Made by a program: the position numbers and the translations under genes. A DNA stretch of 41,156 bases, from assembly GCA_905235635.1 (NCBI GenBank), contig CAJOMC010000010.1, positions 1 through 41,156 of the forward strand, read 5' to 3'. Of this stretch, positions 1-41,156 are shown piece after piece. This DNA comes from an uncultured Bacilli bacterium. GTDB lineage: Bacteria > Bacillota_I > Bacilli_A > Izemoplasmatales > UBA1188. Under the pieces are notes generated by a model. The model saw only the letters and a program-made list of their open reading frames with translations. It had not been told where the DNA came from and did not search any database. Each line of letters starts with the position of its first letter. Position 1 is the stretch's first letter.

Positions 1-303
1 ATCAACTTGTTGTGTTTTAACACCATCAATTTTAACTTTTTGGTGTATAACTATCTTTTGTATAAATTCCCGAACAATTTCAGCTGATAATTCATTTATC
101 TCAGTGTATTTCTTAACTAGATTAATTAGGTAAGATGCATTGAGATATTTTTCTTTTTCAGTTGCGATAAATTCATTTAATTCTTTAATTTTAGTTTCTA
201 GACTTTTTTGTTCAGTTTCATATTTTAAAAATAATTTGTTGAATCGCTCTTCATTAAATAAGCCTTCTAATTTATCTTCATATAATTGTTGGATACGAAG
301 ACT
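1..303 (-). pseudogene. Large serine recombinase, C-terminal fragment
   Basis: Reading the - strand from 303 down to base 1 gives one open frame of about 100 codons that runs off the window. It contains LYEDKLEGLFNEERF, then a Glu/Lys-rich coiled coil, then LVKKYTEINELSAEIVREF and QKIVIHQKVKID. This is the spacing and wording of the coiled-coil/zinc-domain part of large serine recombinases of the TnpX/Tn4451 kind (family knowledge). No start codon fits. An in-frame TAA lies at 306-304, and the resolvase catalytic domain with its nucleophilic Ser, which should lie to the right, is absent. The piece is therefore a remnant, or one side of an assembly breakpoint. Its own C-terminus lies outside the window, so that end cannot be judged. 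Confidence 0.75.
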
Positions 304-527
304 TTAAATATGTAACATACTATTTTAAAGGTGAAATAGTTGATTTAAAAGAGATGAAACCTACTACTATAGAAATAGAGAATGGATTAAAACCAAAGTG
401 GGTAAACACTAAAGAAGCGCTGGGTATATTTAGTAAATATAATGAATACGCCAAAACTTTTGAAGTAAAGCGTGGTCTATATTTACGTGAATTAAAAGCA
501 TTAAAAGAATTAATAATTCAAAAATGA
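291..527 (+). pseudogene. Nudix-like hydrolase, C-terminal fragment
   Basis: A + strand frame beginning around base 291 reads GYEDFKYVTYYFKGEIVDL and later PKWVNTKEALGIF, ending RELKALKELIIQK with TGA at 525-527. The pattern (Gly-Tyr-Glu-Asp after a presumed Nudix box, then a beta strand, a conserved Pro-x-Trp segment and a C-terminal helix) resembles the end of Nudix hydrolases. The diagnostic Nudix box (GX5EX7REUXEEXGU) would lie upstream and is replaced by recombinase sequence on the other strand. No start codon or ribosome site was found. The family call is moderate; the gene being a 5'-truncated remnant is clear. Confidence 0.5.
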
Positions 528-560
528 ATTTTTAGGAAAATATATTTTACGAAAATCAAT

Positions 561-589
561 TTGCGTTAAATAACAGGTTGTGCTATAAT
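561..589 (+). promoter_or_regulatory. Sigma-A type promoter for the ATPase gene
   Basis: TTGCGT at 561-566 and TATAAT at 584-589 are separated by 17 bases. A strong AAGGAGG ribosome site follows at 600-606, six bases before the ATG at 613. The gene therefore has its own promoter and does not depend on the truncated genes upstream. Confidence 0.75.
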
Positions 590-612
590 TATCTTGAATA
601 AGGAGGTTTGAC

Positions 613-1992
613 ATGTTTTTAGGCAGATGTAACGAATTAAAGGAGATAAAAGAAGGGCTTAAAACTGATAGATTTGAATCGTTTTTTATCTATGGCAGAA
701 GAAGAGTTGGGAAAACTGAACTAATAAATGAAGCTATCAAAAATACCGATAAACTAGTTGTTTCGTTCGAATGCATTAAATCTTCTATTGAAGCCAATCT
801 TATACTTTTTACAAATAAATTAAAAAATATATTCAATGATAATTATCTCCATTTTAACGACTTTGGAGACCTATTTGAATATGTTTTTCTTAAGTCATTG
901 AAGGAAGAAATAATATTTATCATAGATGAGTTTTCTTTTCTTTTGGATGGAGATTTTTCTATCGAATCGTTGCTTGCATCTACAATAGATAAATACAAGA
1001 GCGATTCAAATATCAAATTATTTATTTCGGGTAGTTATGTATCTTTAATGAAACAAATGGTTGAATATGAGTCCCATTCATATGGCAGGTTTACACACAT
1101 TCTTCTTATAAGACCTTTTAATTACTATGAATCGTCCCTATTTTATCCTAACTATTCAGATGAAGATAAAATGATGATATATTCTGTTTTAGGCGGTATT
1201 CCTTTCTTTAACTCATTAATAGATACAAGCAAAGGAGCACTAGATAATATCATTGATCTAGTTATCAAGAAAGACAGTATTTTAGAACACGAAATTAACG
1301 AAATGATTCTATTAGAAACAAGTAAAACGAGCAATATGAATCATATCATAACTTTAATTTCAAAGGGCATAAAAAAATATAAAGATATCACCGAAAGTTT
1401 ATCTCAAATAGGCTCTACAAAACCCGACTATCTACTTAAAAAACTAATTGATATGGATATTGTTAAGAAAGTATTCCCTATTAACGATGAAAACAACAAA
1501 AAAAGGATTATGTACTTATTTAATGATAATCTTTTACATTTTTACTATAGATATATTTTCTATACACCATATCAAGAATTTAGAGCTAATCCAAAATTCT
1601 ATTTTGATAATTTTATTAAAGAAAGTTTTTATAACGAATACTTGCCTAAAAAGTTTGAGTCTATATCAAGAGAATTTTTAATTAGAAAAAACTTAAATAA
1701 TGAAATTAACCCGGTTATTCTCAAAATAGGCAACTATTCTTATGATGATTCAAAGAACAAAATCAATAGAGAGTTTGATGTAGTTACTCTTGATAAAAAT
1801 GGTTACATTTCATATGAATGTAAGTATACCAGTTCGCCAGTTGATAATAGAGTAATCAAAGAGGAAATTGATCAAACGAAAAACCTAAATATTAATTTTT
1901 ATAAGTTAGGGTTTATCTCTAAGAGCGGTTTTACAAACGACGTTGATAAAAAGAAATATAATTGCTACACGTTAAGTGATTTCTATAAATAA
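613..1992 (+). CDS. ATP-binding protein of the archaeal-ATPase/DUF234 type
   Basis: The 459-residue protein opens with FLGRCNELKEI and a Walker A motif YGRRRVGKTE around residues 27-36. A Walker B-like hydrophobic strand ending in IIDEFSFLL lies near residue 100, and a sensor-like FISGSYVSLM near residue 140. The C-terminal third (EFDVVTLDKNGYISYECKY, about 385-405) carries an Asp and a Glu-x-Lys arranged like a restriction-endonuclease fold. This matches the DUF234 C-terminal domain usually joined to these STAND-like ATPases (family knowledge). The biological role of the family is not established; suggestions include mobile-element or stress-related functions. It sits beside recombinase debris, which fits an accessory gene. 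It is very AT-rich and has its own promoter and ribosome site. Confident for the ATPase fold, none for a specific function. Confidence 0.8.
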   Translation: MFLGRCNELKEIKEGLKTDRFESFFIYGRRRVGKTELINEAIKNTDKLVVSFECIKSSIEANLILFTNKLKNIFNDNYLHFNDFGDLFEYVFLKSLKEEIIFIIDEFSFLLDGDFSIESLLASTIDKYKSDSNIKLFISGSYVSLMKQMVEYESHSYGRFTHILLIRPFNYYESSLFYPNYSDEDKMMIYSVLGGIPFFNSLIDTSKGALDNIIDLVIKKDSILEHEINEMILLETSKTSNMNHIITLISKGIKKYKDITESLSQIGSTKPDYLLKKLIDMDIVKKVFPINDENNKKRIMYLFNDNLLHFYYRYIFYTPYQEFRANPKFYFDNFIKESFYNEYLPKKFESISREFLIRKNLNNEINPVILKIGNYSYDDSKNKINREFDVVTLDKNGYISYECKYTSSPVDNRVIKEEIDQTKNLNINFYKLGFISKSGFTNDVDKKKYNCYTLSDFYK

Positions 1993-2088
1993 TCATATAA
2001 GTGTAAAATATAGTCATTTTAGCATATCATTGATTAGAAAATATGATAAAATACAAGAGTAATAAAACATATTCAAGGAGGATAAATA

Positions 2089-3072
2089 ATGCCTTTAGTT
2101 AATTCTAAAGAAATAATGAAAAAAGCTTATAAGGGTGGTTACGCTATTGGTGCATTCAATGTGAACAACATGGAAATAGTCCAAGCTATAACTGAAGCTG
2201 CTGGTGAACTCAAATCCCCAGTTATCCTACAAGTATCAAAAGGTGCAAGAGCATATGCTAATTCTAAATACCTAAAACATATGGTAGAAGCAGCATGTGA
2301 GAACTATCCTGATATTCCAATTGTACTTCATTTAGATCATGGTGATTCATTTGAATTATGTAAAGCCTGTATCGATGATGGCTTTACATCAGTAATGATT
2401 GACTATTCTGGTCATCCATATGAAGAAAATGTAGAAGTAACAAAGAAAGTATGTGACTACGCTCATGATGTTAAAGCGCGTGGACGTTATATCACTGTTG
2501 AAGCTGAACTTGGTACACTCGCAGGTGTTGAAGATGAAGTTCAAGTTGAATTTGGTAAATCAAGCTATACTGATCCAGAACAAGTTCAAGATTTCGTAAA
2601 TCGTACAGGTGTAGACTCACTCGCAATCGCAATTGGTACATCTCACGGTGCCTATAAATTTAAGGCAGAACAATGTGAAAGAAATAAAGATGGTATCTTA
2701 GTACCACCTCCACTTAGATTTGATATTTTAAAAGAAGTAGAAGAAAGATTACCTGGATTCCCAATCGTTCTACATGGTTCATCATCAGTTCCACAAGAAT
2801 ACGTTAAAATAATTAACGAACACGGTGGAAAGATGCCAGATGCAATAGGTATTCCAGAAGATCAATTAAGAGAAGCATCTAAGTTGGCAGTATGTAAGAT
2901 TAATATCGACTCAGACTTACGTCTCGGTATGACTGCTGCTGTAAGAAAGCATTTTGATGAACATCCTGATCATTTTGATCCTCGTCAATATTTAGGCGAT
3001 GGTAGAAAGTATGTTAAAGATGTTGTTAAACATAAAATACTTGAAGTATTAGGCAGCGAAAACCAGGCTTAA
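2089..3072 (+). CDS. fba: Fructose-1,6-bisphosphate aldolase, class II
   Basis: Cleaves fructose 1,6-bisphosphate to dihydroxyacetone phosphate and glyceraldehyde 3-phosphate in cytosolic glycolysis, and reverses this in gluconeogenesis. The 327-residue protein has the class II zinc-enzyme signatures: LHLDHGDSF (His84 a likely metal ligand), VMIDYSGHPYEENV, VEAELGTLAGVED, AIGTSHGAYK and IVLHGSSSVP, then NIDSDLR near the C-terminus. Length fits the longer class II group. The start is fixed by AAGGAGG at 2075-2081, seven bases before the ATG. It stands alone between the ATPase gene and an intrinsic terminator, so it is probably monocistronic. Codon use is less extreme than in the flanking genes, as expected for a highly expressed core enzyme. 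Confidence 0.95.
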   Translation: MPLVNSKEIMKKAYKGGYAIGAFNVNNMEIVQAITEAAGELKSPVILQVSKGARAYANSKYLKHMVEAACENYPDIPIVLHLDHGDSFELCKACIDDGFTSVMIDYSGHPYEENVEVTKKVCDYAHDVKARGRYITVEAELGTLAGVEDEVQVEFGKSSYTDPEQVQDFVNRTGVDSLAIAIGTSHGAYKFKAEQCERNKDGILVPPPLRFDILKEVEERLPGFPIVLHGSSSVPQEYVKIINEHGGKMPDAIGIPEDQLREASKLAVCKINIDSDLRLGMTAAVRKHFDEHPDHFDPRQYLGDGRKYVKDVVKHKILEVLGSENQA

Positions 3073-3089
3073 TATCTAAGAATTACATA

Positions 3090-3125
3090 AAGGACTTTAA
3101 TCTTAAAGGTTAAAGTCCTTTTTGC
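3090..3125 (+). terminator. Intrinsic terminator after fba
   Basis: AAGGACTTTAA at 3090-3100 pairs with TTAAAGTCCTT at 3110-3120 and is followed by a T run. It lies 18 bases after the aldolase stop. Confidence 0.9.
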
Positions 3126-3192
3126 TTCATTTAATCTATAGGCAAAATGTGGTATTATTTATATAGATTAATCAAAAATATTGAGGTATAAA

Positions 3193-3897
3193 ATGATAGG
3201 TTGTTTAGTTATTATTGCTGTAGCGATACCACTTATAGTATGGTACGTTATTTCAAAATGCAAAAAATATGATTTAAAAGAGCTATTTTTAAAGACTAGT
3301 ATATCTTTATTATTTGTAGTTCTTGCGGTAGTCGCAACACTTGTATCAGGTAAATTTACTCTTTTAAATGGGTTAGTTATACTTGGACTTGTTTTTGGAC
3401 TTGTAGGTGATATATTACTTGATTTAAAGTATGTAGATATCGAAAGAACAAAAGGATATAGTTATGGCGGATTTATAGTATTTGGAATAGGCCATATTTT
3501 ATTTATAACTGCGCTTATTGCAACATACTATCAAAAGGGTGGAATCTGGTTTATTGTTCTACCAATATTAGTCGCAATCGCACTTGCGTTTGTGACTATA
3601 CTAATGGAAAAGCCACTAAAACTTAAATATGGTGAATATAAACTAATCTCATTCCTCTATGCAATATGCTTATTTGGTACATGTGCATTTAGTTTATTCC
3701 TTGCGATACAAAATAACTTTAGTATTGTATCGCTAAATCTATTCTTAATAGGTGCACTACTATTTGCCGCATCTGATTTAGTATTATCAGGTACATTCTT
3801 CGGTGAAGGAAAAGAGCGCCCAATTGATTTTGCGTTAAACTACGCAACATATTATGGCGCACAGTTCCTAATCGCATTCCTTCTATTATTAGCGTAA
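3193..3897 (+). CDS. YhhN/TMEM86-family integral membrane protein (lysoplasmalogenase-like)
   Basis: A polytopic membrane protein of 234 residues with about eight hydrophobic segments. It has the family's conserved acidic motifs inside the membrane: LVFGLVGDILLDL (about 75-87), FGIGHILFITAL (about 100) and LLFAASDLVLS near the end. Members include lysoplasmalogenases that split the vinyl-ether bond of lysoplasmalogens, but many bacterial members are untested, so the substrate is open. The start is placed at the ATG 3193 rather than at the upstream TTG 3181: TTGAGG at 3181-3186 is a good ribosome site exactly six bases before that ATG. A possible extended -10 (TGG then TATTAT) ends at 3158. 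Confidence 0.75.
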   Translation: MIGCLVIIAVAIPLIVWYVISKCKKYDLKELFLKTSISLLFVVLAVVATLVSGKFTLLNGLVILGLVFGLVGDILLDLKYVDIERTKGYSYGGFIVFGIGHILFITALIATYYQKGGIWFIVLPILVAIALAFVTILMEKPLKLKYGEYKLISFLYAICLFGTCAFSLFLAIQNNFSIVSLNLFLIGALLFAASDLVLSGTFFGEGKERPIDFALNYATYYGAQFLIAFLLLLA

Positions 3898-3916
3898 TAC
3901 TAATAAATAATAGTTA

Positions 3917-3946
3917 TGTCGTACCACGTTGTACGGCATTTCTTTT
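3917..3946 (+). terminator. Intrinsic terminator after the YhhN-family gene
   Basis: TGTCGTAC at 3917-3924 pairs with GTACGGCA at 3931-3938 (one G-T pair) and is followed by TTTCTTTT. Confidence 0.8.
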
Positions 3947-3968
3947 ATAAAGAAAACCTAAAAAACAC

Positions 3969-3997
3969 TTGAAAATATGGTATAAATCCCATAAAAT
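3969..3997 (+). promoter_or_regulatory. Promoter of the DUF4160/DUF2442 pair
   Basis: TTGAAA at 3969-3974 and TAAAAT at 3992-3997 with a 17-base spacer. The start codon at 4016 is preceded by GGAGAAGG. The gap from -10 to ATG is only 18 bases. Confidence 0.65.
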
Positions 3998-4015
3998 ATA
4001 TGTTGGAGAAGGAAA

Positions 4016-4270
4016 ATGCCAACTATAAGTATATTTTATGGAATTATAATCATGATGTATTTAAAAGGAAAAAAACACAATCCACCACACGTTCACGCCT
4101 TTTATGGTGAAAAAGCAGCAACCTTTTTTATTTCAAATGGTGAGATAATGGATGGTGATTTTCCAAACAGAGGGAAAACCTTGGTTAAAGAGTTTATTAC
4201 AAAATATAAAAATGAATTACTAGATATGTGGAATAATGGCACATATAGGAAGTTAGATGGGATAGAATAA
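4016..4270 (+). CDS. DUF4160 protein (possible toxin-antitoxin partner)
   Basis: An 84-residue protein starting MPTISIFYGIIIMMYLKG, followed by the family signature NPPHVHAFYGE, an EIMDGDFP turn and a C-terminal helix FITKYKNELLDMWNNG. DUF4160 proteins are small, often lie directly upstream of DUF2442 genes, and are listed among candidate type II toxin-antitoxin systems; I know of no settled biochemistry. Here the downstream gene starts two bases after the stop, so the two are surely co-transcribed from the promoter at 3969. The conserved Pro-Pro-His-x-His cluster could be catalytic or metal-binding, which is inference only. Confidence 0.75.
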   Translation: MPTISIFYGIIIMMYLKGKKHNPPHVHAFYGEKAATFFISNGEIMDGDFPNRGKTLVKEFITKYKNELLDMWNNGTYRKLDGIE

Positions 4271-4271
4271 A

Positions 4272-4733
4272 ATGTTTATACAAGCTATAAGTGTTAAATT
4301 TTTAGAAGATGTTAAACTTGAAGTAACTTATCAAGATGGAAAGATTATTAGATACGATATGTCTAATATGTTTTCAAAATATCCTCAATTAAAAGAATTA
4401 AAAAATAACAGAGAATTGTTTTTAAGCGGTCATCTTGATATCGGAGGTTATGGAATCATTTGGAATGATGAACTAGACTTTGATGCGATGACTATTTATG
4501 AGGAAGGAGAAATAGTTGAAGAAATTAAAACAACAATTAACCAACAAATTGGTATTCTTATCCTTAAAACTAGAGAAGAACTAGGAATAACTCAGGTTAA
4601 ACTCTCAAAACTGACTCATATTGATCAAGGTGATATATCAAAGATAGAAAAGGGTCTCGGAAACCCTACGATAGGTAAAATTAAAAAAATATTTGAGGCT
4701 TTAGGCAAAGATATTTCTATTCAAATTTTATAG
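4272..4733 (+). CDS. DUF2442 domain fused to an XRE-type helix-turn-helix
   Basis: A 153-residue two-domain protein. Residues 1-80 are a DUF2442 fold (KFLEDVKLEVTYQDGKI, YPQLKELKNNRELF, GGYGIIWNDELDFDA). Residues about 95-150 are an HTH_3 DNA-binding domain (LKTREELGITQVKLSKL, then DQGDISKIEKGLGNPTIGKI). Such proteins normally follow a DUF4160 gene, as here, and the HTH makes autoregulation of the pair likely, as an antitoxin would do. It uses the same promoter as its neighbour. No separate ribosome site is obvious, and the close junction suggests translational coupling. The toxin-antitoxin role is inferred from organisation, not shown. Confidence 0.8.
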   Translation: MFIQAISVKFLEDVKLEVTYQDGKIIRYDMSNMFSKYPQLKELKNNRELFLSGHLDIGGYGIIWNDELDFDAMTIYEEGEIVEEIKTTINQQIGILILKTREELGITQVKLSKLTHIDQGDISKIEKGLGNPTIGKIKKIFEALGKDISIQIL

Positions 4734-4800
4734 ACAATCTTATTAGATTGCCTCATTAATATTAATAATTCGAAATATTATTGAAAATATATAGTCAAGG

Positions 4801-4846
4801 AAAATAACTATAATTAATGTCGATAGGGCAAAAATATAGTTATTTT
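4801..4846. repeat. Inverted repeat between the DUF2442-HTH and rtcB genes
   Basis: AAAATAACTATA at 4801-4812 is the exact reverse complement of TATAGTTATTTT at 4835-4846, with 22 bases between. The 3' arm ends in a T run, so it may serve as a weak AT-only terminator. Its lack of G-C pairs makes an operator or a chance AT repeat also possible. Confidence 0.5.
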
Positions 4847-4916
4847 ATGCTTTATTAATAATGAGAGAACGTTTATAGCCTGTGATATTGTATAATATCA
4901 ATTGAGGGAGCATTTC

Positions 4917-6128
4917 ATGAAAGACCTAAAGATTTTTGCGCAAACAATAGACGCAAAAGCAGAAAAACAAATCAATGATTTACTAGATTTAGATGCTTTT
5001 AAGGATTCTAAAGTGAGAATAATGCCTGATGTGCACGCCGGAAAAGGCTGTGTCATCGGTTTCACAGGTAATCTTAAAGAAAAAGCTATCCCAAACATAG
5101 TCGGTGTTGATATTGGCTGTGGTATTTTTTGTGCTAATTTAGGCAAAATAGATATAGATTTTAAAAAGCTAGACGATTTTATCACCAATAATATCCCAAG
5201 CGGATTAAACGTTTATAATGAACCTGTGGTTGATTTTGATATTACTGGATTACTCTGTTTTAATGAATTAAAACACCATAAGAGAATTATTAGTTCAATA
5301 GGAACACTAGGTGGTGGTAACCACTTCATTGAAATAGATAAAGACGATGATGGCAATAAGTATTTGATAATTCATTCTGGTTCAAGAAATCTTGGAACCC
5401 AGGTTGCAACATACTATCAAGATTTAGCGGATCGGTTATGTAATCATGATTTAACTGGATATATAGAAAAAAGAACTGAGGTAATCACAACTTATAAACA
5501 GCTCGGAAGAGAAAAGGAAATTGAGTCCACTCTTACTAAATTAAGAAAAGAATTCGAAGAAAGCAAAAATGTTATTCCATATGAATTTGCCTACCTCACA
5601 GGTAACTATAGAGATAGTTATCTCCATGACATGAAAATATGCCAAGAGTTTGCGGTAAAAAATAGATATACTATGGCTAAAAGAATAGCCGAGTATATGG
5701 GTTTTAATCTGACCGATTATTTCGAATCGGTTCATAACTATATTTCTTTTGAAGATAATATAGTTAGAAAAGGTGCCATATCCGCTAAAGCAAATGAAAG
5801 AGTAATTATTCCAATCAACATGAGAGATGGATGTATTCTTGGGGTAGGAAAAGAAAGTGAAGAATGGAATAATTCCGCACCTCATGGCGCTGGAAGAATT
5901 ATGTCTAGAGCCCAAGCATTTAAAGAAATCCAAATCGATGAATATAAGAAGTCTATGGAAGGTATATATACATCATCGGTTGTGGAAGAGACAAAAGATG
6001 AAGCACCTTTTGTATATAAACCTATAGATGAAATACTAAATAATATAAAGGATACAGTTTCAATAACTAAGATAATTAAACCTATTTATAACTTTAAAGC
6101 AAAAGAGGAGGTTCCCTGGAGAGATTAA
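4917..6128 (+). CDS. rtcB: RtcB-family RNA-splicing ligase
   Basis: RtcB joins RNA ends with 2',3'-cyclic phosphate or 3'-phosphate to 5'-hydroxyl ends, using GTP and manganese in the cytosol. The 403-residue protein shows the family motifs in order: MPDVHAGKGCVIG (about 37-49), NIVGVDIGCG with the metal-binding Asp and Cys (about 61-70), TLGGGNHFIEID, HSGSRNLG, ESVHNYISFE, VGKESEEWNNSAPHGAGRIM. In the last of these, His323 of HGAGR is the position that is guanylylated in characterised RtcB proteins (family knowledge). Start chosen at the ATG 4917 because GAGGGAG at 4904-4910 sits six bases before it; a frame-extending TTG at 4902 overlaps that site. No archease partner gene is in the window. 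A TATAAT at 4891-4896 is the likely -10. Confidence 0.9.
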   Translation: MKDLKIFAQTIDAKAEKQINDLLDLDAFKDSKVRIMPDVHAGKGCVIGFTGNLKEKAIPNIVGVDIGCGIFCANLGKIDIDFKKLDDFITNNIPSGLNVYNEPVVDFDITGLLCFNELKHHKRIISSIGTLGGGNHFIEIDKDDDGNKYLIIHSGSRNLGTQVATYYQDLADRLCNHDLTGYIEKRTEVITTYKQLGREKEIESTLTKLRKEFEESKNVIPYEFAYLTGNYRDSYLHDMKICQEFAVKNRYTMAKRIAEYMGFNLTDYFESVHNYISFEDNIVRKGAISAKANERVIIPINMRDGCILGVGKESEEWNNSAPHGAGRIMSRAQAFKEIQIDEYKKSMEGIYTSSVVEETKDEAPFVYKPIDEILNNIKDTVSITKIIKPIYNFKAKEEVPWRD

Positions 6129-6233
6129 TCAAATTATATGGTTTAAAGTTTTTTATATTAGATAAAGTTTGAAATATACAAGAACCATATATTTGATATT
6201 ATTAAACAATATAGATAATAAGGAGGCACTTAA

Positions 6234-6797
6234 ATGAAAAAAACGTATAGAACTATTGTTTCTATTATACTAATGCTAGTACTACTAGTATCCTTATCTT
6301 CGTGTATAGGTAATGTTACCCCATTTGGGTATACTACTTTTAAAACGAAAGATAATCAGGTCGCATACTATGATTCTAGTATGTATGGCACTCATATTTA
6401 TATCTTTGAAAATGAGTCAATGATGCCAAATGGTAATGACGAAAAATATATAGATAATGGTGCTCTTTATAGATTAGATTGTGAATCAAGTTCAATCATC
6501 ACAATAGGTTTTAAAAGAATCCTCGGTGTAGAAGTTCTTGACTCAACTAGGGCAACTTTAGTTGAAATGGATAAATGGTACTATATAGAAGTATCAATAC
6601 AGAAAGATAGTAGCGTATATTCATCTAATAAATCTATTTATCTAAATGGTGTTAAATTAGAAAAAAATAATAAAAATGATCTAATATCTGATGGGGAATA
6701 TGTTATTATTTATCATTTTGAAGATTGTGGACTAATGCGTTCAAATAAAAATGGAAAAATTGATAGTAGTATTATAAATGTAATCGAATATAAATAA
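6234..6797 (+). CDS. Predicted lipoprotein of unknown function
   Basis: The 187-residue protein begins with a Lys/Arg-rich n-region, a hydrophobic stretch from residue 8 to 21, and a lipobox LSSC with Cys24 as the expected lipidation site. It should therefore be exported and anchored to the outer face of the membrane. The mature part is Asp/Asn/Ser-rich, predicted mostly beta, with no motif I recognise. AAGGAGG lies seven bases before the ATG. It lies 31 bases upstream of the alcohol dehydrogenase gene, so co-transcription is possible, but no functional link is evident. Confidence 0.7.
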   Translation: MKKTYRTIVSIILMLVLLVSLSSCIGNVTPFGYTTFKTKDNQVAYYDSSMYGTHIYIFENESMMPNGNDEKYIDNGALYRLDCESSSIITIGFKRILGVEVLDSTRATLVEMDKWYYIEVSIQKDSSVYSSNKSIYLNGVKLEKNNKNDLISDGEYVIIYHFEDCGLMRSNKNGKIDSSIINVIEYK

Positions 6798-6828
6798 TAA
6801 TTCATAATAAAAATAGTGAGGAGAAATT

Positions 6829-8040
6829 ATGCTTTGGACACTTAAAAAAATATGGTATAGGATTTATCAAAAAGTTTTAAAATTCGCATTGCGTTTTATG
6901 GATTGGCGTGAACCAACACTATTTGAAGGTGAAGGTGCTATCCATAAACTTCCAAAATTTATAAAAGATAAAGGTATAAATAAAGTACTTATTGTCACTG
7001 ATAAGGGGCTAATGGGACTTCATCTGCCTGATCCATTATTTGAAGATTTAAAAAAAGAGAAAATCGAATATGTAGTCTTTGACGATGTAAGACCTAATCC
7101 TACTATTCCAAATATTGAAGATGCAAGAAAGGTATATCTAGATAATAACTGCGAGGGTATTATCGCTTTTGGTGGTGGATCTCCAATGGACTGCGCTAAA
7201 GCTGCAGGCGCAAGAATAGTAAAGCCAAGACAATCTGTTAGGGCTATGAGAGGATACCTTAAGGTACACAAGAAATTACCACCATTCTTTGCGGTACCAA
7301 CTACCGCAGGAACTGGCTCAGAAGTGACTCTTGCTGCAGTGGTTACTGACCCAGAAACTCACGAAAAGAATGCGATTGCTGATATGTCACTTAGACCTAA
7401 ATATGCGGTACTTGACCCATCTCTCACAGTTGGTCTTCCACCATTTGTGACCGCTACTACAGGAATGGATGCGTTAACTCACGCAGTTGAATCATATATA
7501 GGTAAGAGTAATGTTAAATCTACTATTAGATATGCAGAAGAAGCCGTTAAACTAATTCACCCTAACTTAGAAAAAGTATATAAGAATGGTGGTGATATCC
7601 TCGCAAGAGAAAATATGCTTAAGGCATCATATCTTGCGGGTGCTGCATTTACTAGAGGATTTGTAGGATATGTTCACGCAATAGCGCATAATCTTGGTGG
7701 ATTATATAATACTCCTCATGGTCTTGCTAATGCGGTAATACTTCCATACGTACTTGAATGGTATGGTTCATCTGTTTATAAACCACTATCACGCCTCGCA
7801 GACCTTATTGGTATATCAAAGGAAGGTATGACTATAGAGGATAAGGCTAAAGCCTATATTAAGGAAATAAGAAGAATGAATAAAGCACTAGGAATTCCAC
7901 TTAAATTTGATTTTATCAAAGAAGAAGATATGGATACATTAGTTAAAAGGGCTTTAAAAGAAGGCAATCCTGGATATCCAGTTCCAAAGATTATGAATAA
8001 GAGTGAATGTGAGAACCTAATACGTTCATTTATGGCTTAA
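6829..8040 (+). CDS. Iron-containing alcohol dehydrogenase
   Basis: A 403-residue NAD(P)-dependent group III dehydrogenase. Seen in order: FGGGSPMDCAKA (nucleotide-binding loop, about 112-123), VPTTAGTGSEVT (about 157-168), TGMDALTHAVESYI and YVHAIAHNLGGLYNTPHGLANA. The last two hold the Asp and His ligands of the active-site metal in this family. A 30-residue basic/hydrophobic N-terminal extension (LWTLKKIWYRIYQKVLKFALRF) precedes the usual start of the fold and may be amphipathic. Substrate cannot be told; family members reduce aldehydes to alcohols in fermentative redox balancing. The next gene begins 10 bases after the stop, so the two form an operon. Confidence 0.9.
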   Translation: MLWTLKKIWYRIYQKVLKFALRFMDWREPTLFEGEGAIHKLPKFIKDKGINKVLIVTDKGLMGLHLPDPLFEDLKKEKIEYVVFDDVRPNPTIPNIEDARKVYLDNNCEGIIAFGGGSPMDCAKAAGARIVKPRQSVRAMRGYLKVHKKLPPFFAVPTTAGTGSEVTLAAVVTDPETHEKNAIADMSLRPKYAVLDPSLTVGLPPFVTATTGMDALTHAVESYIGKSNVKSTIRYAEEAVKLIHPNLEKVYKNGGDILARENMLKASYLAGAAFTRGFVGYVHAIAHNLGGLYNTPHGLANAVILPYVLEWYGSSVYKPLSRLADLIGISKEGMTIEDKAKAYIKEIRRMNKALGIPLKFDFIKEEDMDTLVKRALKEGNPGYPVPKIMNKSECENLIRSFMA

Positions 8041-8050
8041 AGGATCTATT

Positions 8051-9766
8051 ATGAGAAAGAATATTTTTAAAATAATTAGATTAGTAGGTACATTATTATC
8101 TATCTTTAATAGTTTAATGTTTTTTGCCTTACGGCCATGTTGGAGCGGAATAAGTTCTACCCTAGGATATAAGGGTGAAGGAAATGAGATACTATATGTA
8201 TTACCTCTACTTATATGTATCCTTTTATTCTTAGTACTATTAAGTGATTTAATATTAAAGAAACTATTTGATAAAGAAGTAATACATATAATTTATCTTG
8301 CATTAGGTGTAGTATTCTTCATTGTGATTATGGTTGTAATCAAGCTTGGTGCTATCGACTATATGAGATTTGTATGGCCATATTTCTTTACTGAAGTATT
8401 ATATTTTGCCCTACTCTCTCTAATATATTTCATGTTGTTTATATATCCTAAAACTACTCTTCATGAGAATAAGATATTTAAATATGGAGTATTGGGTCTA
8501 TCAAGTTTAATTGTAGTTTTAGTATTATTAAATTTCTCAATCAATAGAATCACAGTTAAACCAGTTGTATATGCGGTTGAGGATAACTACCAAATAGTAT
8601 ATACATCTAATTCTAGCGCTCTTGCGTGGGTAGAAGTAGATAATGAATTATATTATGATACATACGCTGGAAGCACTAAAAAATACACTAAAATACATAA
8701 AATAGAACTTCCAATGACTGTGCTTGATAGCGCTAAAAAATATACCATCCACGCTCAAAGAACCATCTATGCAGGACCATTTGGTGCGTTCCTTGGAAAG
8801 GATTTAACGCTAACTCTCAACTTTAAACCAGTAGATAGTAGTGATGGTATACAGTATTTATCATTTAGTGATATTCACATGAATGATAAAAACACAATTA
8901 AAACCGCGTCTAAGGCAGAAGAATTTGATTTTTTAGTTCTTGCGGGCGATGCGATATCGGTTGTTGAGACATTTGATGATGCAAACTTTATGAATAAAGT
9001 TGCATATGAGATAACACGTGGTGAAAAACCAGTTGTATACGCAAGAGGTAATCACGACGTTAAAGGTAGATATGCAGAAGAACTTCACAAATTTACAGGT
9101 TCAAAGGGCGAATCATTCTACTATAATTTTTACTTTGACAATGTATATGGAATATGCCTAGATTTGGGAGAAGATCATGATGATGATTGGTGGGAATTCT
9201 ATAATACCGCTCATTATGATGATTATCGCGCAAAACAAATTGAATTCTTAGAAGACGAAATCTCAAAAAGAGAATTTGATAATTATAAATACCATTTAGT
9301 AGTTTGTCATATTCCTATCACGTTCGTTAATAATCGTAAAAACCATGAATATATTAAAAAAGAACTCACAACTCTTTTAAATCAAATGGATATTGATATG
9401 CTTATATGTGGTCACCAACACGACCTCATGATATTTGAACCAGAACTAGTTGAACCATTTACTCAATTAACCTATAACTCTAAATATAAAGCAAATAAAA
9501 CATATAAGGGATATCTAACCGATTTTAATTTCCCATCATTTATGGTAAGTAAACCTGGCTTTACATTTAGTGATGACCCAGGATTAAGTAAGGCAAAGAG
9601 CCAAATTGGCTTATATACTAGTGTTGATTTAGTTAATAATATTGAAGTATGTTACTACATTAATAGTAATGGTGAAAAGGTAGATGTAATGAATATGTTC
9701 TATGAAAAAGAATATGGTACTATTATTACCATAGATTTAGATACTAAGGTATTCACATCTAAGTAA
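8051..9766 (+). CDS. Membrane-anchored calcineurin-like metallophosphoesterase
   Basis: 571 residues. The first 170 or so hold about five hydrophobic segments, followed by a beta-rich linker resembling the Ig-like purple-acid-phosphatase N-domain (AVEDNYQIVYTSNSSALAWVE). The catalytic domain has the full metallophosphoesterase motif set: SDIHMN (about 271), LAGDAI (about 296), ARGNHD (about 331), CHIPI (about 419) and CGHQHD (about 455). All expected Asp, Asn and His metal ligands are present, so it should be active, probably outside the membrane given the layout. Substrate is unknown. It is the second gene of an operon with the alcohol dehydrogenase; AAGGA lies before the ATG. Confidence 0.85.
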   Translation: MRKNIFKIIRLVGTLLSIFNSLMFFALRPCWSGISSTLGYKGEGNEILYVLPLLICILLFLVLLSDLILKKLFDKEVIHIIYLALGVVFFIVIMVVIKLGAIDYMRFVWPYFFTEVLYFALLSLIYFMLFIYPKTTLHENKIFKYGVLGLSSLIVVLVLLNFSINRITVKPVVYAVEDNYQIVYTSNSSALAWVEVDNELYYDTYAGSTKKYTKIHKIELPMTVLDSAKKYTIHAQRTIYAGPFGAFLGKDLTLTLNFKPVDSSDGIQYLSFSDIHMNDKNTIKTASKAEEFDFLVLAGDAISVVETFDDANFMNKVAYEITRGEKPVVYARGNHDVKGRYAEELHKFTGSKGESFYYNFYFDNVYGICLDLGEDHDDDWWEFYNTAHYDDYRAKQIEFLEDEISKREFDNYKYHLVVCHIPITFVNNRKNHEYIKKELTTLLNQMDIDMLICGHQHDLMIFEPELVEPFTQLTYNSKYKANKTYKGYLTDFNFPSFMVSKPGFTFSDDPGLSKAKSQIGLYTSVDLVNNIEVCYYINSNGEKVDVMNMFYEKEYGTIITIDLDTKVFTSK

Positions 9767-9800
9767 CCATTATTCATAATTTTATACATTATTAAAACAA

Positions 9801-9844
9801 TAGGCTAACTTTCAAAACTACTATAGTAGATGGAAGTTAGCCTA
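9801..9844 (+). terminator. Hairpin after the phosphoesterase gene, likely terminator
   Basis: TAGGCTAACTT at 9801-9811 is the exact reverse complement of AAGTTAGCCTA at 9834-9844. The loop holds a smaller palindrome CTACTATAGTAG. The following sequence (ATTATTT) is a poor U-tract, so termination is likely but not certain. Confidence 0.6.
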
Positions 9845-9850
9845 ATTATT

Positions 9851-9859
9851 TGCTATAAT
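9851..9859 (+). promoter_or_regulatory. Extended -10 promoter giving a probably leaderless transcript
   Basis: TGCTATAAT is a perfect extended -10. The GTG start at 9866 is seven bases beyond it, where transcription would begin. No ribosome site fits between them. Confidence 0.55.
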
Positions 9860-9865
9860 AAATGA

Positions 9866-10222
9866 GTGAAAACTGATATTAATTATTTTGATTTCAAAAC
9901 TTTTGATGATATGTATAGTTGGTTTCTATCTAACGCCAATAAAGAAAAAGAAGTATTTGTTAGAATATCCAGGCAAAAAAGAGAAAAATGTATTGATGTA
10001 TTAAATTATATTGATGCAGTAAAGGCTGCCTTATGTTTTGGCTGGATTGATTCTACACTAAGAAATATAGATGGGGTACTTGTTCAAAGATTCTCTCCGA
10101 GAAGGATAAACTCTCATTGGACTGATACTAATATAGAACGATGCATAGAATTAGACCAAAAAGGATTAATGACACTAGATGGCAAAAAAGTATGCCCCCA
10201 CTTCAACAAAAATTTATTATAA
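9866..10222 (+). CDS. Short YdeI/OmdA-family protein
   Basis: 118 residues with the N-terminal YdeI-family signatures: DMYSWFLSNANKEKEVFVR, then YIDAVKAALCFGWIDS and QRFSPRRINSHWTDTNIER. Family members are usually near 190 residues with a second C-terminal domain; here the protein stops soon after KGLMTLDGKKVCP, and no continuation is found in the other frames. It may be a natural short form or a 3'-truncated gene. The family is loosely linked to bacteriocin resistance, but function is unproven. The start is GTG 9866: the overlapping ATG at 9862 is in another frame and stops after three codons. With the extended -10 immediately upstream, the mRNA is probably leaderless. Confidence 0.7.
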   Translation: MKTDINYFDFKTFDDMYSWFLSNANKEKEVFVRISRQKREKCIDVLNYIDAVKAALCFGWIDSTLRNIDGVLVQRFSPRRINSHWTDTNIERCIELDQKGLMTLDGKKVCPHFNKNLL

Positions 10223-10255
10223 TAAATATATTAATATATAGGAGGAATTATATTT

Positions 10256-10846
10256 ATGAAAGCTTTACGTACTATTCAAACACTATTTAAGATAGCACGC
10301 GTTATCTGCATTATCGTTTTTATTTGTGGAATAATTGGAGCCGCAAGTTGTGCACTCACTCTTTTAGTTGTTCCATCATTACCTGAAATAGAAGTTGAAG
10401 GTTTTAATTTTGAGGAATTATTGGCCGAAAATGGCCTTACAATGGGACTTATGTATGGTGCGCTTTCTGTCGCTATTCTAGGTTGTGTTCTAGCTATTGT
10501 TTTATCTAAATACACACAAAAATTCTGTGAAAAAGAACTAGAGATTGGTACACCATTTAATATGGATGTGGTTAAGAGAATGAGAAAACTCGCTTTATTC
10601 CAGATAATCGCATCAATTTCAGTTTCTTTTGTGTCAGGACTCGTAATGGGTATAATTGCTTCATTAGAGGGAATAGATTATAACTATGATATAAATATAC
10701 TCTCTACTATTGGCTTCGGTATATCCTTACTCATTCTTTCATTATTCTGTGAAGCAGGCATAGGTGATAGTGGTGCTCAACTACCTCAAAAGAATAAAGA
10801 AGTACTAGAAGCGTTTGATAAAGAAATAGACGTATTAAGCGATTAA
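10256..10846 (+). CDS. Small integral membrane protein, function unknown
   Basis: 196 residues with four predicted transmembrane segments: about 14-38, 66-87, 115-137 and 146-164. An acidic soluble loop (PEIEVEGFNFEELLAE) follows the first segment. No conserved motif is recognised; the arrangement is reminiscent of the DUF2975-type or other small four-helix families, without enough to assign it. GGAGG stands ten bases before the ATG. It lies 33 bases after the YdeI-like gene and is closed by a strong terminator. Confidence 0.65.
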   Translation: MKALRTIQTLFKIARVICIIVFICGIIGAASCALTLLVVPSLPEIEVEGFNFEELLAENGLTMGLMYGALSVAILGCVLAIVLSKYTQKFCEKELEIGTPFNMDVVKRMRKLALFQIIASISVSFVSGLVMGIIASLEGIDYNYDINILSTIGFGISLLILSLFCEAGIGDSGAQLPQKNKEVLEAFDKEIDVLSD

Positions 10847-10850
10847 TGAT

Positions 10851-10875
10851 TAAGGCCTTAAAAAAGGCCTTTTTC
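10851..10875 (+). terminator. Intrinsic terminator after the four-helix membrane protein gene
   Basis: TAAGGCCTT at 10851-10859 pairs with AAGGCCTT at 10864-10871, followed by TTTT. It begins five bases after the stop. Confidence 0.9.
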
Positions 10876-10972
10876 AATTATACAACTAAATTAATAGCTT
10901 ACTCTTATATTAATTTATATAGTTATTAAACTAATTATGTGAGAATAATAGTAGGTCAAAGGAGGAATTAAT

Positions 10973-12010
10973 ATGGATTTAGGACTTAAAATCAAACAAC
11001 TTAGACAAAAACATGGGTTTACCCAAGAAAGTCTTGCGTCTTTACTTGAGATATCATCTCAATCAATTTCAAAATGGGAAACCGGATTAACTCTACCTGA
11101 TATTTCACTGCTACCTAAACTATCTGAAATATTTGGTATAACAATTGATGAACTATTTGATTTATCGATTGACCAAAAACTATCAAGAATAGAGAACAAG
11201 TTAGATTTAACCGAAGAATTAAAATATAATGAATTCTCTGAGATTGAAAGCTACCTAAAAGTATTACTTGTTTCTAAGGATTATAAAAATAAAGCTTTAT
11301 ATACGCTTTCATATCTTTATTCGCATAGACTTATGGCTGATCAAAAGAGGATAAAAAAATATGCTTCTGAAGCAATTAAGCTAGAACCATCAATTAAAGA
11401 ATGTCAGTGGATGCTTGGAAAAGCCATAAGAGACAACTGTTGGGACTGGGATATGACTAACCATAATAGCTCTATCGAATTCTATAAAGAAGTAGTAAAT
11501 GAAAATAAAGATGTTTCACTACCATACTTCTATCTTATTGATAATTTAATCGCAGACCATAGAGCAGATGAGGCTGAACTATATCTTAAGGAACTTATTA
11601 GATTAAGACCTGAAAAGATAGTCATGATTGAATCCTATAAGGCAGGTATTGCCCTCGCAAGATATAATGAAAAAGAGGCTGATGAAATAATGGCAAATCT
11701 TGAAAAGAACCATATTGATGAAGATGGTTGTTATTTTGAGATAGCTCAATATTACGCAAAGAAAGGTGAATTTCTTAAAGCAATTCCGTATTATGAAAAG
11801 TCATTTGAGACTACTAAAAGAAGGCCTAGATTTATTGATGAATTATTAAGCATAGAAACAATATATGAAATCTTAGGTGATTATAAGAAACAACTTGAGA
11901 CTGTGGATAGAATCATAGAATGTAATAAAACAGAATGGAATATGACGGAAGAAGTAGAGCTTAAAGATATGGAGATGAAGCGACTTGCTCTTCTAGATAA
12001 AATTAAATAG
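10973..12010 (+). CDS. XRE-family regulator with TPR-like C-terminal region
   Basis: 345 residues. Residues 1-60 form a classical HTH_3 domain (LGLKIKQLRQKHGFTQESLA, ISSQSISKWETGLTLPDISLLPKLSEIFGITIDELF). The rest is all-helical with tetratricopeptide-like repeats, for example LYTLSYLYSHRLMADQ, CYFEIAQYYAKKGEFLKAIPYYEKSF and AIRDNCWDWDMTNHNSSIEFYKEV. XRE-TPR proteins often sense peptides or act as metabolic or virulence regulators in Bacillota; the signal here is unknown. AAAGGAGG precedes the ATG by eight bases. It is monocistronic, with its own terminator. The upstream membrane protein gene is already terminated, so there is no evidence they share a transcript. Confidence 0.8.
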   Translation: MDLGLKIKQLRQKHGFTQESLASLLEISSQSISKWETGLTLPDISLLPKLSEIFGITIDELFDLSIDQKLSRIENKLDLTEELKYNEFSEIESYLKVLLVSKDYKNKALYTLSYLYSHRLMADQKRIKKYASEAIKLEPSIKECQWMLGKAIRDNCWDWDMTNHNSSIEFYKEVVNENKDVSLPYFYLIDNLIADHRADEAELYLKELIRLRPEKIVMIESYKAGIALARYNEKEADEIMANLEKNHIDEDGCYFEIAQYYAKKGEFLKAIPYYEKSFETTKRRPRFIDELLSIETIYEILGDYKKQLETVDRIIECNKTEWNMTEEVELKDMEMKRLALLDKIK

Positions 12011-12046
12011 TGGGTTGGCACTAAAGTGTCATCCCACGATTTTTCT
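12011..12046 (+). terminator. Intrinsic terminator after the XRE-TPR gene
   Basis: TGGGTTGGCAC at 12011-12021 pairs with GTGTCATCCCA at 12026-12036, with one mismatch and one G-T pair. A T-rich tail follows at 12040-12049. Confidence 0.85.
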
Positions 12047-12569
12047 TTTAAAAAGTCAAATCAGTCAATAAAGAGAAATATATTTTCATTAATAGTAAAG
12101 TCCTTATGCCATATTTTTTTCTCGCAGCTTTTATAAATTCTATAGTAATAATTTTACAAATGTACATAGTTATTTAAAAGTTATAAAGCCATATTAAGCG
12201 TCAAAAATAATATCTTTCCATCATAAACAAAGCTTTTACAATAAATTTATTTTTACCCTGTAAGATATATACCATACCAATATGTTTTTATTATTCAGCA
12301 CCATAATATTTTATATGATAAAACATAGGGAAGGCGCTATTTTTGGCGATTTAATACTATTCATATATCTATCTTTCTATACAAAATAATTTGATACTAA
12401 TAAGCAAGATTTCTTCATCCATGCTATGGCTCTATATGTTATTTCTTTTAATCATCTGAGTGTATAGGGTTGTATAATTGATTGCCCTTATGGTTTTTGT
12501 GATATAGGAATTATCGATCTTGAAGAATGTTACAATATTGATAAGATAGTACTAGTCTTTTTAATTAAG

Positions 12570-12594
12570 TTGTATTAAACTATAGTTAATACAA
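12570..12594. repeat. Inverted repeat, possible operator or RNA hairpin
   Basis: TTGTATTAA (12570-12578) and TTAATACAA (12586-12594) are exact reverse complements around a 7-base loop ACTATAG. It lies about 60 bases before the orphan terminator. Confidence 0.6.
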
Positions 12595-12652
12595 AAAATT
12601 AGGATGTATTTCTAAGTGAAATATAGCTGTAACATGTGTCAAATTAGAGGTT

Positions 12653-12679
12653 AAACAATCCGTTTTCGGATTGTTTTTT
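12653..12679 (+). terminator. Orphan intrinsic terminator upstream of gdpP-rplI
   Basis: AAACAATCCG (12653-12662) pairs perfectly with CGGATTGTTT (12667-12676) around TTTT, followed by a T tract. The preceding gene already has its own terminator 610 bases upstream, so this one must end an untranslated transcript or attenuate the gdpP operon. Confidence 0.85.
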
Positions 12680-12721
12680 ACTATATTTTATAGTATATTA
12701 ATATAACTAAAGGAGAAAATT

Positions 12722-15160
12722 ATGAAGAAAAGGCTAATTGCAGGTATATTAATATGTTGCTTATTTGCTGGAGCTTATCTACTAGCTTATATTTTCTTAT
12801 TCCCAAGCAGCATGAAAACTTTTTTATACCTTGTACCATTATTTGTATTTGCGCTTGTAATAATCATCCTTTTAACATGTCTTTTTGTTTCTTCTAGCTA
12901 TATGAAGGAACGTTCAAACTTAAGGAAACAAATTAAAGTTAAAGATGAACTCTTAGATGCTTTAAAAAATAATAATGAGATTGTTAGTGAATCACTTCCT
13001 GTAGGTGTTCTAGTATATAGTCCTAGTTACTCTATTACATATGCTAATGAATTTGCTAAAAATGTTTTCCAGAGCAAACTTCTAGGTAAGGATATATCAA
13101 GGATTAGTAATGAACTATATCATAATATTGTCTTAAAAAAACCATCATATGTTATTGATGTTTATGGGAAAAAGATTAATGTTATTCCACAGTATGAAAA
13201 ACATATGGTTTATCTATTTGATGTAACAAAAGCATATTCAATAGAGACAAAACATGAACTTGATATTCCGTGCTTAATGATTGTTTCTCTTGATAATACT
13301 AAGGTTTTAGAAGATACAAGTATTCAAGAAAGAAACAACGTTCTAACAAAATATTATCTCGCCATTGAAAAGTGGGCTAAGAGTTATGGCGCATATTCTA
13401 TATCAAATGAAGTAATTAAACAAACCTTTATTATAAAGAAGGGCAATTTAACAAGAGTCGAGAATGATAATTTCTCTATCATTCAAGACATTAACTCTAT
13501 ATCTCAGGCAGAGCAAAAGCCTATTACTATATCAATAGGTGTTGGTCTTGATGATGATGACTATTCGAACATGTATAAATATGCTCAAAGAGCACTTGAT
13601 ATAGTCCAAAAGCGTGGTGGTAACCAAGCTGTCATCTATGATGGAATCACCGAAACACCATTCGGTGGTGATAAAAGAACTTATGAAAGGTATTCATCTC
13701 TAGAAGTTCTTAAATATGCGAATCAACTATATTCCCTAATTAAAGAGGCATCTAGCGTAATAGTTATGCCACATTCAATGACTGATGCGGATGCAATAGG
13801 TAGTGCCCTTGGTGTTAGAGAACTTGCGGAAAGACTTGGTACACCAGCCAAGGTATTTCTAAATTATAATGACGTTGATCAAACGGTTGAACAAATGGTT
13901 AGAAATAGTGCAACCGACTACATTAAATTAAGACAAGATATCGCAACTGAAGCCAATTATGTAGACTTCTTTAAGGGTAGAACCCTTCTTATTATGGTTG
14001 ATCATCACGAGAAGACTAGATCAGTATCGCAATCTCCATATAAACTTGCAAATAAGATTGCGATAATCGACCACCATAGGCTTGAAGGTGTCTTAGATGT
14101 TGAAACTAATCTACTATATGTTGACCCTAACTCATCAAGCACCGTAGAGTTAGTTGCTGAATTAATCTCGCTTTCACCAGTTGAAGTGACATTTCCTGTA
14201 TTTATTTCAACAATCATGTTTGTTGGTATGTTAATTGATACTCAGAATTTTGCCTCACACACATCAGATAAAACATTCTATATCGCGGGTCTTTTAACTG
14301 GTGGTGGTGCTGATCCATACAAGGCTAAACTATATTTAAGAGAAACTCTCGAAGAACAAAATAAGAGATTAAATGTTTTATTAAAGGCTGAAAAACCATT
14401 CGAGAATGTTCGTATCATTTCTATGGATGGAAAACAGGCCAAAGAAGATTTATCAAAGGCGGCAGAAGTTTTACTTAATAGCGAAAAAGGCGTAGTAGCA
14501 GTATTTGCGATAGGACAGCTTGATGATTCATCAGTTGGTATATCCGCAAGAAGCGATGGCTCATTTAATGTTGCCCGTATAATGAAAGACCTAGGTGGTG
14601 GTGGACACTTTAGTGCCGCTGCAACTCAATTACCTAAAACAACAGTTAAAGCAGTTAAAGAGGAACTGCTTGTCACACTAAAAGATGAAATAAAAGGAGA
14701 AGGCCAGACAATGAAAGTTATTCTAGTTAAAGATGTTAAGAAAAAAGGTAAGAAAGGAGAAACAATTGATGTTACTCCAGGATATGCTAACTTCCTTTTA
14801 TCACAAGGATTTGCAATTGAAGCTAACCCATCTAATATGGCGGCATTAGAAGAAGAGAAGCAAAGACAAGAGCAACAAGCTTTTGAAGAGATAGAAGTTG
14901 CTAAGAAGATTAAAAAGAGTCTTGACGGCTTATCTGTAACTATATCTGTTAAGACGGGTGAAAAGGGCAAAATCTATGGTTCTATCACAAATGCCCATAT
15001 TGCTCAACAACTCAAAAAACAATTCGATATCGATATTGACAAAAAGAAAATCGTAGTTAATGAAGACAAGATTACATCTTTAGGCACTTATCCTGTAACT
15101 GCTAAGCTTCAAAAAGATGTACAAGCTAAATTCAATATTGATATAGTGGAGGAAAAATAA
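12722..15160 (+). CDS. gdpP-rplI: GdpP-type c-di-AMP phosphodiesterase fused to ribosomal protein L9
   Basis: 812 residues. Residues 1-60 hold two transmembrane helices; about 85-155 is a PAS-like domain; about 175-310 is a degenerate GGDEF domain (no GGDEF motif, ending [11 protein letters not shown]). The DHH domain has [10 protein letters not shown] near 350 and MVDHHEK and IDHHRLEG at about 424 and 447. DHHA1 ends in [10 protein letters not shown] near 623. This part should hydrolyse c-di-AMP. From Met664 the frame continues without a stop into a complete L9 ([20 protein letters not shown], then [13 protein letters not shown], coiled linker, C-domain). In most Bacillota gdpP and rplI are adjacent separate genes. 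An internal AAAGGAG at 14693-14699 and GAAGG at 14699-14703 precede the ATG at 14711, so free L9 may also be made by internal initiation. The operon continues into dnaB. Confidence 0.9.
14693..14713 (+). promoter_or_regulatory. Internal ribosome site and ATG for free L9
   Basis: AAAGGAGAAGG at 14693-14703 stands seven bases before ATG 14711-14713, the first codon of the L9 part of the fused frame. The encoded residues at this spot (KGEGQ) have no evident domain role, so the purine run may be kept for ribosome binding. Confidence 0.6.
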
Positions 15161-15161
15161 G

Positions 15162-16532
15162 ATGCCAACTGAAAAAGTATTAGCTTCACGTGATGCCGAA
15201 CAAGCCGTTATCGGTTCAGTGTTTTATGATGAATCAACTATTAAATATTTATCAGATAAGATAAAAGTGGATGACTTTTATTATTTAAGACATCAAATAA
15301 TCTTCAATGCAATGACTGATCTTTTCAAAAGAAAGATTCCAATTGATTCAACAACTCTAATTGCTGAACTTGAAGATAAAGGCAAACTTCCTGATTGTGG
15401 TGGCCCAGAATACATTGTTGAACTAGCACAAAGCGTCCCATCCACTGCAAACCTTGAAACATATGTTGATATAGTAATTGATAAAGCTATTGAAAGAAGA
15501 ATCGTTGCGACCTGTAATGATATCATTAAAGATACAACTACAAGTGATATTTCTGATAGTAAAGCATTCCTTGATAATGTAGAAAAAAGAATCTACAAAG
15601 TAACAAGTGAAAGGACAACGCGCGGTCTTATTTCTGCTAACTCTATCCTTGAACATGCAAGAGATATGATAGAAGAATCATCTCGTAGAGAATTTACAGG
15701 TGTTACAGGCCTTAATACAGGTTTTACCGATTTAAACAGAATTACTATGGGTTTTCATGGTTCAGAATTAATAATCCTTGCAGCTCGTCCATCAATGGGT
15801 AAAACAGCTCTAGCACTTAACATCGCAACAAACATCGCAAGGCAAAAAGAAAAACCATATGTTGCATTCTTCTCACTAGAAATGTCGCTTGAACAACTTG
15901 CCTATCGTTTAATATCCGCTGTTTCAAGAATCAACCAAAATGTTTTAACAACCGGTAGATTAAACAATGAAAATGATTGGGGTAAAGTTAACTTTGCGAT
16001 AGATAAACTAGCGGAGTGTAACCTTTTATTTGACGATTCTGGTGCAACAAGTGTAGAGGATGTAAGATCAATCTGTAGAAAGAAAAAGGCAGAGGGACAA
16101 CTTGATTTAGTTGTGATTGACTATCTACAACTTTTAAGTTCAAGAACTTCATCTAGGGGAAGTGGTGATAATAGAGCTAATGAGATTAGAGAAATATCTC
16201 AGGGATTAAAGGCGATGGCTAGAGAATTAAATGTTCCAGTTCTTGCCTTATCACAACTTTCAAGAAAGGTTGATGAAAGGTCAGATCATATGCCTATTAT
16301 GAGTGACTTAAGAGAATCAGGCTCTATTGAACAAGATGCCGATATGGTTATCCTTTTCTACAGAGATGAGTATTATACAAAAGATAAATGCGAGAAAAAG
16401 GGTGTCGCTGATGTATCGGTTGCAAAGAACCGTAATGGTATGATTGGTCAATTCCAATTATTATTCCAAAAAGAATGCACTGCATTTGATAACTTAGATA
16501 ACAATACAAATATGGAAGATTTAGCTATATGA
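15162..16532 (+). CDS. dnaB: Replicative DNA helicase DnaB
   Basis: Hexameric ATPase that unwinds DNA at the replication fork. The 456-residue protein has the N-terminal DnaB domain (AEQAVIGSVFYDESTIKYL, residues 13-30), a linker helix, and a RecA-like core with Walker A ARPSMGKTALAL (about 208-219), FSLEMS, Walker B LDLVVIDYLQLL and the conserved SQLSRKVDERSDHMPIMSDLRESGSIEQDAD stretch (in pieces here: SQLSRKVDER and DLRESGSIEQDAD). Standard length. It starts one base after the gdpP-rplI stop with GGAGG just upstream inside that gene, and its TGA overlaps the prfA start (ATGA). The neighbourhood GdpP, L9, DnaB is the conserved Bacillota order. Confidence 0.97.
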   Translation: MPTEKVLASRDAEQAVIGSVFYDESTIKYLSDKIKVDDFYYLRHQIIFNAMTDLFKRKIPIDSTTLIAELEDKGKLPDCGGPEYIVELAQSVPSTANLETYVDIVIDKAIERRIVATCNDIIKDTTTSDISDSKAFLDNVEKRIYKVTSERTTRGLISANSILEHARDMIEESSRREFTGVTGLNTGFTDLNRITMGFHGSELIILAARPSMGKTALALNIATNIARQKEKPYVAFFSLEMSLEQLAYRLISAVSRINQNVLTTGRLNNENDWGKVNFAIDKLAECNLLFDDSGATSVEDVRSICRKKKAEGQLDLVVIDYLQLLSSRTSSRGSGDNRANEIREISQGLKAMARELNVPVLALSQLSRKVDERSDHMPIMSDLRESGSIEQDADMVILFYRDEYYTKDKCEKKGVADVSVAKNRNGMIGQFQLLFQKECTAFDNLDNNTNMEDLAI

Positions 16533-17599
16533 TAACTACTAGACTTGAACAGATTGAAGCACGTGCAAAAGAACTTGAAAAAGCTATTCAATCTTTTGAC
16601 TTTCAATCAGATATGAAAAAATATGCAGAAATGAGTAAAGAACTTGCCTCTTACGATAAGGTTTTATCCTGTTATTCTGAGTATAGAAAACTTGAAGAAT
16701 CTCTCCCAGAGCTTAAGAAAATGGCTGCATCTCTTGATGAAGAAATGAGTATGCTTGCATCCGAAGAATTAGCGGATGCTAATAAGAGACTTGAAGAACT
16801 AGAAAAAGAAATAGAAATATTACTAGTTCCAAAAGATCCTAATGATGAAAAGAATGTAATTCTTGAGATTAGAGGCGCCGCAGGTGGAGATGAGGCAAAT
16901 ATCTTTGCTGGAGACTTATTTAGATTATACTCAAGATATTGTGATGCACACAACTTTAAACTTGAAATATCAAACGCTATCGTATGTGAAGCTGGCGGAT
17001 ATTCTCAAATAGAATGTATTATTAAAGGAAAGGGTGCGTACTCTAAACTAAAATATGAATCAGGTGTTCATAGAGTTCAGCGTATCCCAGTTACTGAAAC
17101 TAATGGTAGAATTCATACCTCTACCGCAACAGTACTCGCAATCCCTGAAGCTGAAGAATCAGATTTCGTATTAAATCTTGATGAAGTTAGAGTTGATATT
17201 TTCCACTCGAGTGGTGCAGGCGGTCAAGGTGTTAATACATCTTGTAGTGCAGTAAGAGTAACTCACCTTCCAACAGGTACAATAGTTACATGCCAGGATG
17301 AAAGAAGCCAAATTCAAAATAAAGCTCAAGCTTTGAAGATTCTTCAATCTCGTTTAGCCGATAAAGCAAGACGTGAACAAGAAGAAAAAGAGGGCGCTGC
17401 AAGATTATCTAAGATTGGTACTGGTGATAGAAGCGAAAAGATTAGAACATACAACTATCCTCAAAATAGAGTTACTGACCACAGAATCTCATTCACTATC
17501 CAACAGTTAGATAGAGTTATGGAAGGCCATCTTGATCCTATAATTGATGCCTTAACTTCTGAAGAAATAAGAAGAAAACTAGAAAATAAAGAAGACTAA
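16529..17599 (+). CDS. prfA: Peptide chain release factor 1
   Basis: Recognises UAA and UAG in the ribosomal A site and triggers peptide release. The 356-residue protein has a long N-terminal coiled coil, the core EIRGAAGGDEANIFAGDLF, the codon-recognition tripeptide Pro187-Val-Thr189 (RIPVTETNGRIHTSTATV) and the catalytic Gly231-Gly232-Gln233 loop (SSGAGGQGVNTSCSAVRVTH). It is an RF1 rather than RF2: it has PxT rather than SPF, and the programmed RF2 frameshift is absent. The start overlaps the dnaB stop by four bases, implying coupled translation. Its methyltransferase prmC follows three bases after its stop. Confidence 0.97.
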   Translation: MITTRLEQIEARAKELEKAIQSFDFQSDMKKYAEMSKELASYDKVLSCYSEYRKLEESLPELKKMAASLDEEMSMLASEELADANKRLEELEKEIEILLVPKDPNDEKNVILEIRGAAGGDEANIFAGDLFRLYSRYCDAHNFKLEISNAIVCEAGGYSQIECIIKGKGAYSKLKYESGVHRVQRIPVTETNGRIHTSTATVLAIPEAEESDFVLNLDEVRVDIFHSSGAGGQGVNTSCSAVRVTHLPTGTIVTCQDERSQIQNKAQALKILQSRLADKARREQEEKEGAARLSKIGTGDRSEKIRTYNYPQNRVTDHRISFTIQQLDRVMEGHLDPIIDALTSEEIRRKLENKED

Positions 17600-17602
17600 T
17601 TA

Positions 17603-18451
17603 ATGAAATATAGTACTTTAATCAAAAAGACTGAGAAAAAGTTAGAGGGCAAAGGATTAAATCCTTATGTTGCTAAAACTCTCCTTCTTTTCTTAAGCAA
17701 TAAAACATCAACTGAAATGTTTAATGATATTCACACTGAATGTCCAAAAGAGGTAGAAGATAAATTCTACCTACTTTTAGATGAATATATCACCAAGAAC
17801 AGGCCTATAGAATATATCATAGGTCATACCTATTTTTATGGCTATAAAATATTTGTTGATGAAGATGTTTTAATCCCTAGATGGGAGACAGAAGAACTAG
17901 CCGAACATATACTTATATATTATGATAGGATTTTTAAGCCAAATAAGGTAAATGTACTCGACTTAGGGACCGGATCTGGCGCAATAGCCATTGCACTTAA
18001 AAAAGAGGAACCCAATATGAATGTTTATGCCTCTGATATATCAAAAGGGGCAATAATTAAAGCAAGTAAAAGCGCTAAAGAAAATGATGCAGATATCACT
18101 TTTCTTACTGGTTCTTGGTTTGATGCGATTAAAGATGATACTAAGTTTGATATTATAGTATCTAATCCACCATATCTTATGAATAGTGAATATGTGCAAG
18201 ATATAGTTAAGGATAATGAGCCGCACATAGCTCTATATGGTGGAGATGATGGACTTATCTTCTATAGAGAAATTCTATCTAAGGCAAGAAACTATTTAAA
18301 TAAAGATAAGTTCATAATTGCCTTCGAACATGGATATGATAAAAAAGAAGAATTAAATAAGATTATTAGACAATATTTTAAAGAAGAAAAAATAGTGAAT
18401 TTAAAAGATTCAAATAATCTAGATAGAATGACCTTTATTATTAAAGAATAA
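17603..18451 (+). CDS. prmC: Release factor glutamine N5-methyltransferase
   Basis: Methylates the Gln of the GGQ motif of release factors using S-adenosylmethionine. The 282-residue protein has the SAM-binding motif VLDLGTGSGAIAIAL (about 117-131) and the diagnostic NPPY motif at Asn188-Pro-Pro-Tyr191. The N-terminal helical substrate-binding domain (KTLLLFLSNKTSTEMF, RPIEYIIGHTYFYG, DVLIPRWETEEL) is complete. It is placed directly after prfA, its substrate gene, as in many bacteria. No clear ribosome site precedes the ATG, so translation is probably coupled to prfA. The stop codon lies inside the terminator stem. Confidence 0.95.
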   Translation: MKYSTLIKKTEKKLEGKGLNPYVAKTLLLFLSNKTSTEMFNDIHTECPKEVEDKFYLLLDEYITKNRPIEYIIGHTYFYGYKIFVDEDVLIPRWETEELAEHILIYYDRIFKPNKVNVLDLGTGSGAIAIALKKEEPNMNVYASDISKGAIIKASKSAKENDADITFLTGSWFDAIKDDTKFDIIVSNPPYLMNSEYVQDIVKDNEPHIALYGGDDGLIFYREILSKARNYLNKDKFIIAFEHGYDKKEELNKIIRQYFKEEKIVNLKDSNNLDRMTFIIKE

Positions 18452-18465
18452 AGGTCTCATTTTTT
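18430..18465 (+). terminator. Terminator overlapping the prmC stop codon
   Basis: GACCTTTATT (18430-18439) is the exact reverse complement of AATAAAGGTC (18447-18456), and a T run follows from 18460. The TAA stop at 18449-18451 lies in the 3' arm. Confidence 0.85.
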
Positions 18466-18530
18466 CTCAAAAAATTAGTGTTGATTTCTAGAAAGAAAGT
18501 TGCTTAAATAGATATACGGAAATTGAAAAA

Positions 18531-20483
18531 ATGAAATTATTAATCGTAGAATCACCTTCAAAGACTTTAACAATTAAACAGTACTTAGGAAAAGACTTTG
18601 AAGTAGTCGCATCAAAAGGTCATATTAGAGATATTAAGAATCAAGGTAAAGACAATCTAGGTCTTGATTTTTCAAATAACCTAAAACCACTTTATGAAAT
18701 AATTCCAACTCAATATGCAACCGTAAAATTACTAAAAGAAAAAGCAGAGGAAGCATCTATTATATATCTTGCGACTGACCCTGATAGAGAAGGTGAAGCT
18801 ATATCGTGGCATTTAAAAGAAGCGCTCAATACTAATAATAAAGAAGTTAAAAGAATTGAGTTTAATGAAATAACTAGATCTGCGGTATTAAATGCGATAG
18901 ATAATCCTAGGGAAATTGACCTAGAACTTGTATCATCTCAAGAAACAAGAAAGATTATAGATAGAATAATTGGATATAAGTTATCTAGTTTTGTAAAAGA
19001 TAGAGTTGGCGCAAAAAGCGCAGGTCGTGTTCAGTCAGTAGTTTTAAAGATGATTGTGGAAAGAGAAGAAAAGGTCACATCTTTTATCCCTGAAAGATTC
19101 TATGAGATTGAGGCAGTACTAGAAGATGGTACTATTCTAAAACTTCAAAATAAGGAAAATAATAAAGTTTTACAAATAAAAACTGAAGAAGAAGCCAAAC
19201 GCATCTTGAGTGAATTAGGCGATACTTTCACTGTATCAAATGTAGTAACATCTAAAAAAAGCGAAAAACCTAGTCCTGCATTTAAGACATCAAGCATGCA
19301 GACAACCGCTGCATCAAGATTATCTTTTCCAATATCTAAAGTATCTAAACTAGCCCAACAGTTATATGAAGGTATTAATCATAACGATGAACATATTGCC
19401 TTTGTGACATATATTAGAACTGATGTCACAAGATTATCTGATGAATTTAAGGCTAAACTCACAAACCATATTAAAAAAGAATATGGAGTAGAGTATTTAG
19501 GATATGCTCATGAAGATAAAGTAAAAAATACCGACCAAGGAGCGCATGAAGCAATAAGACCTGTAGATTTATCTATGACTCCTGATAAGGCTAAAGAATA
19601 CTTAACTAAAGATCAACTAAGCCTATATAGCTTAATTTATGAGAGAGCCATAGAGTCTATGATGAGTGATGCAGAAATCCTTGTCACAACTACACTCTTT
19701 GATAATAATGGTTATACATTTAAAACCACATCTGAAAAGACTATATTTGAAGGTTTTAAGAAAGCATCTATTAAAAAAACCAAAGAAAAAGCTATAGTAG
19801 ATTATGAGATAGGAAAAGGCTATAAACAGGCAAAAACCGAGTTTAAAGCAAAGGACACAGAAGGCCCTAAAAGATACAACGAAGGAAGTCTTGTTAAAGA
19901 GATGGAAACATCTGGAATAGGCCGCCCATCAACATATTCTCCAACTATCTCAACTCTTAAAAATAGTAACTATATTACTATAGAAAGAGGATCTAAAGAG
20001 ATTAAACCTACAGAAGAAGGTAAACTAGTGTCTAGAATATTAAATGATTACTTTAATATGATTATTAATGTTAACTATACCGCTAGTATGGAATCTGATT
20101 TAGATGAAATAGCTCAAGGAACAAAAAAGGAAGAAAATATTGTAAATTCTTTCTATAGTAACTTTGATTCTATCTATTCAAATGCGAAGATGGAATTTAA
20201 ACCTATTGAAACGGGTAATCCATGTCCACTATGTGGATCTCCACTCGTCTTTAAATCAGGACGCAATGGTAAGTTTATCGCATGCTCTAATTATCCTAAA
20301 TGTAGGCATACAGAAAATATTAAAGTAGAAAAAGCTAATATTCCTTTAATCGAATGCCCAAAGTGTCATATAGGTCATCTCGTTGAGCGCAAGAGTAAAG
20401 GAAAAACATTCTATGCATGTTCAACGTATCCATCTTGTGACTTTACTATAAGTTCACTTTCAAGGGTAAAGAAGATTAAATAA
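18531..20483 (+). CDS. topA: DNA topoisomerase I (type IA)
   Basis: Relaxes negative supercoils by single-strand passage. 650 residues: Toprim domain (KLLIVESPSKTLTIKQYLG, ASKGHIRDI, ATDPDREGEAISWHL), the active-site segment FVTYIRTDVTRLS with Tyr294 as nucleophile, and GAHEAIRP. C-terminal SGIGRPSTY is followed by two C4 zinc ribbons starting at Cys565 (CPLCG...ACSNYPKC) and about Cys609 (CPKCH...ACSTYPSC). Two zinc ribbons rather than three is within family range. A promoter TTGATT (18481-18486), 17-base spacer, TTAAAT preceded by TGC is likely. No good ribosome site precedes the ATG. It is closed by a strong terminator. Confidence 0.97.
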   Translation: MKLLIVESPSKTLTIKQYLGKDFEVVASKGHIRDIKNQGKDNLGLDFSNNLKPLYEIIPTQYATVKLLKEKAEEASIIYLATDPDREGEAISWHLKEALNTNNKEVKRIEFNEITRSAVLNAIDNPREIDLELVSSQETRKIIDRIIGYKLSSFVKDRVGAKSAGRVQSVVLKMIVEREEKVTSFIPERFYEIEAVLEDGTILKLQNKENNKVLQIKTEEEAKRILSELGDTFTVSNVVTSKKSEKPSPAFKTSSMQTTAASRLSFPISKVSKLAQQLYEGINHNDEHIAFVTYIRTDVTRLSDEFKAKLTNHIKKEYGVEYLGYAHEDKVKNTDQGAHEAIRPVDLSMTPDKAKEYLTKDQLSLYSLIYERAIESMMSDAEILVTTTLFDNNGYTFKTTSEKTIFEGFKKASIKKTKEKAIVDYEIGKGYKQAKTEFKAKDTEGPKRYNEGSLVKEMETSGIGRPSTYSPTISTLKNSNYITIERGSKEIKPTEEGKLVSRILNDYFNMIINVNYTASMESDLDEIAQGTKKEENIVNSFYSNFDSIYSNAKMEFKPIETGNPCPLCGSPLVFKSGRNGKFIACSNYPKCRHTENIKVEKANIPLIECPKCHIGHLVERKSKGKTFYACSTYPSCDFTISSLSRVKKIK

Positions 20484-20500
20484 TTATAATATACAACATA

Positions 20501-20535
20501 GGCTATTTAGAAGTCACCTCTAAATAGTCTTTTTT
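20501..20535 (+). terminator. Intrinsic terminator after topA
   Basis: GGCTATTTAGA (20501-20511) pairs with TCTAAATAGTC (20519-20529), one G-T pair, then TTTTTT. The T run runs straight into the -10 region of the next gene. Confidence 0.92.
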
Positions 20536-20536
20536 A

Positions 20537-20545
20537 TGATATACT
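20537..20545 (+). promoter_or_regulatory. Extended -10 of the two-helix membrane protein gene
   Basis: TGATATACT fits an extended -10 (TG, one base, TATACT). The ATG at 20555 is nine bases past it, so the mRNA would have a leader of zero to three bases. The -35 position falls inside the topA terminator stem. Confidence 0.5.
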
Positions 20546-20554
20546 TAAAATAAG

Positions 20555-22438
20555 ATGGCTGATATATTAAATCCAAGAAAATATTATTTTCAAACACTCA
20601 AAGAAAAACAAGAGAATAATGCTGATAAATACTTTGATGCACTCGCTAAAAAGTCAGGCATTAAAATTGAAAATAATAGGGAAACAGTTTCTAAAATTAA
20701 TAAAAAAGAACAAGAATTAAACGGTTTAAACAAGAAAACCTCTAAAAAGAAGACTTTAAAAGGTTTCCTTATTTTCTTAACCGTTCTATGCTTCTTATTA
20801 TTTGTTGTATTTATAATCAGTATGGCAAGTGATGCTATCGATATATCGCTTGGTGTTATATTATCAATCTTATCTTTAGTTCTTGCGATTAGCCTTATCT
20901 TAATAGTGGTAAAAAAACTAAATGTAGAAATAAAAAACCTAGTAGAAATAACAAATAACCTAAAAACTGAACTTGATAAGTTATACAAGGTTGCATGGAA
21001 AGAAATGTCCTCATTAAATAGTTTATTTGATGATGATATGGCTCAAGAAGTATTTAATATGAGTATTGATGACTTTATTAAATTAGATAAGGTATTCGAT
21101 ATAAAGAAATACACCTACCTTGTGGAAAAATATAAATTTAAACCTCAAGCGGAAAAGAATTCTTCAACCGTTCTTGCGAAAAGTGGCCAAATACTCGGAA
21201 ATCCTTTTGTTTTATATAAAACATATAATATGATGATGGTGCCAACTACCTATACTGGATCATTGACTATTCATTGGACTACAACCGTTCATACTAAGGA
21301 AGGGACAAGGATTGAACACCACACCCAAACACTATATGCGACAGTTACAGAACCAGCACCTAATTACTATTATGAAACTAAGACAGTATATGGAAATGAG
21401 GCTGCGCCAAATTTAATATTTTCAAGAAAACCTTCTGGTTCTGATAGTATGAATGAAAAGAAGAGAGAAAGAGTTGTTAAAAGAACGTCTAAGAAACTAG
21501 ATAAAAAAGCAAGAAAAGATCTAATGGATAGTGACCCAACAACCAACTATACAAGGTTTTCAAATGATGAGTTTGAAGCGCTCTTTGGCGGAACAAATAG
21601 AAATAATGAGGTTGAATATAGACTATTATTTACTCCTCTCGCTATACAAAATGAGTTAGATATTATAAATAATTCTGATCCATATGGTGATGATTTCTCA
21701 TTCTATAAAGATAAGAATTTAAATACAATTGTATCAAGACATTCCCAAAGAATTAAATATGATGCGGATGGCGAAGCATTTAAAAGCTATTCATATGATA
21801 TTTCAAGAGAAAAGTTCTTAAAGCATTGTAGGGATTATTTTGCGGGTATATATTTTGACCTTGCCCCTTTAATCTCTATTCCTTTATACCAACAAACTAA
21901 ATCTCCTGAATTTATCTATAAAAGAGAATATAAGGCAAACTACTCACCATATGAACATGAATCGGCCGCTAATATGTTTAATCCAAGCGTGTTTGCTAAT
22001 ATAGAGACCGATACTAATGTAATCTTAAAAACCAACTTTTTAAGAAAAGATAACGGCTCAGACATTGTGAGTGTAAAAGCTGAATCATTTAGAAGGGATA
22101 GAAAAATATCATATATTCCTAAACTAGGTGGAGACGGAAGAATGCATAATGTACCTGTAGAGTGGTACAAATATATTCCACTTGAAGAAGAAAAAGATAT
22201 GGTATTTACAACAGTTAATGGTTCAAGAAAAGAATTCTTAAACAATTCAAATGATAGTAGGTTTAAGTCATTCATGAATAATTTCAGTGATGGTATTTAT
22301 ACCTATAGAAGAGGCTTTATCGCATCACTATATTCAAATGCTACAGCCAAAGAAAGCTTCTCTAAAGTATCCGATTACTTTAAAGGGGTTTATAATAATA
22401 GTGCTATACAAAATAATTCAAATAAAAATAATATATAG
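20555..22438 (+). CDS. Two-helix membrane protein encoded next to LemA, function unknown
   Basis: 627 residues. An N-terminal charged helix is followed by two transmembrane segments (about 70-90 and 98-119) and a coiled-coil stretch (VEIKNLVEITNNLKTELDKL). A large soluble domain then has repeated aromatic/Thr-rich beta segments, for example TYTGSLTIHWTTTVHTK, HHTQTLYATVTEPAPNYYYE and LFGGTNRNNEVEYRLLF. No catalytic motif is visible. The layout, and position directly in front of a LemA gene, resemble membrane proteins found beside lemA in Mollicutes and relatives (I recall the MAG1210 family; not verified). It is probably co-transcribed with lemA, 14 bases away. No ribosome site before the ATG. 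Confidence 0.65.
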   Translation: MADILNPRKYYFQTLKEKQENNADKYFDALAKKSGIKIENNRETVSKINKKEQELNGLNKKTSKKKTLKGFLIFLTVLCFLLFVVFIISMASDAIDISLGVILSILSLVLAISLILIVVKKLNVEIKNLVEITNNLKTELDKLYKVAWKEMSSLNSLFDDDMAQEVFNMSIDDFIKLDKVFDIKKYTYLVEKYKFKPQAEKNSSTVLAKSGQILGNPFVLYKTYNMMMVPTTYTGSLTIHWTTTVHTKEGTRIEHHTQTLYATVTEPAPNYYYETKTVYGNEAAPNLIFSRKPSGSDSMNEKKRERVVKRTSKKLDKKARKDLMDSDPTTNYTRFSNDEFEALFGGTNRNNEVEYRLLFTPLAIQNELDIINNSDPYGDDFSFYKDKNLNTIVSRHSQRIKYDADGEAFKSYSYDISREKFLKHCRDYFAGIYFDLAPLISIPLYQQTKSPEFIYKREYKANYSPYEHESAANMFNPSVFANIETDTNVILKTNFLRKDNGSDIVSVKAESFRRDRKISYIPKLGGDGRMHNVPVEWYKYIPLEEEKDMVFTTVNGSRKEFLNNSNDSRFKSFMNNFSDGIYTYRRGFIASLYSNATAKESFSKVSDYFKGVYNNSAIQNNSNKNNI

Positions 22439-22452
22439 GGAGGATCATATAT

Positions 22453-23121
22453 ATGGCAAATCAATTAGATGAATTAAATGGACCAATAATGGAAGAAGGT
22501 AGAGATATTAACGTTATCGCTAAGCAAATTCCAATTAAAGTAGGCGCTGGGTCTACTGTATTTGAAGTAATTCTATGGGTACTAGGTATAATACCTGGAT
22601 TAATTTTCTTATTACTTAAGATTAAAGCTAGAAACTATCTAAGACAACTAGAACAAAAGATTCAACAAGATGCATCAACAGTAGATAACTATCTCGAGCA
22701 AAGAGTAATAGTATTATCTAATGTTGTAGGTCTTGTGAATAAAGCTGTTGAATTAGATAAAGAAACATTTGTGAAAATTGCTGAGGCAAGAGGTGGAAAC
22801 AAGAACCATGATGATACAATAAGAAATGAACTTGGCGCTCAAGTAGATGATATGAGTAGAAATATCAATGTTGCACTTGAAAATTATCCTGAACTTAAAG
22901 CTCATCAAGAAATAGCTGATGCAATGCAACAAAATAGCTATCTTCAAAGAGAAATCACTGCCGCAAGAGAATTATATAATTCATCTGTCGCTACTTGGAA
23001 TAAAGAAATCCAGGTATGGCCTACAAAGATGATAGTAGCCGCAAAAGAAGGCTACACCACAAGAATTCCATTTGCTGCTTCTAAAGAAGTTAAACAAAAG
23101 GCAAGAGAAGTATTCTTCTAG
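22453..23121 (+). CDS. lemA: LemA-family protein
   Basis: 222 residues with a single membrane anchor (STVFEVILWVLGIIPGLIFLLL, about 35-56), then a long helical coiled-coil body typical of LemA: LRQLEQKIQQDASTVDNYLEQR, VVGLVNKAVELDKETFVKIAEAR and the C-terminal YNSSVATWNKEIQVWPTKMIVAAKEGY. LemA proteins have an outside N-terminus and a long bundle; their role is unclear. The start ATG at 22453 is preceded by AGGGAGGATC. It lies downstream of the large two-helix membrane protein, and the two probably form a complex (inference from gene order). Closed by a very strong terminator. Confidence 0.85.
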   Translation: MANQLDELNGPIMEEGRDINVIAKQIPIKVGAGSTVFEVILWVLGIIPGLIFLLLKIKARNYLRQLEQKIQQDASTVDNYLEQRVIVLSNVVGLVNKAVELDKETFVKIAEARGGNKNHDDTIRNELGAQVDDMSRNINVALENYPELKAHQEIADAMQQNSYLQREITAARELYNSSVATWNKEIQVWPTKMIVAAKEGYTTRIPFAASKEVKQKAREVFF

Positions 23122-23132
23122 GATTAATTCAT

Positions 23133-23166
23133 AAAATATGTGGACCCTTGTCCACATATTTTGTTT
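23133..23166 (+). terminator. Intrinsic terminator after lemA
   Basis: AAAATATGTGGAC (23133-23145) is the exact reverse complement of GTCCACATATTTT (23150-23162), loop CCTT, followed by GTTT. Confidence 0.92.
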
Positions 23167-23172
23167 ATAATA

Positions 23173-23191
23173 ATGGTATACCAAATACCAT
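23173..23191. repeat. Inverted repeat in the MazG-like gene leader, possible operator
   Basis: ATGGTAT (23173-23179) and ATACCAT (23185-23191) flank ACCAA. It sits just downstream of a TATAAT at 23166-23171 and just before the AAGGAG ribosome site. The 14-base core GTATACCAAATACC recurs exactly at 40408-40421 in the aminopeptidase promoter region. Confidence 0.5.
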
Positions 23192-23205
23192 AAGGAGTAT
23201 TTAAT

Positions 23206-23526
23206 ATGAGAGAAGAGACTAAGGAAAGAATAAGAAAATTTACGAGTGATAGAGATTGGGACCAATTTCACTCCCCAGAAAATTTAGCTAAATCAATCGT
23301 TATTGAGGCAGCTGAATTGCTGGAATGTTTCCAGTGGAACGGGAATGATTTCAACCTCCAAAATGTTAAAGATGAACTTGCGGATGTAATGGTATACTGT
23401 TATGACATGATAGATAAACTAAACCTTGATGAAGATGAGATAATAAATGATAAAATGGCTCAAAATGAGGCTAAATACCCAATAGAAAAATCTAAAAGTT
23501 CTTCAAAAAAATATACTGAGCTATAG
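23206..23526 (+). CDS. MazG-like nucleotide pyrophosphohydrolase
   Basis: A 106-residue all-alpha NTP-PPase of the RS21-C6/MazG-like type. The acidic metal-binding residues are seen in IVIEAAELLECFQW (Glu-x3-Glu pattern, about 35-48) and VKDELADVMVYCYDM (Glu and Asp, about 61-75). The C-terminal Lys/Ser tail is as usual. Such enzymes split non-canonical or excess (d)NTPs to NMP and pyrophosphate, as nucleotide-pool housekeeping; the exact substrate is not predictable. AAGGAG stands nine bases before the ATG. It has its own TATAAT at 23166-23171. Confidence 0.85.
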   Translation: MREETKERIRKFTSDRDWDQFHSPENLAKSIVIEAAELLECFQWNGNDFNLQNVKDELADVMVYCYDMIDKLNLDEDEIINDKMAQNEAKYPIEKSKSSSKKYTEL

Positions 23527-23639
23527 TATACATAAAATACTATATTATCTCTATTTTTAGCGATTTCACATTGATACATTGATAGTGATATTCTAGTATT
23601 TTATTGAATGTATATTAAAAAAGTTAATTATATAATAAT

Positions 23640-23683
23640 TTTAAAGATAGTAGGGATAATTTCCCATTCTTATTATCTTTAAA
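23640..23683. repeat. Inverted repeat in front of the STAS-kinase gene
   Basis: TTTAAAGATA (23640-23649) and TATCTTTAAA (23674-23683) are exact reverse complements; the loop holds a small GGGA/TCCC stem. The likely promoter lies just downstream, so it is either a terminator for the preceding gene or a protein-binding site overlapping the -35 region. Confidence 0.5.
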
Positions 23684-23697
23684 TTAAAAGATAATAA

Positions 23698-23706
23698 TGA
23701 TATAAT
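23698..23706 (+). promoter_or_regulatory. Extended -10 promoter of the partner-switching operon
   Basis: TGATATAAT is a perfect extended -10. The -35 position (23678-23683, TTTAAA) is poor. The expected start near 23713 leaves a 35-base leader containing TGAGGAG. Confidence 0.6.
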
Positions 23707-23747
23707 GTGATAAATAAATATTTCATTTATTGAGGAGATGAATATAT

Positions 23748-24902
23748 ATGGAATTTAAAGAGAGAGAAAATACACTGGTATTATATTTCACTGGAGAAAT
23801 CAACTCTATTACGTCTGAATCTATTGAAAAAGATGTATTTGATACTATTAAGGATAAAACCTTTAATTCTCTTGAACTAGACTTTGATAAAGTATCATAC
23901 GTATCAAGCGCAGGTCTTAGAATAATCCTTAAACTTAAACAAAGGTATAATGGTGTATCAATAGTGAATGCATCACTTGAAGTATATGATGTTCTTCAAA
24001 TGACTGGTTTTACTAATATTATGGAAGTTAAAAGAGGACTAAGAACTATTGATATAAGTGATGCAACTTTAATAGGTACAGGTTATTTTTCTTTAGTATA
24101 TAGAATAAATAAAGATACAATCATTAAGGTATTTAAAAATACAAGTGACATTAAGGAGATAGAAAGAGAATTAAAGCTCGCTAAACAAGCTTTTATTTTA
24201 GGTGTCCCAACCGCAATCTCTTTTGATATTGTAAAAGTTAATGATAAATATGGTGTAGTATTTGAGATGCTTGATGCTGTATCACTTCAGGATCTTTTCA
24301 TTAAACACCCTGAAAGGTTTGATGAACTTACTACTAAATACACTAATCTTCTTAAGACAATTAATTCAACTGAGCCTCTTGATGATAGTCTTCCAAACGC
24401 TAAGGAAGAATGGCTTAAGAAAGTTGATATGGTAAAAGACCATCTAAAAGAAGAAGATTATAATAAGATACATAAGTTACTTGAAACTATTCCAGAAAAG
24501 AAAACATTTGTTCATGGTGATTGTCATTTTAAGAATATAATGACTCAAAATAATGAATTACTACTAATTGATATGGACACCTTATCTAAAGGACACCATA
24601 TTTTTGAACTCGCATCTATTTATAGTGCGTATTGTACATTTGAGGAAGATGATCCAGGAAATAATTTAAGGTTCTTTGGAATTGAGGCTGAATACTCAAG
24701 AAGAATCTTTAACACCGTTCTTGAAAAATATATGGGATATATTAATCAAGAGTTAATAGATAAAATTAGAATAGTTTCATATACCCACGTGATGTGGTGG
24801 AATATTATGAATGAACCTGATGATTTGATGAGACTAAATGGCTGTAAAGATAGACTTCTTAAATTAATTAAAAAATATGATGATTTATTAATAGATAGGT
24901 AA
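23748..24902 (+). CDS. STAS domain fused to a small-molecule-kinase-like domain
   Basis: 384 residues. Residues 1-100 are a STAS (anti-anti-sigma) domain: NTLVLYFTGEINSITSES, then LELDFDKVSYVSSAGLRIIL with Ser at the position phosphorylated in SpoIIAA/RsbV. Residues about 108-384 are a choline/aminoglycoside-kinase-like fold: glycine-rich start IGTGYFSLVYRIN, an invariant-Lys-like TIIKVFKN, catalytic loop FVHGDCHFKNIM and metal-binding LLLIDMDTLSKG. This combination resembles the STAS-linked kinase-like family I recall as TIGR02172; no substrate is known. The next gene starts two bases after the stop and encodes the matching phosphatase and kinase. TGAGGAG precedes the ATG by ten bases. Confidence 0.85.
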   Translation: MEFKERENTLVLYFTGEINSITSESIEKDVFDTIKDKTFNSLELDFDKVSYVSSAGLRIILKLKQRYNGVSIVNASLEVYDVLQMTGFTNIMEVKRGLRTIDISDATLIGTGYFSLVYRINKDTIIKVFKNTSDIKEIERELKLAKQAFILGVPTAISFDIVKVNDKYGVVFEMLDAVSLQDLFIKHPERFDELTTKYTNLLKTINSTEPLDDSLPNAKEEWLKKVDMVKDHLKEEDYNKIHKLLETIPEKKTFVHGDCHFKNIMTQNNELLLIDMDTLSKGHHIFELASIYSAYCTFEEDDPGNNLRFFGIEAEYSRRIFNTVLEKYMGYINQELIDKIRIVSYTHVMWWNIMNEPDDLMRLNGCKDRLLKLIKKYDDLLIDR

Positions 24903-24903
24903 G

Positions 24904-26796
24904 ATGAAAAAACAAGAAGTTAAGTATAATATCCCAGAAGAATACTTAAGAGAATATTATGAGAATGAGTATGATGCGAATAAGCAGATATCATACGCTT
25001 TAGCTTTAACCGGTGGAATAATAGGTATTATTTGGATACTCTATTTAATCCCGGGTATTTTTACAATTACCAAAAGCACAAGAATTATCACAGGAATAAC
25101 CCTTCCTATAGTTATTCTAATACTTGATTCTCCATTATTCTGGATTAAAAGAAATATGGGTCATAAACCAGCATTCAAGTATTTTGTGCTCATTACTTTT
25201 ATGTTATCGATTGCGGTATTAAATGTAATCATACCTAAACATGCAATAATAGGCTGGGCCTTAGCGATAGTAATTGTAAACCATTACTACAACCCAAAAC
25301 TAGGTAGAACTATATTTATAATTACACTCGTCGCAATGCTTATATCAATATATCTCGCAATGTTCTTTGGAGAATATGACCCTAATTTACTAATGGGCGA
25401 GTTAGATGATAAAGCATCAGTTATTCACCAATACATTGATTATACAGTCACATTCCCTGATACACCGCAAGGCAGATATGAATACTTGAAGTACCTACTT
25501 GATAATGATGTTAATAGATTTGTTTCTGTGTTTATTTATTACTATGCTTCAAGAGCTGTAATACTATTGATATTGTTCTATATATCGAATAGATTAAATA
25601 AACGTACAAATAATCTACTAATTAAAGAATTAGCCGTAAATAATAAACAAATTAATCAAAGTAAAGAATTAGAAATCGCAAGTAAAATACAATTAAGTGC
25701 TTTGCCTGAATCATTCAGAGCGACTAAAGATATAGAAATAATCGCGAACCTTAAAGCCGCAAAAGAAGTAGGTGGAGATTTCTATGATTACTATAAAATA
25801 GATGATAATCATATAGCGATTGTTATAGGGGACGTATCTGGAAAAGGAACTCCTGCGGCCATGCTTATGATGAAGACAATAACGTGTTTTAAAAACTTCA
25901 TCAAAATGACTAGTGACCCAAAAGAAGTACTTGCGCTTATGAACGACTGTATTTTTGATGGAAACGATAATGAAATGTTTGTGACATGTTTCCTTGGTGT
26001 CCTTGATATAGAAAAAGGAATTCTCACATATTCTTCCGCAGGTCATAATCCACCAATCATTCAAAGAAAGAATAAAGCATTTTATCTCAATTTAACTCCA
26101 TCATTTGTGCTTGGTGGTATAAGTGGTATGAAGTATTTAGACAACGAATTTAACCTTGAAAAGGGTGATTCAATTACTCTTTATACTGATGGAATTACTG
26201 AAGCAAGAAATAAAGATGGCGAGTTCTACGGAGAAGATAGATTACTTGCCTTATATTCTAAGAGACAATATGACTCTATAATAAATCTTCATTATGAATT
26301 AGATGACGATTTAAAAAAGTTCACAGATGGTTTCGATCAGTTTGATGATATGACATATTTAACCCTTAAGTATAAGGGAGGAATAGTCTCATATCAAGAA
26401 ATAATACTAGATGCTAAAGTTGAAAACGTATCTAAAGTAAATGATTTAATTAATGAAGTATTAAGCAAAAACAAACTCTCTGAATACAAAAATACATTCA
26501 GTATTGTTGTAGATGAGATATTCTCTAATATTGCGAAATATGCCTATAATGGAAATAGTGGTGAGGTGTACGTCAGAACATTCTACACCAAAGATAGTAA
26601 TGAACTAACCGTCACATTTATCGATAAAGGTGTTGAATTCAATCAACTAGAAAAAGAATCTAAACTTGTTGATGAAAACTATGAATCAAGAGAAGTAGGT
26701 GGTCTTGGAACTCATATAGTTAAATCATTCATAGATTCATATTCATATTCAAGAATAAATGGTAAAAACATCTTAGTTGTAAGAAAGAAACTATAA
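24904..26796 (+). CDS. Membrane SpoIIE-type phosphatase with C-terminal RsbW-type kinase domain
   Basis: 630 residues. N-terminal 230 residues: about six transmembrane segments with an extracytoplasmic loop of some 70 residues (FGEYDPNLLMGELDD onward), a likely sensor. A short coiled coil follows, then a PP2C/SpoIIE phosphatase with GGDFYD (about 290), IGDVSGKGTPAAM (about 307), SSAGHNPP, LYTDGITEAR (about 427) and DDMTYL (about 480); all metal-binding Asp residues are present. The last 130 residues are a GHKL/HATPase_c domain of the RsbW/SpoIIAB type: VVDEIFSNIAKYAY (N box), FIDKGVEFN (G1-like) and GGLGTHIVKSF (G2). One polypeptide thus holds both the kinase and the phosphatase expected to act on the STAS Ser of the upstream protein. 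No sigma factor gene is adjacent. Confidence 0.9.
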   Translation: MKKQEVKYNIPEEYLREYYENEYDANKQISYALALTGGIIGIIWILYLIPGIFTITKSTRIITGITLPIVILILDSPLFWIKRNMGHKPAFKYFVLITFMLSIAVLNVIIPKHAIIGWALAIVIVNHYYNPKLGRTIFIITLVAMLISIYLAMFFGEYDPNLLMGELDDKASVIHQYIDYTVTFPDTPQGRYEYLKYLLDNDVNRFVSVFIYYYASRAVILLILFYISNRLNKRTNNLLIKELAVNNKQINQSKELEIASKIQLSALPESFRATKDIEIIANLKAAKEVGGDFYDYYKIDDNHIAIVIGDVSGKGTPAAMLMMKTITCFKNFIKMTSDPKEVLALMNDCIFDGNDNEMFVTCFLGVLDIEKGILTYSSAGHNPPIIQRKNKAFYLNLTPSFVLGGISGMKYLDNEFNLEKGDSITLYTDGITEARNKDGEFYGEDRLLALYSKRQYDSIINLHYELDDDLKKFTDGFDQFDDMTYLTLKYKGGIVSYQEIILDAKVENVSKVNDLINEVLSKNKLSEYKNTFSIVVDEIFSNIAKYAYNGNSGEVYVRTFYTKDSNELTVTFIDKGVEFNQLEKESKLVDENYESREVGGLGTHIVKSFIDSYSYSRINGKNILVVRKKL

Positions 26797-26817
26797 TTTA
26801 ATTTTTTATATAATGAA

Positions 26818-26849
26818 AAAAGCTTTGACGATACTTGGTCAAAGCTTTT
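26818..26849. terminator. Bidirectional terminator between the SpoIIE-like gene and tRNA-Lys
   Basis: AAAAGCTTTGAC (26818-26829) is the exact reverse complement of GTCAAAGCTTTT (26838-26849). A runs on the left and T runs on the right serve the convergent transcripts. Confidence 0.88.
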
Positions 26850-26858
26850 ATTATCTAG

Positions 26859-26934
26859 TGGTACACCTCCACGGATTCGAACCGTGGACCCATTGATTAA
26901 GAGTCAATTGCTCTACCAGCTGAGCTAGAGGTGC
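26859..26934 (-). tRNA. tRNA-Lys (anticodon CUU)
   Basis: On the - strand the 76 bases fold as a full cloverleaf: acceptor GCACCTC/GAGGTGT, D stem GCTC/GAGC, anticodon arm ATTGA-CTCTTAA-TCAAT giving anticodon CUU (reads AAG, Lys), variable loop GGGTC, T arm CACGG-TTCGAAT-CCGTG, discriminator A and an encoded CCA end. The anticodon arm wording matches bacterial tRNA-Lys. The first acceptor pair is G1-U72, a wobble instead of the usual G-C. It has its own promoter on the - strand and shares a terminator with the upstream-lying + strand operon. Confidence 0.95.
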
Positions 26935-26950
26935 ATTTTCACGCATAATT

Positions 26951-26979
26951 ATTTTATTATCTAAACATATCTTTGTCAA
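26951..26979 (-). promoter_or_regulatory. Promoter of tRNA-Lys
   Basis: On the - strand, TTGACA (complement of 26974-26979) and TAAAAT (complement of 26951-26956) are separated by 17 bases, a near-consensus promoter starting about 10 bases before the mature tRNA. Confidence 0.8.
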
Positions 26980-27040
26980 TGATAAATTAACCATATTTAT
27001 TTCATTTATATATGATATATAGTTACTTTGATCATATTAT

Positions 27041-27069
27041 TTGATTAAATAATAAAATTATATTATTAT
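27041..27069 (+). promoter_or_regulatory. Putative promoter of the SUF operon
   Basis: TTGATT (27041-27046), 17 bases, TATTAT (27064-27069). Transcription would start near 27076, just in front of the AGGAGG at 27079-27084. The area is very AT-rich, so the assignment is tentative. Confidence 0.45.
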
Positions 27070-27086
27070 TAATAAACTAGGAGGAA

Positions 27087-27101
27087 GCACATATAATGTG
27101 C
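27087..27101 (+). promoter_or_regulatory. Hairpin between ribosome site and sufC start
   Basis: GCACAT (27087-27092) pairs perfectly with ATGTGC (27096-27101) over a 3-base loop ATA. It lies between the only ribosome site (AGGAGG, 27079-27084) and the sufC ATG at 27112. If folded, it would shorten the effective gap from 27 to about 12 bases; if unfolded, the site serves the minigene instead. Confidence 0.55.
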
Positions 27102-27110
27102 GTTAAATAA
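27096..27110 (+). CDS. Possible four-codon minigene (Met-Cys-Val-Lys) before sufC
   Basis: ATG TGC GTT AAA TAA follows AGGAGG (27079-27084) by 11 bases and ends one base before the sufC ATG at 27112. sufC itself has no closer ribosome site and no in-frame upstream start (TAA in frame at 27094). The minigene is therefore the nearest reading frame to the ribosome site. A Cys codon in front of a cysteine-consuming operon is suggestive, but a four-codon frame can also arise by chance. Confidence 0.35.
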   Translation: MCVK

Positions 27111-27111
27111 T

Positions 27112-27921
27112 ATGTCTCAATTAGTAATTAAAGATTTATGGGTCAGTGCTGATTCTAATATGATATTAAAAGGTGTTAATCTCACAATTAGTAGCGAAGA
27201 TACAGTTGCGCTTATGGGGCCAAATGGTTCAGGTAAATCAACTCTCGCATATACAATTATGGGACACCCAGATTATAAAGTTGAAAAAGGATCTATTCTA
27301 TTTGATGGTGAAGATATACTAAATATGAGTGTTGATGAAAGATCTAGAAAAGGTCTTTTCCTTGCAATGCAATCACCTTATGAGATAAGTGGTGTTACAA
27401 ATAGAGATTTCATCAAACAAGCATCAGATAAAAGAATAAAAGAAAATGGTAAACCACTAAGTATCTATAAGTTCGCAGTTAAACTTGATAAAGCTATATC
27501 TGATCTTAAGATGGACAAAGATTTAGCGGATAGATATGTGAATGAAGGATTTTCTGGTGGCGAAAAGAAGAAAAATGAAATACTCCAACTTAAAATGCTT
27601 GAACCTAAATTTGCAATTCTAGATGAAATAGACTCTGGACTAGATGTTGATGCGGTAAAGATAGTATCTGATAATGTAAATAACTTAAAGAAAGAAAATA
27701 ATATTGGATTAATACTAATATCTCATTACCATAGATTATATGAATACATTAAACCTACCCATGCCGTAGTATTAATTAATGGCCAACTCGTAAAAGAAGG
27801 CGGAAGTGAATTAATTGATGAAATCGACAAATATGGATTTGAACCAATAAAAAGGGAAGCAGGCATTGAAGACGAAGTTACACTTCTTGAAGAATGTGCT
27901 TTTAAGGTTACATCTAAATGA
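27112..27921 (+). CDS. sufC: Fe-S cluster assembly ATPase SufC
   Basis: ABC-type ATPase subunit of the cytosolic SufBC2D scaffold. The 269-residue protein has Walker A MGPNGSGKSTLAY (about 35-47), the Q-loop region FLAMQSPYEISGV, ABC signature FSGGEKKKNEI (about 149-159), Walker B FAILDEIDSGLD (about 166-177) and an H-loop ISHYHRL. It is slightly longer than the usual 247-260 residues because of a C-terminal tail (IKREAGIEDEVTLLEECAF). First gene of sufCDSUB. Its stop overlaps the sufD start (ATGA). Confidence 0.96.
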   Translation: MSQLVIKDLWVSADSNMILKGVNLTISSEDTVALMGPNGSGKSTLAYTIMGHPDYKVEKGSILFDGEDILNMSVDERSRKGLFLAMQSPYEISGVTNRDFIKQASDKRIKENGKPLSIYKFAVKLDKAISDLKMDKDLADRYVNEGFSGGEKKKNEILQLKMLEPKFAILDEIDSGLDVDAVKIVSDNVNNLKKENNIGLILISHYHRLYEYIKPTHAVVLINGQLVKEGGSELIDEIDKYGFEPIKREAGIEDEVTLLEECAFKVTSK

Positions 27922-28712
27922 AAATAATTAATTCATTCCCATATGAATTAAGCAGTGAAGATATAAGATTTAAGGTTAAGGATGATAATAAATATATTCT
28001 CAATTTAAAAGAAGATAGTGAAGTTTATGTATCGGTCTTTATCGAGGGAGATAATACAGAAAATGTATCCCTTGAAATAAACGTTAATAAGTATTCAACC
28101 CTTAACTTAGTGCTTTTCACTCTTAATGTTAAATCATATGTACTAAATATAAATCTATATGAATCATCAGTGTTAAATCTAACTACCACTGATTCAATTA
28201 ATAGCGACTCAACTGTCGATAAAAACATCAACATTCTTGGGAGAAATTCAAATGTTTCTGTCTATGAATTTATTTCGTCAAGAAATAGTGATGTAAAGAA
28301 GGGGACATCTAATTTGAATCATTTTGCGAAAGATTCAACCTCCAATGGCACATTTATGTATCTTTCGAAAGATACATCATATATCACGCGTGATGTAGTT
28401 TCAAATGTTATAGAGGGTATGGTTAATTCAACATCTACTGAAAACATTAAAGGTGTCCTACTTGGTGATTACGCAAGGATAGATGCAAAACCAATACTTA
28501 AAATAGCACTTGATGATGTCCATGTATCTCATGGTTGCGCAATAGGAACTATTGATTCTAATGAAGTGTATTATTTAATGAGTAGAGGCTTAACTAGAGA
28601 AGATGCCTTAAAAATGATTTGTTTCTCACTAATTAGCCCAGTTCTTAAGGCTCCTAAAAATGATGAATTTAGAGAACTGATTAGAGGATATCTTGAGGAG
28701 GAAATAAAGTAA
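27918..28712 (+). CDS. sufD: SufD-like scaffold subunit, short form
   Basis: 264 residues against about 420 for typical SufD. The beta-helix core repeats are visible (VYVSVFIEGDNTENVSLEIN, YVLNINLYESSVLNL, INSDSTVDKNINILG), and the C-terminal region is intact: GVLLGDYARIDAKPILKIA, DDVHVSHGCAIGTIDSNEVYYLMSRGL. The His in VSHGCAIG aligns with the conserved SufD His implicated in cluster assembly (family knowledge). The missing part is the N-terminal helical domain. Position between sufC and sufS and the C-terminal wording support SufD over SufB. Short SufDs occur in several lineages, so it is probably functional. Confidence 0.88.
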   Translation: MKIINSFPYELSSEDIRFKVKDDNKYILNLKEDSEVYVSVFIEGDNTENVSLEINVNKYSTLNLVLFTLNVKSYVLNINLYESSVLNLTTTDSINSDSTVDKNINILGRNSNVSVYEFISSRNSDVKKGTSNLNHFAKDSTSNGTFMYLSKDTSYITRDVVSNVIEGMVNSTSTENIKGVLLGDYARIDAKPILKIALDDVHVSHGCAIGTIDSNEVYYLMSRGLTREDALKMICFSLISPVLKAPKNDEFRELIRGYLEEEIK

Positions 28713-28713
28713 T

Positions 28714-29925
28714 ATGAAAGATTATAAAGAATTATTTCCTGTATACAATAATAATAAAGATTTAGTTTATCTAGATAGTGCCGCAAGCGCACTTAAGGCA
28801 TCATGTGTAATAGATGCCGTTTCAGATTACTACAATAATTACTCTACTAATATTGAAAGAGGATTATATAAGTTAAGCCTTAATGCGACCAAGAAAGTAG
28901 AAGAGGCAAGACGCAATATCGCATCATTTATTAACGCTAAACCCAATGAAGTTATCTTCACAAGAGGCACTACTGAATCACTAAATCAAATTGCATTATC
29001 CCTAAGGAATATACTTAAAGAAGGTGATGAAGTTATTACATCTTTAACCGAACACCATTCATCATTTCTTCCTCTTTTAAATCTTTTTAAGGAAATAGGA
29101 ATAAAACTTGTGTTTGTACCATTAAACGATAAACACGAAGTAACTATCGATAATATAAAGAAAGTAGTCACAAAGAATACTAAATTAATAGCTTTAGCTC
29201 ACGTAACTAATGTCCTTGGAACTAAACTTGATGTTAAAGAAGTTACGTCATTTGCGCATGAAAATAATATCTTAGTTTCGATTGATGGAGCGCAAGCTAT
29301 TCCTCATATGAAAATAGATGTAAAAGAGTTAGACGTAGATTTCTATTCATTCTCATTTCACAAGATGTGTGGTCCGACAGGGCTCGGCATATTATACGCC
29401 AAAGAAAAGATATTAAATAGTATAGAACCTGCATTCCTGGGTGGTGAAATGAATGACGAGGTCACAAGAACTAGTGTTCTTTATAAAGACTTGCCTTATA
29501 AGTTTGAGGCAGGCACTCTTCCTATCGCCGAGATCTTTGGCGCAAATGCCTGTATTAATTTACTACATGAAATTGGATATGATGAAATACATGAGAGAAC
29601 CGCTAAACTTAGAGATTTCGCAGTAAGTGAACTATCTAAAATTGAGGAAGTTGAAATATATAATCTAGATAGTGAATCATCTTTAATCGCATTCAATATT
29701 AAGGGTGTTCACTCTCATGACGCAATAGAAGCATATTCAGATAAAGGGATATGTATGAGAGCGGGACATCATTGTGCAGAACTTCTCCATACAGACGTTT
29801 TAAAAGTGTCATCAACTCTTCGTGCTTCTTTCTATTTCTATAATGATATGGAAGATGCAAAGAGATTTATAGAAGTTACAAAAGAAGTAATTAATTTCTT
29901 TAAGGAGGTAGGATACATTGGCTGA
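28714..29925 (+). CDS. sufS: Cysteine desulfurase SufS
   Basis: PLP enzyme that takes sulfur from cysteine to a persulfide for cluster building. 403 residues: DSAASALKASCVIDAV (about 20-35), RGTTESLNQIA, TEHHSSFLPLL, SIDGAQAIPHM, the PLP-lysine segment SFHKMCGPTG with Lys217, and the catalytic-cysteine loop RAGHHCAELL with Cys354, typical of group II (SufS/CsdA). Length standard. The ATG follows the sufD stop by one base with GAGGAGG upstream. It overlaps sufU by eight bases. It should pass sulfur to SufU, the next gene. Confidence 0.97.
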   Translation: MKDYKELFPVYNNNKDLVYLDSAASALKASCVIDAVSDYYNNYSTNIERGLYKLSLNATKKVEEARRNIASFINAKPNEVIFTRGTTESLNQIALSLRNILKEGDEVITSLTEHHSSFLPLLNLFKEIGIKLVFVPLNDKHEVTIDNIKKVVTKNTKLIALAHVTNVLGTKLDVKEVTSFAHENNILVSIDGAQAIPHMKIDVKELDVDFYSFSFHKMCGPTGLGILYAKEKILNSIEPAFLGGEMNDEVTRTSVLYKDLPYKFEAGTLPIAEIFGANACINLLHEIGYDEIHERTAKLRDFAVSELSKIEEVEIYNLDSESSLIAFNIKGVHSHDAIEAYSDKGICMRAGHHCAELLHTDVLKVSSTLRASFYFYNDMEDAKRFIEVTKEVINFFKEVGYIG

Positions 29926-30352
29926 TTTATCTAACCTATATAGGCAAATAATAATGGATCATTATAAAAATCCTAGAAATAAAGGTTTAACTAACGATTT
30001 ATCATACGTAAAATGTCATATAAAGAATCCATCATGTGGTGATGCGATTGATATTGAATCAAAGGTTATTGATGGTAAGGTTGTTGATGTAAGACAAGAT
30101 GGAGTTGGATGCTCTATATGTTGCGCTAGCGCATCAATTATGAGTGAAACTGTAATCGGATTAAGTGTAGAAGATGCAACTAACTTAATTGAAAACTACC
30201 TTAAAATGGTTTCAAACGATGAAACGTATGACCATACAGTAGATTTTGGTGAACTTGGCGTATTTGAAGGAATCAAAGATTTTCCTGCCCGTGTTAGATG
30301 TGCGTCTATCGCATCTAAAGCATTTCTAAACACTCTAAAAAAGGAGAACTAG
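29918..30352 (+). CDS. sufU: Sulfur-transfer protein SufU
   Basis: Zinc-containing sulfurtransferase that accepts the persulfide sulfur from SufS. 144 residues with the SufU/IscU-like fold: LYRQIIMDHYKNPRNKG, then the three conserved cysteines Cys40 (NPSCGD), Cys65 (GVGCSIC) and Cys128 (RVRCAS), and the SufU-type insertion between the second and third. Extra cysteines at 33, 68 and 69. Start is the TTG at 29918, nine bases after AAGGAGG (29902-29908); it lies inside the end of sufS, so translation is coupled. The usual Gram-positive order sufCDSUB is kept. Confidence 0.95.
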   Translation: MADLSNLYRQIIMDHYKNPRNKGLTNDLSYVKCHIKNPSCGDAIDIESKVIDGKVVDVRQDGVGCSICCASASIMSETVIGLSVEDATNLIENYLKMVSNDETYDHTVDFGELGVFEGIKDFPARVRCASIASKAFLNTLKKEN

Positions 30353-30355
30353 AAT

Positions 30356-31752
30356 ATGCATGAAGATAATCTAAACAAGAAAAAGGAAGTCGAACAAATC
30401 TTAGGTGACTATAAGTATGGATTTGTGACAGATGCTAAAGCATATAAACAAGTTGAAGTAGGGCTTAATGAAAAGATAGTTACTGAAATCTCTCGCGCTA
30501 AAGGCGAACCAGAGTGGATGCTTGAATATAGGCTAAAGTCTTTAAAGGCATTCTATGAGGCAAAAGACCCAACCTATGGACCAGCGGAACGTATAAAAGA
30601 GGTTGATCCTAATAAGATGTGTCTTTATATTAAATCAACTGATAAAGTTGAAAATAAATGGGAAGATGTCCCAGAAAATATAAAAGATACATTTAATAAA
30701 CTTGGTATTATGGAGGCTGAACAAAAATGGTTATCTGGTGTCTCTACTCAATTTGAGAGTGAAGTTGTATACCACAATAATCAAAAAGAATTAGAAGAAA
30801 AAGGTGTAATCTTCCTTGATACTGATACAGGTCTTAAAAAATATCCTGAAATCTTTAAAAAGTTCTTTGGTAGTGTAGTTCCATATAATGATAATAAATA
30901 TGCCGCATTAAATAGTGCGGTATGGAGTGGTGGATCATTTATTTATGTTCCAAAAGGAGTAAAACTTGAAAAACCAGTTCAATCATATTTTAGAATTAAT
31001 TCATCTAACATGGGTCAATTTGAAAGAACTTTAATTATTGTGGATGATGGTGGATTTATTAACTACGTTGAAGGATGTACTGCACCTAAGTATAGTGAAG
31101 ATTCTCTCCACTCGGGTGTAATCGAAATAATCGTTGGGAAGAACGCAAGATGTAGGTATTCTACTATTCAAAACTGGTCTACTAATATCATTAACCTCGT
31201 TACCCAAAGAGCCTTAGTAGATGAGGGCGGATATATGGAATGGATAGATGGTAATATCGGTTCTGGAACCAATATGAAATATCCATGTTGTGTACTAAAA
31301 GGTGATAGAGCGAAAGGCCTTGTCTTATCAATTGCCTTAGGCAGCGAGGGTCAGTACCAAGATAATGGTGCTAAGATGATACACCTGGGAAAGAACACAT
31401 CATCTACTACCATTTCAAAATCAATAGTAAGAAAAGGTGGCGTCGTTAACTTTAGAGGTACTACAAGAATATCAAAGGATGCGACAGGCTCTAAAGCGAG
31501 TGTAACCTGTGATACTCTTATAATGGATTCAAATTCAAAAAGTGATGCCTATCCATACAATATAGTATCTAATAACTCCTCCTCATATCTAAGGTATCAG
31601 ATAGTGAATTATTCTATCTTATGAGTAGAGGCTTAACCGAAAAAGAAGCACTTGAATTAATAGTAATGGGCTTTGTTGAACCATTCGCTCGTGAGCTTCC
31701 ACTAGAATATGCAGTTGAATTAAATCAACTAATAAAATTAGAATTAGAATAA
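30356..31752 (+). pseudogene. sufB: SufB scaffold subunit, frame broken near the C-terminus
   Basis: The frame from ATG 30356 reads a good SufB (YGFVTDAKAYKQVEVGLNE, GEPEWMLEYRLKSL, SGGSFIYVPKGVKLEKPVQ, YVEGCTAPKYSEDSLHSGVIE, HLGKNTSSTTISKSIVRKGG) to residue 411, then enters nonsense and stops at 31622-31624. In another frame 31588-31752 continues [16 protein letters not shown], then [20 protein letters not shown] to TAA. The expected residues between the parts, LEHEATV in relatives, are missing. A 22-base gap explains this: TATCT at 31586-31590 is where two TATCT copies would have merged. Restored, the protein would be 472 residues, normal for SufB. AAGGAG precedes the start. As it stands, the product lacks the conserved Glu-His-Glu and the C-terminal helices. 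Lesion or assembly error cannot be told here. Confidence 0.92.
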
Positions 31753-31775
31753 AGGGATTAAAAGTCCCTTTATTT
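31751..31775 (+). terminator. Intrinsic terminator of the SUF operon
   Basis: AAAGGGA (31751-31757) pairs with TCCCTTT (31765-31771), then a T-rich tail. It begins inside the sufB stop codon of the restored frame. Confidence 0.88.
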
Positions 31776-31813
31776 TATTTGAATATCTTTAAAAAATAAA
31801 ATAAGATAATAGT

Positions 31814-34204
31814 ATGATTGATTTAAACGAGAAACAAAAAGAAGCGATTAATTATATAAATGGTCCTTTAAGGGTTATCGCAGGCGCAGGATCCGGAAAG
31901 ACCAAAGTATTAACCCTAAGATACATTAATTTAGTTAGAATATTTAATGTTAATCCAGTAAATATTCTCGCTTTAACATTTACCAATAAAGCTACTATAG
32001 AAATGAAAGAAAGAATAATTAAGGAGTTAGGAGATGAATATGACTATTCATACATTTCTACCTATCATTCTTTCGCGTCCCATTTAATAAGAGATAATTA
32101 TCATTTAGTCAATCTACCTAAGACATTTAGAATTCTAGATGAAAATATGTCTTATGCAATCATCAAAAAGATATTTGACAGAAACAAAATACAGTATATC
32201 GATGATATGGTTGAAGAAATGCTTGATAAAATCATTAGATATAAGATGGAAAATGATTATGTCTTAGATATGATTAATAAACAAATAGTGGTAGATGAAT
32301 TTGATGATTTTGATACTAAAATAATCAAACAATATCTTATAAGAGAAAAAGAAATAAACTCACTTGACTTCACTGATCTTATTACCTACTGTATTTATAT
32401 TCTTAAGAATAATGAAGAAGTTAAAGAACTATACCAAAACAAATTTAAATACATTCTAGTAGATGAATTTCAAGATACATCATCTTATGAATATGAGATT
32501 ATTTCTATTTTAAGTGAAAAACATAATAATCTAATGGTTGTGGGGGATCCAGATCAAAACATATATGAATGGAGAGATTCTAAAGTAGAAATTCTACTAA
32601 ATTTTAATAAGGACTTTAGTGGCACTAAAACAGTCATAATGGATAGAAATTATAGATCCTCTAAAGAAATACTTGATTCTGCGAATGCCCTTATTAAAAA
32701 CAATAAAAATAGAATAGAAAAAGATTTATACACATTAAGAGAAGATGGCATTCCTGTCACATATGAAACATTTGATAACGACGAAAGTGAAGCTAATAGA
32801 ATAGTTGATTTAATTCTTGAAAAGAAAGAAGAAGGCATAGACTATAAAGATATAGCGGTCTTATATAGAGTAAATTACCTATCCGAAAGAATAGAGAGAA
32901 CTTTATCTAATAACTCTATTCCATACGATATTGTGGGTGGTATGAAGTTCTATAAAAGAACTGAAATACTAGATGTGATTGCGCTTTTAAGGCTTGTCGC
33001 TTATTTTGATGATGATTCTTTCTTAAGAATGGTTAATAAGCCATCAAGAGGAATAGGCAAAAAGAAGATAGAAAAATTAACTCAACTAAATGAGGGAGAA
33101 CCATTATTTATTACCTTAATTAATAATATTGAAGATAAATCATTCTACAATGAGAAAATCGTTGAATTTAGCGAAATTATACAAGATTTATCCATGGCAA
33201 AAGATGACTATAATGCTTATGAATTATTAGATAAAGTATTACTACTCACAGATTATGAAAAACTACTTTCATATTTATCTGATAAGGAAAAGTTTGAAAA
33301 TATTAGGACATTTAGGAACATCGCTCAAACATTTGTTTCTACAAATGAAAACAATTCTATCTATGATTTCCTAAACTACATTAATACCGAGCAAGAAAAG
33401 ACTTTATTAAATGAGGGCGATGAAGTAAAACTTATGACAATACATGCATCTAAAGGTCTTGAATTTAAGGTAGTAATACTTGTGGGATTAACTGATAGCA
33501 TAATTCCTTATAAAAGAACGATAGAAGAAAGAGGGGACGTTGGTCTTGAAGAAGAAAGAAGGCTGATGTATGTCGCACTAACCCGTGCAATGGATGAATT
33601 ATATTTATTTAAACCTAACTACTATCAAGGCACAAAAGGCGCACAGGCTGACTCCAGATTTATTAAAGAATTAAAGAAGAAAGATGGAACTAAAAAAATC
33701 AAACCGCCTAAACATATAATAGAAAACACAAGCAATACAGATGAGATATTAGATGAACCAATAGTAATTAATTATGATAAATATGAATATCATAATGACT
33801 ATAAATGTATATCAATAATAGACTTTATAGCAAATACGCTAATATGTGAAAGATGTCACAAAGGAAGGAAAAGATATCTTCATACATACAAAGATAATAA
33901 AGATAATGTCATAAGTGTATGTAGTGAATGTGCAAGAGAAATAGATCAAAATATAGACGAATCTCTTGAAAGAGAAAAAGATATTAAGAAAAGATATAAA
34001 TTAAGAAATATCTTCTATACAAAAGAGTTTAAAGAATCGTCTAAGGGTAATCTTTATATGAAGATAAATGATATCTTATTTGTAATTATAGAAAAAGATA
34101 ATAAGTATCTATCTTCCTATAATGGTCAATTCTTAAAAGAAAGTTTTGACACAATAGATGAAGCAAAGAAAGCTCTATGTAGTGAGTATATTAAGAGTAA
34201 ATAA
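31814..34204 (+). CDS. UvrD/PcrA-like superfamily 1 DNA helicase with a four-cysteine insert
   Basis: 796-residue 3'-5' helicase. Motifs in order: I GAGSGKTKVL (about 24-33), Ia LTFTNKAT, II ILVDEFQDTSSYE (about 214), III VVGDPDQNIYEWRDS, IV DRNYRSSKEIL, V LMTIHASKGLEFKVVIL and VI EEERRLMYVALTRAMDELYLF (about 580). After the helicase core, residues 678-706 carry CERC-(21)-CSEC (Cys678, 681, 703, 706), looking like a zinc ribbon, followed by a charged tail with another small domain (FKESSKGNLYMKINDILFVI). Typical PcrA ends instead in a Tudor-like domain. Standalone gene between two terminators; no ribosome site before the ATG. Likely in repair or replication-transcription conflict; the cysteine module is unusual. 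Confidence 0.9.
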   Translation: MIDLNEKQKEAINYINGPLRVIAGAGSGKTKVLTLRYINLVRIFNVNPVNILALTFTNKATIEMKERIIKELGDEYDYSYISTYHSFASHLIRDNYHLVNLPKTFRILDENMSYAIIKKIFDRNKIQYIDDMVEEMLDKIIRYKMENDYVLDMINKQIVVDEFDDFDTKIIKQYLIREKEINSLDFTDLITYCIYILKNNEEVKELYQNKFKYILVDEFQDTSSYEYEIISILSEKHNNLMVVGDPDQNIYEWRDSKVEILLNFNKDFSGTKTVIMDRNYRSSKEILDSANALIKNNKNRIEKDLYTLREDGIPVTYETFDNDESEANRIVDLILEKKEEGIDYKDIAVLYRVNYLSERIERTLSNNSIPYDIVGGMKFYKRTEILDVIALLRLVAYFDDDSFLRMVNKPSRGIGKKKIEKLTQLNEGEPLFITLINNIEDKSFYNEKIVEFSEIIQDLSMAKDDYNAYELLDKVLLLTDYEKLLSYLSDKEKFENIRTFRNIAQTFVSTNENNSIYDFLNYINTEQEKTLLNEGDEVKLMTIHASKGLEFKVVILVGLTDSIIPYKRTIEERGDVGLEEERRLMYVALTRAMDELYLFKPNYYQGTKGAQADSRFIKELKKKDGTKKIKPPKHIIENTSNTDEILDEPIVINYDKYEYHNDYKCISIIDFIANTLICERCHKGRKRYLHTYKDNKDNVISVCSECAREIDQNIDESLEREKDIKKRYKLRNIFYTKEFKESSKGNLYMKINDILFVIIEKDNKYLSSYNGQFLKESFDTIDEAKKALCSEYIKSK

Positions 34205-34206
34205 TT

Positions 34207-34247
34207 AAAAAGTATCAAGTTAATCTCAAATGAACTTGATACTTTTT
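34207..34247. terminator. Intrinsic terminator after the helicase gene
   Basis: AAAAAGTATCAAGTT (34207-34221) is the exact reverse complement of AACTTGATACTTTTT (34233-34247). Confidence 0.92.
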
Positions 34248-34292
34248 AATTTAAAAATAAATTAAACCATTTAATGTGTTAGAATTATATTG

Positions 34293-34315
34293 TATAATTT
34301 ATCCATTTGTGGAGG
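34293..34315 (+). promoter_or_regulatory. -10 box and ribosome site of the rnf operon
   Basis: TATAAT at 34293-34298 (no good -35) and GGAGG at 34311-34315, five bases before ATG 34321. The ribosome site decides the start: an upstream in-frame TTG at 34276 would overlap the -10 box. Confidence 0.65.
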
Positions 34316-34320
34316 TTCTT

Positions 34321-35625
34321 ATGAAAAAAAGGCCAATGCCTGAAGTTCACATAGAAGGGTTTAAAGAAATGTCAATTAATGGTAAGACTTTGGAATATTT
34401 AAGTCCAAAATCTGTTTTTTTACCGACAAACTTCCCAAGTGAACTAAGTGTATTAGTAAAACCAGGTGTCAGGGTGTTAATGGGCCAAAAAATTATGATT
34501 AAAGAAGGAAGATTTGGCTATCCTATTTTATCCCCTATATCAGGTACAGTTAAAGAAACTATTAGAAAGTGGCACCCATCTAATAAGATGATTCCAATGA
34601 TTGAAATAGAAAATGATTTCAAAGAGGAATTGGTGGATACCTTTAAAAATCTAAATCCAGAAAAAATGACCAAGGATGATTTAGTTAATGTAATGAAAGA
34701 TTCGGGACTCCTTGGTATGGGTGGCGCAGGTTTCCCAACCTACGCTAAATATGAGACAGATAAGCCAGTTGATCAGGTTATTATTAACCTTGCGGAATGT
34801 GAACCATTTATTACCTGTGACTACACATATGTGCTTAATTATCCAAATGAATTAATATTTGGACTCAAGTATATGATTAAGGCATCAAACGCCAAATCTG
34901 GCGTTATTGCCTTAAAGAATAAAGAAATCAATAATAAATTGATTGATATACTAATGCCTCTTCTTGAAAATAATATGTCATTATTTCTTCTAAATGATGT
35001 CTATCCTGCAGGATGGGAAAGATATGTGATAGAAAAAGTGACAGGTAAAAGCTATGGAGTGCTTCCAATTGAGGCAGGTGTAATAGTCAATAATGCGACT
35101 ACCGCCATTACTTTTGGAAGACTACTTAAAGAGGGTCTTGTGCCTTCATGTAAGTATATGACAGTAACTGGTGATGCGATGAGTGAATGTGGTAATGTCT
35201 TAATGAAGTTTGGCACCAGTGTTCATGAATTACTTGACCTATTCAATAACGTAAAAGAAGATGTCGATAAAGAGAAAACATTAATGATATGTGGTGGGCC
35301 AATGACGGGTAACGCCATGTTTTCTGGTGATTTTGTGACTACTCCAACTTTGGGTAGCGTGATTGCCTTAAGACAGGAACAATATATAGGAAGAAGATAC
35401 CCACACTGTCTTGGTTGTGGAACATGTGCAAAACACTGTCCAGTTAATCTATCACCCTATCAAATAAGAAGAACTTTAAGATCAGGTGATGTGGATGAAT
35501 TAATTGCCCTTGGAATAACTAAATGCATTCAATGTGGTCAATGTAGTTATGTATGTCCATCACATGTTGAATTAACAAGTGATATGTTAATCGCAAGAGA
35601 TCTTGTGAGAAAGATGAAGAGGTAG
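34321..35625 (+). CDS. rnfC: Rnf complex subunit RnfC
   Basis: Peripheral cytoplasmic subunit of the ferredoxin:NAD+ oxidoreductase; it carries the NADH/FMN site and two 4Fe-4S clusters. 434 residues: N-terminal barrel-sandwich region (VLVKPGVRVLMGQKIMIKEG, SPISGTVKE), NADH-binding-like GMGGAGFPTYAKY (about 139), IINLAECEPFITCDY, then two CxxCxxCxxxC motifs starting at Cys363 (CLGCGTCAKHCP) and Cys402 (CIQCGQCSYVCP). First gene of C-D-G-E-A-B. Both cluster motifs are complete, so this end of the electron path looks intact. The next gene starts three bases after the stop. Confidence 0.95.
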   Translation: MKKRPMPEVHIEGFKEMSINGKTLEYLSPKSVFLPTNFPSELSVLVKPGVRVLMGQKIMIKEGRFGYPILSPISGTVKETIRKWHPSNKMIPMIEIENDFKEELVDTFKNLNPEKMTKDDLVNVMKDSGLLGMGGAGFPTYAKYETDKPVDQVIINLAECEPFITCDYTYVLNYPNELIFGLKYMIKASNAKSGVIALKNKEINNKLIDILMPLLENNMSLFLLNDVYPAGWERYVIEKVTGKSYGVLPIEAGVIVNNATTAITFGRLLKEGLVPSCKYMTVTGDAMSECGNVLMKFGTSVHELLDLFNNVKEDVDKEKTLMICGGPMTGNAMFSGDFVTTPTLGSVIALRQEQYIGRRYPHCLGCGTCAKHCPVNLSPYQIRRTLRSGDVDELIALGITKCIQCGQCSYVCPSHVELTSDMLIARDLVRKMKR

Positions 35626-35628
35626 TAT

Positions 35629-36768
35629 ATGGAGAAATATCTAGTTATTAAAGGCCCATATCTTAGAAGCGCTGATATTACTAAAAGAAATACCTCAACA
35701 ATAATGAGGGACGTACTTATTGCGCTTCTTCCATCAATAGCCTTTGCGATTTATAAAAATGTTGTATTAGTTCTAATTAATGGAATCTATTCATCTATCT
35801 ATCATGCAATATATCCGATTATTACTCTAATTCTTGCGCCACTTACTTCACTTATTTGTGAAGCTATATCTTTATGGGTAATGAAGAAGCGTGGTATTAA
35901 AACTTTTAAAGATTTAGTAGAAGAACTAAAAGTAAGTTATGGAATATTCCCAGGATTATTTATAGTTCTAATATCTCCAACATACATTCCTTTATGGGTG
36001 CTACTTGTGTCAGTTGCGGTAGGTGAAGTTGTCGGGAAGATGTTATTTGGTGGGTTTGGTCAAAACATCTTTAATCCTGCACTTGTTGGACGTGCATTTA
36101 TGGCATTTACTTTCTCATCTCACCTGGGAGATGCATATTTAACATCATATGAATTAACTATCGATGCATATAGTGCTGCAACACCACTAACATCTTACGC
36201 TAAAGCGGGAGCCGCATCTATTGATATTGTGAATAATTATGGTGGAATGTTTAATTTATTAATTGGTAATTATCCTGGAGCACTTGGTGAAACAAGCACA
36301 ATTGCTATATTAATTGGTGCTATCTATTTAATCATTAAAGATGTCATTGATTGGAGAATTCCTGTAGTATATCTTGGAACAATGTTCTTTATCACAATGA
36401 TAATTGGATTCATTATGGGACAGGGATTATGGTTCCCACTATTCCAAATCCTAACTGGTGGTGTAGCATTTGGTGCTGTATTTATGGCGACTGAACCTGT
36501 CACATCACCTAAGACTCATCTAGGTAGAATTATGTATGCTCTCCTTTTAGGTGAGCTAACTGTCCTCTTTAGACTTGTGGGTAATATGCCTGAGGGTGTC
36601 GCAACATCTATAGTCACAATGAATATTGTTGGACTAATGATAAATAAATACGTCACAAAACTAAGAGTAGAAGATAAACTCACTAAGAAGAACTGTTATG
36701 GTTTAGTTATCTTTTTAGTATTCTTTGTACTACTCTTTGTTTATGATGTTGTTATGGGGGTGAAATAA
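35629..36768 (+). CDS. rnfD: Rnf complex subunit RnfD
   Basis: Integral membrane subunit with covalently bound FMN, homologous to NqrB. 379 residues and about nine transmembrane segments. Seen: N-terminal IKGPYLRSADITKRNTSTIM, FGGFGQNIFNPALVGRAFM (about 139-158), and the flavin attachment segment DAYSAATPL (about 179-187) with Thr185 as the expected FMN-bearing residue; the usual S-G-A-T reads S-A-A-T here. MATEPVTSPKTHLGRI near residue 285 is the conserved second signature. Directly coupled to rnfC and rnfG. Confidence 0.95.
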   Translation: MEKYLVIKGPYLRSADITKRNTSTIMRDVLIALLPSIAFAIYKNVVLVLINGIYSSIYHAIYPIITLILAPLTSLICEAISLWVMKKRGIKTFKDLVEELKVSYGIFPGLFIVLISPTYIPLWVLLVSVAVGEVVGKMLFGGFGQNIFNPALVGRAFMAFTFSSHLGDAYLTSYELTIDAYSAATPLTSYAKAGAASIDIVNNYGGMFNLLIGNYPGALGETSTIAILIGAIYLIIKDVIDWRIPVVYLGTMFFITMIIGFIMGQGLWFPLFQILTGGVAFGAVFMATEPVTSPKTHLGRIMYALLLGELTVLFRLVGNMPEGVATSIVTMNIVGLMINKYVTKLRVEDKLTKKNCYGLVIFLVFFVLLFVYDVVMGVK

Positions 36769-36769
36769 G

Positions 36770-37294
36770 ATGATTAAGAAAAGTTTAATAACCGCCTCTG
36801 TCTTATCTATTTTTGCTCTTATTTGCGCAGCACTTCTTGGAGTTGTAAACTTTTTTACATCTCCTGTTATAAAGGCACATGAAGAAGAAAATATAAAAAA
36901 ATCTATTAGTCTTGTATGTCCTCTTTATGATTCCAATACAATGGACATTACCACAAATGAAGATAGTAAAGCTAAAACTACATACTTAGTATCATCTAAA
37001 GAAACAGAAGAATTACTATATGTAATCTATATAGTTGATGCGACAGGTTACGCATCAACTATTGAAATGATGATTTCAGTTGACAAAGATTATAAAATTA
37101 CTGGCTACAAAGTATTATCAAGCGCAGAAACTAAGGGTGATATTAAATCCCATGATTTTAATATGATTGGATCTAATAATCTTGATTCTTTTGATACACT
37201 CGCAGGTTCAACTTATTCATCAAAAGCGGTGAAGAAATGCTTTAAGTTGGCATTATCTTACGCCAAAGAAGAATTTGAGGGAGGTCAAAAATGA
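36770..37294 (+). CDS. rnfG: Rnf complex subunit RnfG (flavin-binding)
   Basis: 174 residues: one N-terminal membrane anchor (about 7-29) and an extracytoplasmic FMN-binding domain (VIYIVDATGYASTIEMMISVD, KITGYKVLSSAETKG). The flavinylation segment reads LAGSTYSSK, residues 144-152, where the family has S/T-G-A-T-x-S/T. The final position is Ser150 rather than the usual Thr, and the first and third positions are Ala145 and Ser147. Covalent FMN here would need ApbE, which is not in the window. The gene starts one base after rnfD and overlaps rnfE by four bases. It is a little short (usual about 180-210). Confidence 0.9.
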   Translation: MIKKSLITASVLSIFALICAALLGVVNFFTSPVIKAHEEENIKKSISLVCPLYDSNTMDITTNEDSKAKTTYLVSSKETEELLYVIYIVDATGYASTIEMMISVDKDYKITGYKVLSSAETKGDIKSHDFNMIGSNNLDSFDTLAGSTYSSKAVKKCFKLALSYAKEEFEGGQK

Positions 37295-37962
37295 AAGATA
37301 ATTTCCTAAAAGGTTTCTTTAAAGAAAATCCTCTATTCACAATGCTTCTTGGTTGTTGTCCTGCCCTTGCGGTTACAACTACAGTTGAAAACGCAATTGG
37401 TATGACACTTGCCTTTACATTTGTTGTTGTGTTAAGTAATCTATTTATTTCACTAATTAATATTAACGAGAAGATTAAAGAACTGATTCAACCAGTTAGA
37501 ATCGCGGTATATATTGTAATTATCGCAACACTTGTAACTGTTGTTGAAATGCTAATGGAAGCATACTTCCCAAGTCTATATTCATCTCTTGGAGTATTTA
37601 TATCTTTAATCACAGTAAACTGTATCGTTCTTGGTAGGGCAGAAGCATATGCCTCAAAGAATAAACCACTTAATTCTATAGTAGATGGATTATCTATGGG
37701 ACTTGGATACGGTATGGCAATTATTATGATTGCGTTTTTAAGAGAAGTGCTTGGTGCTGGATCTATCACTATTTGGGGAAGTGCTAAACTTAGCCTTATT
37801 CCAGTATTTAACTTCTTAAGAATAGAACCAATATCTTTCTTTGTTTCATCTCCAGGAGCCTTCCTGGTACTAGGATTAATACTTGGAGTTATCCAGGCAA
37901 TTAATAATAAGAAAGTTCTAAAAAATAAAAATAAAAGGCAATCAAAGAAGGAGGTAAAATAA
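37291..37962 (+). CDS. rnfE: Rnf complex subunit RnfE
   Basis: 223-residue integral membrane protein, homologous to NqrD, with six transmembrane segments. Conserved wording: NPLFTMLLGCCPALAVTTTVENAIGM (in pieces, NPLFTMLLGCCPALAV and VENAIGM), the half-membrane cysteine motif in ITVNCIVLGRAEAYASKN, and DGLSMGLGYGMAIIMIAFLRE. RnfE and RnfA together hold a shared iron centre by Cys residues from both (known from Nqr/Rnf structures); both expected Cys positions are present here (LGCCPA and VNCIV). A charged C-terminal tail (KKVLKNKNKRQSKKEVK) faces the cytoplasm. Confidence 0.95.
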   Translation: MKDNFLKGFFKENPLFTMLLGCCPALAVTTTVENAIGMTLAFTFVVVLSNLFISLININEKIKELIQPVRIAVYIVIIATLVTVVEMLMEAYFPSLYSSLGVFISLITVNCIVLGRAEAYASKNKPLNSIVDGLSMGLGYGMAIIMIAFLREVLGAGSITIWGSAKLSLIPVFNFLRIEPISFFVSSPGAFLVLGLILGVIQAINNKKVLKNKNKRQSKKEVK

Positions 37963-37963
37963 A

Positions 37964-38659
37964 ATGAATATGGCACAAGTTATAACTATTTTAATCTCTA
38001 CTATTTTCATTGAAAATATAATTTTATCTCAATTCCTTGGTATATGTTCTTTTCTTGGGGTATCAAAGAAAAGATCAAGCGCAATAGGTATGTCTATATC
38101 AGTACTTGTAGTAATAATACTCGCAACGCTAGTCACATGGCTTTTATATAATTACGTACTTGTTGTATTTGACCTAGTATACTTAAAGACTATTATCTTT
38201 ATTCTAGTAATTGCATCCCTAGTTCAAATTATTGAAATTATTATTAAGAAATTTGCACCATCTTTATACAAGAGTTTAGGTATTTATCTTCCTTTAATTA
38301 CCACAAATTGTGCAATACTTGGTATCGCGCTTAAGACTGTAAATTATGGTTATGGATTTGGCACGATGTTATTATACGCTATAGGTAGTGGAATAGGCTA
38401 TTTTGTAGTTATGTATATATTCTCTGTAATAAGAGAAGAACTAGAACAGAGAAATCTACCTAAGGCAATGAAGGGAATACCTATCGCACTTGTTGTTGCA
38501 TCTATTCTTGCGATTCTTTTCTCAAGATATGTAGGTATCGCACCTAAAGTTGAAGACGAAGAAGAAGCTCTAAGAGAAACCTATGTTATCGAAAATGATA
38601 TTGTAGAGGATGAAAATATTATCTACTATGACCATAACTATGAGGACCTTAATATATGA
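37964..38659 (+). CDS. rnfA: Rnf complex subunit RnfA with acidic C-terminal tail
   Basis: 231 residues against about 193 for most RnfA. The first 190 are a standard six-helix RnfA: IFIENIILSQFLGICSFLGVSKK with the Cys motif, then YLPLITTNCAILGIALK with the second Cys, and GIPIALVVASILAILFSRYVG near the end. The extra 37 or so residues (VEDEEEALRETYVIEN, then DIVEDENIIYYDHNYEDLN) contain 14 Asp/Glu and only two basic residues. They are real coding: the frame runs straight to a TGA overlapping the rnfB ATG. GGAGG precedes the ATG at 37964. Confidence 0.93.
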   Translation: MNMAQVITILISTIFIENIILSQFLGICSFLGVSKKRSSAIGMSISVLVVIILATLVTWLLYNYVLVVFDLVYLKTIIFILVIASLVQIIEIIIKKFAPSLYKSLGIYLPLITTNCAILGIALKTVNYGYGFGTMLLYAIGSGIGYFVVMYIFSVIREELEQRNLPKAMKGIPIALVVASILAILFSRYVGIAPKVEDEEEALRETYVIENDIVEDENIIYYDHNYEDLNI

Positions 38660-38940
38660 AAGAAATATTAATCGCAATCCTAGTACTTGTAATACTCGCA
38701 TTTATATTAGGCCTTCTAATCTCTATAATATCGATAAAATTTAAGGTTGAAGTTGATACAACACTTGAAGATGTATCAAAACTTTTACCAGGTGTTAACT
38801 GTGGCGCTTGTGGAAGTGCTGGATGCAACGCATTTGCGGAAAAAATATGCGCAAAAGAAGCAGATGAGAACGGCTGTAAAGTTATAAGAGGCGAAGCTAA
38901 ACAAAAGCTTGCTGACTATATAAAAGAACACATTAAATAG
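38656..38940 (+). CDS. rnfB: Minimal RnfB: membrane anchor plus one Fe-S domain
   Basis: 94 residues, where RnfB is normally 180-330. Present: one transmembrane helix (about 4-27) and the RnfB Fe-S domain with Cys49, Cys52, Cys57 and Cys74 (NCGACGSAGCNAFA, then GCKVI), ending in a helix KLADYIKEHIK. Absent: the ferredoxin-like domain(s) with CxxCxxCxxxCP motifs that normally receive electrons from ferredoxin. There is no sign of a frameshift: the TAG is followed at once by a strong terminator and no further cysteine-rich frame. Ferredoxin would have to deliver electrons directly to this cluster or through a separate protein. Last gene of the operon, overlapping rnfA by four bases. Confidence 0.9.
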   Translation: MKEILIAILVLVILAFILGLLISIISIKFKVEVDTTLEDVSKLLPGVNCGACGSAGCNAFAEKICAKEADENGCKVIRGEAKQKLADYIKEHIK

Positions 38941-38944
38941 AAAG

Positions 38945-38968
38945 ATGGCACAATTTGTGCCATTTTTC
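38945..38968 (+). terminator. Intrinsic terminator of the rnf operon
   Basis: ATGGCACAA (38945-38953) pairs with TTGTGCCAT (38955-38963), followed by TTTTCT. It begins four bases after the rnfB stop. Confidence 0.9.
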
Positions 38969-38978
38969 TAATAAAATT

Positions 38979-39018
38979 AAAACCGCAATATATAGGGATT
39001 TCCTATGATTGCGGTTTT
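38979..39018 (-). terminator. Terminator of the aminopeptidase C gene
   Basis: AAAACCGCAAT (38979-38989) and ATTGCGGTTTT (39008-39018) are exact reverse complements, with an inner ATAGG/CCTAT stem. It lies nine bases beyond the - strand stop codon. Confidence 0.88.
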
Positions 39019-39027
39019 ATTAATTAA

Positions 39028-40368
39028 TTAGTCAGCGAGTGATCCAAATGGATCCCATGGTGCAAGATGAATTGGTTCTGCTTCATATGCTTTCTTTTCT
39101 TCATCAGTTAAATACTTTTTATGTACAACTGCCTGATAAGTATATTGTTTGAACCAAGTGTCACTCATAATATAGAAACCTTTCTTTCCATTTTCAGATC
39201 CCCATGAGTTTTCGATTTTCCATTTAGTAGGAACACCATTTTGAAGGTTAACACCAACGATACACATAGCGTGATTCATAGTGCTAATGCCATAATCTAG
39301 TGCTAGAGCTTTATCAGCAGAAAAGTCTAATTCGAATGGAGTTTGATAGTCATAACTCTTATCATCCCAGACTCCCTTTTCTCTATCTCCGTAATACGAT
39401 ACATCTGAGCCAAACCAAACAATTTCATCATCATTTAGTTGTGAAAGGATTAATTCAATCATTCTATCCATTGTAACATTTAGGTGAGTGATAGGTTTAC
39501 CACCAACCACATTTCCAAGGTAATCAATAGTGTATGTTTTACCATAAGGTTTATCAACTGTTGGGGCATTGATGATTGATACAAAGTCATTAACTTCTTC
39601 ACCCACATATTTATCAAAGAAAGATTTAGGTGTGAAGTCTTTTTCTAAATGGTAGTTTCCGTCTTTATCAACATACTCAAAATCAAATTTCTCTGGAGGA
39701 AGACCATAAGAAGAATAGAAGAGGTTAACAATCTTAGCATATAGTTTATTCTTTTCTTCTCTTACAGCAGCAAGACCTTTTGTTTTATTTAATTCTTTAG
39801 CTTTTCCAGCGAATTTTCTTAATTCAGTATCAACTAATGTACTCATTACATGTGTATTAGATGATTGGAATGTTTCAGGAAATACATTCTTAGGAACTAC
39901 ACCATATTTTTTCACTAGTTCAGCAAACATATCCCATTGTCCACCATCACCAATCGCAGAATCAAGTAACCAAGTGAGTGTTCTATCATCATGGTCTCTA
40001 TCTAGTAAGTCAATAATACCTTCAAGTTCAAAATTAATCTTTTCAAGTTTATCATAGAACGCGATATAGCTTTGAGATAATTCAAATTCTTTTAAACCTA
40101 ATTTCTTCGCAATAATTTCTCTTAAAACATTTGTTGCGGCGAAGATCCAACATCTACCACTTCTCTTTTGATCAGTCGCAGACATTGTTTTAACTTCTTT
40201 CGAGAAAGAAAAGTCTATTTCTGATACCCTATCTTGAGTTCTCGCAACTTGTGATATTACAGTTTGTGATAGTGCATGTCTTAAAATGGTATTAGACTTA
40301 TCTTGTAAATATTTTTCTTTTTGTTTTAGTAGGCTTTCAACTTTTACAGCCTCAGCATTTTTCATCAT
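39028..40368 (-). CDS. pepC: Aminopeptidase C (bleomycin hydrolase family, C1B)
   Basis: Cytosolic papain-type cysteine aminopeptidase that trims peptides. 446 residues. Catalytic set visible: Gln and Cys in DQKRSGRCWIFAATNVLRE (about 82-100), His in MNHAMCIVGVNLQNG (about 372) and Asn in WKIENSWGSENGKKGFY (about 393-409). The hexamer-forming insertions and C-terminal arm typical of the C1B family are present (LSQSYIAFYDKLEKINFELE, DGGQWDMFAELVKKYGVVPK). On the - strand GGAG stands seven bases before the first of two adjacent ATGs. Preceded by a palindrome-containing promoter region that shares a 14-base motif with the MazG-like gene. Confidence 0.95.
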   Translation of the reverse strand: MMKNAEAVKVESLLKQKEKYLQDKSNTILRHALSQTVISQVARTQDRVSEIDFSFSKEVKTMSATDQKRSGRCWIFAATNVLREIIAKKLGLKEFELSQSYIAFYDKLEKINFELEGIIDLLDRDHDDRTLTWLLDSAIGDGGQWDMFAELVKKYGVVPKNVFPETFQSSNTHVMSTLVDTELRKFAGKAKELNKTKGLAAVREEKNKLYAKIVNLFYSSYGLPPEKFDFEYVDKDGNYHLEKDFTPKSFFDKYVGEEVNDFVSIINAPTVDKPYGKTYTIDYLGNVVGGKPITHLNVTMDRMIELILSQLNDDEIVWFGSDVSYYGDREKGVWDDKSYDYQTPFELDFSADKALALDYGISTMNHAMCIVGVNLQNGVPTKWKIENSWGSENGKKGFYIMSDTWFKQYTYQAVVHKKYLTDEEKKAYEAEPIHLAPWDPFGSLAD

Positions 40369-40407
40369 AATGAAACTCCTTTATTTATTAAATATACAGT
40401 ATAAAAT

Positions 40408-40421
40408 GTATACCAAATACC
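40408..40421. promoter_or_regulatory. Possible operator GTATACCAAATACC in the pepC promoter
   Basis: Exact 14-base copy of 23176-23189. On the - strand it lies just upstream of a TATACT (complement of 40396-40401) at spacer position, where a bound repressor would block RNA polymerase. Confidence 0.4.
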
Positions 40422-40479
40422 TTATTTTTTCAATATATATACGTATATATAGATAAAGAAATGAATTAGGATAGAAAAA

Positions 40480-40498
40480 AAGAGGAATTAACCTCTTT
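40480..40498 (-). terminator. Terminator of the rhodanese-like gene
   Basis: On the - strand AAAGAGG, a six-base loop, CCTCTT then a run of T (complement of 40475-40481). It lies 15 bases beyond the stop codon. Confidence 0.85.
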
Positions 40499-40513
40499 CA
40501 TAGATATTAAATA

Positions 40514-40915
40514 TTATTTATTCTTTGATTCGAGATATGCCTCATATCCACCTTTTAGGATATAAACCATAACTGCGTTTTGTTTTGCGTAGCTTTTCGC
40601 ATAACTATATGCTTGTTTCCCGTTTTGGTCATATAAGAATATAGGAATATCCTTTCTAACTGTAGAATCTTTTGCGCCACTTGACCCTGGATAGTTTCTT
40701 GCGCCTAGGATTTTACCTTGTTCAAAGAGATCATGCTTTCTTGCATCTATTAAGGTACCTTTTCTCATAGTATTAACGAAATCATCAATTGACAATTGTT
40801 GAATCTTAGATTTATCAAAATCATTTCTTCTCATGACAAGAAGAGCGATTAAGATACCAACGGTTGATGCGATTAATATATATAACCAATTAAAATTTGA
40901 TTCTAAAAAATACAT
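40514..40915 (-). CDS. Membrane-anchored rhodanese-like protein lacking the catalytic cysteine
   Basis: 133 residues: one N-terminal transmembrane helix (LYILIASTVGILIALLVM, about 11-28) and a single rhodanese domain in the cytoplasm (IQQLSIDDFVNTMRKGTLIDARKHDLFEQGKI, in pieces LSIDDFVNTM and LIDARKHDLFEQGKI; then GARNYPGS). The active loop, normally a strand ending in Cys-x-x-Gly-x-Arg, reads IFLYDQNGKQAYSYAK: the Cys position is Asp. It therefore cannot carry a persulfide and is probably a binding or regulatory domain, as in other YgaP/YqhL-like relatives (the comparison is by layout only). GAGGTG precedes the ATG; TATAAT (complement of 40942-40947) is the likely -10. Confidence 0.85.
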   Translation of the reverse strand: MYFLESNFNWLYILIASTVGILIALLVMRRNDFDKSKIQQLSIDDFVNTMRKGTLIDARKHDLFEQGKILGARNYPGSSGAKDSTVRKDIPIFLYDQNGKQAYSYAKSYAKQNAVMVYILKGGYEAYLESKNK

Positions 40916-41045
40916 TTTATCACCTCTATTTTTATACTCTTATTATATATGAAAATAGTAAAAATGTAGTGGTTTATACTTTTGATAGTCTTAAACAATA
41001 GTTAATGGTTTCATAATATAAATAGTTATATTTAGATATAACGAT

Positions 41046-41156
41046 TTATTTTTTTTCAGGGGAATTTTATTTTCAAGCGCAACACCCCTCGTAAAAATAA
41101 AGGTCCATAAATGAATCTGTAGTATAATTTGGTTAACCAGACTAAATTATAAGGGG
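41046..41156 (+). promoter_or_regulatory. Probable leader/promoter of a gene beyond the window
   Basis: TATAAT at 41123-41128, followed by a palindrome GGTTAACC (41131-41138) inside flanking arms ATAATTT (41124-41130) and AAATTAT (41144-41150), and AAGGGG at 41151-41156, which would serve as a ribosome site for a gene just past the edge. Upstream, AGGGG (41058-41062) and CCCCT (41085-41089) form a stem extended by T-rich and A-rich flanks. No coding frame is seen on either strand here. Confidence 0.35.

Follow-up and report, generated by a model that had tools for sequence, protein, structure and literature searches.

Partner switching is taught as a means to free sigma factors. HATPases of the SpoIIAB/RsbW type phosphorylate a serine of a STAS domain and phosphatases of the SpoIIE/RsbU type reverse this modification; STAS domains can also function without phosphorylation. 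The phosphatase Rv1364c, a SigF-related protein of mycobacteria with a cytosolic sensor, also joins kinase and STAS in its full-length form.

SypE of Vibrio fischeri combines an RsbW-type serine kinase and a PP2C phosphatase in one protein and acts on a single STAS protein, SypA, with no sigma target known (PMC8256260, PMC10120452). In the SiaABCD system of Pseudomonas aeruginosa, SiaC in its unphosphorylated form is a direct activator of the diguanylate cyclase SiaD (PMC8457831). In addition, all4160 of Anabaena is described as a STAS-glycosyltransferase fusion (PMC8256260) and MlaB of E. coli as a STAS domain directly regulating a non-sigma effector (PMC7367683). Here we analysed a gene pair with related domains, which is encoded in a stretch of DNA of 41,156 nt from an uncultured Bacilli bacterium (the whole stretch is referred to as the window).

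Results

Organization of the gene pair

The pair consists of two open reading frames located on the same strand with a gap of 1 base.

23748..24902, plus strand: STAS-APH gene, 384 aa, putative switch substrate with an attached output kinase
24904..26796, plus strand: membrane SpoIIE-HATPase gene, 630 aa, a single chain with both the phosphatase and its opposing kinase

This two-gene unit is isolated: a MazG-like gene lies about 220 bp upstream, and downstream come a hairpin and then a tRNA-Lys gene in convergent orientation.

23678..23706, plus strand: weak promoter-like site (TTTAAA, 17-base spacer, TATAAT with TG in front), about 40 bp 5' of the first ATG
26818..26849, no strand assigned: hairpin separating the operon from the tRNA-Lys gene
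26859-26934, minus strand: tRNA-Lys gene, convergent with the operon

The promoter call is weak, since promoter-like sites across the region showed no clear excess over shuffled sequences. The hairpin probably closes both the operon and the tRNA-Lys gene.

Domain architecture

The first protein of the pair is divided into the following features.

23748..24047, plus strand: STAS domain of the SpoIIAA/RsbV type, residues 1-100 (PF01740 at residues 2-96)
23907..23909, plus strand: codon of Ser54, the predicted phospho-acceptor (the second serine in YVSSAGLR), read from the DNA and invariant in 84/84 proteins
24048..24899, plus strand: APH/choline-kinase-like domain, residues 101-384, TIGR02172-like

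The match of the STAS family PF01740 to residues 2-96 of the 384-aa protein is above the cut-off (E=1.5e-14), and the STAS profile (A3) hits the solved SpoIIAA structures 1th8, 1auz and 1tid. The attached part is assigned to the APH/choline-kinase superfamily based on a PF01636 match above the cut-off (residues 107-299, E=1.1e-11, 45.4 bits compared to a cut-off of 23.2), the motifs HGDxxxxN and DxD, and fold matches, the best of which are maltokinase, APH(3')-Ia and choline/ethanolamine kinase. Its key residues are K127, E141, HGD(256-258)xxxxN263 and D275/D277. In the confident AlphaFold2 model of the STAS-APH protein (mean pLDDT 94.3, pTM 0.83), the STAS domain ends with a strand at residues 93-96 and the kinase domain begins with one at 107-111, which leaves a linker of about 10 residues, a predicted length that would fit inter-domain coupling.

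TIGR02172, a model of a Fibrobacter paralogous family that does not cover STAS, aligns to the APH part in all of the 61 aligned members. With 100.1 bits (E=1.6e-28) against a curated cut-off of 228 bits, the APH part of the window protein is related to this family, but is not a member of it. An aminoglycoside resistance enzyme was ruled out, since the NCBIfam APH models remained far under their cut-offs (e.g. 16.4 compared to 325 bits).

The second protein combines a membrane region with two catalytic domains.

24994..25575, plus strand: six predicted membrane segments, sensor-like, residues 31-224 (hydropathy scan)
25801..26373, plus strand: SpoIIE/PPM phosphatase domain, residues 300-490, metal Asp motifs GGD292, GD310VSGKG, TD429G and DD482
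26413..26787, plus strand: RsbW/SpoIIAB-type HATPase kinase domain, residues 504-628, with E538, N542, D574 and GGLG

The stretch of about 50 residues that separates membrane segment 5 from segment 6 may lie outside the cytoplasm, and the Pfam scan assigned no family to the N-terminal membrane region and detected no REC domain in the 630-aa protein. The matches to SpoIIE (PF07228, E=4.6e-50, and 2.5e-51 in the genome-wide search) and HATPase_c_2 (PF13581, E=2.5e-16, and 9.5e-18 in the genome-wide search) are both above the cut-off, and the phosphatase section matches the structure PDB 3ke6 (Rv1364c type) by sequence.

The sequence-only reading, which had proposed a STAS-kinase fusion beside a membrane-bound SpoIIE-HATPase fusion at 23748-26796, is thus confirmed by ORF coordinates, Pfam matches, motifs and hydropathy. 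The same applies to the complete kinase motifs that it had ascribed to the STAS-fused domain: YVSSAGL, HGDCHFKN and IDMD are all present in the STAS-APH protein, and the two kinase motifs are near-invariant in relatives.

We further examined which parts of a partner switch are encoded elsewhere in the assembly containing the window (1.37 Mb, 97.9% complete). The genome-wide search, which covered SpoIIE, HATPase_c_2 and the STAS family PF01740, gave exactly one match for each of the three, all of them within this pair, which supports the earlier description of the module as self-contained. From these single hits we conclude, by elimination, that the STAS-APH protein is the sole visible STAS substrate of this phosphatase and kinase. 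Of the features of partner switching in the broad sense, which also include reversible Ser phosphorylation and exclusive partner binding, the pair comprises at sequence level a STAS domain with its serine, a HATPase_c_2 domain with intact boxes and a SpoIIE domain with the metal Asps.

Conservation and linkage in relatives

When 84,980 species genomes were scanned with an alignment of three sequences, at least 454 relatives were confirmed, the best 80 of which were used as locus set. These 80 loci of at least 454 belong to Bacilli and Clostridia and stem nearly all from MAGs, mostly of ruminant or other gut samples. The APH part is present in all of them and the STAS domain in all except L047, which is cut by a contig end. 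Chance or an artefact of one MAG was ruled out, since the same pair recurs in dozens of genomes.

Ser54, Lys127, Glu141, His256, Asp258, Asn263 and Asp275 are invariant in all of the 84 aligned STAS-APH proteins, and Asp277 is present in 83/84. A loss of the STAS serine and the kinase residues in relatives, which had been named beforehand as evidence against the proposed module, was therefore not observed for the main residues. In the partner protein, the Asps of the SpoIIE motifs are kept in 48-49 of 49 relatives, E538 and N542 of the HATPase domain in 56/56 and D574 of the G1 box in 55/56.

The co-occurrence of the two genes in related genomes, a check already suggested by the sequence-only reading, was analysed in two ways. 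Among the best 80 of at least 454 loci, the SpoIIE-HATPase gene is directly adjacent in 16 of the 18 close relatives (50-61% identity), a count limited to loci with at least 2.5 kb of flank on both sides. Of 392 evenly drawn genomes, 11 encode a STAS-APH protein; SpoIIE was found in 11/11 STAS-APH genomes compared to 88/381 others (Fisher p=1.7e-7, without correction for kinship), and in 10 of the 11 it adjoins the STAS-APH gene or is located within a few kb. The exception is G271, in which a single SpoIIE-HATPase protein is encoded on another contig than STAS-APH. SpoIIE or HATPase was not visible within 6 kb in some relatives, e.g. L038, L041 and L053. G362 has a broken STAS-APH reading frame, a stop within the SpoIIE frame and no HATPase_c_2 hit, which looks like a joint decay of the module or could be an assembly error.

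The partnership is kept despite rearrangements. The gene order is reversed in L014, L015, L024, L075 and L080; two of these, L014 and L015, have a 5TM-LYT N-terminus and a further region in place of the sensor. In 19 of the 50 distant loci among the best 80 of at least 454, the HATPase domain is fused to the C-terminus of STAS-APH; these fusions fall into one cluster of 24 rows with 100% SH-aLRT support. For one of them, L057, the predicted model, which was of moderate quality (pLDDT 86.9, pTM 0.65), gave best PDB matches spanning the APH fold only. Judged from gene arrangement, shared parts with shuffled fusion points would be a classic sign of physical partnership.

Extra stand-alone STAS genes occur in 29 of these 50 distant loci (again among the best 80 of at least 454), where they could represent the main switch substrate; the same serine is found in 33/33 of the stand-alone STAS neighbours. 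Within the 3-kb loci of the order's stand-alone HATPases (L101-L117), neither STAS nor sigma genes were seen as neighbours.

In distant loci, two further gene families were often observed in the neighbourhood of STAS-APH. An HD_4 protein is encoded directly upstream in 5/80 loci (best 80 of at least 454) as well as in L156, and a PHP-like protein, just under the Pfam cut-off, is encoded downstream in 10. Both may act on phosphate esters; this would fit a small-molecule kinase opposed by phosphohydrolases and is regarded here as a lead only.

A putative partner switch with a direct enzyme output

Based on domain content, conserved residues and linkage, we consider it likely that the pair works as a partner switch that controls an enzyme directly and needs no sigma factor. 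The N-terminal helices of the membrane protein would sense a signal, the HATPase domain would phosphorylate the STAS residue Ser54 in the neighbouring protein, and the SpoIIE domain would strip the phosphate from it; these two activities are expected from what is established for SpoIIAB/RsbW-type kinases and SpoIIE/RsbU-type phosphatases. The state of Ser54, with the STAS domain being held or not by the HATPase domain at the membrane, would then switch or relocate the fused APH kinase. Phosphorylation might activate the kinase, inhibit it or merely free it from the membrane. Both the phosphotransfer to Ser54 and its effect on the APH domain are predictions, and the output of the pair may be directed at a metabolite or at the cell envelope.

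The APH domain itself most likely phosphorylates a small molecule. It contains, however, a Gly-rich loop (G-x-G-x-x-[GS]-x-V-Y) and a Lys directly before the Asn in HGDxHxKN, which look protein-kinase-like, and some relatives show weak matches to Bud32, RIO1 and PRK11768 kinase. Together with the stand-alone STAS genes accompanying many distant members, these features would fit a relay of two kinases, in which the APH-like domain acts as a protein kinase on the HATPase protein or on a second STAS domain. We regard such a relay as unlikely, since the top fold and family matches are small-molecule kinases and the PF01740 search revealed no second STAS domain in the window genome.

The direct enzyme output also has to be weighed against a sigma factor as target. 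No sigma factor ORF was found within the window, in agreement with the earlier statement that none is nearby, and among the best 80 of at least 454 loci a sigma-like ORF lies beside STAS-APH in only one (1/80), where it is an rpoD fragment at the locus edge. A linked dedicated sigma gene, which characterizes SigB/SigF-type switching, is accordingly missing at these positions. Since the module comes without a sigma factor, the attached kinase is the parsimonious output.

In the genome containing the window, sigma-70 region 2 gave three hits, i.e. rpoD, an alternative sigma factor of 258 aa and an ECF-like fragment. The alternative sigma factor, which comprises the regions 2, 3 and 4, is encoded at G000:C1:40322-41095, a short way downstream of rpoD, and the same sigma factor is found near rpoD in G084, G085, G086, G087 and G089. 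In G086 (82% complete), it is present and HATPase_c_2 was not found. The sequence-only reading had named a sigma factor elsewhere in the genome that pairs with the HATPase domain as a finding that would contradict it. Other sigma factors do exist, namely the 258-aa protein and the ECF-like fragment, but a tracking with the module was not seen: the 258-aa sigma factor belongs to the genus core and is present in G086, and is therefore not tied to the module. For the same reasons it was set aside as a dedicated partner, but kept as part of an alternative explanation.

According to this alternative, switching would be canonical at a distance, with the HATPase domain sequestering the 258-aa sigma factor, STAS-APH acting as anti-anti-sigma factor and the APH domain being merely modulatory. 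The genome does provide a sigma factor with the regions 2, 3 and 4, the HATPase domain belongs to the RsbW/SpoIIAB class, and a single HATPase could bind both sigma factor and STAS domain. Nevertheless, we judge this explanation to be quite improbable, since the sigma factor adjoins rpoD genus-wide, including in G086, since apart from the rpoD fragment at one locus edge no sigma factor stands beside STAS-APH in the best 80 of at least 454 loci, and since the kinase has an invariant active site, for which a mere adaptor would have no need. Through the genus-core alternative sigma factor encoded elsewhere in the genome, a sigma-directed reading stays conceivable, but weak.

That the STAS domain serves passively, for dimerisation or docking, with an unphosphorylated Ser54, and that the linkage reflects co-regulation only, would be compatible with the ability of STAS domains to act without phosphorylation, but is very unlikely in view of the invariant Ser54 (84/84) and of a phosphatase and an RsbW-type kinase that recur as partners despite changed gene order, sensor and fusion pattern.

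Discussion

The proposed direct control of an enzyme by the pair has several implications. If the STAS substrate is itself an enzyme, the pair would be among the smallest phospho-switches that are complete, since two chains would provide sensor, kinase, phosphatase, substrate and output, and it would be hosted by a small genome without any other SpoIIE, HATPase_c_2 or STAS hit. A gating of the attached enzyme by STAS phosphorylation is directly testable with two proteins, and the pair offers a handle on the TIGR02172 kinases as well as on sensing by uncultured rumen bacteria. As a broader and tentative proposal, partner switching might serve in gut and rumen Firmicutes as a general and sigma-free way of controlling enzymes and transporters directly, the outputs being interchangeable. 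STAS domains would be fused to APH-type kinases, acyl-AMP ligases or HD_4 hydrolases, and fusions to MATE transporters or STAS-APH would be formed by RsbW-type HATPases; the window would then contain the minimal two-gene form.

A literature search, in which most subscription journals were not covered, found no paper on STAS-APH fusions or TIGR02172. Compared to the RsbU/RsbV/RsbW-SigB and SpoIIE/SpoIIAA/SpoIIAB-SigF systems, the window pair shares all three domain types, their catalytic motifs being intact, but differs in that no dedicated sigma factor was found, the kinase is fused to the phosphatase and the STAS domain is fused to an enzyme. Rv1364c differs from it by the lack of an APH domain. 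As in all4160 and MlaB, a STAS domain is fused to, or directly regulates, a non-sigma effector, but the effectors of these two are others, and the accessible parts of the sources describe no paired phosphatase-kinase gene.

Precedents for the parts are SypE/SypA and SiaABCD. As in SypE, an RsbW-type kinase and a phosphatase share one chain, but SypE is a response regulator whose central domain is a REC domain and SypA consists of STAS only, whereas the switch protein of the window is membrane-bound and its STAS domain carries its own kinase domain. As in SiaABCD, and likewise in HsbA-HsbD and BgrV-BgrR, a phosphatase-kinase would control an enzyme directly via a switch protein; yet SiaC and SiaD are separate chains and SiaD makes c-di-GMP, whereas the enzyme in the window is an APH-fold kinase fused to STAS. 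The departure from canonical switching that the sequence-only reading had seen in the one-chain kinase-phosphatase and in the sigma-free output therefore has precedents in SypE and in SypA and SiaC/SiaD, respectively. What is new, as far as found, is the STAS-kinase fusion and its spread, which bring together parts known from SypE/SypA and SiaABCD.

Variants of the STAS-based module in the compared genomes

The STAS domain, which in the window is fused to an APH/choline-kinase-like kinase (STAS-APH), is also joined to other proteins, and its partners vary between loci.

Features of the variant loci (L, locus; G, genome; C4, contig of that genome).
L016:1808-3679 (G089), L017:4899-6773 (G086): STAS fused to AMP-binding acyl/aryl ligase; same genus
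L087:5380-6276, L156:6175-6744, L061:5406-5996: HD_4 hydrolase (RelA/SpoT or MESH1-like)
L028:3371-4495, L030:2552-3676: second, divergent STAS-APH paralogue
G362:C4:15472-17645: broken STAS-APH frame; SpoIIE frame with internal TGA
L153:8117-11216 (G085): SpoIIE-HATPase and STAS genes
L154:6179-11570 (G087): stand-alone RsbW-type kinase, STAS, SpoIIE, two MATE transporters
L057:11249-13111, L075:5143-6939, 9 more loci: cluster of MATE transporters close to STAS-APH

The STAS-ligase fusion (623-624 aa), whose gene adjoins that of an Acyl_transf_3-type membrane acyltransferase at both loci, is a further enzyme output carried on a STAS domain. The HD_4 hydrolases lie directly upstream of STAS-APH, and the one in L087 carries its own fused STAS domain.

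The second paralogue (374 aa, 37% identity to the window protein) is separated from the main copy by a few kb and has no adjacent HATPase. An identical STAS-APH protein with the same flanking gene layout occurs on two contigs of MAG RGIG4904, reflecting either duplication or an assembly artefact; both (L018, L019) count as separate loci in locus tallies. No HATPase_c_2 was found in genome G362, and together with its damaged frames this possibly represents joint decay of the module.

At L153, where no APH domain was seen, the neighbouring gene resembles a 4'-phosphopantetheinyl transferase, a weak match (25.8 bits, cut-off 25). The L154 genes form one apparent operon containing no sigma factor. 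Both scanned members of the MATE cluster carry a C-terminal HATPase_c_2 domain, and these proteins could represent a partner-switch kinase built into a transporter.
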